The translations under genes and the position numbers were made by a program. DNA of 46,101 nucleotides from Candidatus Saccharimonadota bacterium. GTDB lineage: Bacteria; Patescibacteriota; Saccharimonadia; Saccharimonadales; Saccharimonadaceae. Below, piece by piece: positions 1-46,101 of the stretch; the stretch's first letter is position 1; every line of letters begins with the position of its first letter. The DNA lies in the NCBI GenBank assembly GCA_017514975.1, contig JAFWIF010000003.1:1-46101 (forward strand), read 5' to 3'. The notes beneath the pieces are model-generated. The model saw nothing but the letters and a program-made list of their open reading frames with translations, was not told the DNA's origin and searched no databases.

Positions 1-141
1 CGCCTATAATCGGAGGAATAATCATTCAGCCAAATATGAATGGAACCACAGTAGGCGGCACATCCATAAGAGGTGTTTTTGGTACAATACAAGGCAATAC
101 TCCAAACACCAATTCGTATGTTTATTTAAAGTGTTCGCCTC
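1..141. repeat. Terminal direct repeat (copy 1), circular-assembly overlap
   Basis: Bases 1-141 are identical to bases 45961-46101. The repeat lies inside one open reading frame, and the frame at the right end continues exactly into the frame at the left end, so joining the copies restores a gene. An exact 141-base overlap is typical of a circular contig from a short-read assembler with a maximum k-mer of 141. I infer a circular or circularly permuted molecule, not a biological terminal repeat. Confidence 0.93.
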
Positions 142-227
142 TGGGCTACGAAAAAGAATCCTTGAATAATCGCGCAATATGGAGACCATACAACGCACTT
201 TCAACCGCAATCCAAAAGGCAAGATAA
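1..227 (+). CDS. 3' end of the exported protein gene that starts at 45099
   Basis: This is the C-terminal part of the gene beginning at 45099, open from the first base (frame starts at base 3) to the TAA at 225-227. The whole product, joined across the contig ends, is 362 residues. This part is rich in Gly, Asn, Thr and Ser (for example GGTSIRGVFGTIQGNTPNTN) and has no recognisable domain. Its stop overlaps the next start as TAATG, so the two genes are translationally coupled. Confidence 0.8.
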   Translation, partial: PIIGGIIIQPNMNGTTVGGTSIRGVFGTIQGNTPNTNSYVYLKCSPLGYEKESLNNRAIWRPYNALSTAIQKAR

Positions 228-607
228 TGAAGAAATTAGCATATTACATTTTGGCGATATGTTCTCTATCTACGCTCCACGCAGAGGGCGATAGAGTAAA
301 GCTCGAAAGAGAACGTTTCGACGTCGAAAATTATAGAGCGCAATTATCATTCGCTCGCACAAATATTAGGGGCATGGACATTTCTGGCGACAAGGGAATA
401 GACCTCTTCGAGCCGTCGGCATTCGCGGTCGAGGCGGATAAATGGTCATTCCTCGAAACCGAATATCCTCTTGCTTTTTCCGAATACAAAAAGCTTGAAG
501 AATTTTCGTATTTCGGATTTAAAAAATACGATGTTGAAACTGGAAGACTGTCCTTAGAGGATTTTCTAAAAGAACTCAACGAGTATCTTTCAAAATATCA
601 CAACTAA
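227..607 (+). CDS. Small exported protein with Sec signal peptide, unknown function
   Basis: The product is 126 residues. The N-terminus MKKLAYYILAICSLSTLHA is a classical Sec signal: basic start, hydrophobic core and an A-x-A-like cleavage site (LHA before EGD). The mature part is about 107 residues, charged, with alternating acidic and aromatic residues, and has no cysteine pair or enzyme motif that I recognise. I chose the ATG at 227 over an in-frame ATG at 179 because it overlaps the previous stop (TAATG) and places the signal at the N-terminus. It lies between a probable tail/surface protein and the lysis-like cluster, so a role in the periplasm during lysis or in superinfection exclusion is possible. 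Confidence 0.75.
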   Translation: MKKLAYYILAICSLSTLHAEGDRVKLERERFDVENYRAQLSFARTNIRGMDISGDKGIDLFEPSAFAVEADKWSFLETEYPLAFSEYKKLEEFSYFGFKKYDVETGRLSLEDFLKELNEYLSKYHN

Positions 608-623
608 CCAAAGGTAAAAGAAA

Positions 624-1385
624 ATGAAGAAAGCAATAATAGCAATGTTCGCGATAGCCCTTGCACCCCTTGCATTTGCTATCACTGAATCCCAGAAAAA
701 TGCGTTTGTCGATAAGCTGGACAACGTTTTTGTTCCTGCGCAAAAGGCAAATGACGCTCTTGGCGCAGACAAGCTTGAATGGGGCGCGTTTGTCGAAAAG
801 ATATACACCGAATCCAAGCTTGAATCGGTAGTAAAGCCCGTGGCGGAATGGGCAATTTCCAATCCGCTTGAAGCCCATCCGTTCTTTGAAAAAGACAGCA
901 CGGCAAGGAAGGCGTTAGTCCGTTATTATATCATATCCAAAGGTCTCTTGGATTGGGAAACTTGCACGGAAGAACAGAGCGCGGTAATCTTTGACCACCG
1001 CAAGCAATTCGACATGGCAAAGGAAGATGGGGCTAAATATGTCGCGCTCAAAGAAAACGAGTTTGTTTCTGGCGGCATAAAGATGTCCGATAACAAGATT
1101 GCGAATCTCGCCCAAAAGTATGGTGACATTGAGGTTTATGAGTCCCTATACGACAAACAAGGCTTGGCGAGCCACTTCGGGGAATATATCTCTGTTCTTG
1201 CGGAAGCCGCCGCAGTCGCTCCTTCCAAGAAGGCCGCGTATGAAAAATACGCATCGGTAGAGGCTTCGTTTGAATCGATGAAGTCCGTTCCCGAAGTTTC
1301 AAAGAATTGGGCGAAGTTTATTGGCGCATTAGATGCGGCTTGGATTCGCTATGAACGCGCAATAAAAACTGGTTCCGAAAAATAA
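624..1385 (+). CDS. Exported alpha-helical protein with Sec signal peptide, unknown function
   Basis: The product is 253 residues. Residues 1-19 (MKKAIIAMFAIALAPLAFA) form a clear Sec signal with an AFA cleavage site. The mature protein looks all-helical, rich in Ala, Glu, Lys, Tyr and Trp. I see no lysozyme E-D-T triad, amidase zinc ligands or CHAP/NlpC cysteine-histidine pair. A good Shine-Dalgarno sequence (AAAGG) precedes the start. Its position just before small membrane proteins is where phages usually carry an endolysin, so it is the best positional candidate for an exported lysis enzyme or a host-envelope factor, but sequence alone does not show this. Confidence 0.8.
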   Translation: MKKAIIAMFAIALAPLAFAITESQKNAFVDKLDNVFVPAQKANDALGADKLEWGAFVEKIYTESKLESVVKPVAEWAISNPLEAHPFFEKDSTARKALVRYYIISKGLLDWETCTEEQSAVIFDHRKQFDMAKEDGAKYVALKENEFVSGGIKMSDNKIANLAQKYGDIEVYESLYDKQGLASHFGEYISVLAEAAAVAPSKKAAYEKYASVEASFESMKSVPEVSKNWAKFIGALDAAWIRYERAIKTGSEK

Positions 1386-1406
1386 ACATAAACAAGGAAT
1401 AAAACA

Positions 1407-1598
1407 ATGGCTAACGACATAAAAGAAGAGACAGAAGTATCCACGAAGAAGTCTTGGAAGGAAACCATAGGTGCCTTCCTGACCGCGAAGGGTGCAATCA
1501 TTGGCGCGAGCTTGGTCATTATCGGCTCGGCTCTTCAAGGCACAACGTCTTGGATTGACGCCATCGTAAACATCATCAAAGGCTTCTTTGGTGGTTGA
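1407..1598 (+). CDS. Small membrane protein, holin candidate
   Basis: The product is 63 residues. A charged N-terminal stretch (about residues 1-20, with KEETEVSTKK) is followed by a hydrophobic segment, roughly residues 25-43 (AKGAIIGASLVIIGSALQG), and a second amphipathic stretch (IDAIVNIIKGFFGG). Size, topology and position, downstream of exported proteins and upstream of a spanin-like pair, fit a small holin. The start follows AAGGAATAAAACA. No family is recognised, so the holin call rests on topology and context. Confidence 0.55.
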   Translation: MANDIKEETEVSTKKSWKETIGAFLTAKGAIIGASLVIIGSALQGTTSWIDAIVNIIKGFFGG

Positions 1599-1620
1599 TT
1601 AAAAAGATTTGCGTGGGTTA

Positions 1621-1833
1621 ATGAGCATGGTCTCTGCCATTATTAGTCTATTGGTTGCAATCTTCAAGGCGATTCCGTCATTGAAAGATATGGTGGTGAT
1701 TGCCGTAGAGAAGGCAAACGAGGCAAACGTGGCAGAGGCTTTCTCACGCGAGAAGGAAAAGAACGAGCGAAACAAAAACAAGATAAAAGAGGTTCTCGCT
1801 AAGAAAGATGGAAAAGATGGCGAAGCTAATTAA
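1621..1833 (+). CDS. Membrane-anchored coiled-coil protein, inner-membrane spanin candidate
   Basis: The product is 70 residues from the ATG at 1621; the frame is open from a TTG at 1609. It has an N-terminal hydrophobic segment (MSMVSAIISLLVAIFKAI) followed by a highly charged Lys/Glu/Asn helix to the end, a short version of the i-spanin plan. The lipoprotein gene starts inside its last codons in another frame (1808), as Rz1 overlaps Rz. The coiled-coil part is only about 45 residues, short for a spanin that must cross the periplasm, so this remains a candidate. Confidence 0.5.
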   Translation: MSMVSAIISLLVAIFKAIPSLKDMVVIAVEKANEANVAEAFSREKEKNERNKNKIKEVLAKKDGKDGEAN

Positions 1834-2020
1834 ATTTATCGCAATTTTGTTTTTTTTACTTGCCTTTTCTGGGTGCGCAATGTTTCATGCAAGAATAGAC
1901 AACACAAAAGAGCTTATGGAGCATCCAGAGTTTGAGGCGGCTGTTAAGGCGGCTCCTAATTTCGTAGATGCGGCTTTTGAAAAAATCACGAGTTTAGAGA
2001 GAATAATAGAATCGCAGTAG
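1808..2020 (+). CDS. Lipoprotein with lipobox, outer-membrane spanin candidate
   Basis: The product is 70 residues. A hydrophobic signal ends in LAFSGC, a good lipobox with the lipidated Cys at about residue 23; in-frame ATGs at 1808 and 1817 allow a slightly shorter start. The mature part (about 47 residues) is charged and helical, not proline-rich like lambda Rz1. The gene overlaps the preceding membrane/coiled-coil gene by 26 nt in a different frame. Together they fit a two-component spanin pair, supporting a host with an outer membrane. An alternative is a surface-exclusion lipoprotein. Confidence 0.6.
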   Translation: MEKMAKLIKFIAILFFLLAFSGCAMFHARIDNTKELMEHPEFEAAVKAAPNFVDAAFEKITSLERIIESQ

Positions 2021-2039
2021 GGCAATGAAGGGCAAGCCA

Positions 2040-2351
2040 ATGACACATTCGGAGAAGCAGGGGTGGATTAGGACAATATTAACAATCGGGTCTGTTATAG
2101 CCTCTTTTTCTGGGGCATTATACTACACAAAGGCAGAGCTTAATTCTCATATGGAGAATAAGGAAATCCACCTTACTTACGCCCAAATTTCCAAAGACTT
2201 TGTTAGTCGCAACGAATATGAAAGCGGCTTGAAGCACATCGAAGACGACCTCAAATATATGCGCGGGAAGGTAGATATGATAGCCGAAGTGCTAATGCAA
2301 AGACAGCTTGAAAGCGCGAGGGACAAAAGCCCATACGCGACATCAGATTAG
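2040..2351 (+). CDS. Single-pass membrane protein with coiled coil, lysis cluster
   Basis: The product is 103 residues from the ATG at 2040, chosen because AAGGG lies 7 nt upstream; another ATG at 2025 is poorly spaced. A transmembrane segment near the N-terminus (about residues 11-30, IRTILTIGSVIASFSGALYY) is followed by a long charged helix with heptad-like pattern. This resembles small phage holin-associated or spanin-like proteins. It is the last gene of the plus-strand arm and is followed directly by a terminator. Confidence 0.55.
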   Translation: MTHSEKQGWIRTILTIGSVIASFSGALYYTKAELNSHMENKEIHLTYAQISKDFVSRNEYESGLKHIEDDLKYMRGKVDMIAEVLMQRQLESARDKSPYATSD

Positions 2352-2394
2352 AATTTTTCCATATACGTTAGTTCGTTTAGTTAGAGTAGTGAAA

Positions 2395-2433
2395 GAGGCT
2401 CGCGGTTTGTTGTTCCCGCGAGCCTCCCTTTTT
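2395..2433 (+). terminator. Rho-independent terminator at the end of the late arm
   Basis: A perfect 11-bp inverted repeat, GAGGCTCGCGG (2395-2405) and CCGCGAGCCTC (2416-2426), with a 10-nt loop is followed by CCTTTTT. It sits between the last plus-strand gene and the last gene of the converging minus-strand arm, so it may also stop leftward transcription, although only TTT follows the stem on that strand. Confidence 0.9.
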
Positions 2434-2466
2434 GTGTATGCCGTGTGTGTTGCGTGGGCGAAAGTT

Positions 2467-2883
2467 TTACATTGGGTGCACGTTTTGTAGCAATGCCACA
2501 ACAGTCTTAAAGTGCGATTCGATTCGGCTAAGCAAATCGATGTCGCCATTGTCGAGCGTTGAGCTCATTGTATTTATGACCTCATCAAGAGTTATGACAA
2601 AAGCCTTACATTCCTGCGCGAGCTTCTGGACTGAATAGCCTTCGCCGCTTGCAGTTTTAAGCATTTCGATTGTCAGCGAGTCGATTGTTTCAAAGCTCGG
2701 TACTTGCATTTGGTTGTACATAAAGTACTTTTCCTTGATTTCGTCTATGAACTCGTCGATAGGCTTGGCTACGGCGTCCATGTATGTATGAATGCCCAAG
2801 AAGTCGGGCCCTGCGTAGTTGTAGTGGATTGTTTTTGCGTATTTGCGCAAAAATTCCAGTCTTGCGATAATATTTACCATCAT
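2467..2883 (-). CDS. dps: Dps-family ferritin-like protein (ferroxidase)
   Basis: The product is 138 residues from the ATG at 2883 (SD AAAGGAAA just upstream). Residues 20-51 carry the Dps ferroxidase ligands in exact spacing: His20, His32, Asp36, Asp47 and Glu51, matching E. coli Dps H51, H63, D67, D78 and E82 (intervals 12, 4, 11, 4). The surrounding pattern HYNYAGPDFLGIH is typical of Dps helix B. Dps dodecamers oxidise Fe(II) with peroxide, store iron and in some species coat DNA; here there is no obvious lysine-rich tail for DNA binding. At 138 residues it is a little shorter than usual (150-170). It is the last gene of the early arm, next to the terminator. Protection of phage or host DNA from Fenton damage is inferred. 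Confidence 0.82.
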   Translation of the reverse strand: MMVNIIARLEFLRKYAKTIHYNYAGPDFLGIHTYMDAVAKPIDEFIDEIKEKYFMYNQMQVPSFETIDSLTIEMLKTASGEGYSVQKLAQECKAFVITLDEVINTMSSTLDNGDIDLLSRIESHFKTVVALLQNVHPM

Positions 2884-2884
2884 T

Positions 2885-3145
2885 TTATTTCCTTTCTTTT
2901 GAATACTTAGATGCACTCCGATTAAAAACGTCCCAAGCATGGATTGCTTCTTCCCGCATTTCGCGAGGGGTTCTTCCTGTAAAGAAGCGCGTTCTATTGT
3001 TGCATTGCGAACAGAAGACACTCACCACTCGGTGACCGTCTATTCCTGCGGTTTCTTGGATAAAGGCTTCCCCGCCACAAAAGCATTTGTGGTTAGGGAG
3101 CGCGGATATTACGCCTGATGTATTGAAGGATTTTTTGTTTCTCAT
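2885..3145 (-). CDS. Lar-like zinc-ribbon protein
   Basis: The product is 86 residues. CFCGG at about residues 21-25 and CSQC at about 45-48 form a four-cysteine zinc ribbon, and the C-terminal pattern EEAIHAWDVFNR matches the Lar (restriction alleviation) family. Members modulate host type I restriction in Rac prophage; most phage homologues are untested. It ends 2 nt upstream of the dps start, so the genes are probably co-expressed. Confidence 0.7.
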   Translation of the reverse strand: MRNKKSFNTSGVISALPNHKCFCGGEAFIQETAGIDGHRVVSVFCSQCNNRTRFFTGRTPREMREEAIHAWDVFNRSASKYSKERK

Positions 3146-3158
3146 ATTTTATTACAAA

Positions 3159-4577
3159 TTAAAAAGGTTGTCTGTCATCATAATCATTAGGGCTTTTGTG
3201 AGAGAAATCAAGCTCTCTTGCGCCAGCCTTAAAATAAACGGATTTGGAGCTTTCGTATCGGGTCGCCTGTTTGTTGAACTGGGCGATTTGGGTTAGTGGG
3301 CACGCGCCATGTCGGTCTTTGCCCTTAATCACCTCTATGTCGTATTTCGGCTTAGGTATGCCATCATCTACGCCCATAGGATTAAGCAGAATGATTTGGT
3401 CGGAGTCTTGCTCGATAGAGCCGCTATCGCGCAGGTCGCTTGGTCTTGGCTTGCGATTCTCGTATTCGACAGACCTATTTAGCTGCGCGAGCATTACGAT
3501 TGGCAGATTGTTTGATTTTGCCATCTTCTTAATCGAGCGACTAATATGGGCAATTTCCGATTCGCGAGTGCCTTTCGATTGCGTCGCTGAAATGAGCTGC
3601 AAATAGTCGATGCCCACGAATTGGATATTGTGCCTCTTCTTCATATGTCGAACTTTGAGGGCGATTCCCTCAACAGTCATATCAGACGTTTCCACGACGA
3701 AAATGGGGAGACTCTTTATCACCGCAAAGGCTTTCTGAACCGCTATCCTTTCCTGAGTGCTTAGCCGATTGTCCATTATGCGCGGAAGAGGAAGATTTGT
3801 TAGCATTCCGACAAAACGCTTTGCAATTTCTTGCTCGCTCATCTCAAAGCTAAAAAACAGACAAGGCGTCGCATAATTTATCGCCATTTCAAGAATAGAC
3901 GATAGCAGGATTGACGTTTTGCCAGTGGCAGGTCGCCCCGCGATTGTAATCATTCGTTGGGGATAATAGCCATCAATCAAATTGTCCAATACGTCGAGAC
4001 CTGTCTTGATTGCCTTAGATTGCCTTTTATCTGGGGGCAATTCTATCTCGGCTTCCACTTCGCTTGCGATGCGCTCAATGCTATTGTTAATGTCGGTCGT
4101 TTCGACGTCCAAACCCATACACCTCTCTTGGATGTATTCCAAGTGCGAGCGCGGGTCTTCGTCCTTTTCCAGTTGGGCTTTGTCTATTGTTTCCGCGCAA
4201 ATGGTTATGAGGTTTCGCAAGAAATATTTGTCCTTGATGATTTTCAGGAAATGCCCTGCGGAAGCCGAAGTCTCTACCCTCTGGGAAATACGGAACACCT
4301 CTGCCATGCCGCCAATGGCTTCGAGCTCGTTCTTTTTTTGGAGCTTATCAGATAGCAAGACGCAATCGCAAGGTTTGCCTTCCGACGCCACTTCCATAAT
4401 CGCCATATAGACGATTCGGTTTTTTTGCGAATAGAAGTATTCAGGCGTAATTTTGCGCGACATACACATATTCGCCACAGTGCCATCGTCGTCAATCATT
4501 AGGCACGCAAGCAAGCCTTCCTCGGCGTCTTGATTGTGGGGCATATCTTGCCCAAAAAGACTAATGCCTTTGGTCAT
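3159..4577 (-). CDS. dnaB: Replicative DNA helicase, DnaB family
   Basis: The product is 472 residues, normal length for DnaB. The N-terminal collar domain spans about residues 10-125 and the RecA-like ATPase about 185-455. Walker A is GRPATGKT (214-221), the H1a region is FFSFEMS (241-247) and Walker B is FVGIDYLQL (320-328). The protein would unwind DNA ahead of the replisome as a hexamer. Its ATG overlaps the stop of the upstream replication gene as ATGA, so the two are coupled, as with helicase and loader/initiator pairs in other phages. Confidence 0.95.
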   Translation of the reverse strand: MTKGISLFGQDMPHNQDAEEGLLACLMIDDDGTVANMCMSRKITPEYFYSQKNRIVYMAIMEVASEGKPCDCVLLSDKLQKKNELEAIGGMAEVFRISQRVETSASAGHFLKIIKDKYFLRNLITICAETIDKAQLEKDEDPRSHLEYIQERCMGLDVETTDINNSIERIASEVEAEIELPPDKRQSKAIKTGLDVLDNLIDGYYPQRMITIAGRPATGKTSILLSSILEMAINYATPCLFFSFEMSEQEIAKRFVGMLTNLPLPRIMDNRLSTQERIAVQKAFAVIKSLPIFVVETSDMTVEGIALKVRHMKKRHNIQFVGIDYLQLISATQSKGTRESEIAHISRSIKKMAKSNNLPIVMLAQLNRSVEYENRKPRPSDLRDSGSIEQDSDQIILLNPMGVDDGIPKPKYDIEVIKGKDRHGACPLTQIAQFNKQATRYESSKSVYFKAGARELDFSHKSPNDYDDRQPF

Positions 4578-5371
4578 AGCGACAATTCCCCGTTTCTAAT
4601 GTATGCCGCCACCTTGCCAAACAGAATGCGCTGTTGCTCTTCGGGAATGTCTTTGTATGAACTGGGAAGATTGAATAAGTCTTGCGGGTTAAATTGTTGG
4701 CAAAATTCGCGTTTAAACGTCTTTTCGTCTGAAAGGTATGCAATTACCCTCTTTTCAATTTCCGAGCCGTCCTGAGGGCTCCCAGAGGGGTTGCTGGGGA
4801 TTTGCGGAGCATTGAGCTTCCCGCCCCTGTCGATATAATTGTTTCTCCACGTCTTTTTCATAGCGAGTTTCCAATCGCTCATAGTTTTGGTTGAGCGACC
4901 GACTCTCCAATGGACGTTCTCATAATGCGCGAAGAATTTTTCGCCTTCTCTACGGGGAAGCCCGACTTCAAGAGCGTAATCTATGCACTCTTGCTCGGTT
5001 GGCGGCACAAATTTCTTTGCGGCCTTCGCTTTGACGGCTTCTTCCTTTGCCTTTTTCTCTTCGGCAAACGCCTTTTCTTCTTCTGGCGTAGGAGGAATCC
5101 ACCCCTTCCCCTTGTTTTTGAGTTGTCCGCCCTTTCTGCCATAGTCTTTTGCCTTTGAGCAAAAAGTGATATAGCTATCACGCTCTTTGGTCAGCTTGTC
5201 GGAGATTTGGTACCACCAGTCGCCTACCCTCTCGGATATCGGCGCGACCTCTGGTGTTTCCCCTACGAGCACAGACAAAAGCAAATCCATAGCATTCGCC
5301 TTCTCTTCTGGCGAAAAGCGAGCGGCAACAAGGCGAAAATCTTCGTCGGAGATTCTAATTTTAATAGCCAC
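4574..5371 (-). CDS. Replication initiation / helicase-loader-like protein
   Basis: The product is 265 residues, starting at GTG with a strong SD (GGAGGTG, 5 nt away). The N-terminal third resembles phage replication proteins with the RKGGQLKNKG pattern. A central lysine/glutamate-rich linker (about 95-120) leads to a region at about 120-180 with PPTEQECIDYALEVG and, later, MSDWKLAMKKTWRNN, a motif common in phage DnaD/DnaT-like replication organisers. It lies directly upstream of dnaB with an ATGA overlap. Role as an initiator or loader is inferred from motif and context. Confidence 0.65.
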   Translation of the reverse strand: MAIKIRISDEDFRLVAARFSPEEKANAMDLLLSVLVGETPEVAPISERVGDWWYQISDKLTKERDSYITFCSKAKDYGRKGGQLKNKGKGWIPPTPEEEKAFAEEKKAKEEAVKAKAAKKFVPPTEQECIDYALEVGLPRREGEKFFAHYENVHWRVGRSTKTMSDWKLAMKKTWRNNYIDRGGKLNAPQIPSNPSGSPQDGSEIEKRVIAYLSDEKTFKREFCQQFNPQDLFNLPSSYKDIPEEQQRILFGKVAAYIRNGELSL

Positions 5372-5389
5372 GGCACACCTCCACGAAAA

Positions 5390-5593
5390 TTATTTGCCTA
5401 TCTTCTTCCTCGGATAACCTATGTAATCCGCCACCGCATATTCCAACGCAATGCGACGACGAGGCCCAAGTTTGTCAAACTCCTCTTTGAGTTTTTTATC
5501 GATTCGGTATCCCATGTAGGCAGTCTCGCAACTTCTTGCAGGGCGACCTGTCTTCTTGGTGTAATTGTATTTCCTCTTTGGTTTTACTTCCAT
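5390..5593 (-). CDS. Small basic protein, possible ribbon-helix-helix DNA-binding protein
   Basis: The product is 67 residues, very basic. The central part (AYMGYRIDKKLKEEFDKLG) has the strand-helix pattern of ribbon-helix-helix regulators, followed by a second helix (RRIALEYAVADYIGYPR). SD AAGGAC lies just upstream. It may be a regulator or nucleoid-type protein within the replication cluster; the fold is inferred from pattern only. Confidence 0.5.
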   Translation of the reverse strand: MEVKPKRKYNYTKKTGRPARSCETAYMGYRIDKKLKEEFDKLGPRRRIALEYAVADYIGYPRKKIGK

Positions 5594-5594
5594 A

Positions 5595-5897
5595 TCATTG
5601 TCCTTCTTTAATTGTTAAAAGTCCGTCTATTTTTACTTTCTCTGGGTCTATGCTTGCTAAGATGGCTTCGGCTTCTTCCAAGTCGTATTCCATTCCTGCA
5701 AGCAAACTTCCCACTTTATCTTCTTCGTCGGAAAGGCACGTTGCGGTCTTTCCAGTAGTCGCCGAAAGAATGCCCATATTGGCTCTTGTTTCCCGAATAT
5801 AGGTGACAAGGTGCATCGCCAATGGCGTCCAGTCGTCGGTTTGCTTGGCATATCTATATGCCTTGCAGTATAAACACTGGCACTTATTCTCTTCCAT
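5595..5897 (-). CDS. Small cysteine-containing protein, unknown function
   Basis: The product is 100 residues from the ATG at 5897; upstream in-frame sequence to 6032 is an artefact overlapping the SSB gene. The N-terminus has CQCLYC, which could bind zinc but lacks a clear second cysteine pair. The remainder is acidic, with EEDKVGSLLAGMEYDLEEAE. It starts 3 nt after the ssb stop, so it is in the same operon. No family is recognised. Confidence 0.6.
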   Translation of the reverse strand: MEENKCQCLYCKAYRYAKQTDDWTPLAMHLVTYIRETRANMGILSATTGKTATCLSDEEDKVGSLLAGMEYDLEEAEAILASIDPEKVKIDGLLTIKEGQ

Positions 5898-5899
5898 AA

Positions 5900-6367
5900 T
5901 CAAAATGGCACGTCGTCTTCGAGCTCGTCGCTCTTTTTCGGGTCGGGCTCGGCTCTTTCCTCTGTCGGTTCTACTGGGCCGCGCACAATAAACTGGTGTT
6001 GGCGTTGACCGCGAAAATCGTCGTCGCGCCACTCGCCGAAAACCCTAATCCTGTCGCCTTTGTTATAATTGGCGAGATTCGGGTGTTTGTTGAATATGCT
6101 TGCGAAGATAACCGCTTTTACGGATTCGGTCCCGACATACACTTCATACCTTATGACTTTATCGGTCTGGAAGCAATCGTTCACGATGCCGTCCAATATC
6201 TCGGTGTTTGTGCTATTATTTGCCTTCGCCTTCGGTTTGTATTCGTCGCGAGGTTGCGCCTTTAACGTTTCTGCTATGCTTTCCAACGCATTCGCAATGC
6301 GAATAAGTTCATCGGTAATAAGGGGGTCTTGCGTTTTTTGTTCTTGTTCTGTACTGTTCATAATCAT
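5900..6367 (-). CDS. ssb: Single-stranded DNA-binding protein
   Basis: The product is 155 residues from the ATG at 6367 (SD AAGGAA). The middle (about 65-130) resembles an OB fold, with NKGDRIRVFGEWRDDD and RGQRQHQFIVRGPV, and the C-terminus ends in DELEDDVPF, the acidic tip by which bacterial and phage SSBs recruit partners (consensus DDDIPF). The N-terminal 60 residues are low-complexity and unlike E. coli SSB. It protects ssDNA during replication and recombination. Neighbours are dnaB, a replication initiator, rusA and a methyltransferase. Confidence 0.78.
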   Translation of the reverse strand: MIMNSTEQEQKTQDPLITDELIRIANALESIAETLKAQPRDEYKPKAKANNSTNTEILDGIVNDCFQTDKVIRYEVYVGTESVKAVIFASIFNKHPNLANYNKGDRIRVFGEWRDDDFRGQRQHQFIVRGPVEPTEERAEPDPKKSDELEDDVPF

Positions 6368-6369
6368 AA

Positions 6370-6888
6370 TTATTCCTTTATGTTTTTCAAAATCCAAGCG
6401 ATAACATCAACCGTCCAGCCATTGCCCAACATCTTGTATCTCTGGGAATCGCTTACAGATGCCGTATAATTGTCGGGAACGGTTTGAAGCCTTTCGCATT
6501 CAATCGGCGTAAGCCTTCGGATAAAATTGTTTGTCAAAACGCCATGTTTATCGAGCGCGGTGAGTGTGTAGAATTTCGAGTGCGGCGGCTTGAATCTGCG
6601 CCCATTCTGCCGTTTCTCAACCCTATCTGGCGTCAGGCAAGGAAGCGCATACAAACCTGTTTTTGCGCCCCATCCGCCGCCATTGGCGCAAAGCGTCACT
6701 GCCTTGTCATAAATCTTGAAGATGTCGCTTGCTTGTCCCGCCTTCCCAATATGGGCTATCTTTTTGCGAGCAACTTCATTTTTGCAAATAGCCACTTGAA
6801 GCGTCGGTTCAACGCAATATTTCGCGTCTACTTCTTCTTCCAGAATGTCCTCAACGGTAGAGGGGTTCTCTATGCCGCAAATGGGCAA
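6370..6888 (-). CDS. C5-cytosine DNA methyltransferase, C-terminal fragment (frameshifted)
   Basis: This frame carries the C-terminal half of a C5 methyltransferase: the target-recognition region, motif IX (RRLTPIECERLQTVPDNYT) and motif X (MLGNGWTVDVIAWIL). In the same frame, before the ATG at 6888, the sequence reads AQDRKRLYWTN, the expected motif VIII, which is the continuation of the upstream ORF. So this is not an independent gene but the second part of one split by a one-base shift near 6930-6935. The C-terminal 172 residues alone cannot bind AdoMet or catalyse. Confidence 0.75.
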   Translation of the reverse strand: MPICGIENPSTVEDILEEEVDAKYCVEPTLQVAICKNEVARKKIAHIGKAGQASDIFKIYDKAVTLCANGGGWGAKTGLYALPCLTPDRVEKRQNGRRFKPPHSKFYTLTALDKHGVLTNNFIRRLTPIECERLQTVPDNYTASVSDSQRYKMLGNGWTVDVIAWILKNIKE

Positions 6889-7357
6889 TGGGATATTTGT
6901 CCAGTAAAGACGCTTCCTGTCTTGCGCCGAAAAAACGAGAAGAATTTATCATTACAGGACGAACGCCCAAGTGCTCCGTGATAATGTTTTGGTATTCTTG
7001 CTTCATTACGACGTTTTCCAGCAAGAAATATCTCGGCTTGCATTCCTTTAAAAGCCTCACGAACTCAAAAAATAGCTTGCTTCGCGGGTCTTCAAAATTC
7101 AGACGCTTGCCCGCAACCGAAAAGCCCTGACAGGGGCTACCGCCCAAGAGCAAGTCTATCTGGGGGAGTTCTTCGCCCTTTACATTGCAAACGTCGCCAA
7201 GCTGTTTCGTGTCGGGAAAGTTAGTCATCGCAACCTTCATTGCGTACTTGTCAATCTCAGACGCAAAATAGTTCTCGTAGGAGATGCCAGCCCTTTGCAG
7301 GGCGAGCTGTCCGCAACTCATGCCATCAAAAAGACTTAATACGTTTTGTAGCTTCAT
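6851..7357 (-). CDS. C5-cytosine DNA methyltransferase, N-terminal part (frameshifted)
   Basis: The product is 168 residues with motif I (LSLFDGMSCGQLAL, AdoMet binding), motif IV GGSPCQGFS (catalytic Cys76 in PCQ) and motif VI (ENV at 114-116). After INSSRFF (137-143) the frame leaves the family pattern and ends in an Arg/Leu-rich tail. Removing one T from the minus-strand T6 run (plus A6, 6930-6935) gives SAQDRKRLYWTN and continues into the downstream ORF, restoring about 330 residues. Functional meaning: phage DNA methylation against host restriction, possibly switched off, phase-variable, recoded or a sequence error. Start overlaps the rusA stop (ATGA). Confidence 0.85.
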   Translation of the reverse strand: MKLQNVLSLFDGMSCGQLALQRAGISYENYFASEIDKYAMKVAMTNFPDTKQLGDVCNVKGEELPQIDLLLGGSPCQGFSVAGKRLNFEDPRSKLFFEFVRLLKECKPRYFLLENVVMKQEYQNIITEHLGVRPVMINSSRFFGARQEASLLDKYPIAHLRHREPLYR

Positions 7358-7809
7358 TGTTCCACCTCTTCGAGCTGAACTTCGATTTTGCCCTCAGGGG
7401 CCCAGTACTTGACGATATGCAAGTCAAAAATCAATGCGTCGTCTTCCATAAAGCCAAGCTTGGTGAGCACGTCGGTGAATTGCTTAGATAGGTTGTCGCA
7501 ATCGCTCTTTGTTGTCTTTGGGACAAGCTTTCCTGCTTTGACAATGCTCTTCTTTTCCGACTTCCTGTAAGGATAGTAAAACTTCGCTTCGAGCTTCAAA
7601 GGGCCTGTAAGCATTTTCTGCGGTCTGTGCTGGTACAAGACTGCGTAGTAGCACTTTTCCACCTCGATGCTCTGCTTGGTCTTGTACATTCTTGTAAAGG
7701 CTTTCCCTGTCTTTTTGTTGATAATAGTCCCCAATTTCTTGCCGCTCTGGGCGGTCGAATTAGGCGGTATTATGTTCAGGGTGAATTGGAGTTTTTGAGT
7801 ATTATTCAT
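7354..7809 (-). CDS. rusA: RusA-like Holliday junction resolvase
   Basis: The product is 151 residues. The RusA signature is present: KSDCDNLSKQFTDVL (about residues 101-115) with the catalytic Asp residues, then MEDDALIFDLHIVKYW with the paired acidic residues and the lysine. RusA homodimers cut four-way junctions, resolving recombination or replication intermediates before packaging. It is of normal length and linked to the methyltransferase and ssb by overlapping stops and starts. Confidence 0.85.
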   Translation of the reverse strand: MNNTQKLQFTLNIIPPNSTAQSGKKLGTIINKKTGKAFTRMYKTKQSIEVEKCYYAVLYQHRPQKMLTGPLKLEAKFYYPYRKSEKKSIVKAGKLVPKTTKSDCDNLSKQFTDVLTKLGFMEDDALIFDLHIVKYWAPEGKIEVQLEEVEQ

Positions 7810-7963
7810 CGTCGAAAACCTTGTCCATTAAAGCGTCCATATGCCTTTCAATAAGATTAAAAATTGCACAAACCACATAGTGTATCGGCTTTAAAATTGC
7901 GTAACATAAAAACAAAACCACCATTAAAAAGCAAGAGATTTTGTTGATTATTTTCTTCTTCAT
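7802..7963 (-). CDS. Small membrane protein
   Basis: The product is 53 residues from the ATG at 7963 (SD AAAGGA). A basic start (MKKKIINK) precedes one or two hydrophobic segments (ISCFLMVVLFLCYAIL and IHYVVCAIFNLI) and an acidic tail. It overlaps both neighbours by a few bases. Probably an inner-membrane microprotein; function unknown. Confidence 0.6.
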   Translation of the reverse strand: MKKKIINKISCFLMVVLFLCYAILKPIHYVVCAIFNLIERHMDALMDKVFDDE

Positions 7964-8586
7964 TTTTTGTCCTTTCCCTTTGATTCTCTTAAAGCCGTTT
8001 CGCATTTTTCGTGTATCCCCATAATCAACTGCGCTCGACTTCCCGAAATGTCGAATTTAACGCCGCGCCCAAGCATATGGTCCACAACTGCACAGGAGCA
8101 AAGGTATCGAATCGCGTCAATCTCGTTCTCGTCGAGGGCGAGCGGAGAGAATGGGTCGGGAGCCTCGTAAACGTGAACCTCTTTGCCGTCGGGGAACGTC
8201 AATGTTGCTTTTTTTGCATTCGTCGTCCCGAAGGCGTGATTTTTCCATAGCTCTTTTGCTTCATCAAGCGTATCGCAAAAAGCCGTAGACATCGCGCATT
8301 CACTGCACTCAATTCGCCATCGGAACCCATCTGGACTCTTGCTTGCTATTGCTAATGCTTTTTTGCCGCAAATGCAAGGGGCTATGGTGTTGTCGCTTAC
8401 ATAAAATAGCTGTTCGCTATTCCAGCTTTCGACCGCCTTCCACCAGTCGATGTCAACATCGCCTTCCGCCCCGCATTTTTCGTTTTTGCAAGCCGCAAAA
8501 AAAAGAGTCCCGTCATTAAACTCTTTGCCTCTCATTTCGGCTTCCCCTCCGCAGAACGGGCAAGGCTTCAATTCGCTATTTTCCAT
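7960..8586 (-). CDS. Protein with two Lar-like zinc ribbons
   Basis: The product is 208 residues. Domain 1 (about 1-60): CPFCGGEAEM, then CKNEKC and a following W/WN pattern, as in Lar restriction-alleviation proteins. Domain 2 (about 68-118): CICGKKALAI, then CSEC and ELWKNHA, a divergent second copy. The C-terminal part (about 120-208) is not recognised and contains DENEIDAIRYLCSCAVVDHM. Lar proteins alleviate type I restriction, but most homologues are untested. SD AAAGG precedes the start. Confidence 0.7.
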   Translation of the reverse strand: MENSELKPCPFCGGEAEMRGKEFNDGTLFFAACKNEKCGAEGDVDIDWWKAVESWNSEQLFYVSDNTIAPCICGKKALAIASKSPDGFRWRIECSECAMSTAFCDTLDEAKELWKNHAFGTTNAKKATLTFPDGKEVHVYEAPDPFSPLALDENEIDAIRYLCSCAVVDHMLGRGVKFDISGSRAQLIMGIHEKCETALRESKGKDKK

Positions 8587-8794
8587 ATTTAACCTTTCTA
8601 AGGGATTTATCCCAATTCTTAATTAGTTCCTTGTCGCGTGTTTCGCCAAGAAAAACAGATGTTGTCTCTATCCAACTTAGCAACCCACAACAAGGCTTAT
8701 AGGTATATACAAAAATACAACCGTCTCTATTCACCGCCACCCACTTGATAGCGGTCTTTGCCTTATCTACCCATTTATCCATTTTGTCTTTCAT
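8576..8794 (-). CDS. Small unknown protein
   Basis: The product is 72 residues from the ATG at 8794, preceded by the strong SD AAAAGGAGTAGAGAA. A charged amphipathic N-terminus (MKDKMDKWVDKAKTAIKW) leads to a region with tandem cysteines (KPCCGLLSW). It overlaps both neighbours by 4-11 nt. No family recognised. Confidence 0.6.
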   Translation of the reverse strand: MKDKMDKWVDKAKTAIKWVAVNRDGCIFVYTYKPCCGLLSWIETTSVFLGETRDKELIKNWDKSLRKVKYGK

Positions 8795-9093
8795 TTCTCT
8801 ACTCCTTTTAATTTTTTTGGATAAGGTTGCCAAAAGTGAATTTCACCCAAGCCCGAGAGCCTGCGCCCAAAATCATCGACAAGGTGCTCGCGCCAATCTA
8901 CATCTGGCTCGTCGATATTCCCATAATGGAAATCTGGGTGTCCAGAAACGATAAATTCGCCATATTCCGTAGAAGCGTTAATTCCCCAAAAAAGAGCGTG
9001 TTCGCCTTTGTATGTTGACATTAGTCGCCACTCGCTCTTTCGTATTGCCACATTTGCGGGCGCGTCCTTATCAAACAAAGCCATTTGTTTCAT
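8791..9093 (-). CDS. Unknown protein, aromatic-rich
   Basis: The product is 100 residues and rich in Trp, Tyr, His and acidic residues (for example SGHPDFHYGNIDEPDVDW). The C-terminus KGVEK is encoded by the same bases that form the SD of the next gene (AAAGGAGTAGAGAAATGA). No cofactor or nuclease motif is recognised. It sits in a tightly coupled run of very small genes. Confidence 0.6.
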   Translation of the reverse strand: MKQMALFDKDAPANVAIRKSEWRLMSTYKGEHALFWGINASTEYGEFIVSGHPDFHYGNIDEPDVDWREHLVDDFGRRLSGLGEIHFWQPYPKKLKGVEK

Positions 9094-9296
9094 TTCTCTA
9101 CTCCTTTATATTGTTTCAAATCTACACTTTTGGTAAAAATATCTAATTCTTTGCCGCCCAAAGAAAATGCTTCTCCGAAATGGTATTTTGGGAATAAAAA
9201 CCCCTCGGGAATTTGATATGCTGATGATATTTTATTCCTTAATTTTTCTATGGTTTTTTCAGACATTTTTATTTTCACTTTTGTTTTCGTCTTCAT
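9090..9296 (-). CDS. Small basic protein, unknown
   Basis: The product is 68 residues from the ATG at 9296 (AAAAGG with 6 nt spacing); another ATG at 9302 lies too close to the SD. The first 20 residues are lysine-rich (MKTKTKVKIKMSEKTIEKL). It ends in KGVEK like its downstream neighbour, because the stop region doubles as that gene's ribosome-binding site. It overlaps the end of the upstream membrane-protein gene by 38 nt. Confidence 0.5.
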   Translation of the reverse strand: MKTKTKVKIKMSEKTIEKLRNKISSAYQIPEGFLFPKYHFGEAFSLGGKELDIFTKSVDLKQYKGVEK

Positions 9297-9423
9297 TATC
9301 ATCCTTTTTGTTGTTCAAAAATCCTATAATAAGCCCTATTAGCACACACACAGGAACAGATAATATGCCAATAACAAATTCCGCTTTTGTGCACTCCCAC
9401 CAAGTTGACCAGTCTATGCTCAT
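9259..9423 (-). CDS. Small membrane protein
   Basis: The product is 54 residues from the ATG at 9423 (SD GAGGAGGACAAGAA). One transmembrane segment (FVIGILSVPVCVLIGLIIGF, about residues 16-35) is followed by a charged Asn/Lys/Asp/Glu tail. It is linked to the upstream 48-residue membrane protein by an ATGA overlap, so the two may act together. Confidence 0.6.
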   Translation of the reverse strand: MSIDWSTWWECTKAEFVIGILSVPVCVLIGLIIGFLNNKKDDNEDENKSENKNV

Positions 9424-9566
9424 TTCTTGTCCTCCTCTTTTGAAGATTCGTACAATATCACACACCAAAGTAACGAATAAATCGCTCTTAGATAATGGTC
9501 CTGTATCGCTGAGTAGAGGCTCGAAAAAGCCGTAAATAAGCAAATAATCAAAGTAATTATTCTCAT
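9420..9566 (-). CDS. 48-residue membrane microprotein
   Basis: ATG at 9564-9566, stop TGA at 9420-9422. The translation begins MRIITLIICLFTAFSSLYS, resembling a signal peptide or signal anchor, has a second hydrophobic stretch (AIYSLLWCVILY) and ends in acidic and lysine residues (SSKEEDKK). SD AAAAGGAGCGGG precedes it. Its start overlaps the upstream stop, and its stop overlaps the next start, both as ATGA. The coupling on both sides supports a real gene. Confidence 0.6.
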   Translation of the reverse strand: MRIITLIICLFTAFSSLYSAIQDHYLRAIYSLLWCVILYESSKEEDKK

Positions 9567-9745
9567 CGTTCCCGCTCCTTTTCTACTTCGCAAGGCTTTT
9601 TCTCGAAGAATGCCACAGGGATTTCAAAGCCTCTTTGCTCGCAGAATTTGCGGTATTTTTCTTCGTCAAAAAAGCGATAGCACTCTTTGCACTTTTCGTT
9701 GTTCGCGTCGCCGAAGCGGCAGAATGTTTGGTCTTTATAGGTCAT
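9563..9745 (-). CDS. Small zinc-finger-like protein
   Basis: The product is 60 residues from the ATG at 9745 (SD GAAAGGAGGACAGG). Four or five cysteines occur in the order C-x9-C-x2-C, then FCEQRG and KKPC, which could form a treble-clef-like zinc site. The rest is charged. It is coupled to both neighbours by ATGA overlaps. No family recognised. Confidence 0.6.
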   Translation of the reverse strand: MTYKDQTFCRFGDANNEKCKECYRFFDEEKYRKFCEQRGFEIPVAFFEKKPCEVEKERER

Positions 9746-9900
9746 TGCCTGTCCTCCTTTCCTTTTTCGACGCAATAGATATTGCCGCGATTGAGTATGT
9801 TTACGTTTTTATGCCGTTCGATAGCGCGGGCGATTGCCTTTAAACCAAAATAAAGCGCAAATCCTACGCTAAGTAGCCCTATGGCGATACCGTCATTCAT
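9742..9900 (-). CDS. 52-residue membrane microprotein
   Basis: ATG at 9898-9900, stop TGA at 9742-9744. A hydrophobic N-terminal segment (IAIGLLSVGFALYFGLKAI, about residues 5-23) is followed by a basic tail (ARAIERHKN). SD-like AAAGGAGCAAAAGAA precedes the start. Both ends overlap neighbouring genes by 4 nt (ATGA). Confidence 0.58.
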   Translation of the reverse strand: MNDGIAIGLLSVGFALYFGLKAIARAIERHKNVNILNRGNIYCVEKGKEDRQ

Positions 9901-10085
9901 TTCTTTTGCTCCTTTCTATGCTCGCTTAGCTTAATTATAGTTTTATGCAACCTTTCTATTTCAGCCCTGTCCGCAGCCAAAATCGCTTCAACCATAGCTT
10001 TATATTGATAAAGTGCAATTTTTTGCACAACGACATCTTCACAAGGCGGGTCAAACTCCCTATATTTTAGGTCTGGGATATTCAT
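9897..10085 (-). CDS. Small helical protein
   Basis: The product is 62 residues from the ATG at 10085 (SD GAAGGAAG). After a short N-terminus with PPCEDV, residues 20-62 form a likely amphipathic or coiled-coil helix rich in Ala, Glu and Lys. The gene overlaps the nuclease gene upstream by 4 nt. Unknown function. Confidence 0.55.
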   Translation of the reverse strand: MNIPDLKYREFDPPCEDVVVQKIALYQYKAMVEAILAADRAEIERLHKTIIKLSEHRKEQKK

Positions 10086-11308
10086 TTCACTTCCTTCTTT
10101 CTTACAAGTTTTTCCTTGCCTTGCTCGAAGTGGCACCCATTCAAGATTCGGTAGAAGTCCTTCAAGTCCTTCGCCTTTATCTTGCCCTCGGTTTTTACCA
10201 TTTCGTCCATCGCAGACTTGCTGACACTCAAAAACTTTAAGAGTTTGGCTTCGTCGATAGCGGGAATGCGAGAATGCAAGGATTGTAAAAATTCCGCCAT
10301 ATCGTCAACCTTGAAAGATTCCGACCCTGCCTTGAACTCATAGTTAGGGAGGTTTTCAATGTTGTCTCGCGCAAAATTATAGTGCGCTTCTTTGAGCTGC
10401 TCTATAAGGCGCGTAGCGGCTTTTATCCTGTCGGCGCATATATTTAGCTTCTCGGTAATCTGGTCGAAATTCTCAATCGTTAGAGAGAAGTCTTGTGGGC
10501 TTAATACTATTTGTTGGTCGTTGTTCATAATTGCTGTGCAGTTTTCGAGTTGTTTTTTGCAGATTGTTTTTGCGATGCAAAATTGGCAATGGGCACCAAT
10601 GTCAGATGCGTAGGGCGCGTCCTCTTTGTAGGCCTTTGCCAATGCTATTGTGATTTGGCGAGATAGCTCTGGTTCCATCTCCCGCGTATAGGCGACAGAG
10701 GAATATTTCTTGCCGAATGCGCAAGGGCTTACAATGTGGACTACCACTGTGTCGACCTCGAAATTCTCGAAGGCTAATAGGGCATATCCCGCCATTTGCA
10801 AGTTTTCAGCGGCAGGAGGTACAGGCTGTGTGCCGAACTTCCAGTCGAAGATTTCTGCGCGTTTGAGCTTTTCGGACACAATCGCCTTGTCAATTTGACC
10901 GCTCAGAATCCCCCCTGCCCAAAGTCGACGCTCGACAAAAACACCGCTATCGGCGTCCAGTTGGGCGTAATCCTTCAAGACAGACAAAAACTTGCTATGG
11001 CAAAATTCGAGGAACTCCACCTCGTCGGGCTTGATGTCTGAGAGGTCTTGATTGCGCGTCCCGAAGGTCTGCATTGCCTTGTGCAACCTGTCGCCTCTGC
11101 GACTATCGTCTGTATCAAAGCTTTTGTCGGGGTAGTGCGTTTTGACAAACTTTTCCAAGTTGAAAGACGCAGGGCACGCGAAGATTCGAGCAAGCGCACT
11201 GCAAGATATCATTCCTCGCCTATCGTCTGTGGATAGGGCTTGCAAGACCATATCTACGCCCTTCTGAATGAGCTCTTCACTGTTGCCAAGTGGCTTCGGC
11301 TTTTCCAT
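10082..11308 (-). CDS. PD-(D/E)XK nuclease, RecB/Cas4-like exonuclease
   Basis: The product is 408 residues. The nuclease core is visible: GQIDKAIV, then AEIFDWKFG (D-x-K with the preceding acidic residues) and ENLQMAGYALLAF (the QxxxY motif), about residues 135-180. A cysteine near residue 50 (ACPASF) and three more near 240-255 (CQFCIAKTICKKQ) could hold an Fe-S cluster, as in Cas4 and AddB. The C-terminal third is helical. With the candidate annealing protein next to it, it could form a phage recombination module of the exonuclease plus SSAP type. Confidence 0.75.
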   Translation of the reverse strand: MEKPKPLGNSEELIQKGVDMVLQALSTDDRRGMISCSALARIFACPASFNLEKFVKTHYPDKSFDTDDSRRGDRLHKAMQTFGTRNQDLSDIKPDEVEFLEFCHSKFLSVLKDYAQLDADSGVFVERRLWAGGILSGQIDKAIVSEKLKRAEIFDWKFGTQPVPPAAENLQMAGYALLAFENFEVDTVVVHIVSPCAFGKKYSSVAYTREMEPELSRQITIALAKAYKEDAPYASDIGAHCQFCIAKTICKKQLENCTAIMNNDQQIVLSPQDFSLTIENFDQITEKLNICADRIKAATRLIEQLKEAHYNFARDNIENLPNYEFKAGSESFKVDDMAEFLQSLHSRIPAIDEAKLLKFLSVSKSAMDEMVKTEGKIKAKDLKDFYRILNGCHFEQGKEKLVRKKEVK

Positions 11309-11939
11309 TTTCCTGTTCCTTCCTATTTAATTCAGCGATTCGGTCCATTTGGAATTTGACAATGTTTTCTTCCACAATTTTCAACGCGAGATTGGCTATG
11401 GACTTTACGTTTGCCAATTCGATTGAAAGCTTGGCGACTTTCTCTTCGAGGGCCAAAAGCGCGGGAATAGATTTGCTATCGTCGCCTTCCATTCCAAGCT
11501 CGCCTTGCGCGGGATTTGCTCGCTTGCCTTTCCGATGCCAATTAGCCTGAAAAGCTTCGAGGCTTTCGTTAGGGATATACCTAAACCCAAACTTGCTAAA
11601 CTCGGGATTGTACGTCATTTTGCGCTTGGCTATCAACGTAAACAGATATTTAAGGTCAATGCCCAAAATCTTCGCGGCCTTGTCGGGAGTGATATGCCCG
11701 ATGGGGGCGTTATTTTGTACGTCGAGATGCTCGCCCGTAGCATACATTGCCCCAAAGCTCTGGGGATTGCCCGTGAATTTTGCCACAAAGTCATTTAGCT
11801 CCTTTACAGGGATACTCCAATTCTTCGTGACCTTAATCGCTCCGAGAAAGCCTTTTTCGAGGCGAGCAAGCAGGTTCTGGTATTCCATTCCAAGAAATTG
11901 CGCAACTTGGATTGGCGAGAGTGTATTGTTATTATCCAT
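11277..11939 (-). CDS. DNA-binding protein with two excisionase-type helix-turn-helix domains
   Basis: The product is 220 residues. Two related MerR/excisionase-type units are visible: LSPIQVAQFLGMEYQNLLAR at about 7-26, with following IPVKELNDFV, and ITPDKAAKILGIDLKYLFTL at about 83-102, with following IPNESLEAF. The C-terminal 90 residues look like a coiled coil (LALEEKVAKLSIELANVK). It is probably a dimeric regulator or architectural protein. No integrase is present, so excisionase function is unlikely. Confidence 0.65.
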   Translation of the reverse strand: MDNNNTLSPIQVAQFLGMEYQNLLARLEKGFLGAIKVTKNWSIPVKELNDFVAKFTGNPQSFGAMYATGEHLDVQNNAPIGHITPDKAAKILGIDLKYLFTLIAKRKMTYNPEFSKFGFRYIPNESLEAFQANWHRKGKRANPAQGELGMEGDDSKSIPALLALEEKVAKLSIELANVKSIANLALKIVEENIVKFQMDRIAELNRKEQENGKAEATWQQ

Positions 11940-11972
11940 TTTTTGTCTTTCTATTTTTAGATTTGCGTGGGC

Positions 11973-11988
11973 GGGGGCTTGCGCCCCC
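11973..11988 (-). other. Hairpin between two early genes, possible attenuator or processing site
   Basis: On the minus strand GGGGGC, a GCAA tetraloop and GCCCCC form a perfect 6-bp hairpin with a GNRA-type loop, 6 nt after the stop of the upstream gene (stop at 11994). No immediate T run follows, so it looks more like an RNA-stability or attenuation hairpin than a full terminator. Confidence 0.5.
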
Positions 11989-11993
11989 TTACT

Positions 11994-12857
11994 TTAAGCT
12001 TTCGGGTTTTCTACTTGCCCTTCCTCTACCTTCTCGCCTTTCTCAAAGAGCTTCTTCATGTTCACCTTCGGCTCTTCTTTGATTACGGGGAAGATTTCCT
12101 CTACCGAAGACTCGCCGTCCTTAATGGAGTTGTAATATCCAATCAAGGCTTCCAAGTCGTCCAGTGTGATTTCCTCGACGCTCGCCCTGTCCACGGCTTT
12201 GAGCACCCTTTCTTTTTCGATGCCCATTTTGCCGAAGGTCTCAATCATAAGACCGCGCCTTTCCGACAAGTTTTTCATTTCGCCGACAGCTACCTTCTTT
12301 GCGGCGTCGAAGGCAGGTTTTACCAATGCCATAGGCACAACCTTGAATACAGCGTTGCGATATGCGATTGCGCCCGCCGCTTGGCAGGTCGTCTGTATCA
12401 TATCGTCAGAATAGCGTACGCCTTCCTTGTTGGTAATTCTACGACGGATTTCAACCGAGGTCGAAACATTCTGTTGCAAGTCATGGCAGACGCCCTGCGC
12501 AACAATGAATTTGCCGTCGTCGGCGATAATGCGATATGCGGCCTTGATGTTTCGATAGCAAGAGACAGCGATTTCCGCGAGCCTTACGCTCGGGCCCTGA
12601 ATGCGCTTCCCCGCCCTTTCGCCCTTGCGCGGAGGCAACGTATAAAAGCAAGCCTGAGCCGTCTCTTGGTCGAGCGTAGCCATGCTCTTAATGTCGTCCT
12701 TTACCCTTGCAATGTCGCGAGGGTATTTGTTTGCCGTCGCGATTGCGATGTCGACGTTGGCGCGTTCCAGTGCTTCCAGCGGGCTAATCGCCACGGGGGA
12801 AGCTACGTTGTCGAGTTCGATAATTTCAGATGCTTTACTGTTTGGTTCCATGTCCAT
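11994..12857 (-). CDS. Conserved phage protein, candidate ssDNA-annealing (RecT-like role) protein
   Basis: The product is 287 residues from the ATG at 12857 (SD AAAGGA). It matches a phage family that I recognise by pattern: FYTLPPRKGERAGKRIQGPS, then VRLAEIAVSCYRN, GVCHDLQQNVSTSVEIRRRI and RYSDDMIQTTCQAAGAIAYR. The family is usually annotated as hypothetical or recombination-associated. Here it is separated by one gene from a PD-(D/E)XK nuclease, which supports a role as the annealing partner. The function is inferred from context; I cannot assign it to the RecT, Redbeta or Erf folds. Confidence 0.6.
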   Translation of the reverse strand: MDMEPNSKASEIIELDNVASPVAISPLEALERANVDIAIATANKYPRDIARVKDDIKSMATLDQETAQACFYTLPPRKGERAGKRIQGPSVRLAEIAVSCYRNIKAAYRIIADDGKFIVAQGVCHDLQQNVSTSVEIRRRITNKEGVRYSDDMIQTTCQAAGAIAYRNAVFKVVPMALVKPAFDAAKKVAVGEMKNLSERRGLMIETFGKMGIEKERVLKAVDRASVEEITLDDLEALIGYYNSIKDGESSVEEIFPVIKEEPKVNMKKLFEKGEKVEEGQVENPKA

Positions 12858-12867
12858 TTTATATCCT

Positions 12868-13746
12868 TTATTTATTTGTTGTGGTGTCAAAAATTACATT
12901 CATGGGGTGCTCGCCACTTCCCCAAAACCTCGGGAAGTCGCCATTCCATTTCTTGATTTTAAGTTCGTCAAGAGCAAGCGGATTTTCTTTTAAGGCTGTC
13001 CCAATTTCTCGGATAGCCTCGGCGTTTGCCTTTGCCTCCATTAGAATTGCATCTGCCCGCGCTTGCGCTTGCTCTCTTACAGCATTCGCCGCGCCCATCG
13101 CTTCTATCTTTGCGGTCTCGGCTTCGGTCTCCTTTTGCTTTTTGACAAAGATTGCTCTTTGCGCCTCTTGGTCTTGTACCATCTTTTTCTCGATAGCTTC
13201 ATTAAGTTGCTTGGATAGGTCAATGTCGGATATGACCACATTAGAGACTGAGAATATTTCGTATTCGGCAAGACGTTTTTCGTATAACTCATTGACCGCA
13301 ACGCGAATTTTGTCTCGGTTTTTTACAATCTCTTCGCTATTCAGGTCTTTGCAAACTTCCTTAAAGCATTCTTGGGCTATGGGGAAGAGAATTGTTTGGG
13401 TTGGGTCCTCCGTATACTTAGACGCGAGCAATTTCACTTTGTCGGGCGTATAATTAAATATTATGTCAGATGTAATTATAACGCTTTGCATATCTTTTGA
13501 GAATACATCCAGTTTGGCGTTTAGCTTTTGGGTAGACACCTTGTATGTCTTTATTTTTGTAATAAAGGGAGCTTTCCAGTTAAAGCCGCTATCCATTACA
13601 CCCCCCTGTATTTGCCCAAGAGTTATGCGTATTCCTCTTTCGTCGGGGTCTATAATCGTATACGAACTTCCAAGCAAGATGAAAATTGCCACGATTACGG
13701 AGATTAGAATGCTTATGCACCCTGTTTGTTTTAGTTCACTATTCAT
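12868..13746 (-). CDS. SPFH/band-7 (prohibitin/stomatin-like) membrane protein
   Basis: The product is 292 residues. A transmembrane segment lies at about 10-30 (ISILISVIVAIFILLGSSYT), followed by the SPFH domain with the hallmark DPDERGIRITLGQIQGGV and later NEAIEKKMVQDQEAQRAIF; a long Ala/Glu/Lys helix (about 195-255, EAETAKIEAMGAANAVREQA) provides the oligomerisation coiled coil. Bacterial members (HflC, HflK, QmcA) form cages around membrane proteases. A phage copy could tune host membrane proteolysis, as lambda does through HflKC; that is speculation. SD AAAGGAA precedes the start. Confidence 0.85.
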   Translation of the reverse strand: MNSELKQTGCISILISVIVAIFILLGSSYTIIDPDERGIRITLGQIQGGVMDSGFNWKAPFITKIKTYKVSTQKLNAKLDVFSKDMQSVIITSDIIFNYTPDKVKLLASKYTEDPTQTILFPIAQECFKEVCKDLNSEEIVKNRDKIRVAVNELYEKRLAEYEIFSVSNVVISDIDLSKQLNEAIEKKMVQDQEAQRAIFVKKQKETEAETAKIEAMGAANAVREQAQARADAILMEAKANAEAIREIGTALKENPLALDELKIKKWNGDFPRFWGSGEHPMNVIFDTTTNK

Positions 13747-13768
13747 ATTGTATTCCTTTTTTTATTTA

Positions 13769-14212
13769 TTATTTGGTTTCTGTTTGTTGGTTGTCTTGTA
13801 CAATCCATGTAAAGAGTTTATCACGGGGCTCAAAATCGGCTTTACGCCTTCCGAAGAGGTCTTCTTCGCTAATCATTGAGAATAGCTGAACCCTGTTTCT
13901 GTCGGTTTCCCATTCGCAAACATATCTCTGGTGATAGTTTGCAGGGAGTATCTGAATGAGCTTTCGGGGAACCCATTCTTCGTCCTCCGAATTTCTCACC
14001 AAGACTTTCTGGGCTGGGAAAATAAAGTCTTGGCTTTCGGGGTAGACGCCGCCAAAAATTTCTTCGGAGATGTATTTAATCACGTCATCGAACCCATCGT
14101 TAATGTGCTTGATGTGTTTGGGGTTTGCATCCCCGTAGCCGCAATAGACGGTTAGATATTTCCGCGAGTCTTCTTTCCCCTCGCAAAAATAGGCGGCGGT
14201 CATTGTCGTCAT
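13769..14212 (-). CDS. Unknown protein, probably the C-terminal part of a frameshifted gene
   Basis: The product is 147 residues if started at the ATG at 14212, which has no SD. The sequence looks coding from the first residues (AAYFCEGKEDSRKYLTVYCG). The frame is closed upstream by a stop near 14240, inside the N-terminal ORF at 14100-14381. A one-base shift at about 14200-14216 (CCCCG or GACCGCC) would fuse the two into one protein of roughly 200 residues. No domain recognised. Confidence 0.55.
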   Translation of the reverse strand: MTTMTAAYFCEGKEDSRKYLTVYCGYGDANPKHIKHINDGFDDVIKYISEEIFGGVYPESQDFIFPAQKVLVRNSEDEEWVPRKLIQILPANYHQRYVCEWETDRNRVQLFSMISEEDLFGRRKADFEPRDKLFTWIVQDNQQTETK

Positions 14213-14381
14213 CGGGGCAACGCCAAGTATCGATTTCAGGACATCCCGTTATGCGCACCTTGCCGTCTGTTTTTCGCGTAGGCAATCCGCTTTGCTCTAA
14301 GACTTGCATATATAGCCGCAAGTCTTTATCCACGGGGTCTTTCTCTGTCCAGAGGTGTATTTGCAAAATTTTGATAGCCAT
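14100..14381 (-). CDS. Unknown protein, probably the N-terminal part of a frameshifted gene
   Basis: The product is 93 residues with a good SD (AGGAGAAA) and plausible coding sequence up to about residue 55 (GCPEIDTWRCP). After that it becomes Arg/Leu-rich (DRRLFLRGERRLAEISNRLL), typical of an out-of-frame reading, while the other frame becomes protein-like. So the true product probably continues in the frame of 13769-14212. The alternative is two genes with an unusually long 113-nt overlap. Confidence 0.55.
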   Translation of the reverse strand: MAIKILQIHLWTEKDPVDKDLRLYMQVLEQSGLPTRKTDGKVRITGCPEIDTWRCPDDDNDRRLFLRGERRLAEISNRLLRLRGCKPQTHQAH

Positions 14382-14382
14382 T

Positions 14383-14517
14383 TTATTTTTCTCCTTTCTC
14401 GTCAGCCATGCATACTACCATAGTTATGGCAATCATTGCGGGAAGCACTATTTGGTCCTTCAAAACAAGCCCGATGGCAATGCTTGCAACTGATAATGCT
14501 AATATTGCTTTAATCAT
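14383..14517 (-). CDS. 44-residue membrane microprotein
   Basis: ATG at 14515-14517, stop TAA at 14383-14385. The translation MIKAILALSVASIAIGLVLK is a hydrophobic helix, followed by a second (VLPAMIAITMVVCM) and a charged tail (ADEKGEK) whose codons form the SD of the next gene. It overlaps the upstream gene's stop by 8 nt. Two short membrane helices; function unknown. Confidence 0.55.
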   Translation of the reverse strand: MIKAILALSVASIAIGLVLKDQIVLPAMIAITMVVCMADEKGEK

Positions 14518-15427
14518 TTGGGATGCCTTTCTGCCCTCTGCTTGCGCAGAACTCGTTGAACCTCTTGACGATTAAGGCGTTTGCCTCCTCTTGCGTGTTA
14601 AGGTTGCGCATATTCCTGTCGTTATATGAGCCGCCAATAAAAAAGGTTCCCTCTTCCTGCATTGCTTTGAGAAAATCCTTTTCAATCTCGCCTCTCGCGT
14701 CGCCACCAATTTCAATGTCGCCGCCAAGTCTGCCCTCGTGGATTTCGGTAATGGCAAAGCAAAGAACGCGCATGAACTCGGGGGTCATGTAGAATGCAAC
14801 CTCGGATATGCACTGGGTCTGCGTATTGAGTTTGAAAAACTCGTACATATTTCTCCCTCCCACCAGATTGTGGCTATCATGGATGTACATAATATCTACG
14901 TCCAAAATGTATCCCATCTGAATAAGGGTATTTATTAGATTGACGATTGCGACGCCTCGGCGACGAATTGTGCCAGTGTCGATAGAGCAATCAAACGTAA
15001 TATCTACGCACATTTTAAGCATTCTGTGCGGCTCGGGGTATCCGTGAGTCAAGCAGCACTCTGGAACGTCTTCGACTACTGCGCCCATATCATAGGCGAC
15101 GCCTTCGACGTCCATTCCAATGCCCGTGTTGTCCTCGGCATACAAGCCCTCGTCTTCAATGCCGTCCAGAAAAGCCTGCGTGTATTCGGGATTGCCGTAT
15201 TTCAGGCGTTCCATCACTTGGGCGATGGTACACCCCCCCGACCATTCGCGATGTTCTGCGTCCTTGTTCCTCTTTATGGTTTTCATTCTCGGGAACTCGG
15301 CAAAGCCTTTGCGCAAGTATTCTGCGACACCTGCGGTCGAGAGGAACCCAAGCAAATTGGACGTGGGCTTGTCGCCAGTCTTGCTCCAATACCTCTCTTT
15401 AAAGGTTGGCGGCGTTGTATTAGTCAT
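14510..15427 (-). CDS. DUF7192/vWA-like partner of the adjacent AAA+ ATPase
   Basis: The product is 305 residues. The N-terminal part contains REWSGGCTIAQVMERLKYGN, and the central part MCVDITFDCSID followed by RRRGVAIVNLINTLIQMGY resembles a von Willebrand A-like fold with a DxxxDxS-type metal site, the pattern I associate with phage DUF7192 proteins. The start overlaps the stop of the MoxR-like ATPase by 8 nt. MoxR ATPases typically work with vWA proteins as chaperones or metal-insertion machines, so the pair probably forms one complex. Confidence 0.6.
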   Translation of the reverse strand: MTNTTPPTFKERYWSKTGDKPTSNLLGFLSTAGVAEYLRKGFAEFPRMKTIKRNKDAEHREWSGGCTIAQVMERLKYGNPEYTQAFLDGIEDEGLYAEDNTGIGMDVEGVAYDMGAVVEDVPECCLTHGYPEPHRMLKMCVDITFDCSIDTGTIRRRGVAIVNLINTLIQMGYILDVDIMYIHDSHNLVGGRNMYEFFKLNTQTQCISEVAFYMTPEFMRVLCFAITEIHEGRLGGDIEIGGDARGEIEKDFLKAMQEEGTFFIGGSYNDRNMRNLNTQEEANALIVKRFNEFCASRGQKGIPND

Positions 15428-16637
15428 AGTATTCTACCTCCGATACGACTTCGCCTTCCCTATTTTCGCCCGACGGCTTGTCTTCGCCGCCCTGCCAAGA
15501 GCCAGCATAGCTCGCGTCCGCAAGTCTGCTTACGGTTTCTTCGTCAGCCTGTTCGCCGTCTTTGCTGTCGCCATTCTCGGCATTGCCAGACTGCGCCTCG
15601 GCTTCCTGTGCCTCGGCTTGCGCCCTTTCTTCTTTGCTCCTCTTTATTTCGTCTTTTAGTTCCTTCTTTGTAGGCATCTTTACGCCTTTGAGCATTCTCT
15701 CGCGAAGGCTTATCTCGACGCCCTTAAATACTGTCATATCAAGGGCCTCTTCGACCGTAAAGCCTTCTTCAAGCAAGTCTGCGCCGTCCATAGAGGCGCG
15801 AGGCGAAACAATATGCTTTATGCCCTGCTCCAAGACGTTTTGGCGAATTGCGCGTACAATTCGTAGCCATACTCGGTTCTGCGTCAAAATCTCTTCGAGT
15901 GCTTCGTCATAATCGACGTTGACCACAATAAAGCGGTCGAGAGTTGCGGCGTCCAGACGATTGCGCCCTACATAGTCAACTGTCGCGCCTCTGCCGTATG
16001 TATTGCAAGCGCAAAGGCAGATGAAGTCGGGGTGCTTGTCCACCACCTTATCGGGGAATGAGCAATGCCCGTTTGCCAAAAGCGAGTTCAGGATTGTGAT
16101 TACGCCAGCATGCCCGCAGTCAAATTCGTCCAAGAGCAATACGCCGCCTTTCTCATAGGCTTCGCGAATGATTGAGGGCATATATACCCCGTGAGCATTG
16201 ATGAAGCCAAGCAAGTCTGATTTCGTGGTCTGCAAGCCTACGGAGAAGGGATAAAACGGTCTGCCTATGGCATTGGCGATTGTCTTAACAAGCAATGTCT
16301 TGCCGCCGCCCGCCGCGCCTACAAGCATAACATTCTTTTCCTTGCGCTTGCCGCTCTTAATAATTCTCAAAATGGTGTCGAAGGCGGAGTGCACAAGAGC
16401 TTTTTTGGGGGCTTTGGGCGTGCCGATATTAACAATGCGCTTCCCCATATTTTTGACGCTATCAATTTGGTCTGTAAGCGTCTTCACAAGCTCTGTTGCT
16501 TCGTCTTGCTTGGCTTCGAGCTTTGCTTTGGTTTCGGCAAAAACCCTGTCAAAGGAGTATTTAGCCTCGGACGATATGTCGCGAATGATTGAAGTTATGG
16601 CATTCGACAATGCCTCATTTGTATTTGCTGTATTCAT
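15420..16637 (-). CDS. AAA+ ATPase, MoxR/CobS-like
   Basis: The product is 405 residues. A coiled N-terminal region (about 20-70) precedes an AAA_5-type ATPase: Walker A GAAGGGKT (107-114), Walker B LLLDEF (167-172), sensor 1 in ICLCACNTYGRGA, and an arginine-rich finger region in GRNRLDAATLDR. The C-terminus (about 330-405) is an acidic, Ala/Glu/Gly-rich tail. The family remodels partner proteins with a vWA subunit, here encoded next. In phages its role is unknown; a link to particle assembly or host takeover is speculation. Confidence 0.82.
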   Translation of the reverse strand: MNTANTNEALSNAITSIIRDISSEAKYSFDRVFAETKAKLEAKQDEATELVKTLTDQIDSVKNMGKRIVNIGTPKAPKKALVHSAFDTILRIIKSGKRKEKNVMLVGAAGGGKTLLVKTIANAIGRPFYPFSVGLQTTKSDLLGFINAHGVYMPSIIREAYEKGGVLLLDEFDCGHAGVITILNSLLANGHCSFPDKVVDKHPDFICLCACNTYGRGATVDYVGRNRLDAATLDRFIVVNVDYDEALEEILTQNRVWLRIVRAIRQNVLEQGIKHIVSPRASMDGADLLEEGFTVEEALDMTVFKGVEISLRERMLKGVKMPTKKELKDEIKRSKEERAQAEAQEAEAQSGNAENGDSKDGEQADEETVSRLADASYAGSWQGGEDKPSGENREGEVVSEVEYYD

Positions 16638-16676
16638 TTTTTGTTTGTCTTTCTTTTTTGTTGTTTGGATTTGGTT

Positions 16677-17132
16677 TCACTTAAAAATTTTTTGGCGAAC
16701 CCTGCGGGCAAGCGGGCAAGACCTACCCGCAGGGCATATCGCAATGATTAGTCCTCGGATTTCAGCTTTTCGCCAATCTTCGAGAGCAAGTCGCCAAGCG
16801 AGTGGCAAGTGCATTCGCAGGCCTCTTCGCTTTTCTTGTCGATTTTCTTCCTTAGCTCGGTGAGGCCCTTTTTGCACTCTTCGAGAGTAGCATAGACGAC
16901 GCTGGCCCTTGTGCTGCCTCTCGTTAGATACGCAGCTCGCCATCGTATAGCCCGTGTGGACTATCTCGCCTGTTTTTTCCATGAAGTCATAGGTCAGCCC
17001 TACGATTTTGGATTGCTGGATTATCCATTTCTCGGGAGAGCCAGATACGGGGAAAAATACCTCTTGCCCGATTTTAAACTTCGGGGCTTCTGGTTTCTTC
17101 GCGAGAGTTTTTGATTTTTTGTTGTCTTTCAT
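16677..17132 (-). CDS. Unknown protein, reading frame shifted in the C-terminal half
   Basis: As read, the product is 151 residues. Residues 1-73 look genuine (KFKIGQEVFFPVSGSPEKW), the rest is Arg/Lys-rich and unlike protein (RQHKGQRRLCYSRRVQKG). In the other frame the sequence is clearly coding: ASVVYATLEECKKGLTELRK onward, ending at a TAA at 16748-16750, and that stop is followed at once by a terminator hairpin (16700-16734). A one-base skip near GAGAGGCAG (about 16915-16925) would give a protein of about 127 residues covering 16748-17132. The family resembles small phage proteins with an SH3-like N-terminus; function unknown. Confidence 0.6.
   Translation of the reverse strand: MKDNKKSKTLAKKPEAPKFKIGQEVFFPVSGSPEKWIIQQSKIVGLTYDFMEKTGEIVHTGYTMASCVSNERQHKGQRRLCYSRRVQKGPHRAKEENRQEKRRGLRMHLPLAWRLALEDWRKAEIRGLIIAICPAGRSCPLARRVRQKIFK
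16700..16734 (-). terminator. Terminator-like hairpin
   Basis: A perfect 9-bp inverted repeat, CCCTGCGGG (16700-16708) and CCCGCAGGG (16726-16734), with a 17-nt loop lies 13 nt after the stop at 16748 on the minus strand. It is followed on that strand by TTCGCC, an A run and a T5 run. It lies inside the longer misread of the preceding gene and supports 16748 as the true end. Confidence 0.65.
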
Positions 17133-17272
17133 TTTTTGTTCTTTCTGTTTGTGTTTTTGTTTGTGGTTGCGCGGGTTAATGAGTACGCGCTTCCTGTAAA
17201 TTTTACTTTGTGTTTTTGTTGTGTTTTATTTTGGAGCTTGTGAATACGGCGATTTCTTTTAAAATCTGGTAG

Positions 17273-17301
17273 CATTCAAACATATATTTTTATTTTGTCA
17301 A
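17273..17301 (-). promoter_or_regulatory. Possible promoter in the 17.13-17.34 kb gap
   Basis: On the minus strand an A-rich tract precedes TTGACA (complement of 17296-17301), with an AT-rich spacer after it. The hexamer 17 nt downstream is TGAATG, a poor -10. The 206-nt gap holds no ORF and is one of the longest in the early arm, so a promoter for the AAA+ gene block is plausible. Confidence 0.35.
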
Positions 17302-17338
17302 GAGTTTTTTTAAATTTTTTTCAAACTTTTTTTGACTT

Positions 17339-17689
17339 TTATTCTTCCATGTCTGTCAGCTCGTCCAAGACAGCGGTGCCAATGCGTTGCACTTGCGCCG
17401 CGATTAAGCGCGGGTCGCCGCCGCAGAATACGGTAGTCCCGTGCTCGCCTTTAAGCCTCATGCTTGCGATAAGCATTACGGACTCCGCCCCTGCGTCTGC
17501 CAATAATTTAGCGGCTTGTGTTGCGGCCTCTGCAAACCTTATATAATCGTCGGACGAATACTCTTTTTCGGAAAGCTGTGTTGCCAAAATCTGCTGTGAT
17601 ACGCGCTCGCGGTCTGCGCTGCATTTTATGTCTGCTTCCGCCCAGTTTTTATTCGCCTTTGCCCCGTTTGAAAGTCTGCTCCTATTCAT
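17339..17689 (-). CDS. Unknown protein
   Basis: The product is 116 residues, Ala-rich and helical, with a strong SD (AAGGAAGGAGA). The segment LKGEHGTTVFCGGDPRLIAA resembles part of the adjacent upstream protein (STGVQGYIGGKTRWCAELIL) in the placing of a GG turn before a helix, so the two may be distant paralogues. It overlaps its neighbour by 8 nt. Confidence 0.6.
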   Translation of the reverse strand: MNRSRLSNGAKANKNWAEADIKCSADRERVSQQILATQLSEKEYSSDDYIRFAEAATQAAKLLADAGAESVMLIASMRLKGEHGTTVFCGGDPRLIAAQVQRIGTAVLDELTDMEE

Positions 17690-17984
17690 CGCGGTCTCCT
17701 TCCTTTATTTCGGCGTGCGTAGCCTTCAACATATTTAAGATGAGTTCTGCGCACCATCTCGTTTTGCCGCCAATATATCCCTGTACGCCCGTGCTCTTGT
17801 TCTTTGCAGGGAAGGCAACCGATAGTGCTATTGCGTAGCATCCCAGTTCCGCGACCTTCTCGGCGAAGTCGGTTATGAGGGCTTCAATAGCTTCTTTGTT
17901 CTTTTCAAACGTCGGTTCGCTGTTGTGGTTTAGTTTTTCCGCTACAATGTCGCGGCGTTCCTTGTTGCTTTTGTTGATTTCCAT
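17682..17984 (-). CDS. Unknown protein
   Basis: The product is 100 residues (SD AAAAGGAAAAAAC). Residues 1-40 are charged and helical, followed by a hydrophobic core (CYAIALSVAFPA) and a GG-containing turn before a helix (GGKTRWCAELILNML). Possibly related to the next gene downstream. No known family. Confidence 0.6.
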   Translation of the reverse strand: MEINKSNKERRDIVAEKLNHNSEPTFEKNKEAIEALITDFAEKVAELGCYAIALSVAFPAKNKSTGVQGYIGGKTRWCAELILNMLKATHAEIKEGDRDE

Positions 17985-18102
17985 GTTTTTTCCTTTTGTT
18001 GTGGGTTATTTGTTTGGTGAAATTGAGTGCCCGCCCGCGCCATACGGGGCTTGCCAAAGTCGGGGCAGAAAGACAAACTCAAAGCCCCAGCGCGGTAAAG
18101 TT

Positions 18103-18330
18103 TTATTGTTCCTTTATTTTCCCGATTGATACCAGATAGTCATAGGTTCGCAGGAGAGTGCGTTCCAGTCGCCCAATGCGGCTCAAAAGCCGCAGGGTAC
18201 CCAGTAGCTGCGCGGTAAGCAATGCTGTGAGTACCCAAGCAGGGGCCGCCAATCCAATCGCCAAAGGCAATGCGAATGTCGGCGCAAGCCCTCCGACCAT
18301 ATCAAAGAGTTTTTTTACGTTTTCGTTCAT
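18103..18330 (-). CDS. Small membrane protein
   Basis: The product is 75 residues. Two closely spaced hydrophobic stretches (about 15-47, including TFALPLAIGLAAPAWVLTAL) form a hairpin or one long segment; the C-terminus is basic (LSRIGRLERTLLRTYDY). Topology would also suit an early-expressed membrane effector. SD GGAAAG precedes the start. The upstream 118-nt gap at 17985-18102 contains no convincing gene. Confidence 0.6.
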   Translation of the reverse strand: MNENVKKLFDMVGGLAPTFALPLAIGLAAPAWVLTALLTAQLLGTLRLLSRIGRLERTLLRTYDYLVSIGKIKEQ

Positions 18331-18439
18331 TCTTTTTTCTTTCCTCTTTTTTGTAGTTATTGAAGTTTAGCCCGACAAAAATTCCAAGCGCGTAGACGCC
18401 CAGTAGCTCAGGCATTATCCCGAATAATTCCCTTATCAT
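18302..18439 (-). CDS. 45-residue membrane microprotein
   Basis: The product begins MIRELFGIMPELLGVYALGI, has a hydrophobic segment at about 10-25 and a strongly basic tail (NYKKEERKKNERKRKK). SD GAAGAAGGGC lies upstream. It overlaps the preceding 37-residue ORF by 32 nt and the next gene by 29 nt in different frames. Confidence 0.5.
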   Translation of the reverse strand: MIRELFGIMPELLGVYALGIFVGLNFNNYKKEERKKNERKRKKTL

Positions 18440-18521
18440 TTTTGCGGCCCTTCTTCTTGCCTCTGGACGCCGCCCGTGCGGCCTCCTCGTTGATATAAAC
18501 AATCGTTCCCAAGTCGTACAT
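18408..18521 (-). CDS. 37-residue basic microprotein
   Basis: ATG at 18519-18521, stop TGA at 18408-18410, SD AAAGGAAC. The translation starts MYDLGTIVYINEEAARAASR and continues with a KKKGRKND basic patch. The combination of a good SD and protein-like composition makes it plausible, but the 32-nt overlap with the next gene lowers confidence. Confidence 0.42.
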   Translation of the reverse strand: MYDLGTIVYINEEAARAASRGKKKGRKNDKGIIRDNA

Positions 18522-18548
18522 AGTTAGTTCCTTTCCTGTTTTTTATTT

Positions 18549-18803
18549 TCAATAGTTTATTGTTTCAATTTCGCTACGGGCGATAAATTCGCCGTATTCA
18601 ACGTCTATTAGGTCATTGATATGTTCTTGCTTAACATCCCGTGTATATTCGCGCAGGGCTTCTTCGGCATCTTTTTTGCGCGGAAAATACATCTCCTCGC
18701 CGTAATATTGGCAACTTGTAATTCCGTAATTTTCGCTCTTGAATTGTACAATATACAATTCCTTGTCGAAGTTAGTTATCAATTTTGCGCAGTAAGCTCT
18801 CAT
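18549..18803 (-). CDS. Unknown protein
   Basis: The product is 84 residues (SD AGAAAGGAAGAG). It has a mixed pattern with ELYIVQFKSENYGITSCQYY then a helix PRKKDAEEALREYTRDVK and an acidic C-terminus. Possible small alpha/beta fold. No family recognised. Confidence 0.6.
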   Translation of the reverse strand: MRAYCAKLITNFDKELYIVQFKSENYGITSCQYYGEEMYFPRKKDAEEALREYTRDVKQEHINDLIDVEYGEFIARSEIETINY

Positions 18804-18831
18804 TGTCTCTTCCTTTCTATTCTTCGGGGAT

Positions 18832-19206
18832 TTACATTGTAAAAGCGTCTCTTATGAGCCACCAAGCTTGCCTTAGGGCCCGTGCTTGTACTTCTATCCA
18901 ATTCTCGCGGTCATTCGGCTCTAACCTGCCCTCTCGCGTTCGCTTCAATTCGGATTTTGTGCAAAGCCTTTCTGCGATATCCCAATCGAAAATAAGCGAA
19001 CAGCCCGCAGATGAATATTCATTCCAGCCAGACGCTCCGCCCAAAAGTGCCTCTTCAAGCTGCGCTTCCGTGGATATATCCCGTGCGTCGCCATCCAAGC
19101 CATCAAGAGACGCCAAGAGCTCCAAAGCGTATTCCTTTACGCCCTTATCCCATGCGCTCCTTGCCCGTGTTGCCTTTACCTTCTTTTCTGTTTTTGCTAT
19201 ATTCAT
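18832..19206 (-). CDS. Conserved hypothetical protein of mobile elements
   Basis: The product is 124 residues (SD GAAAGGC). The pattern GWNEYSSAGCSLIFDWDIAE, LCTKSELKRTREGRLEPN and WIEVQARALRQAW is one I recognise from small conserved hypothetical proteins on gut plasmids and phages; their function is not known to me. It belongs to the 17-21 kb block of short genes with GAAAGGC-type SD sites. Confidence 0.65.
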   Translation of the reverse strand: MNIAKTEKKVKATRARSAWDKGVKEYALELLASLDGLDGDARDISTEAQLEEALLGGASGWNEYSSAGCSLIFDWDIAERLCTKSELKRTREGRLEPNDRENWIEVQARALRQAWWLIRDAFTM

Positions 19207-19244
19207 AATGTTTGCCTTTCGTTTTTGACTTTGTTTAGGTTTGT

Positions 19245-19325
19245 TTAAGAGAAAAGAATTATCAATATCGGGATAAGGGCCAAGGCCCCCATCCAGAATA
19301 TAAGCGTGCTTTCTTGTACTTTCAT
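19245..19325 (-). CDS. 26-residue single-pass membrane microprotein
   Basis: ATG at 19323-19325, stop TAA at 19245-19247. The strong SD GGAGGCGAAAA precedes it. The product is MKVQESTLIFWMGALAL followed by IPILIILFS: almost entirely one transmembrane helix. It fills the gap between two longer genes with no overlap. The SD strength and lack of any other content support translation. Confidence 0.5.
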   Translation of the reverse strand: MKVQESTLIFWMGALALIPILIILFS

Positions 19326-19339
19326 TTTTCGCCTCCGTG

Positions 19340-19834
19340 CTAAACGTTTACCCATTCGCCCCCGTGCAGCACTTGCAAACAGATTTTCGGCTTGCGTGCC
19401 AAGCTCCATCCGCCCTCAATTCGCCCCCTGCGCAGTCCGTCGGGGCGTTCCTCATAATTCCACGGTTGGGGCTTGGTCCCGCGCTTATACCAAAACAAAC
19501 TTTGCGACTGTTCGGGCAGTCCATCTTCGCCCAAAAATTCGCAGATTTTTGTAAAAGCCGCGCCCCTGCGCCTGTTTACTTTTGCCTGCCAAGCCCGCGC
19601 CCGTGCAATGGTAAAGCTTGCATTTGCCTTGTAGTATTCGCCGACTTTGCCCCCGCGAGGCGCGTCGTTCCCGTGCTCCATTTTGCCAATCCGACATAAA
19701 AACCTGAAAAGTTCCCTTTGTGCGTTCGTGTAAACCTCCGCAGCCCGTGTATGGGCCCCCGTGCCCGTGTAGTGCACGGGCCTTACATACCCGTGCTTTA
19801 CTATTTCCATTTTTTCAAATTCGCTTTCCTTCAT
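19340..19834 (-). CDS. Unknown basic protein
   Basis: The product is 164 residues, rich in Arg, Gly and aromatic residues (SD AAAGGAAAGGC). It has no recognised domain; the middle contains KANASFTIARARAWQAKVNR, a basic amphipathic helix that could bind nucleic acid. The hexamer CACGGG occurs repeatedly in its coding strand, in different codon frames (HYTGTG, HTRAAE, ARARAW, EHG, HGG). Confidence 0.6.
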   Translation of the reverse strand: MKESEFEKMEIVKHGYVRPVHYTGTGAHTRAAEVYTNAQRELFRFLCRIGKMEHGNDAPRGGKVGEYYKANASFTIARARAWQAKVNRRRGAAFTKICEFLGEDGLPEQSQSLFWYKRGTKPQPWNYEERPDGLRRGRIEGGWSLARKPKICLQVLHGGEWVNV

Positions 19835-19858
19835 AATCGTTGCCTTTCCTTTACTTTG

Positions 19859-20092
19859 TTAAACCTCAAATACTACTTTGTTGTGCATATCTCTTATCTG
19901 GAATTTATATCCAGCGTTTATCTCCGCCAATCTTGGCAAGCGCGTTTTTAAAAGCTCCGCTTGCTCCTGCGTAAAAATTGTTGCGTAAATCAGGTTGCCC
20001 ACAAACGCGCCTTCGTTGTAGTCCATTGCTTTGTAAGTGCCCATTTTGGGGCCCTTGCCATAAACCCTGTAAAAATTTTCTTCATTTTCCAT
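19859..20092 (-). CDS. Conserved hypothetical protein of mobile elements
   Basis: The product is 77 residues (SD GAAAGGC). The pattern FYRVYGKGPKMGTYKAMDY, then NLIYATIFTQEQAELLKTRL and KFQIRDMHNKVVFE, is a small family I associate with gut phages and plasmids; function unknown to me. Confidence 0.65.
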   Translation of the reverse strand: MENEENFYRVYGKGPKMGTYKAMDYNEGAFVGNLIYATIFTQEQAELLKTRLPRLAEINAGYKFQIRDMHNKVVFEV

Positions 20093-20112
20093 GTTTTAGC
20101 CTTTCTTCATTG

Positions 20113-20229
20113 TTAGTATAGTACAGTATGGTACAGTTGCCGCCCCCACTGGACGCCCCAAGTATTAGATTGGGAAAAGTGCTTGCCTTTCTCAAATGCC
20201 TGAATTGCCTTCATTGTTATTTTTTTCAT
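20113..20229 (-). CDS. 38-residue protein, short or truncated copy of a small conserved family
   Basis: ATG at 20227-20229, TAA at 20113-20115. The N-terminus MKKITMKAIQAFEKGKHFSQ with following SNT matches a family whose members begin MKKI-x2-xAI-x-AF-x-GK-x-F-x3-NT. Family members that I recall are about twice as long; this copy ends after 15 divergent residues (WGVQWGRQLYHTVLY), while a neighbouring frame stays open into the next gene, so it may be truncated by a shift. Confidence 0.5.
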   Translation of the reverse strand: MKKITMKAIQAFEKGKHFSQSNTWGVQWGRQLYHTVLY

Positions 20230-20269
20230 GATATTTTTGCCTTTCTTTTGACTTTGTTTTTTTTGGTAG

Positions 20270-20617
20270 TTAGATAAGAGCACTAAAAGACTGGACGCGC
20301 TCGATAGCCACGCTTTCCTGATTTAAAGCGCGTTTGACAGCGTTGCAAAGGCTCAAAACGCTTTCCAGCGTTGTAAACAAAAGCTCCACTTTTAGCGTCT
20401 TTTCATGGACGTAAACGCCGCCGCCGTTTTGGTTGTGCTTGTAAAGCCCCAAGCCCTCGAATATGGACGCGCCCTCAAAGCCCTCGACGATTAAAAGCCC
20501 TTCGATTATTTCCTGCGCTTTTTTAGTGTCTATAATCTGCGTTTTTGTGTCTTTGTCATTCAAACCAATTGACAAAACGAACTTTTCCAGTACCTCAAAT
20601 TTTGTGTCTTTATTCAT
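20270..20617 (-). CDS. Unknown protein
   Basis: The product is 115 residues (SD GAAAGGG). Acidic and mixed alpha/beta, with DTKKAQEIIEGLLIVEGFEG and a following GLGLYKHNQNGGGVYVHEKT that looks like a beta hairpin. The order helix, hairpin, helix resembles small phage proteins with an HNGGG-type motif. No function assigned. Confidence 0.6.
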   Translation of the reverse strand: MNKDTKFEVLEKFVLSIGLNDKDTKTQIIDTKKAQEIIEGLLIVEGFEGASIFEGLGLYKHNQNGGGVYVHEKTLKVELLFTTLESVLSLCNAVKRALNQESVAIERVQSFSALI

Positions 20618-20638
20618 TGTATAAACCCTTTCTATTAG

Positions 20639-20875
20639 TTAGTCTTCATAATCCTCTAAAAAGCCCTCTATAAAATCCCAAGCCCTTTCAACGCGCCCGC
20701 TTGCCATCCAATTTTTGGCAAGCATAAAGACATTTTGAAAATCAGCGACACTGTAAGAATAATCTTTATTTCTTATTGCCTCCACCCAATCAGCAATTTC
20801 CAGCGCGTCGGATTTTGCGCTTTCGTCGAGCGCGTCCAGCGTTTTAACATCTTCAATAAGTGCTTTAATATTCAT
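20639..20875 (-). CDS. Small acidic helical protein
   Basis: The product is 78 residues from the ATG at 20875 (SD AGGGGGC). It is acidic and rich in Asp, Glu, Ala and Trp (WVEAIRNKDYSYSVADFQNV). The listed frame is open further upstream but overlaps the next gene. Small acidic early proteins of phages are often inhibitors of host DNA-binding enzymes; this is only a possibility. Confidence 0.58.
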   Translation of the reverse strand: MNIKALIEDVKTLDALDESAKSDALEIADWVEAIRNKDYSYSVADFQNVFMLAKNWMASGRVERAWDFIEGFLEDYED

Positions 20876-20885
20876 TGCTTGCCCC

Positions 20886-21083
20886 CTATTCTTTGTTAAA
20901 CACTTGCAAGACTTTTTCGCCCTTTGCAAGGGCAATTTCTCCGATAATGAAGTGCTCGACGTTTGACAAGTGGTCAAATTGCTTTATTTTGCCATTAGTC
21001 GCCTTTACAAGGGCACTAATTAAAACGGCAAACCTTGCCTTTATGAGTTCCTCGAACTTTTCACTTTGTGCATTGTTATTCAT
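20886..21083 (-). CDS. First gene of the early arm, small unknown protein
   Basis: The product is 65 residues, starting MNNNAQSEKFEELIKARFAV (SD AAAGGC). Mostly helical with a KGEKVLQVFNKE end. As the promoter-proximal gene of the leftward arm it should be expressed first. No family is recognised. Confidence 0.6.
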   Translation of the reverse strand: MNNNAQSEKFEELIKARFAVLISALVKATNGKIKQFDHLSNVEHFIIGEIALAKGEKVLQVFNKE

Positions 21084-21156
21084 ATTTTGCCTTTGTTAGA
21101 ATTGACTTTGTTAAACCTCGAAAGGCTTTTTAAGTGCCTTTCTCGATTTTCTGTCT

Positions 21157-21187
21157 ATAATATCGACAATTTTTTTTAAAAAGTCAA
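21157..21187 (-). promoter_or_regulatory. Candidate leftward early promoter
   Basis: On the minus strand TTGACT (complement of 21182-21187) and TATTAT (complement of 21157-21162) are separated by 19 nt, with A/T tracts upstream resembling UP elements. It is 74 nt upstream of the first early gene. A nearly identical AAAAGTCAATA context recurs about 200 bp further upstream (near 21379-21389). Confidence 0.55.
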
Positions 21188-21450
21188 TAGTTTTTGCAAA
21201 TTTTTTTAAAATTTTATCTCTCTTATTTTCAAACACTTATGAAGAAAAGCACAAAATACTTGCAAATTTTTTTCAAAAGTTTTTGCAATTCGCAACTTTT
21301 AAACGCGCTTTTATTCGCGCCTTGCGCAACCGCCGCGCAAGTCTTTATTTTAAAGGATTTTCGCGCATATCATAAATTTTTTAAAAGTCAATACTTTTTT
21401 AAATTTTTTTTTCGCGCCTTTCAAGAGTTTTTGCAACTAAAAAAAATTAA

Positions 21451-21532
21451 ATATCAAACACTTTACATTTAAAACGTATTTGATATGTTAAACGCGCCTC
21501 GACGCCCTGCCAATCGTTTAAAATGTAAAGTG
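21451..21532. repeat. Nested inverted repeats
   Basis: CACTTTACATTTAAAACG (21459-21476) is matched 17 of 18 by the reverse complement of 21515-21532. Nested across it, ATATCAAA (21451-21458) and TTTGATAT (21479-21486) are perfect arms. They can form alternative cruciforms or RNA stems and may bind dimeric proteins. Confidence 0.7.
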
Positions 21533-21961
21533 CAAAGTTTATATATAAACCGCCCTGCCAAGCCCCAAGCCAAGAGAAAGCCAAAAGAAAAGAGAAAGCC
21601 CCCAAGAATGGAAAGCAAAGGGGCAAAGGGGGCAAAAATGGCAAGACTTGCCCCGCGCCCTGCCCCCTGCGTGAAGGCGCGTTCAGGCAATGCCCCCAAG
21701 AGGGTAGGGGGGGGCAACGCTTGGCAATTAGACATAATATATATTGTGCGACAACTTTTTGCGCCCCCTTGCGTTTTTGCAACTTTAACTTTTAGCATGG
21801 GGGGGCATAGCTTTTTTCGGTATTTTTTCGGAAAAAGCCTTATGAGTATACTTGCCGCGCAATATAAAAATGTTTGGGTCGCATAGTAGGGGGTATGGCA
21901 AAATTGTCGATAGTGGCAAAAAAGCATTCTTTGGGGGGTACAGCGCGTTTTTATGGGTTAA

Positions 21962-21977
21962 GGTATATCGTTATACC
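21962..21977. repeat. Short palindrome
   Basis: GGTATA (21962-21967), spacer TCGT, and TATACC (21972-21977) form a perfect 6-bp inverted repeat, operator-like, in the control region. Confidence 0.5.
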
Positions 21978-22077
21978 CCTTGGTGGTTAAAAATCGATTG
22001 TAGGGCAAATTTTTGAGTTTTGAATTTTTCAGCAAAAAACCTTTTTTGAACAAAAATGATAATTTTTGTTTTTTTTA

Positions 22078-22113
22078 CTACACTACGATGAACGGTAGTG
22101 AAGAGTAGTGTAG
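22078..22113. repeat. Inverted and 10-bp-phased repeat CTACACTAC / GTAGTG
   Basis: CTACACTAC (22078-22086) is the exact reverse complement of GTAGTGTAG (22105-22113). A further GTAGTG at 22095-22100 lies exactly 10 bp before the start of the second arm. The arrangement suggests a protein-binding site with helical phasing. Confidence 0.65.
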
Positions 22114-22123
22114 AGGAACCCTT

Positions 22124-22162
22124 GAATACCCTAAGGGTTAGTTAGAATACCCTAAGGGTTAG
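22124..22162. promoter_or_regulatory. Pair of operator-like palindromes, 21 bp apart
   Basis: The 18-bp sequence GAATACCCTAAGGGTTAG occurs at 22124-22141 and 22145-22162. Each copy contains the palindrome ACCCTAAGGGT. The 21-bp period (two helical turns) places both on one face of the DNA, as for cooperative repressor or activator sites. They lie about 240 bp upstream of the first packaging gene. Confidence 0.7.
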
Positions 22163-22197
22163 TAAGGGTAAGCTTCGATATAGGTAAACAGAGGGAT

Positions 22198-22331
22198 TTG
22201 GGGTAAAAATCACGATGATTTTGGTATTTTTGTGGGTGGTGAAAGGGTGGTCAAGAGGGGTGGTATTTGTAAAAATGACATGATGACAACATGATGTAAG
22301 GTTGGGGTAAAAATTGGGTGGAAATTGGGTG
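22198..22331. repeat. Iteron-like short direct repeats
   Basis: TTGGGGTAAAAAT occurs at 22198-22210 and 22302-22314. ACATGATG occurs at 22278-22285 and 22289-22296 (period 11). AAATTGGGTG occurs at 22311-22320 and 22322-22331 (period 11). The plus strand is strikingly poor in C here. Repeats with a helical period upstream of an operon suggest protein-binding iterons. Confidence 0.6.
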
Positions 22332-22397
22332 TTTTGGGGATAGGCTGAAAAAAGAGAGTTATTGATAGCAATAAGTCTTTTTGGGGAGATAAAAAAT

Positions 22398-23084
22398 ATG
22401 CGAGTGTGTGTAAAAAGTGTTGACAAAGATATTTTAAGTGCGATTAGAGAAGGTATTATGATAAAAAAGAAGAGCGATAAAGCACCTAGGGTATGGACGA
22501 ATAAGTTTGGCGCGGAGGAGTACGAGGCGCGAATGAAGAATGCGTATTACGCGGAGATGGAAGATGGGGACAAGGAGGTATTTGAGGCCATAGACGAGGA
22601 GGTCGCTGAATTGGAGCGAGCGCAAGGGAAGCACTATGTGTATTTGACAGCGGACTTGTATCGGAAGTTGGAGTATGCGTTTAAGAGGAGGATGAGCATA
22701 CAGGCGGCGATGTCGTATTGCAACATTAGGCGCACGAAGATGGACAAATTGTTTAGGAAGTACACAAAGCTGCGGGAGCAGGTAGAGATGTGGAAGGGGT
22801 TTGTCGAGGCGGCGGCGAGCGAGAATATAGCGGCGGCGATAGTGGATGGGAAGGATTTGGATACGAGCAAGTGGTACAAGGAGAGGATAGACAGGACGGA
22901 TTTTGGCAAGACCGTTGATGTCAATGTGAATGGGAATGTGACGCACGACCACCAGATGAATGTGAAGAAGGCGTTGGAAATAAGGGAGATGCTTTTGGGC
23001 GGCGCGAACGAGGATAAGGCCGCGAAGGCAATAGAGGTAAAGGCGGAAGTAGTGGAGAATAAGGCGTTAGAATCGAATGGGTAG
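22398..23084 (+). CDS. terS: Terminase small subunit (probable)
   Basis: The product is 228 residues from the ATG at 22398 (GGGGAG upstream); a second candidate start is the ATG at 22458, preceded by AAGGT. A helix-turn-helix-like segment, FKRRMSIQAAMSYCNIRRTK, lies near residue 95, followed by a helical oligomerisation region and a Lys/Glu/Ala-rich C-terminus. Position directly before the large terminase and the helical plan fit TerS, which recognises the packaging site. A TTGACA box at 22420-22425 inside the gene start might be a promoter for the shorter form. Family identity is by context. Confidence 0.7.
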   Translation: MRVCVKSVDKDILSAIREGIMIKKKSDKAPRVWTNKFGAEEYEARMKNAYYAEMEDGDKEVFEAIDEEVAELERAQGKHYVYLTADLYRKLEYAFKRRMSIQAAMSYCNIRRTKMDKLFRKYTKLREQVEMWKGFVEAAASENIAAAIVDGKDLDTSKWYKERIDRTDFGKTVDVNVNGNVTHDHQMNVKKALEIREMLLGGANEDKAAKAIEVKAEVVENKALESNG

Positions 23085-23253
23085 AGGGAAGACAGAAGAG
23101 ACTCTTTCGAGAGAGGAGCTGAAAGTGATAGCCCTCTTGATAGAGAAGGCGCATTCTGATTGCTTGAAGAAATACGGGGGCGAGAGGAAAGTGGCGGACG
23201 TCTTGAACTACTGGTGGATTTTGTTGGAAAAGATTAGGAGGATGGCGAAGTGA
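23077..23253 (+). CDS. 58-residue protein between the terminase genes
   Basis: ATG at 23077-23079 overlaps the end of the small-subunit gene by 8 nt, and the stop TGA (23251-23253) overlaps the GTG start of the large subunit as GTGA. The product starts MGRGKTEETLSREELKVIAL, is charged and helical and ends with WWILLEKIRRMAK. Overlap at both ends shows it is part of the translational chain. It may be a packaging accessory or simply a coupling gene; no family recognised. Confidence 0.65.
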   Translation: MGRGKTEETLSREELKVIALLIEKAHSDCLKKYGGERKVADVLNYWWILLEKIRRMAK

Positions 23254-24764
23254 CCTTATTGGATAGCCTTGAAAGCAAGAGCAAGAAGCTCCAAAAGCAG
23301 AAGAAATACGACGAGGAGAGCGAGCTTGATTTGGATGAAATGCTAAATTTCCCAGAGGAGACTCGGGCGGTTTTGATTTCGTCGCTTAAAGCGTTCATTA
23401 GGTTTTTCCATTTGGCGATTCATAGGACCGAGTTTAGGTTTGAACCGTTCCACGATGTGATTATTGAGGCATTTGAAGATTTGGTGCTTGGAAGGAACGA
23501 AAAGCAGAATCTGGCGATTTGCATTAGCCCAAGAACTGGAAAATCTACGATTACGCAATATGCAATTACTTGGGCATACGCAATAAACAAGATGTGTAAT
23601 TTCATTGCGACATCGTACGCAGAGAGCCTGACGAATAAGTTTTCGGGCGAGATTATGGAAATAATGCGCAACAAGTACTACAAGAGGCTTTTTGGCGTAG
23701 AGATAAGTAAAGACACCGCCGCGAAGGATATGTGGAAAATCAAGGAAGGCGGCTTGTTCAGGGCCCCGCCAGCGCAGGGCACGATTGTAGGGTTCGGCGC
23801 GGGCATAAGAGGCTCTGGATTCGGCGGATTCATCGTAATGGACGACTTTATTAACCCGAAATTTGCGAATAGCGACGTCGAAAAGAAAAACAGCATCGAG
23901 CTTTACAAGGCGTCCATTAAGACGCGCCGAAATAACCTCGCGAAAACGCCTATGGTGGCAATTATGCAAAGAGTCGCGCAGGACGATTTGATTGGCTACA
24001 TCAAAGAAAACGAAGCGGACGATTGGCGATTTATCGAGTTTCCCGCGATAGAAATCGACGAAAATGGCGAGGAAAAGAGCTTTTGGGAAGAGCAATACCC
24101 TATCGCGAGCCTTAAAAAGATGCGCGTCCAAGACCCCTTCGGCTTTGCGGCAAACTATATGCAAAAGCCTATCCCCTTCGGCGGCGAAATGATTAAGGAA
24201 GAGTGGTTCGGGTTCTATTCTCACAATCCAATGACCACCCCCTACCCTTACAATCGCGTTTTTATTTCCGCCGACACTGCATTCAAAACCACAGAGTACT
24301 CCGACTACACCGCAATCGGCGTGTGGGGCTTGACGCAGGACAAAAAATTGCATCTCTTGGACCTTGTGCATAAAAAGATTGACGCGACGTTGCTCAGGGG
24401 GACAATGATAAACCTGTGGAATAAATGGGCTAATAACCCAACTATAAGGAGGCCCAGCGCAATCTACATCGAAGACAAGGCGTCTGGTATGCAGCTTATC
24501 CAAGACCTAAGAAGACTTGACGGATTGCCTGTTTTGCCCCATAAGACGAAAAATATTGACAAAATGATGAGATTGAGCGATGCAATACCTCAAATCGAAA
24601 GCGGAAACATACTCTTGCCCATTAACGCAGGCCACCCAATCTCACGCGAAGTCATAGCGGAGGCGGTGCAAATTTCACGAGACATGACCCATAAGCACGA
24701 CGACATTATGGATATGATAGCGATAGCAATCGAAGAGGCCTATGTGCGCAGAGGTTTCTTCTAA
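23250..24764 (+). CDS. terL: Terminase large subunit
   Basis: The product is 504 residues from GTG at 23250. The N-terminal ATPase has Walker A SPRTGKST (93-100) and Walker B FIVMDD (194-199). The C-terminal RNase H-like nuclease shows the acidic triad in ISADTAFK (Asp342), IYIEDKASG (Glu408/Asp409) and HKHDDIMD (Asp484/Asp485). It pumps DNA into proheads and cuts concatemers. Full-length and normal. The upstream 58-residue gene overlaps its start by 4 nt. Confidence 0.96.
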   Translation: MTLLDSLESKSKKLQKQKKYDEESELDLDEMLNFPEETRAVLISSLKAFIRFFHLAIHRTEFRFEPFHDVIIEAFEDLVLGRNEKQNLAICISPRTGKSTITQYAITWAYAINKMCNFIATSYAESLTNKFSGEIMEIMRNKYYKRLFGVEISKDTAAKDMWKIKEGGLFRAPPAQGTIVGFGAGIRGSGFGGFIVMDDFINPKFANSDVEKKNSIELYKASIKTRRNNLAKTPMVAIMQRVAQDDLIGYIKENEADDWRFIEFPAIEIDENGEEKSFWEEQYPIASLKKMRVQDPFGFAANYMQKPIPFGGEMIKEEWFGFYSHNPMTTPYPYNRVFISADTAFKTTEYSDYTAIGVWGLTQDKKLHLLDLVHKKIDATLLRGTMINLWNKWANNPTIRRPSAIYIEDKASGMQLIQDLRRLDGLPVLPHKTKNIDKMMRLSDAIPQIESGNILLPINAGHPISREVIAEAVQISRDMTHKHDDIMDMIAIAIEEAYVRRGFF

Positions 24765-24777
24765 ACAAGGACAGGCA

Positions 24778-26586
24778 ATGAAAAAGGGCACGACAAAAAA
24801 GACAGAGAAAAAAGCTCCCACGGCAAAGAAATCTACAAAGAAAATAGACACCAAAAAGAAGGATGCGATTATGGACAAGCTTGTAGGCAAAAAGCCCGCA
24901 GCAAGTGAGCCCATCGCGAGAGTAATCCGACCAACGGCAAAGAAAATGTCGTATGAAGAGGCAATGGAGAAGGCAAAGGAAGAGCTAAAAGAAATTGCCC
25001 TACCCCCTCAACAGAAAGTGCTCCTCGACCAGACAGTGGCGTTTCAGAACATAATCAAGGCGGTCAACGAGACGAAGATTGAAAAAATCGCGGGGATTGA
25101 GAAGAAAATGTTCCAGCGCACCCATAGGGATTTGGTGCGCGTCAAAGAATCAAAGGGTGGTCGCTCGATAGCGAAGGACTCCTGCGAGTCTTTTAGCTTT
25201 ATGGACGCGCAATTCAAGCCCAACCTGTCCTACGAAATCATTTCCAAGTTTAGCCAGACCTTTATTGGATGGCAGAACTGCGCAATCCTCAAACAAAATC
25301 CCTTTATCGACAAGGCTTGCTCGATTCCGCCACAGGACGCGATGGCGAATGGCTACAAGCTATCGTTTACAAGGCCCGAATCAGGTGAAAAAGGCGGGAA
25401 GAAAAAAGACAAGGAATTGCTCGCAGAGCTTTTGGCGAGGTCCCAAAAGGAATACAAAATCAAAGATATTTGCGTCCGCGCAGCAATCAATAAGCGCGTA
25501 TTCGGCTATTCGCTTGTGGTTCCCACGTTTAAAAGCAATATGAATATGGAGGCCGAGTTCGACATCGACGCCGTAAAGAAAGACGACTACACTGGCATGA
25601 CAGTAGTGGAACCCTTCTGGCTAACTTACGACTTCGACGAGAAAAGCCTCTTGGACGCAAGCTCTCGCCACTTCTACGAGCCGACTTGGTATGTGGTGGG
25701 CGGCAAAGACCATATGAAGAAAATTCACCGCTCTTGGTGCATCAAGCTCATAAACTCGCCTGTCCCCGACGTATTAAAGCCGACATATTATTTTGGCGGC
25801 ATTCCCCTGACCCAGCAGATTTACGAAGCTGTGTACGCCTACGAAAAGGCCCTCAATGAATTGATTTTGCTATTGCTCACCAAGCGCACCCTAATAATGG
25901 ACGCTGAAATCGCCAATTATATGGCGAACCCCGAAGAGGTAAAAGCAAAGCTCGTCGCATTCTCGGAATTGCGCGACAACTTCGCAGTGGCAATCAAGGA
26001 GCTTGGCTACGACATCAAGCAAATTGAAACCACTCTGACAGGTCTTGAAGAAATCGTAAACGCGCTGTTCCAGAGAGTATCGGCTATCGCAAGTATGCCT
26101 GTCCCGAAACTCCTCAAAACCGCGCTCAAAGGCTTCAACTCCACTGGCGAATACGAAGAAAAAGACTACAAGCAGAGCTTGAAGCGCGAACAAGAAACCG
26201 ATTACGTTCCGATTTTGGATTTCCACAACAGGCTCATGACAAAATCCGACTATGGGCGCGAAATGGAACTGACCGTCGTATTCAATCCGACTGACACTCC
26301 GACCGAAAGTGAAAAGGCCGAAATCCGCTACAAGGATAGCACCACAATGACGCACAGGTTGGCGAGCCAAGTCACGACACAGGAAGAAGAGCGTCGCAAG
26401 CTGGCGGAAGACCCCTACATGGGCTTCTCGGATATCGACCCAGAGGATGTTCCCGAAATCGACGAAGAGACATTCAACTCTCTTTATGGAACAGAAAAAA
26501 ACAACAAGGGAATCCCCGAACCCAAAGAAAAGCAGGGCGGCCTGAGGGGTAAATCAAAGGAAGACTTAGAAGAAGAGAATGAGTAA
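24778..26586 (+). CDS. Portal protein, DUF1073 family
   Basis: The product is 602 residues from the ATG at 24778 (SD AAGGA); an in-frame ATG at 24742 lies inside terL. The first 50 residues are Lys/Ala/Thr-rich, perhaps disordered. The core has FSQTFIGWQNCAILKQNPF and DKACSIPPQDAMANGY, the hallmark of DUF1073 portals, then FGYSLVVPTF and PEEIVNALFQ-like helices. It forms the dodecameric portal vertex for DNA entry and tail attachment. The acidic C-terminus is lysine- and glutamate-rich. Confidence 0.9.
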   Translation: MKKGTTKKTEKKAPTAKKSTKKIDTKKKDAIMDKLVGKKPAASEPIARVIRPTAKKMSYEEAMEKAKEELKEIALPPQQKVLLDQTVAFQNIIKAVNETKIEKIAGIEKKMFQRTHRDLVRVKESKGGRSIAKDSCESFSFMDAQFKPNLSYEIISKFSQTFIGWQNCAILKQNPFIDKACSIPPQDAMANGYKLSFTRPESGEKGGKKKDKELLAELLARSQKEYKIKDICVRAAINKRVFGYSLVVPTFKSNMNMEAEFDIDAVKKDDYTGMTVVEPFWLTYDFDEKSLLDASSRHFYEPTWYVVGGKDHMKKIHRSWCIKLINSPVPDVLKPTYYFGGIPLTQQIYEAVYAYEKALNELILLLLTKRTLIMDAEIANYMANPEEVKAKLVAFSELRDNFAVAIKELGYDIKQIETTLTGLEEIVNALFQRVSAIASMPVPKLLKTALKGFNSTGEYEEKDYKQSLKREQETDYVPILDFHNRLMTKSDYGREMELTVVFNPTDTPTESEKAEIRYKDSTTMTHRLASQVTTQEEERRKLAEDPYMGFSDIDPEDVPEIDEETFNSLYGTEKNNKGIPEPKEKQGGLRGKSKEDLEEENE

Positions 26587-27481
26587 AAACGTTATCGAGC
26601 TTAGACCCCTGCAATACAATGCGGGGCTCGAAAAACGCTATAAGCGCGAAATCGGCGACCTCGTAAACGAGCTAATCGCCGATACAGTGAGAGCGGTCAA
26701 GGGCTTTCTGGACACCTATAATCCCAAGATGCCCGAATTGGTCACTATGGACGAATCGCCCTACTCTATCAATGCAAGCCTAAACGCGGTGCGCCAAAAG
26801 TATGACTCAAAGGTTGCGAGCGCGGGCAAAAAGATTGCATTGCGAATGGCCGCCGACCAACTAAGGGCAAGCAATCTCGCCATAAAGGAATCAATACGAA
26901 GCATCAACCCCGAAGACGCGAAAGACAAGGATTCCAAAGAGTTAATCTTGCTTTTATTGGCACTTGTGGCAGATGACGCATTCTCTCAAAAAGTTGACAT
27001 AGCGAAGGCCCAAAAACCTTTGCGCTATCTATCGCCCACAATGCGCGAGGCAGTCCAAGCGAGCCTCTTCCAAAACATTCAGTACATGAAGAATATCGCC
27101 GCAGACTATCTGACAAAGGTCACGCAAAGCGTAATGCAAAACATTATGAAGGGCGACCTCGGGCAGCTCAAAAAAGAGGTGGTGGATTTAAGCCGCAAGG
27201 CCTTTAATCGAAGCCAACTCATTGCCGCCGACCAAACGCGCAAAGCATACCAAGCCTTGACAATGCGCAATATGGCAGAGGCGGGCCTCACAAAGTTTAA
27301 GTGGGTTTATACTTATCGAAGCGCAGAGCCGAGACCCTTCCATAGAGATGTTTTGAATGGGCAGATTTTCGATATAGCAAATCCCCCAGTTATAGACCCA
27401 AAGACTGGCGAAAAGGGCTTCCCAAGCCAGCTTCCGCAATGCAAGTGCATTATGCAACCAGTAATTATGGGCAAAGAATAA
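26579..27481 (+). CDS. Mu F-like minor head protein
   Basis: The product is 300 residues. The C-terminus carries the SPP1 gp7/Mu gpF motif: KWVYTYRSAEPRPFHRDVLN followed by PSQLPQCKCIMQPV, with the conserved cysteines and H-R. The N-terminal 200 residues are helical. Members bind the portal and may be ejected with DNA. The gene overlaps the portal stop by 8 nt and is followed by a terminator. Confidence 0.88.
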   Translation: MSKNVIELRPLQYNAGLEKRYKREIGDLVNELIADTVRAVKGFLDTYNPKMPELVTMDESPYSINASLNAVRQKYDSKVASAGKKIALRMAADQLRASNLAIKESIRSINPEDAKDKDSKELILLLLALVADDAFSQKVDIAKAQKPLRYLSPTMREAVQASLFQNIQYMKNIAADYLTKVTQSVMQNIMKGDLGQLKKEVVDLSRKAFNRSQLIAADQTRKAYQALTMRNMAEAGLTKFKWVYTYRSAEPRPFHRDVLNGQIFDIANPPVIDPKTGEKGFPSQLPQCKCIMQPVIMGKE

Positions 27482-27521
27482 TTTAGCAGTCGCGATTCGT
27501 TGCGGGATTCGAGATTGCGGG

Positions 27522-27558
27522 GCGGCATTGGTTTTCCAGTGCCGCTCTTCTTTTTTTT
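27522..27558 (+). terminator. Rho-independent terminator after the Mu F-like gene
   Basis: GCGGCATTGG (27522-27531), loop TTTT, and CCAGTGCCGC (27536-27545) form a 10-bp stem with one G-T wobble, followed by TCTTCTTTTTTTT. This is a strong intrinsic terminator inside the head operon, just before a new promoter-like site. Confidence 0.9.
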
Positions 27559-27578
27559 GAAAAAAATCAAAAAAATTC

Positions 27579-27607
27579 TTGCATTTTGCAAATTTGTTGC
27601 GATAGTA
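27579..27607 (+). promoter_or_regulatory. Candidate promoter of the structured non-coding region
   Basis: TTGCAT (27579-27584) and ATAGTA (27602-27607) are spaced 17 nt apart, downstream of an A-rich tract (27560-27575). Neither box is a perfect sigma-70 hexamer. Position, directly after a terminator and before structured sequence, supports the call. Confidence 0.4.
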
Positions 27608-28154
27608 GGGCGTGAGAGGAGGGAAAATCGGCCCATTAAAGGCCGCCCCACCCTTTCAACTGTACGATTTTTTCGTACAACTGCTCTTTGAATTTTTAGG
27701 CGAAAATACATTTGGGTTTTTGGAGAATGGTTTCACACGGCACGCGAGAGTATATGTACTGTATTCGTTTTCCCAATAGTATGAGTAGCCTTACAATTTG
27801 AAACCTTGCTATAATAATGCTTGCAGGCCCCCTCAACCCATGTGGAACGGAACAGGGACAAGACATAATCTATATCTATCAGCCAAGAAGAGAGTTATTA
27901 GTGAGGTTTCCCTGCAAGCTGCTTGGCTTCCTGTCTGTGTGCGCATCATGAGGAAGTTTCAGGTGTCGGATGGCTCGCACAAGCTGTTCTGGTCGATGGT
28001 GCGGCGACGTTAAATATCCGCACCTTCAATTTACCGACCGTCGTATAAGCGAAGTAAGTATTGCCCAAATCGAAAGAACATCGAAAGTTTGGGAAGGTGT
28101 GGAGGGTATTCGGCTCCATCGGTCGTCCAAATTGTTCCATGTGGAACATTTTTT
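27608..28154 (+). ncRNA. Candidate large structured non-coding RNA
   Basis: About 550 nt with no convincing ORF lie between two terminators. Perfect pairings seen: CGGCC/GGCCG (27629-27646), TGTACGA/TCGTACA (27661-27667/27673-27679), GGTTTC/GAAACC (27729-27734/27800-27805), CTTGCAGG/CCTGCAAG (27820-27827/27911-27918), AGCCAAG/CTTGGCT (27881-27887/27922-27928), CTTCCT/AGGAAG (27927-27932/27951-27956), GGTGCGG/CCGCACC (27998-28004/28018-28024), CGACCG/CGGTCG (28035-28040/28120-28125) enclosing CCCAAA/TTTGGG (28064-28069/28088-28093) and TGGAG/CTCCA (28100-28104/28114-28118), plus GGAACA (27849-27854) with TGTTCC (28133-28138). The 27820 and 27881 helices cross, as in a pseudoknot. ROOL/GOLLD-type phage RNAs have similar size; identity is not shown. 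Confidence 0.6.
28133..28154 (+). terminator. Terminator-like hairpin ending the non-coding region (also parS-like palindrome)
   Basis: TGTTCC (28133-28138), loop ATGT, GGAACA (28143-28148), then TTTTTT. As DNA the 16 bases differ at one position from the parS sequence TGTTCCACGTGGAACA. The T run favours a terminator. Confidence 0.6.
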
Positions 28155-28175
28155 CAAAATTTTTTAAAAAATATA

Positions 28176-28204
28176 TTGACACAATCGAAAGATTGTATTT
28201 CTGC
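28176..28204 (+). promoter_or_regulatory. Candidate promoter for the capsid operon
   Basis: TTGACA (28176-28181) follows an A/T tract (28149-28175) after the hairpin. The sequence 17 nt downstream (TTCTGC) is a poor -10, so a phage- or host-specific -10 would be needed. It lies 88 nt before the protease/scaffold gene, and 28149-28268 holds no other gene. Confidence 0.4.
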
Positions 28205-28268
28205 TTAGTTTGTAAAAGAGAGAATTTCCGCAACAAATTTATTTCTTTTCGTAAAAACAGCACGCGAA

Positions 28269-29561
28269 ATGAGTAAAAAAGTTGACGAGAATAGTTTCTG
28301 GCTTTGGGAGGATGTACCGCTTTCATTAGAAGGCGTGTTCCAGTATCGCGGTTCGAGCATCAATTTGCCGCATTTGCATTTAGACCCCAATAAGCTATAT
28401 AATGTGTATAGACCAAAGGAAGAGCTGGAAAAGGCCGCTCCCACCTTTGAGGCGTTGCCTTTTTTTGAAAAGCACACATCCGTTGGCGATAGCCCAATTT
28501 TTGATAAAAAGTACGACGAGAAACCTGCGCAAGGCGTTGTGTTCAAAACCAAATTCCTGATAAACAAACTCTTGGGAAGCGTAAAGGTTTTCTCGGAAGA
28601 ATTGAAGCGCAAAATCGAAGAAGGATTAAAGGGGTTGTCCCTCGGATATTCCTGCGACTACGAATACAAAAAAGGCGTATGGAATGGCATACCCTACGAT
28701 TTTGTCCAAAAAAATTTGGTTGGAAATCATCTCGCCCTCGTTCCTCGCGGTCGTATGGGCAGCTCGGTTGCCCTCGACCAAAACGATATGACGGAGGGTC
28801 ATAGCTTCGCTATGGATTCCGTAGATTTTGAAACATCAAATATAACTCAACAAGGAGAAAATATGGCAAAAGGCAAAGACGAAAAGGAAGCAAAGTCGGA
28901 AGCAAAAGACGAATTTGTTTCTGTCGAAAAGCTCTATGAAAAGTTCCCCGAATCCCGTGAATGGATTGATGCGAACAAGTACAAGAGAAGCACCGACGAA
29001 TCCGAAACGGAAGTCAAGAAGGATAAGGATTCCAAAGTTGGCTTCGTACCCAAGACTAAGGACGGGTCCGAAGAAAAAGAAGACGACAAGTCCAAAGGCA
29101 AGGGCGAAGACGAAGAGAAGGAAGACAAGAAGGAAGTCAAGGACGAATCCGAAGGGAAGAAGCCCGAAGAAAAAGAAGCGGGCAAAGACGAGGACGAATC
29201 CAAGAAAGACGACAAGGAAGGAAAAGAGGACAAAGCCAAGAGCCAAGCGGCAGACGAAGCCGAAATCGCGGCAAGAGTACTTTCCCAGTTCAAGGCAAAC
29301 CTGAAAGCAACCAAAGAGCTTGCGGCGAAAGCCAAGCCCGTTTTTGGCGGCTCGATTGCCTATGACGAATACGACGACCCCAACGCGCTCGCGGCGGAAA
29401 TTTGCAAGAAGGCAAAGCTTCCCTCCGATAACGCTGTTGTTCGCGCAGAAAGCTATCTTGATGGTGTGGCAAAGACATCCGCAACGTATACATTCGCCAC
29501 GGATTCGGCAGAAGATGGAAACGCTAAAACGGCTTCCTTCCTCAGCTCATTGAACAAGTAA
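28269..29561 (+). CDS. Prohead protease/scaffold fusion, DUF2213 family
   Basis: The product is 430 residues. Residues 1-165 are the DUF2213 domain, with AQGVVFKTKFLINKLLGSVK, GLSLGYSCDYEYK and GNHLALVPRGRMGSSVAL, the family thought to act as prohead protease. Residues about 200-330 are extremely charged (Lys/Glu/Asp repeats) and the rest helical, typical of a scaffolding domain. An internal start at 28863 can produce the scaffold alone, as in lambda C/Nu3. It precedes the cement and major capsid genes. Confidence 0.82.
   Translation: MSKKVDENSFWLWEDVPLSLEGVFQYRGSSINLPHLHLDPNKLYNVYRPKEELEKAAPTFEALPFFEKHTSVGDSPIFDKKYDEKPAQGVVFKTKFLINKLLGSVKVFSEELKRKIEEGLKGLSLGYSCDYEYKKGVWNGIPYDFVQKNLVGNHLALVPRGRMGSSVALDQNDMTEGHSFAMDSVDFETSNITQQGENMAKGKDEKEAKSEAKDEFVSVEKLYEKFPESREWIDANKYKRSTDESETEVKKDKDSKVGFVPKTKDGSEEKEDDKSKGKGEDEEKEDKKEVKDESEGKKPEEKEAGKDEDESKKDDKEGKEDKAKSQAADEAEIAARVLSQFKANLKATKELAAKAKPVFGGSIAYDEYDDPNALAAEICKKAKLPSDNAVVRAESYLDGVAKTSATYTFATDSAEDGNAKTASFLSSLNK
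28863..29561 (+). CDS. Nested in-frame scaffolding protein (internal start)
   Basis: An ATG at 28863, in frame with the protease/scaffold gene, is preceded by AAGGAG at 28852-28857 with 5 nt spacing, stronger than the site of the full gene. The product would be 232 residues, beginning MAKGKDEKEAKSEAKDEFVS, consisting of the charged linker and the helical C-terminus. This copies the lambda Nu3 strategy of making separate scaffold. Not proven without protein data. Confidence 0.6.
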   Translation: MAKGKDEKEAKSEAKDEFVSVEKLYEKFPESREWIDANKYKRSTDESETEVKKDKDSKVGFVPKTKDGSEEKEDDKSKGKGEDEEKEDKKEVKDESEGKKPEEKEAGKDEDESKKDDKEGKEDKAKSQAADEAEIAARVLSQFKANLKATKELAAKAKPVFGGSIAYDEYDDPNALAAEICKKAKLPSDNAVVRAESYLDGVAKTSATYTFATDSAEDGNAKTASFLSSLNK

Positions 29562-29577
29562 GAAAGGAATAATCACT

Positions 29578-30219
29578 ATGCAAAGTGTAATCAATAACAA
29601 GCCCGCTGGCGGAATGGTAGGTGAGTTTTATTCTACTCAGCTTAAAACTCAGCACACCTTCACTTCGGGTTCTACAATCACGGTTGGCAATGCCGTAACG
29701 TTTGACGCAGTGGACCCCAACAAGGTTAATCAGGGCGGCACTGGTCTTTTCGCGGGCATTCTTACCGAACCTAAAAACTATGTAATGTTTAACAACCTCA
29801 ACCCGCAGCTTTCGATTCCTGCTGGAATCTCGGCTCACGTCGGTCGTGGCGGTTACATTTGGGTTTACTTCACCACAACTGCTTCCAGAGGTCAGGCGGT
29901 CTATTTCGACAATACGACTGGCGAACTCGGCACTGGCACTGCGAGCGCGGGCGAAACTCAAATCAATGGCGCGACGGTATTCATCGGCGGCGAAGCGGGC
30001 ACTCCCTGCGTTGTCTACATTCCGTACCTCGAAAACGTCATATCGACTAATGGCGGCGTAACTTCTGTCAATGGCGAAAGCGGCGACGTAACCTTTGACG
30101 TTGTAAATACTATCAACGGCGAAAAGGGCACTGTAACAGGCTTTGTAAAGTCGGTCAATAACGTTGACCCTGTTGACGGCAATGTATCGTTGACTCAATC
30201 AGACATCCCCAGCGCATAA
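29578..30219 (+). CDS. Capsid cement/decoration protein with VNG repeats
   Basis: The product is 213 residues (SD GAAAGGAA). The N-terminal 145 residues are beta-rich with a structural-cement-like pattern (GNAVTFDAVDPNKVNQGGTG, RGQAVYFDNTTGEL). The C-terminus has repeats of SVNG-x2-GDVTF type (SVNGESGDVTFDV, INGEKGTVTGFV, PVDGNVSLTQSDIP), as in phage head and tail fibre stalks. It probably trims the capsid surface and displays a short fibre. It is directly upstream of the major capsid gene. Confidence 0.7.
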   Translation: MQSVINNKPAGGMVGEFYSTQLKTQHTFTSGSTITVGNAVTFDAVDPNKVNQGGTGLFAGILTEPKNYVMFNNLNPQLSIPAGISAHVGRGGYIWVYFTTTASRGQAVYFDNTTGELGTGTASAGETQINGATVFIGGEAGTPCVVYIPYLENVISTNGGVTSVNGESGDVTFDVVNTINGEKGTVTGFVKSVNNVDPVDGNVSLTQSDIPSA

Positions 30220-30235
30220 AAGGAGGAACTAAAAT

Positions 30236-31348
30236 ATGATTCTTAAAACAAACGACACTGAAACGAGATTCAGATTCGACGCGGGCAAGGTCAAGGGTTT
30301 TGCTTTGGACGAAGCGACACCCGAAGGTCTTTACGCCGTCGGTATGGGTATCAACACTTCCGATAAGGACGTTGTAGAACACGTCTGCCGTTCTATTGGC
30401 ATGGATATGGACCCTGCCTTGCAGACGACCGCTTCTATCACCGTTCCGCAGCAGTTCACCCAGTATTGGGACCCGCAGGCCGTAGACACCCTCTACACTG
30501 CAACCCTTATGGACCAAATCATGGGCGAAACTATCGCGGGCACTTGGGCTGATACGAAGTACGTTCTGCGTTGGAACGAAATTCTCGGTCAGGCTTCCCT
30601 CTATGGCGACTTGACAGACGAAGACCTCGTTGGCATGAGCTACAACTACGACTATCGTTCAGTTGTACGCTTCCAGAAGGCTCTCTTGCCGACAGCTCTT
30701 GCGGAAGCTCAGCTCGCTAAGGCTCGCATTCCCTATCGCGCAGACTTGCAGAGGGCTATCGCCGAACTCTTCAACATCAACCAAGACGAGATTGGCCACT
30801 TCGGTTGGGCACCGTCAATCCCCTCGACTGAGCCGACTTACGGCTTCCTGAACGAAATCGGTTTGGCTCCCTACGAAACACTCCCGCAGAATGCGGGCGG
30901 CACCAGCACGCAGTTTGAAGACAAATCTTGGGAAGAAATCCAAGCTGACTTCCGTTACTTGATTGGCATCTTGCAGACCCAGCTCAAAGGTCACTTCAAT
31001 CCGAACACTCAGAGGTTCAAGATTGTAATGTCCAACGCTGTCGCGCAGACCCTCAACAACACGACTCAGTTCGGTATCTCTATCATCAAGTGGCTGTCTG
31101 ACACCTACAAGAATTTCGACATCATCTATGATGCGAAGCTTGACGGTGCTAACGGCGGCGAAAACGTCATCTACATCTTTGCGGAAGACATCAAGGGCAT
31201 TCGTACCTTTGAACAGATTATTCAGCAGAAGATGTTCTTGGTAGGCTTTGAGCAGAGAACTCACGGCAAAAAGGAACTCTATTCGCACGCTACTGCGGGC
31301 GTAATCTGCAAGCGTCCTCTCGCCGTTGTTCGCGCTTCTGGCATCTAA
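30236..31348 (+). CDS. Major capsid protein, DUF2184 family
   Basis: The product is 370 residues with a strong SD (AAAAGGAGG). It has the DUF2184 capsid pattern: TASITVPQQFTQYWDPQAVD, LRWNEILGQASLYGDLTDED and GFEQRTHGKKELYSHATAGV near the C-terminus. HK97-fold coat protein; length is normal. It lies downstream of protease/scaffold and cement genes. Codon use here is biased to C-ending codons, as expected for a highly expressed gene. Confidence 0.9.
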   Translation: MILKTNDTETRFRFDAGKVKGFALDEATPEGLYAVGMGINTSDKDVVEHVCRSIGMDMDPALQTTASITVPQQFTQYWDPQAVDTLYTATLMDQIMGETIAGTWADTKYVLRWNEILGQASLYGDLTDEDLVGMSYNYDYRSVVRFQKALLPTALAEAQLAKARIPYRADLQRAIAELFNINQDEIGHFGWAPSIPSTEPTYGFLNEIGLAPYETLPQNAGGTSTQFEDKSWEEIQADFRYLIGILQTQLKGHFNPNTQRFKIVMSNAVAQTLNNTTQFGISIIKWLSDTYKNFDIIYDAKLDGANGGENVIYIFAEDIKGIRTFEQIIQQKMFLVGFEQRTHGKKELYSHATAGVICKRPLAVVRASGI

Positions 31349-31378
31349 TAAAACCTTAACTCTTTAAATTAACCCACT

Positions 31379-31885
31379 ATGGCAAAAAACACTGTAACAA
31401 TTCTACACACAATCACAAATCCTCAAAAATTCCGCCTCTTCAAAAGGTACGAAATCAAGAGGCCCAATGGCATAACTGATGTTCGCAACGAACCTGTTGC
31501 TGGGGCGGAGTTTGAGCTTGGCGGCGGTGCAAATCGCGCCCAAAGCGGTATCATTACCCCTCAGGGCATCCTCGTCGAACTTGACGCAGACACCTACGAT
31601 TGGGTATCCAAAACTGCACGTTGGCAAACCTTCGTGAAAGAGGGACACATCAAGGTAGTGTCTAACAAATCCGACAAAGAGAAGGTGCTCAAAGATATGA
31701 ACCCGAAGGACGGAAGCGCAATGAAAACCGCCGCCGATGACCTTGTGGGAGACGTTGTTCCAGTGGAAGGCGAGCAAGGCTTGCCTATCCGTAAGGAGAA
31801 GTTTAAAGAGGCGGTCGCAAAACGACCGAAGGTTTTCAGAAAAGCAAAGCGCAATTCAACCGAAGAAGGCGTTTATACGGATTAA
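31379..31885 (+). CDS. Head-region protein, unknown
   Basis: The product is 168 residues. Residues 1-90 look beta-rich, with GGGANRAQSGIITPQGILVE; the C-terminus is Lys-rich and probably disordered. It lies between the capsid and connector genes, so a head completion or stabilising role is likely. There is no SD; the leader AATTAACCCACT before ATG resembles that of the tail chaperone gene. Confidence 0.65.
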   Translation: MAKNTVTILHTITNPQKFRLFKRYEIKRPNGITDVRNEPVAGAEFELGGGANRAQSGIITPQGILVELDADTYDWVSKTARWQTFVKEGHIKVVSNKSDKEKVLKDMNPKDGSAMKTAADDLVGDVVPVEGEQGLPIRKEKFKEAVAKRPKVFRKAKRNSTEEGVYTD

Positions 31886-31890
31886 ATAAC

Positions 31891-32325
31891 ATGGAGTTTG
31901 GAGAATACATAGAGATTACCGTTGAGGATTTCAGGAATGACTTTCCCGAATTTAAGGATTTGGAAAAGTATCCCAATAACCTTGTGGAGCAATTTCTACT
32001 CCAAGCTACTTGTTATATATCCGATAGAAATTGCGGCATAGTAAGAAACAGGTGCCGAAAGTTGGCGATAGAGCTAATGGTCGCGCACCTGATTACTATT
32101 TATAGCAAAACAGCCGACAGTCAGGGAATGGCTGTCACTGGCGTTGTAACAGGGGCAACGATAGATATGGTTAATCTATCGTTCCAGCCTCCGCCGCTCT
32201 CAACGGCGTGGAAGGCGTGGATACTCTCTACTCCCTATGGGCAGAGGTACTATGCGCTTCTTATGGCGAAGGCTCCTGCACCCTTTTATATGTTCGGAAC
32301 ACGCCAAAGGCTTTTCCGAATGTAA
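31891..32325 (+). CDS. Head-tail adaptor, DUF4054 family
   Basis: The product is 144 residues. The N-terminal FRNDFPEFKDLEKYPNNLVE, the middle LAIELMVAHLITIYSKTADS and the C-terminal STPYGQRYYALLMAKA match DUF4054 connectors. It attaches to the portal ring. Position directly after capsid genes fits. Confidence 0.8.
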   Translation: MEFGEYIEITVEDFRNDFPEFKDLEKYPNNLVEQFLLQATCYISDRNCGIVRNRCRKLAIELMVAHLITIYSKTADSQGMAVTGVVTGATIDMVNLSFQPPPLSTAWKAWILSTPYGQRYYALLMAKAPAPFYMFGTRQRLFRM

Positions 32326-32337
32326 TTGTTCTTTGAC

Positions 32338-32853
32338 ATGGCTATTGTGCAAATTAAGAGAGAAACGACCGATGCGGGCCGTAAGTTTCGCGCCGCCTTT
32401 GAGAATATGGCGAAGCAAGAAACTCGCGAGCTTGTCGGAGTCGGTTGGTGGGGCGACCAGACTCATAATCTAACTGGGGCGTCTCTTTCATCGATTGCGT
32501 ATCTCCAAGAATATGGCGGCATAACAGTAGACGAAGAAGGCGAGAAGGCGTTTATACCCCCTCGCCCATTCCTTAGCCCGACATACCATAGCAAGAGAAA
32601 CGAGTGGGCAAAAAAGATGGCGAGCGGCATTCGCGACGAAATCAAATCGGGCGAAGGCGATTCTATTAAGGCGATAAAAAAAGTCGCGGAAGACGCAAAA
32701 GGCGACATCGTACAAAAGATAGAATCAATTCACAATCCGCCGCTTGCTCCGCTGACAATTCACCTTAGAAAGAAAAGAGGCAATCGTTCAAGAAAGCCCC
32801 TTATCGACACTGGCCAGTTTGTAAAGAGCGTAGAAGCGAGGATTTTAAAATGA
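32338..32853 (+). CDS. Neck/tail-completion protein, HK97 gp10/virion morphogenesis-like
   Basis: The product is 171 residues from the ATG at 32338; no clear SD, and a TTG at 32326 is possible. YLQEYGG with following IPPRPFLSPTY, and NPPLAPLTIHLRKKRGN with PLIDTGQFVKSV near the C-terminus, are typical of phage tail-completion proteins. Overlaps the next gene by 4 nt. Confidence 0.78.
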   Translation: MAIVQIKRETTDAGRKFRAAFENMAKQETRELVGVGWWGDQTHNLTGASLSSIAYLQEYGGITVDEEGEKAFIPPRPFLSPTYHSKRNEWAKKMASGIRDEIKSGEGDSIKAIKKVAEDAKGDIVQKIESIHNPPLAPLTIHLRKKRGNRSRKPLIDTGQFVKSVEARILK

Positions 32854-33224
32854 CGGCAATGGGAAATTTATTGAAACTTGCACTGGGTGTTATTCCCCCA
32901 GTGAAGATTTCCTATTCTAAGTTTATGGGAAACGTAGTATCCGAAGTTGGCGTCAAAATTCCGACTTATTCTCAGCCTCTTGAAATAAATGGCAGTGTGC
33001 AAAGAGTAAAAACAGATGTCTACGAGGCGTTAGGATTGAAGATGGAAAAAAACTATAAAGCCGTCTTTGTCCCTGCCGACATTGTTGGAATCAACTATCA
33101 GCAAAGTCCAGACAAATTTTCATTCTATGGTAAGGATTGGATTGTTTGCGGCGACTTGGCAAACTGGTATCAGTACGACGGTTGGAACGTCTTATTGGTC
33201 GTGGCGGAAAGGGATTATCAATGA
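32850..33224 (+). CDS. Collar/neck protein
   Basis: The product is 124 residues. It matches a small phage collar family by pattern: MGNLLKLALGVIPPVKISYS, LEINGSVQRVKTDVYEALGL and DKFSFYGKDWIVCGD. It probably forms part of the head-tail interface. Both ends overlap neighbours by 4 nt. Confidence 0.68.
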   Translation: MTAMGNLLKLALGVIPPVKISYSKFMGNVVSEVGVKIPTYSQPLEINGSVQRVKTDVYEALGLKMEKNYKAVFVPADIVGINYQQSPDKFSFYGKDWIVCGDLANWYQYDGWNVLLVVAERDYQ

Positions 33225-33964
33225 GCTTGCAAAACGTAGAAAAAACCGAAATGCAGATGTATGCCGACGTTAGAGACTTGGTTAATACATTCTTGCGCAA
33301 TTCGGGCCTCATTGTTCGCACGCCCACAAATTACGCGATTGGCAACAATCTCTTTGGGCTTAACACAAGCGACGAGGATTTAAAGGCAATCTTCCTTAGA
33401 AATCTTCCGCCTCAAATTGCAATCACAATTTCCGACATTAACGATTCCATATGGGAAATCCAGCAATGGGGACAAACGAGCTTTCAGGGTCTTACCAACA
33501 ACACAGTGTTTATGGATTTATACGACACCCGCAGATATGGGTGGGTAAGCACTGCATACGAATGGGACAAGGAGACCCAAACAGGCAAGGCGATTGTATC
33601 TTGGATTAAAGATATCCATTGCACTCTCACATTTTTTAAAAGCAGAGCCCCTCTTGCGCAAGGAGCGGGAACTGAATTTTTATCAGCCCATGACGTAGCC
33701 CATAGGGTTATGACGTGGTTCCAATCAGATTTTGGGCGCGAGCAAATGGCGAAGAAAGGCTTTCAATGTCTAATCACATCCGAGGTTCGCAATCCCAACA
33801 TTGTGATTGACAATCTAAGGTTCGACCGAAGCCCGAACTTCACAATAGTCTTCACGATGAGAGAGCGTCAAGAAGTTGACGTGACAGAAAATTTCGTAAA
33901 AGAAATCGACCAAGAAAAGGCATTTAGCGAAAACAAAAATAGCATCAAACTAATAGGAGTATAA
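33221..33964 (+). CDS. Tail terminator (neck gp12-like) protein
   Basis: The product is 247 residues from the ATG at 33221, coupled by ATGA to the previous gene. The pattern GLIVRTPTNYAIGNNLFGLN, later SPNFTIVFTMRERQEVDVTE, resembles tail terminators of contractile phages that cap the tube and sheath. An upstream in-frame start at 33137 is not used. Confidence 0.65.
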   Translation: MSLQNVEKTEMQMYADVRDLVNTFLRNSGLIVRTPTNYAIGNNLFGLNTSDEDLKAIFLRNLPPQIAITISDINDSIWEIQQWGQTSFQGLTNNTVFMDLYDTRRYGWVSTAYEWDKETQTGKAIVSWIKDIHCTLTFFKSRAPLAQGAGTEFLSAHDVAHRVMTWFQSDFGREQMAKKGFQCLITSEVRNPNIVIDNLRFDRSPNFTIVFTMRERQEVDVTENFVKEIDQEKAFSENKNSIKLIGV

Positions 33965-33965
33965 C

Positions 33966-35471
33966 ATGGCAATTCCAATCAGTGAATATGTAAACATACA
34001 GAGCTATGCAACAGGTGGCGCGTTGGTAGCTCAGAAAATGACAATAGGCAGAGTCCTAACAACCAATGCGCTTGCCCCTATGGGTTCTGTGCTTGAATTT
34101 ACAAGCGCGGCAAACGTAAGGGCGTACTTCGGCTCGCAGTCGAAGGAATACGCATTTGCAGACAAGTATTTCAAGTGGGTAAGCAAGCTATTTACGAAGG
34201 CTAAGCTCCTTTCGTTTGCTCGCTATACTCCTACTGGTACCGCGATAGGCGCGAGCCTCATAAGCGGAATTACTGGTTTTAGCCTTTCTGCATTGAAGGC
34301 GATTACCGACGGTTCCTTCACTCTTGAATATCTTGACCCCAACACTGGGCTTAGGACTTGCGAGCTATCAGGAGTAGACTTTTCAAGCGCGGCATCACTC
34401 GGAGATGTGGCTACTGCGTTGCAGACCTTGATTCAGGCGGTGGAAGGATTTGACACCGTTACGGTTGAATATAACGGCAATCTCAACGGAGGCCGCTTTG
34501 TAATCACCAACACTGTTGCCGAAGAGGGAAGATTTAATCCTGCGGCTGGGACTGTCGCTGTTGCGCTTGGCATTAACGCCGCTTCCGCGCCTATCGTATC
34601 CGAAGGCAACCCCGCGACCAACACAATAGCCGAAGAAGTTGACCGCATAATGGATATAAGCGACAACTGCTTTACGTTTACATTCCTTGACGCGCAGACG
34701 GAATCCACTTATGTAGAAGTCGCCTCTTGGAACCACGACCGCAATGCAGACTTTATGTTCATGGTTCAGGCTGAAAATCTTGATGAGCTTTTGGATTTGC
34801 AGATTGCTCTCAAACCGTTTGACTTCTGCTGGGTGCAGTATTCCGCTCCGAATGAAATGCAGATTTACGAAGGTATGACGGCTCTTGCCAACGTGGACTA
34901 TACGCAAGACCATGCGGCAATATCCTTTATGTATCAGCCTTTCCCGAATGATACGCCCGTAGTCGAAAACTTGGCTCTCAAACGCAGACTCGATGCGCTA
35001 AACATTAACTACCTCGGCTTGACTGGCAAAAACATTGACCCGTTCTTGCAGAGAGGCATGTGTCAAGGTTCTATTCCCGACGCAACGATTTGCGCCAACG
35101 CAATTTGGCTCAAAGACCAAATTATTGTTTCGGTTATGAGCCTCTTTATGCGAGCAAATGCAATCTACGCCAACGCTTCCGATTCCGCTAAAATCGCGGC
35201 GGCTTGCAATCAGGTATGGGAGCAAGGCCTTAGGAATGGTTGCATTCTTGCGGGCAAGACTCTGACCAACGATGAGAAGGCGTCCATTGAAGCCCTCACT
35301 GGCGACAATATGGCGTGGAACACAATCGTAAATCAGGGCTACATCTTCACCTACGAAATCTCGACCGCATTGGACGGCACGAAGTATTTTAGCTTCCGCC
35401 TAATCTATGGGGCCTGCGACACAATTCGCAAGGTTGAAGGCACAAATATTGCAATCACAACTACCGCATAA
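33966..35471 (+). CDS. Tail sheath protein, DUF3383 family
   Basis: The product is 501 residues (SD ATAGGAG). It has the DUF3383 plan: N-terminal ISEYVNIQSYATGGALVAQ, an inserted domain at about 95-215, and the C-terminal conserved part with RRLDALNINYLGLTGKNIDP and FSFRLIYGACDTIRKVEGTN. The sheath shows that the virion has a contractile tail. Confidence 0.9.
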   Translation: MAIPISEYVNIQSYATGGALVAQKMTIGRVLTTNALAPMGSVLEFTSAANVRAYFGSQSKEYAFADKYFKWVSKLFTKAKLLSFARYTPTGTAIGASLISGITGFSLSALKAITDGSFTLEYLDPNTGLRTCELSGVDFSSAASLGDVATALQTLIQAVEGFDTVTVEYNGNLNGGRFVITNTVAEEGRFNPAAGTVAVALGINAASAPIVSEGNPATNTIAEEVDRIMDISDNCFTFTFLDAQTESTYVEVASWNHDRNADFMFMVQAENLDELLDLQIALKPFDFCWVQYSAPNEMQIYEGMTALANVDYTQDHAAISFMYQPFPNDTPVVENLALKRRLDALNINYLGLTGKNIDPFLQRGMCQGSIPDATICANAIWLKDQIIVSVMSLFMRANAIYANASDSAKIAAACNQVWEQGLRNGCILAGKTLTNDEKASIEALTGDNMAWNTIVNQGYIFTYEISTALDGTKYFSFRLIYGACDTIRKVEGTNIAITTTA

Positions 35472-35496
35472 ACATTCACACAAAAGGTTTTAGAAT

Positions 35497-35946
35497 ATGA
35501 TTATCAACGGCGATATTACTGCGGCAGGAAGCAGCCTCATGATTATGAATCTGCTCTTCCCTGCGGGCATAACAATAACAGAATCCTCGGACGACCAAGC
35601 GTTCTTTGAATGTTCAACTCCCGAATTTCAGACGGTAACTGTCGGCTTGAACGCCAACCAGATTTCGTGGAAAAAGGCAGTTGTAACTACAATTCGCATA
35701 TCGGTAGTCCCGAATGGTCAGAATGACAAGAACCTCAAAGCTCTTGTGCGCTTCAACCTCTTACAGCCGAATGCCCCCATCAACCCCGACGTGGTTCAGG
35801 CGGTATTCACAGAGGCGCAAACTGGCAACAAAATAGCGTTTGCAAACTTCCAGATAACGGAAGGCGTTGTTGCGAACTCCACCACTACGGAAGGTCGCTT
35901 TGCGACCAATACATACACCTTTATGGGTGTATCGATTCCGCTCTAA
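35497..35946 (+). CDS. Tail tube protein
   Basis: The product is 149 residues, beta-rich, directly after the sheath. TPEFQTVTVGLNANQISWKK and the C-terminal TTTEGRFATNTYTFMGVSIP fit the tube family of DUF3383-type myophages (DUF3277-like). It forms the inner tail tube. Start ATG at 35497 follows AAAAGG. Confidence 0.82.
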   Translation: MIINGDITAAGSSLMIMNLLFPAGITITESSDDQAFFECSTPEFQTVTVGLNANQISWKKAVVTTIRISVVPNGQNDKNLKALVRFNLLQPNAPINPDVVQAVFTEAQTGNKIAFANFQITEGVVANSTTTEGRFATNTYTFMGVSIPL

Positions 35947-35968
35947 AAACACTCAGCTCAATTAACCC

Positions 35969-36493
35969 ATGACAAAACCAATTCCCGAAAAAATTGAAGG
36001 CACGCAAAGAACGCGCAAAACAGTCGAAGTCGGAGGTAAGAACTTTCGCGTAAGCGAAGTTCCCCCGATTGAGGCACTCGACAATAAGCTCATCGAGCTA
36101 AGTGCTAAGCGATATAGAATATTGCCTATGGACACTTTTGATGGGCGAAAAATAATGCACCAGTACCCGATGACGATGCTCCCCAAGATTGGGGACTACA
36201 ACGAAAATGAAGAGTTATTCAGGTTGCTGATGCGATATGTCGAAGTAGAAGTTGCGCCCAATGTGTGGCAAAAGCTCGACACCGACGAACTCATAAAACA
36301 GCACGTTTCCGCGAAGGATACCATTGTTTTAGAAAGAGAGGTTGTCGATTTGACCACGGGTTTTTTTTCGAGTGGAAAGCTCACGAGTATCGCTATGGGC
36401 GCGACGGAGTTTTTCATTCAGAAAATTATCTTAACATTGACCCAATTATCGGGCGAGTTATTGCAAGCGGAAAAGCAACCCTCAGAGAAATAA
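35969..36493 (+). CDS. Tail assembly chaperone, zero-frame product (gpG-like)
   Basis: The product is 174 residues. The N-terminal part (residues 1-131) looks like a chaperone: KTVEVGGKNFRVSEVPPIEA, VEVEVAPNVWQKLDTDELI. A slippery T run (36361-36368) follows codon 131; the continuation of the zero frame is shorter and less conserved in look. It lies between tube and tape measure, the standard location of G/GT. No SD; leader AATTAACCC. Confidence 0.8.
   Translation: MTKPIPEKIEGTQRTRKTVEVGGKNFRVSEVPPIEALDNKLIELSAKRYRILPMDTFDGRKIMHQYPMTMLPKIGDYNENEELFRLLMRYVEVEVAPNVWQKLDTDELIKQHVSAKDTIVLEREVVDLTTGFFSSGKLTSIAMGATEFFIQKIILTLTQLSGELLQAEKQPSEK
36361..36368 (+). promoter_or_regulatory. Programmed -1 frameshift site in the tail chaperone gene
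   Basis: Zero-frame codons GGT TTT TTT TCG contain the slippery heptamer T-TTT-TTT (36361-36367). A -1 slip gives GFFFEWKAHEYRYGRDG, and the new frame is open to 36639. Confidence 0.78.
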
Positions 36494-36639
36494 TTGAGTA
36501 TTATTCTTTAAAGGGGGTTTTTATGATTGTGGAATCGATTTCGGTTCCAGAATACAACGAGTACAAGGCGGCTGAGTTTAGCATGAACGAGGCGAAGAAG
36601 CGTATGGAGCAAAGAAAGGCTGGCGCAAGGTGGATGTAG
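36367..36639 (+). CDS. Tail assembly chaperone, frameshifted extension (gpGT-like)
   Basis: This is the -1 frame continuation: FEWKAHEYRYGRDGVFHSEN and then YLNIDPIIGRVIASGKATL, ending with an amphipathic lysine/glutamate tail. The fusion would be 223 residues (133 before and 90 after the slip). The T domain binds tape measure in lambda. An internal ATG at 36524 (SD AAAGGGGG) might give a separate 38-residue peptide. The stop lies inside the start of the tape measure gene. Confidence 0.75.
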   Translation, partial: FEWKAHEYRYGRDGVFHSENYLNIDPIIGRVIASGKATLREIIEYYSLKGVFMIVESISVPEYNEYKAAEFSMNEAKKRMEQRKAGARWM

Positions 36640-38144
36640 AAAGATTTGTTATACTTTTCGGCGAAGAAGGGGCCAAGAAGGTTTTGGCTCAAATCGAAGA
36701 GCTTGATAAACGCTTGGCGGCTTTTGCGAAGAAATACGTTAATGACCAAGTTCAGGCTGAGGTCAATCTGGAAAAATTTCGCAAACGCCAAATCTCGAAC
36801 TTGGAGAAATTCAAGGACCGCGCATTCAAAGCCGACAAAAAGAGGAGTCGTAGCCTATTCGAGCAAGAGAATAGGCAAATGACCGAACTCAACAAGCGTC
36901 GCAAGAAGTATACATCTGACGCTCAGAAGTCGACTACGCAAACAGAGGCGGGTGCGCCTTCAACCAGAAGAGAATCCGACTGGGGAAGGATAAAACTGCT
37001 TACGGCGATTTATGCGATTGGTCGATTCGTTGTTGGAGCGTCCAGATGGCTTGGTTCGAGAGAAAAGAATGCAAGAATTTACAGTGGGCTATATTCCCAA
37101 ACAGGGCTACCCTCAAATCGCGCCGAAGCATATGACCTCGCGGTTAGAAGAATGGGCGGCGAGCGCGGTGAGGGCTTAAAAACCTTGTCAGGCATTTCAA
37201 GCGCATTAGGCGCGATGAAGTATGGCGACACATCCCTTATTGAAGTTCTGGGTAGATTTGGCATTGGTGGCATACATACTGGCTCTTCTGCCGAAGACGT
37301 ATTGAGAGCTGTCGCGGAAAAAGCATCAGGTATGGACGCCAAAAGCCAACAGGCGTTGTTCGACGCTCTTGGACTTTCCGACGCCCAGCAACTCTTAATA
37401 AGAGAGGCCATTAAGACTGGGAACGTATCCGAGGTGTTCAAGGATTCACAGAGCATTGTGGAATGGTCTACAAAGCTTCAAGAAGCCTTTAACAAGCAAA
37501 TAGAAACCGAAGACCATACCTATAAAGCCCTTGTAGATGCAACCGAATCCGCCACAGAGCTTCAAAAGGCATTAAATAATCTTGAAAACAAGATTACCGA
37601 GAAATACCCGAAGCTATCTCTTGGTCTTTCTTATGCAGGGGAACACCCCGCAGAAACAGCAATAGCAGCATTGCTTGCGCGATGGGGATTAAAAAAAGCA
37701 GGGATAAAGGCGTCAACAGCGATAGCGTGGTCCCTTCCGCTTTTCCTTTCGGGGGATACGCCACAACTTTCTCCCGAAGAAATCGAGGAGAGGAAAAGAA
37801 AGATTCGTAACGATGAAGTTTCAGACCCTATTGCGAATTTTTTTAATAGAACAATTCCAGATTGGCTCGGGGTAAGGAGATGGAAGGCAGATGGTACGCG
37901 AGAAACAGAAGAAGAAATGCAAGCGCGTTTAGGGTTAAAACTTAAAGAAATGCAACCGCCCCCTATTAACGCGGGAGCTACTACAAATCAAAACATAACC
38001 GACAGTTATAATACCACGACCAATATTTACAATCAGGGCGATGGCGCAGGTGTTCCCTTTTATCTAAGGGCTCCATCCGACGCTCCGACCGCCCCAACGG
38101 GAGGAGATACTCTTAGTATCCCCTCTTTCATAGGAGGGTTTTAA
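36630..38144 (+). CDS. Tail tape measure protein (short)
   Basis: The product is 504 residues from GTG at 36630, overlapping the chaperone stop. The N-terminal 100 residues are a basic coiled coil; a hydrophobic patch lies at about 115-140 (LLTAIYAIGRFVVGASRWLG), then GLYSQTGLPSNRAEAYDLAV and AMKYGDTSLIEVLGRFGIGG, typical of myophage tape measures. A second hydrophobic segment is at about 350-375. At about 1.5 angstrom per residue the tail would be near 75 nm, short for a myophage. The C-terminus is Asn/Thr/Pro-rich. Confidence 0.82.
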   Translation: MDVERFVILFGEEGAKKVLAQIEELDKRLAAFAKKYVNDQVQAEVNLEKFRKRQISNLEKFKDRAFKADKKRSRSLFEQENRQMTELNKRRKKYTSDAQKSTTQTEAGAPSTRRESDWGRIKLLTAIYAIGRFVVGASRWLGSREKNARIYSGLYSQTGLPSNRAEAYDLAVRRMGGERGEGLKTLSGISSALGAMKYGDTSLIEVLGRFGIGGIHTGSSAEDVLRAVAEKASGMDAKSQQALFDALGLSDAQQLLIREAIKTGNVSEVFKDSQSIVEWSTKLQEAFNKQIETEDHTYKALVDATESATELQKALNNLENKITEKYPKLSLGLSYAGEHPAETAIAALLARWGLKKAGIKASTAIAWSLPLFLSGDTPQLSPEEIEERKRKIRNDEVSDPIANFFNRTIPDWLGVRRWKADGTRETEEEMQARLGLKLKEMQPPPINAGATTNQNITDSYNTTTNIYNQGDGAGVPFYLRAPSDAPTAPTGGDTLSIPSFIGGF

Positions 38145-38803
38145 TGGAACTTGCGCAAATAATCAGTCTTGTCAAAGCGGCTTCTGGGGTTCTCTTGAAC
38201 CAGAAAAATGTGGCGTTTTACGAAGAGGCTACATACAAGTCTGGGAATGGCATCTTGGGCGCATTGGGCATAGATACCAACACCGTATTAGGTGGAGTGT
38301 TTAGTGGCACTAAGGAAGTGCTTATAGGCGGCAAAATCGGCGCGGATGTGGGTCCCTTAAACAGTGTAGCATCTTTTATTTTGGGGAATGAACCATTAGA
38401 GGCGGGGATTTCCTTGCAAAGCAAAATAATGGAACACCCCATAGAATACAATGTGCGCGGCTCGAACTCCTACAAAAACGGGATAGGCGCGGCGCAGAAT
38501 TTTGTGGTCGACCACCAGATAATTTTGCCCGTCGAAATCAATGTTGCGCTCGTTTTGCCAATGATGCTTTATTCGGCGGTTATCGAAGAAATCCAAAATT
38601 TGGTGTACACAAAGGAGTTACTGGCAATCGTAACTCGCGCTGGCGTTTATCGTCGTATGTGCTTGCGAGGAGTATCCACGCAGTTGAAGGTGGAGAATCT
38701 AAGCCGTATGATTTTTGTTCTAAATTTTAGAGAAATCCAAATTCAATTCCCCACCTCGAAAGTGGCAGAAAGCGACAACAATAGCGACACCGTATCAGCA
38801 TAA
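38144..38803 (+). CDS. Baseplate protein after the tape measure (Dit-like position)
   Basis: The product is 219 residues, coupled by TAATG to the tape measure gene. QSKIMEHPIEYNVRGSNSY and VVDHQIILPVEINVALVLP resemble baseplate/DNA-injection proteins of contractile phages that sit between tube and hub. Function by position and pattern. Confidence 0.68.
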   Translation: MELAQIISLVKAASGVLLNQKNVAFYEEATYKSGNGILGALGIDTNTVLGGVFSGTKEVLIGGKIGADVGPLNSVASFILGNEPLEAGISLQSKIMEHPIEYNVRGSNSYKNGIGAAQNFVVDHQIILPVEINVALVLPMMLYSAVIEEIQNLVYTKELLAIVTRAGVYRRMCLRGVSTQLKVENLSRMIFVLNFREIQIQFPTSKVAESDNNSDTVSA

Positions 38804-39114
38804 TGGAAGAAGTATCAATACAGTCAACCCCCAACCAACAAGTGGAATACACTGCGCCCGACGGCAGATTCTATTCCATACACTTGTACTCTTTTAATGG
38901 GCTAACATTCGCCGATGTTAAGATAGATAACGTAGAAGCTTGCTACGGCGTTGTATGCGTTCCCAATGCGAATTTAATACCCTATGATTATATGACTCAG
39001 GACGGGGGCAATTTTAGGTTCCAATGCAACGATGAGAACTACCCCTACTGGAACTATTACAATAACACCCAACAGCTTTATTATTATAGCCCCGAGGAGA
39101 TAGCTAAGCTATGA
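38803..39114 (+). CDS. Baseplate plug-like protein
   Basis: The product is 103 residues. It matches the small plug family (Pam3 gp18-like) in size, position and pattern: DGRFYSIHLYSFNGLTFADV, GVVCVPNANLIPYDY. Rich in Tyr and Asn near the C-terminus. Overlaps the next gene by 4 nt (ATGA). Confidence 0.6.
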   Translation: MEEVSIQSTPNQQVEYTAPDGRFYSIHLYSFNGLTFADVKIDNVEACYGVVCVPNANLIPYDYMTQDGGNFRFQCNDENYPYWNYYNNTQQLYYYSPEEIAKL

Positions 39115-40163
39115 GTCAAGTTTCAATGCGCAATGGCACTACGACGGTTCCAGTTGGGAAAAAATCAAGGAACTTTCCCAACAGGCGAATTGTCATAGAG
39201 CTTACAAAGCCCAATGGTGAAAAATTTGTTATAAACCAGAAGGGTGACCTTTGCGCAGTGTCGGTTAGAATTAAGCGTAATTATGGCGGCATAGACCCCC
39301 AAGCCCAAATCGCCGTTTGCAACATACCGCAAGAAATTATGGCGAAGTTTATGACCCAGTATTACGCCCCCGAGAATCCCGATACAATAGCCGTTTATGC
39401 AGGCTATGAGGGCATGGAAGAGCGAATGGGAATGATGGTGACGCAGCTCCCTCTGATTTTTTACGGAACAATTCTTTGGGCGATTCCCACGACTGGTCGT
39501 CCTGATATTTGGTTCCAGATGACTTGCAACGAAAACTTCTGGCAAATAACACATCCTGTCATGGCATCAACCTTTCAGGGCAACGAAGACGACATAGAGA
39601 GCGTGCCAATGACGCCCATAGAGATTGTAAATCAAATAAACGATTCTCTCGGCAGGGAAGAAATTGGCGGTCAAAAATTCTTGCCATTGCAATCGTTTAC
39701 GGTGGACACATCCAAGCTTGATTTGTTCAGAGAAAAATTCCCCGAAGAGGCAGAGCCGTATTACAAGAAATACGATAATTACGCTTTTGTGGGAACACTT
39801 GGGGCATTTCTGAATCAAGAGCTTGGGAGATTCAACCAGATGTCGGCCAACATACAGAATGGGCAATTAAAGCTATGCCCAAATTCCGCCCACCTTAGCA
39901 AGCTCATTACCAAAGTGGAGCCGCAATACACAATATCTGCGGCGGAAAACAATATGATTGGCGTCCCCTACCCTAATCCAACTGGCGTCAATCTTACAAC
40001 CCTTTTTAATCCGAGAATGTCCCCTCTTGATACATTCAGGCTTGACAGCCATTATTATACTTCGTTCAATATGAAATATTGGATACAGACAATAGAATAC
40101 CATCTTGAAACAAGAGGGCAAGCGTTCTATAACCACATAATAGCAAGAAGGGCAGAGGCATGA
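39111..40163 (+). CDS. Baseplate hub protein (gp27-like)
   Basis: The product is 350 residues. Two related beta domains are suggested: FVINQKGDLCAVSVRIKRNY with following NIPQEIMAKF, and a second half with FLNQELGRFNQMSANIQNGQ. Its place between plug and spike genes fits a hub trimer that binds the central spike. Coupled to both neighbours by 4-nt overlaps. Confidence 0.72.
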   Translation: MSQVSMRNGTTTVPVGKKSRNFPNRRIVIELTKPNGEKFVINQKGDLCAVSVRIKRNYGGIDPQAQIAVCNIPQEIMAKFMTQYYAPENPDTIAVYAGYEGMEERMGMMVTQLPLIFYGTILWAIPTTGRPDIWFQMTCNENFWQITHPVMASTFQGNEDDIESVPMTPIEIVNQINDSLGREEIGGQKFLPLQSFTVDTSKLDLFREKFPEEAEPYYKKYDNYAFVGTLGAFLNQELGRFNQMSANIQNGQLKLCPNSAHLSKLITKVEPQYTISAAENNMIGVPYPNPTGVNLTTLFNPRMSPLDTFRLDSHYYTSFNMKYWIQTIEYHLETRGQAFYNHIIARRAEA

Positions 40164-40891
40164 GCGACGGCGAAATTTCCAACAGGACATCCTTAGCCCA
40201 CATGACGTTTGCCAATGCGGACGAATTTTACAGTCCCGACTTGCGCGAATATATGGATTGGAACTTCTGGGCCCAGTATTCCAGAATAGAGTGCCGAATC
40301 CCTTGCAAGGTTTTGTCTTACAACGAAGAGACAAACGAAGTCGTGGTTCAGCCCACAATCAAGGTTCTCTTCGGCTTGCGTACGAAGGACGGAAATTATG
40401 TTGCGACAAATCGCCCAAAAATCAAGACGACGGTCAAGAGGAACTTCGCGGGCAACGTAGGCATAGTATTGCCGATAACCGAAGGCGACGTCGGGTGGAT
40501 TATTGCCGCCGATAGAGATACTCAAACCTACAAGGCGCAAGACGACCTAAAAACCATTGCGAGACCTGCGTCTCTCTCTCTCCCGAGATATAGCTTTGGG
40601 TGCTTTGAGCCTGACATTATGAAGAAGGCGTTTACGATTGCGAGCGAAGACAAAAAATCGCTTTCAATCCAAAGCTTAGACGGCTCTATAAAGGTCGTAA
40701 TCGACCCCAACAATAAGGAAATACGACTGACCGCCCCCACGACCATAATCAACGGAGATTTGCGCGTAAATGGCAAGATAAGCTCGACAGACACAATAAC
40801 AGATGGAACAGTAGTATTAAGAGACCACGTCCATATGTACACACAGCCAAACAGCAATCCCAATTCAACCTCTGGAAAGCCCAAACCATGA
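40160..40891 (+). CDS. Central spike protein, Gp138-like
   Basis: The product is 243 residues. An N-terminal OB-type domain (about 45-130; RIECRIPCKVLSYNEETNEV, GDVGWIIAADRD) leads to a beta-helix stalk (TIASEDKKSLSIQSLDGSIK) and a C-terminal tip with DHVHMYTQPN, where His-x-His may bind iron as in other spike tips. It pierces the outer membrane on contraction. Confidence 0.83.
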   Translation: MSDGEISNRTSLAHMTFANADEFYSPDLREYMDWNFWAQYSRIECRIPCKVLSYNEETNEVVVQPTIKVLFGLRTKDGNYVATNRPKIKTTVKRNFAGNVGIVLPITEGDVGWIIAADRDTQTYKAQDDLKTIARPASLSLPRYSFGCFEPDIMKKAFTIASEDKKSLSIQSLDGSIKVVIDPNNKEIRLTAPTTIINGDLRVNGKISSTDTITDGTVVLRDHVHMYTQPNSNPNSTSGKPKP

Positions 40892-41658
40892 TTACGATAG
40901 ATTACAAAGATTCGGCGATTACGCCCGCAGCTACGGCAACAGGGTATGTGGAAATACTCAATGACGTTGCCGAAGGCGTCGTATTGCAGAATGGCGATTA
41001 TTTCAAAATAGATTCTGAGACCTACACTTTCACTGACGTAGTATCCCACCCCTCCGATGTCTTAATTGTTCGCGACGGAGGTGGTGACGTAGATATTACA
41101 GCAACAAGCGTAAACGCAGTAGCCGCAATCAACAAGACAAGCGAGCTTGTGGTTGCGTCTTTTGCGAGAGGGCAGATAAAGCTTAGCGCGATGAGCGAAG
41201 GTGCGTGGGCGAATGAAATCGTCATAGTACTCCATAGCCAACATAGCGCACTCAAAGCACCCGCCAATCTTTCTGGCGGCGTTGACGCAGTGGATACGCT
41301 CAATGATTTGTACCTCGACGACAATAATAATTTAGCAATGCTTGACAACACCAACGACAATCTTACAAATATTAAGGCGTTGCTTGCAGTGATTAAGAAT
41401 GTCGTCCAGACGCACAGGTTCGAGCTTCAACTGGATATGAATAAGGGCATTCCTTATATGCAAACAATTTTTGAAAATAGCACTTTGGTTTCGCTCTGGA
41501 AGTCCTATATGATTGAAGCCATAGAAGCTGTCGAAAACGTAAATTTTGTTGAATACTTCAACACAACTTACGACCCTAAAACTTATACCTTAAAGTATGA
41601 GTGCACCATTAACAGCGCATTTGGAAGAGGAGTATTAAACGAGTCTTATGTCGTATGA
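40888..41658 (+). CDS. Baseplate wedge protein (gp25-like) with an inserted beta domain
   Basis: The product is 256 residues. Residues about 15-135 form a beta domain (LQNGDYFKIDSETYTFTDVV) of a type also seen in the gpJ-like protein; the C-terminal 120 residues (DMNKGIPYMQTIFENSTLVS, VKNVNFVEYF-like end) resemble gp25 wedge proteins. Overlaps spike and gpJ-like genes by 4-11 nt. The order spike, gp25, J is standard. Confidence 0.75.
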   Translation: MITIDYKDSAITPAATATGYVEILNDVAEGVVLQNGDYFKIDSETYTFTDVVSHPSDVLIVRDGGGDVDITATSVNAVAAINKTSELVVASFARGQIKLSAMSEGAWANEIVIVLHSQHSALKAPANLSGGVDAVDTLNDLYLDDNNNLAMLDNTNDNLTNIKALLAVIKNVVQTHRFELQLDMNKGIPYMQTIFENSTLVSLWKSYMIEAIEAVENVNFVEYFNTTYDPKTYTLKYECTINSAFGRGVLNESYVV

Positions 41659-43198
41659 TTTTGTTCTAACAAACGGTACAGTAGTTGCCGATACGTCAAG
41701 CGTTCAGTCGACGGTTGAAGCCGTTTGGCAAGACGCTTTTGGCAAGGCATTGTCTCTTGAACCGTCTACGCCGCAGGGTCGCATAATAGAGATGATGACC
41801 CTCGAAAGAAAAAACATAATGAATGTGCTTGCGTTCATGTGCAACCAGATAAACCCGAATTTTTCTACGGGCGAATATCTGGACGCAATCGCAGGATTTT
41901 TTGACATTCAGCGAGAGGCAGAAACGTACACCACAGTACGATTTGTGCAAATGACAGGAACTCCTCTCACCTATTCGACAGGCAGTATCACTATCACGGA
42001 ACAGCCGTCCAGTGGAGATTCTATTACGCTCAATGACATAACCTATGCGTTCGGGGACGACGTGGCTATTGGCGGAAATACAACGGCTACTGCGTCTAAT
42101 CTCGCGACGGCAATCAATGGGGATTCCTCTACTTCCTTTGTAGCGGCGACAGCAAGTAATAATGTCGTAAATCTTACAAGCACCCAGCTTTCGTCTTTGG
42201 GCAATTACTACGGCATTGAAATATCAATAGCGACAGAAAGCGCAGAAATAACGTCAGAATCCACACTGGGATACGTCCTCATACCTGCGGGGGCAGAAGC
42301 TGAAACGGAAGATGGCGACGTTTTCGTACTTTCGAGTGACGTTCTTTTGGACGCGAGCGGCTCGGCCTCTGGCACTTTTGTTGCGAAGGAAGAGGGCCCG
42401 ATTCAGTGCCCTGTAAATTCCTTGAATAAAATCCTAACCGAGGTAGACGGTTGGGAGACCGTAAACAATGGCTCGGCGGGCACGCTTGGCGCATTGCAGG
42501 AAAGCGATTCTGCGCTAAGGGTGAGAATTGACAAAAGCAAATTCAAGTGGTCTACCAGCATGGTAAATAGTATAGGCTCCGCGATATACGAAATAAACGG
42601 AGTGAAGAGCCTCTACATTTATGAAAATTACGAAGGATTTGACAAAACGAATGCCGACGACCCCTTGATTCCAGTAGGCGAAACCGTAAAGGCCCACGGC
42701 GTTATGATTATCGTCGATGGCGGCTCGAACGATGCAACTTTTGATACAAAGGTTGCGAGTGCAATCCTTGAAAAGCGAAGCGGCGGGTGCAATATGTCTG
42801 CCGTCGCGGATACTGATTATGTCCGCACAATCCAAGTGCGAGATGGAATCTACCAAACGCCCTACAATATGACATTCAACATGGCGCAACCTGTGCAACT
42901 CTATATGTCGCTAACGGTTCAAAATGTTTCATACACTGGGGCGAATCTTGCGGACGCAGTTCGCAACATTATAGTTGATTGGTTCGCGGGCAATCTTGAA
43001 GGGGTGTCGCCTGTCAGTATCGGTAAAACCATTTCTATCTTCGATATAACTTCCGTATTGAGCAATCAAATAGGGGTCTATATTAAGGCTTGCACAATCG
43101 GGACTTCTCCCGATAATTTAGGCATAAATGAAATCCCTGTGCCGATAACGCACATTGCCACAATAGATAAGGAAAATATCAATATAACAGTGCTATGA
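41648..43198 (+). CDS. Baseplate J-like protein (Mu gp47 family)
   Basis: The product is 516 residues. The N-terminal FGKALSLEPSTPQGRIIEMM and the later GTLGALQESDSALRVRIDKS with NSIGSAIYEINGVKSLYIYE are hallmarks of baseplate J. An inserted domain at about 110-200 (DSITLNDITYAFGDDVAIGG) resembles that in the preceding wedge protein. The C-terminal INEIPVPITHIATIDKENIN is typical. It forms the wedge around the hub. Confidence 0.92.
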   Translation: MSYDFVLTNGTVVADTSSVQSTVEAVWQDAFGKALSLEPSTPQGRIIEMMTLERKNIMNVLAFMCNQINPNFSTGEYLDAIAGFFDIQREAETYTTVRFVQMTGTPLTYSTGSITITEQPSSGDSITLNDITYAFGDDVAIGGNTTATASNLATAINGDSSTSFVAATASNNVVNLTSTQLSSLGNYYGIEISIATESAEITSESTLGYVLIPAGAEAETEDGDVFVLSSDVLLDASGSASGTFVAKEEGPIQCPVNSLNKILTEVDGWETVNNGSAGTLGALQESDSALRVRIDKSKFKWSTSMVNSIGSAIYEINGVKSLYIYENYEGFDKTNADDPLIPVGETVKAHGVMIIVDGGSNDATFDTKVASAILEKRSGGCNMSAVADTDYVRTIQVRDGIYQTPYNMTFNMAQPVQLYMSLTVQNVSYTGANLADAVRNIIVDWFAGNLEGVSPVSIGKTISIFDITSVLSNQIGVYIKACTIGTSPDNLGINEIPVPITHIATIDKENINITVL

Positions 43199-43953
43199 GA
43201 ATAGGCAATCCCAGTTTAGATTTAGCAGGAGGCGAAAGAGTATTCCTCTGGCAATACTCCAACGCATCGCGCCTAAACAAAATCTTGCAAGCCGAAATAG
43301 ACTTTTGGGGGCAAGAGGTTTCTGCCTTTGTTAAGAACTGGCAACGCGACGTATTCAACCTTAAAACGGCGAACTCCTTCGGGCTTGAAGTCTGGGGCAA
43401 GATTTTGGGTACGCGCCGACCAGTGGTGTCACCGCAAAACTATATGATAGACACCGATGGGCACCTTAGGTTCTTCAACGTAAACGATGAAACTTGGCAT
43501 CAGATTTGGCTTTCTGGGATTCCCTATCCGCAATTTAGAGTACAGGCGAATCCTGATACACCGAGGTTTGATGGCGTGTTGCTCAACGACGAGGCATACA
43601 GGCGTTGCTTGCTGGCGAGATTATTCTTGCTACATTCCAATGTCAGCGTTCACGACATTAACAATTATTTGCAATATCTTTTCCCGCAAAAACCTGTTTA
43701 TATTCAGGACAATTTCGACATGACAATGAGTATAGTTTTTGGATACATTCCCTCTGACGTTGATTTGTCTATCATAACCTTTGGGGATTTTGCGCCTCGC
43801 CCAGCGGGGGTCAATCTTAACTATGGCGTAACCGCATTGAATCGAAACGTTTTCTCTTTTGAGGGAATGGACCTTTCGACGTGGGGCACAAATGAAAATA
43901 CGCTCGACCCAGAGCAAGTAAGGCAAGGTCTTGGAACATTCTACAACTTATAA
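43195..43953 (+). CDS. Baseplate protein, DUF2612 family
   Basis: The product is 252 residues. ANSFGLEVWGKILGTRRPVV, DEAYRRCLLARLFLLHSNVS and LITFGDFAPRPAGVNLNYG-like pattern match DUF2612, which takes the place of gpI in these phages and links wedge to tail fibres. Overlaps the gpJ-like stop by 4 nt. Confidence 0.88.
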   Translation: MRIGNPSLDLAGGERVFLWQYSNASRLNKILQAEIDFWGQEVSAFVKNWQRDVFNLKTANSFGLEVWGKILGTRRPVVSPQNYMIDTDGHLRFFNVNDETWHQIWLSGIPYPQFRVQANPDTPRFDGVLLNDEAYRRCLLARLFLLHSNVSVHDINNYLQYLFPQKPVYIQDNFDMTMSIVFGYIPSDVDLSIITFGDFAPRPAGVNLNYGVTALNRNVFSFEGMDLSTWGTNENTLDPEQVRQGLGTFYNL

Positions 43954-43965
43954 AAAAGGAACAAA

Positions 43966-44736
43966 ATGAACATAGCTTCTATCATAAGAAAATGGGTACT
44001 GGCTCCCTTCGGGTCTGAGGGAAGCCAAGTTCCGAACAACGATATTCCGCTTGAATTAGGGGGCATCCCGAATCAGTTTTCTTGGAGACAAGGCATTCCC
44101 CTTATCACTGCCCAGCCTGTCAAGGAAGATGGTACAGGGGGTATCCCGTCTCGCGCTGGCGACCACGGCGGATTGCATAACGTTTGGTCTACTACGCAAT
44201 TTAATTCGCAATTTGGCATCTTGCCTAACGAATACAACGAAAGGATTCAGACCGACCCGAATTTCGGCGGATACCCGCGAGGCGCAATCGTTATCTATCC
44301 GAGTGGGGATTCCGTAAATAAGGCAGTTTACCAATCCCTCGTAGATAACAATACTTTTGTGCCGACAGATAATACTACATGGGTGAAGCTATTCGCCTTG
44401 CGCTCTTCGCTAAACGCATTTCCTCGTTTCCCCGACTGGTCGACTGTGCAGTATTTGGTCGGGAGCGAATCTTCTGTTGCGACTTGGACGGCGAATACTA
44501 CATTGACAATCCCCTTTGATTGCTGGTGCTATTTTTACACCGACAGAAACGCTAAAACTACTATCAAGATAACGTATGGCAATAAAACAAATGTTTTTGA
44601 ATTTGGACAAGGCGAAGACGACAATAGGTCGGCGATGTTTCCTTTAAGGGCGAATACAACGCTTGTACAGGGCTTGGAAAACACCAACTATGCTTATACT
44701 CGCATTTTCTGCGTGGGCATGGAGGACTTTGAATAA
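43966..44736 (+). CDS. Tail fibre protein
   Basis: The product is 256 residues (SD AAAAAGGAAC). The N-terminus (about 30-115; GGIPNQFSWRQGIPLITAQP, YNERIQTDPNFGGYPRGAIV) has the fibre attachment pattern seen in many phage fibres; the C-terminal half is beta-rich with a possible receptor-binding head. Short for a fibre, so the following genes may supply further parts. Confidence 0.78.
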   Translation: MNIASIIRKWVLAPFGSEGSQVPNNDIPLELGGIPNQFSWRQGIPLITAQPVKEDGTGGIPSRAGDHGGLHNVWSTTQFNSQFGILPNEYNERIQTDPNFGGYPRGAIVIYPSGDSVNKAVYQSLVDNNTFVPTDNTTWVKLFALRSSLNAFPRFPDWSTVQYLVGSESSVATWTANTTLTIPFDCWCYFYTDRNAKTTIKITYGNKTNVFEFGQGEDDNRSAMFPLRANTTLVQGLENTNYAYTRIFCVGMEDFE

Positions 44737-45095
44737 TGATATTATTAAATCGTCAGACTCTTATTAGCTGGCAAGATAACTCAAATTTTCGGGTTACGAC
44801 GGATTACATCTTTGAGCTAATCAATGTAACCGACAATAACTTTTATCCGATTTGGGTTAAGGGTCCAGTGGGGCACCCGCAACTCACTGTTTCGTCAACC
44901 CCAGACACTACAAGCGAGGCCTTGGAATTTGCGATTGACAATTTCCCGTCTGGGGGCCCTAATGGCAATTATAGGATAAACGATGATAACGTTTTTCAAC
45001 TGTACAATATAACAACCGATTTGTTCCACTCAGTCTACATAGGCGGGACAAAGGAAAACCCAACTCTTGTTTTAGCGGAAGAGGGAGAAGAATAA
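44736..45095 (+). CDS. Small protein of two tandem repeats, fibre-associated
   Basis: The product is 119 residues made of two related beta units: NFRVTTDYIFELINVTDNNF with PIWVKGPVGHPQLTV (about 16-51), and NYRINDDNVFQLYNITTDLF with SVYIGGTKENPTLVL (about 77-111). Its start overlaps the fibre stop (TAATG). It may be a fibre tip or chaperone. No family recognised. Confidence 0.68.
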   Translation: MILLNRQTLISWQDNSNFRVTTDYIFELINVTDNNFYPIWVKGPVGHPQLTVSSTPDTTSEALEFAIDNFPSGGPNGNYRINDDNVFQLYNITTDLFHSVYIGGTKENPTLVLAEEGEE

Positions 45096-45098
45096 CTT

Positions 45099-46101
45099 AT
45101 GAAAAGCATCAAATATATCTTAACAATGGGCTTGGGCTTTCTTGCCGCAAGCGTGACAAACGCCGCTCGGTACACCCCGCCAGAGAGCGGCGGACCTGCG
45201 ACCGTAATGGTGAATGAAAGCAACGTCTTAACCACGCCTACTGCGTCGGTTTTCATCAACGCGAATTTCAATTCCATTACACCGCAAACAGACGCGGGAC
45301 TTCTTGGGTCGGCCTTCAATGGGGCTTCCTCGATTTCGGATTGGAGAATAGACACCACATGGATGGACGCCAATTACGCCAAGAATCTAACCGCCTCTAC
45401 TGGTCTCTTGCTGGATTCTGGCACGACCTATAACGGCAAGACCGCCCGTACGATTACAGTAGACAGGGCGTATATTGAACAAGTCATACGAGAGACCGCC
45501 TTTGTGGTGGAAAATTACCAAATCCTAATTGATACGTCGCCAAGTATAACGGGCTATGGGGCGAGAAGCCGTGATTTGACAATACGCACTCCATATTCTT
45601 TTCACGCATCGGGCGACTATCGCATGGTTAAGGGCAGTTCTACGGGCAATACTGATTATCAAACAAAGTATAGCTATGTCGACCAGTACGCCTCTTTGAC
45701 GTATTGGACGGACGCAGAATTTAAGGTTTTGGACGCGAACGGGAACCTCATTTACTGGGTATCTACGCAATGGGGCGCACAAATGGGTGCAGATTACGCT
45801 ACGCACCCTGCCGCAGACCTAAACGCGAAGATTTACTATACGTCGCCCAACAACGAGGCGAATGGCGAGGGCAAAGGCCGCGAATGGATTGAGTATGTCC
45901 ATAACGACGTTGACGCTCGCACGATTTACGAGCACGCCCAAACTGTTACAGGGGCTCTGTCGCCTATAATCGGAGGAATAATCATTCAGCCAAATATGAA
46001 TGGAACCACAGTAGGCGGCACATCCATAAGAGGTGTTTTTGGTACAATACAAGGCAATACTCCAAACACCAATTCGTATGTTTATTTAAAGTGTTCGCCT
46101 C
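45099..46101 (+). CDS. Exported protein with Sec signal peptide, 5' part (continues at 1-227)
   Basis: The 5' portion of a 362-residue product. The N-terminus MKSIKYILTMGLGFLAASVT plus NA is a convincing Sec signal peptide with an A-x-A-like site, unusual next to tail fibre genes. The mature part is rich in Thr, Ser, Asn, Tyr and Gly and looks beta-rich (YRMVKGSSTGNTDYQTKYSY, SLTYWTDAEFKVLDANGNLI), resembling surface or fibre-tip proteins. It may be an exported host-surface factor, or a virion part with a misleading hydrophobic start. Reading continues across the contig ends. Confidence 0.75.
   Translation, partial: MKSIKYILTMGLGFLAASVTNAARYTPPESGGPATVMVNESNVLTTPTASVFINANFNSITPQTDAGLLGSAFNGASSISDWRIDTTWMDANYAKNLTASTGLLLDSGTTYNGKTARTITVDRAYIEQVIRETAFVVENYQILIDTSPSITGYGARSRDLTIRTPYSFHASGDYRMVKGSSTGNTDYQTKYSYVDQYASLTYWTDAEFKVLDANGNLIYWVSTQWGAQMGADYATHPAADLNAKIYYTSPNNEANGEGKGREWIEYVHNDVDARTIYEHAQTVTGALSPIIGGIIIQPNMNGTTVGGTSIRGVFGTIQGNTPNTNSYVYLKCSP
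45961..46101. repeat. Terminal direct repeat (copy 2)
   Basis: Second copy of the 141-base end repeat, identical to bases 1-141. Removing one copy gives a genome of 45,960 bp. Confidence 0.93.

Follow-up and report, generated by a model that had tools for sequence, protein, structure and literature searches.

The window, as we call the whole stretch of 46,101 nt analysed here, begins and ends with the same 141 bp (1-141 = 45961-46101, + strand), an exact overlap revealed by comparison of its ends, from which it follows that the assembly is circular and complete, with a length of 45,960 bp. Structural genes are present, namely, those for terminase, portal, head protease, major head protein and tail sheath. 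The large terminase (23250-24764, +; PHROG) marks a tailed phage and the tail sheath (33966-35471, +; PHROG) a contractile-tail phage, and the contig is a complete contractile-tailed phage. With its terminase and helicase as queries, no phage closely related to this one was found. The leftward arm contains a DnaB-like replicative helicase (3159-4577, -; Pfam and PHROG), an exonuclease, pieces of a DNA methyltransferase and other genes, and ends with the gene that concerns us here. Other features of the phage include a C5 DNA methyltransferase that is split over two overlapping frames of 168 and 172 aa (6370-7357, -), which may reflect a frameshift, a programmed event or an assembly error; an SPFH/Band 7 protein (12868-13746, -; Pfam Band_7, E 4.5e-28); and an AAA_5 ATPase (PHROG 249) adjoining a DUF7192 protein (14510-16637, -), a pair with no assigned role.

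The last gene of the leftward arm, downstream of the helicase, encodes a protein of 138 aa (P0001; 2467-2883, -) that we assign to the Dps-family mini-ferritins from its ligand motif, its PHROG, NCBIfam and PDB matches and its predicted fold. The open reading frame starts with an ATG at 2883, where the sequence reads ATGATG, and stops with a TAA at 2467. A stretch resembling a ribosome-binding site, AAAGGAAATAAA (2884-2897, -), read directly from the sequence, overlaps the 3' end of the upstream gene, which lies one base away and encodes a Lar-like zinc-ribbon protein of 86 aa (2885-3145, -; Pfam Lar above cut-off, PHROG). The original prediction, in which the two genes were described as a pair at the end of an early arm, holds as far as position and adjacency are concerned. 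The arm is probably early, judging from its gene content, strand and neighbours. The relation between Lar and Dps is one of adjacency, and looks incidental, since a second Lar-like gene is found elsewhere in the window (7960-8586) and, in a general view of the relatives' neighbourhoods, Lar was not noticed beside Dps. Between the converging arms there is a strong hairpin, GAGGCTCGCGG/CCGCGAGCCTC (2395-2426; -22.7 kcal/mol, z -5.0), whose T-run is on the + strand; it is the probable terminator of the rightward arm, and perhaps also of the leftward one.

The residues His20, His32, Asp36, Asp47 and Glu51 follow the pattern H-x11-H-x3-D-x10-D-x3-E, that is, the spacings 12-4-11-4 of the Dps ferroxidase ligands, which we take to match H51/H63/D67/D78/E82 of E. 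coli Dps. The six frames of the window contain this exact spacing, already claimed in the original prediction, a single time; it is absent from 200 shuffles of 452 open reading frames, and among 200,000 shuffles of the protein itself it arises in 3. Evidence independent of ligand spacing comes from profile and family matches: PHROG 3636, a phage Dps family labelled 'DNA binding protein', matches with E=4e-11; Dps chains in the PDB match by sequence with E=4e-4; and the NCBIfam Dps model matches with E=1.4e-5, under its curated equivalog cut-off. A weak match to DUF5856 is also seen. Since the Pfam Ferritin match is sub-threshold (E=0.01), this divergent Dps would be missed by a Pfam scan at the gathering score. 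A further peculiarity is the tyrosine beside the first ligand, where most Dps proteins have tryptophan. As judged from sequence and model, the protein is a divergent Dps with all five ferroxidase ligands.

The AlphaFold2 model of this protein (pLDDT 95.5, pTM 0.90), built from an input alignment of 42 sequences that included ordinary phage Dps proteins, predicts a bundle of four helices, in which the B-C loop carries a short BC helix and a fifth, C-terminal helix is absent; helices A, B, BC, C and D span residues 2-22, 28-55, 64-79, 85-105 and 112-135. The same layout is predicted without an alignment, at low confidence (62). All 50 of the PDB matches listed by Foldseek are Dps-family chains, with TM (query) values of 0.70-0.80, and VIA-align superimposes Dps chains over 128-135 residues with Z about 15-16. 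Thus, a ferritin-like fold, on which the original prediction had been made to depend, is what is predicted, and specifically that of Dps. The mini-bacterioferritin chain 9qq5 scores much like Dps in VIA-align (Z 15.7), which means that the fold alone cannot separate the two, and, together with the weak DUF5856 match, it speaks for a ferritin-fold protein of another kind, either a bacterioferritin or DpsL with an intra-subunit site, or a fold kept without metal chemistry. Here the ligands decide: the Dps set is present and its five inter-subunit residues are invariant among the relatives described below, whereas a conserved intra-subunit ExxH pair of the bacterioferritin type is absent, E122 and H124 being two positions apart and variable in relatives. 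We therefore consider a protein of such another kind most improbable, and proceed with the assignment to Dps.

Used as sole query, the protein gave one weak phage match and no relative in the viral or genome contigs, and its relatives were reached by a five-ligand DNA pattern followed by an alignment search; seven divergent phage Dps sequences proved too variable to yield a usable search profile. The pattern with His-Tyr-Asn at the first ligand was found in five viral contigs and that with His-Trp-Asn in at least 120. An alignment of the His-Tyr-Asn group then retrieved 23 viral and six bacterial-genome loci, amounting to 26 distinct proteins, which make up what we have named, in this analysis, the HYN-type branch. 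Head, portal or terminase genes stand beside Dps in four of the six bacterial-genome loci, and for the remaining two (L176 and L179) the neighbouring genes suggest a phage, which is a weaker statement. Because the search relied on signature peptides, cellular members of this branch may exist. The traits of the branch seen in the window protein are K-x-I-H-Y at the first ligand, a length of ~130-140 aa and a phage gene context. PHROG 3636 matches all 26 proteins of alignment A7. The Pfam family DUF5856 (PF19174), of unknown function, matches 12 of the 26 HYN-type proteins (best E 1.2e-6), and may be a Dps relative.

The window protein shares 19-31% identity with its branch relatives, and the C-terminal half is poorly conserved within the branch. 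Of its 23 Asp, Glu and His residues exactly five are invariant across the 26 relatives, and these are the five ligands. The patterns used in the search included H20, or H32 and D36, and the five seed loci were selected by the full motif; therefore, the independent part of this conservation is that of D47 and E51, both of which lie outside the alignment-search patterns. With motif, profile, predicted fold and conservation pointing the same way, the central claim that we set out from, namely, a phage-encoded Dps with a complete ferroxidase site, is well backed.

A phylogeny had been proposed as a means of finding the bacterial donor of the gene. Trees of 72 and of 66 rows group the window protein with the HYN-type branch, apart from the sampled bacterial, CPR-type and other phage Dps proteins, with support of 100/99, and the grouping is the same with long rows removed. 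Its placement with the phiEco32/pSal-SNUABM-01 type is rejected by an AU test (p 0.0015). The bacterial Dps sample in these trees is small and mostly from plasmids, and the branch of the window protein is very long, as a consequence of which the tree names no donor. What it does provide is a placement within a phage-associated branch, a position that makes it less likely that the gene was acquired recently from any group sampled.

What such a protein may do for the phage is suggested by what it retains and by what it lacks. The chain begins directly at helix A, without a basic tail at its N- or C-terminus, and is acidic, with 12 Lys/Arg against 19 Asp/Glu and a calculated pI of 4.96; HYN-type relatives are likewise acidic (pI 4.3-5.6) and most of them begin at helix A. 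A basic DNA-binding tail is present in some Dps proteins only and is no requirement for membership of the family. An acidic protein without a basic N-terminal tail such as that of E. coli Dps supports iron oxidation and storage better than DNA compaction. Among the roles put forward in the original prediction, iron oxidation and sequestration, with an intact site, fit best, compaction of host DNA is weakly supported at most, and binding of DNA directly through a tail is unlikely. We thus consider it likely, on sequence and modelling grounds, that the gene encodes a tail-less Dps-type mini-ferritin acting as an iron-oxidising and iron-storing cage, which would spare phage DNA and host machinery. 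In the proposed mechanism, ligands of two neighbouring subunits would meet in one di-iron site, twelve subunits would assemble into a hollow cage, the di-iron sites would use peroxide or oxygen to oxidise Fe(II), and the oxidised iron would be kept as mineral inside. Expression from the leftward, probably early arm would leave less free iron, and with it less Fenton chemistry, in the infected cell, and the lowered free iron would in turn spare the replicating phage DNA and the host machinery.

The opposite emphasis, in which the protein chiefly binds or condenses DNA, be it the host nucleoid or the DNA of the phage, with iron oxidation as a secondary activity, has in its favour the name of the family and the 'DNA binding protein' label of PHROG 3636, and tail-less Dps proteins of some species can bind or protect DNA. 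However, the composition and missing tails just described, shared by similarly acidic relatives, and the fact that among acidic and histidine residues the metal ligands alone are invariant, run counter to it, as does a PDB title that presents the Dps of A. tumefaciens as a family member protecting DNA without binding it. On balance, we regard a chiefly DNA-condensing protein as very unlikely.

Gene position bears on where an iron-oxidising cage would act. In several HYN-type relatives (L152, L153, L155, L157, L160, L168 and L169) Dps is encoded immediately upstream of the genes for terminase and portal, as might be expected if it travelled in the phage head and entered the cell together with the genome, shielding DNA at entry. 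The existence of fusions between Dps domains and head-module proteins suggests that Dps is carried in the head of some phages: one locus (L033, 809-2026, -) follows frames that resemble portal and minor head genes and encodes a protein of 405 aa with a C-terminal Dps domain (Pfam Ferritin, PHROG 3636) and an N-terminal part weakly matching head-module families, and three BFVD proteins matching the Dps model (A0A6J7WIS1, A0A6J7XDU5 and A0A6J7WPK9) are called 'Prohead protease'. Dps was also found with purified virions of phage Privateer (PMC7881722) and in the proteomics of phage SU10 (PMC4281155). In contrast with the HYN-type relatives just listed, the window gene sits in the opposite-strand replication arm, away from the head genes, and its product has neither a fusion partner nor a visible packaging signal, which makes a virion-borne role decidedly unlikely for this phage; the cage acting inside the infected cell is the reading that we retain. 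Of the relatives mentioned, the viral contig L152 also encodes, directly upstream of Dps (3891-4988, +), an apparent S-adenosylmethionine synthetase (PHROG 1569, which has no listed function).

Which cell this would be is a separate question. The contig was binned with an 885-kb genome, from a phylum of genomes of about 1 Mb, whose lineage we infer from size and content to be Patescibacteria-like; a 16S gene was not found in the bin. The phage is compatible with the bin in GC content (46.1 vs 45.6-47.2%) and tetranucleotide profile. The bin has Cas1 near a CRISPR array of three 37-nt repeats (G000:C18:61865-62030); none of its spacers corresponds to the phage sequence (18-20 of 29-30 bases agree at best), and a search of 44 other genomes of the genus did not recover its repeat. 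As the spacers give no support, the bin lineage is at most a candidate host. The sole Pfam ferritin match in the bin was rejected as a Dps, as its open reading frame reads as a rubrerythrin. A Dps of PHROG 3636 had no convincing match among the other genomes of a 199-genome set of relatives, and two weak matches in the same order (L003 and L004) were rejected as they cover the second half of the profile only, inside frames of 483-520 aa. Across the phylum, PHROG 3636 Dps was found in 6 of 286 other genomes, a rarity that is notable if the binning is right. It is tempting to go one step further, and to speculate that the window protein and its relatives form a Dps lineage adapted to phages, which parted long ago from cellular Dps, and that the phage here brings an iron-detoxifying cage into Patescibacteria-like hosts of ~1-Mb genomes that almost always lack Dps, such that the only Dps of the infected cell would be viral; we hold this scenario to be rather unlikely.

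That phages encode iron-oxidising cages of their own hints at free iron and peroxide as factors able to limit an infection. The HYN-type branch, with about 26 compact, tail-less proteins that have, as far as acidic and His residues go, retained only the ferroxidase site, makes it testable whether phage Dps acts via iron chemistry rather than DNA binding.

Phage-borne Dps as such is already well known. With E. coli Dps, Listeria innocua Dps and M. smegmatis Dps1 and Dps2, the window protein shares the BC-helix fold and the five ligands with their exact spacing, and its size is close to that of the shortest Dps; it differs from them in the tyrosine replacing tryptophan beside the first histidine, the missing DNA-binding tail and a shorter C-D region, at about 9-20% identity in structural alignments. 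Phage Dps proteins of PHROG 3636, from phiEco32 (gp67, annotated as a 'member of the Dps family'), Salmonella phages 7-11 and pSal-SNUABM-01 and Streptomyces phages, have the same ligands, and several lie, like ours, near replication and nucleotide genes, but unlike the window protein those named fall with bacterial Dps in the tree. The pSal-SNUABM-01 Dps is matched in 225 phage records (tblastn). Benler et al. (2021, PMC8008677) report DPS proteins from 'Gratiaviridae' and from 36 further genomes of human gut phages and propose that they counter oxidative stress, the same role as proposed here; the likeness is drawn from the published description. These authors cite Lactobacillus phages as earlier cases of phage Dps (PMC8008677), and the ferritin-like proteins of Lactobacillus phages, described as homologous to a Lactococcus lactis protein (PMC6669764), are, as in the window, Dps-like, phage-encoded and near replication genes; a Lactobacillus phage entry in BFVD matches our model only at E=2.4e-2. 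Given the 225 phage records and the published gut, Lactobacillus and virion cases, the window Dps is a further case of known phage Dps, one that belongs to a divergent branch, found so far in phage-type DNA, for which we found no description in the literature.
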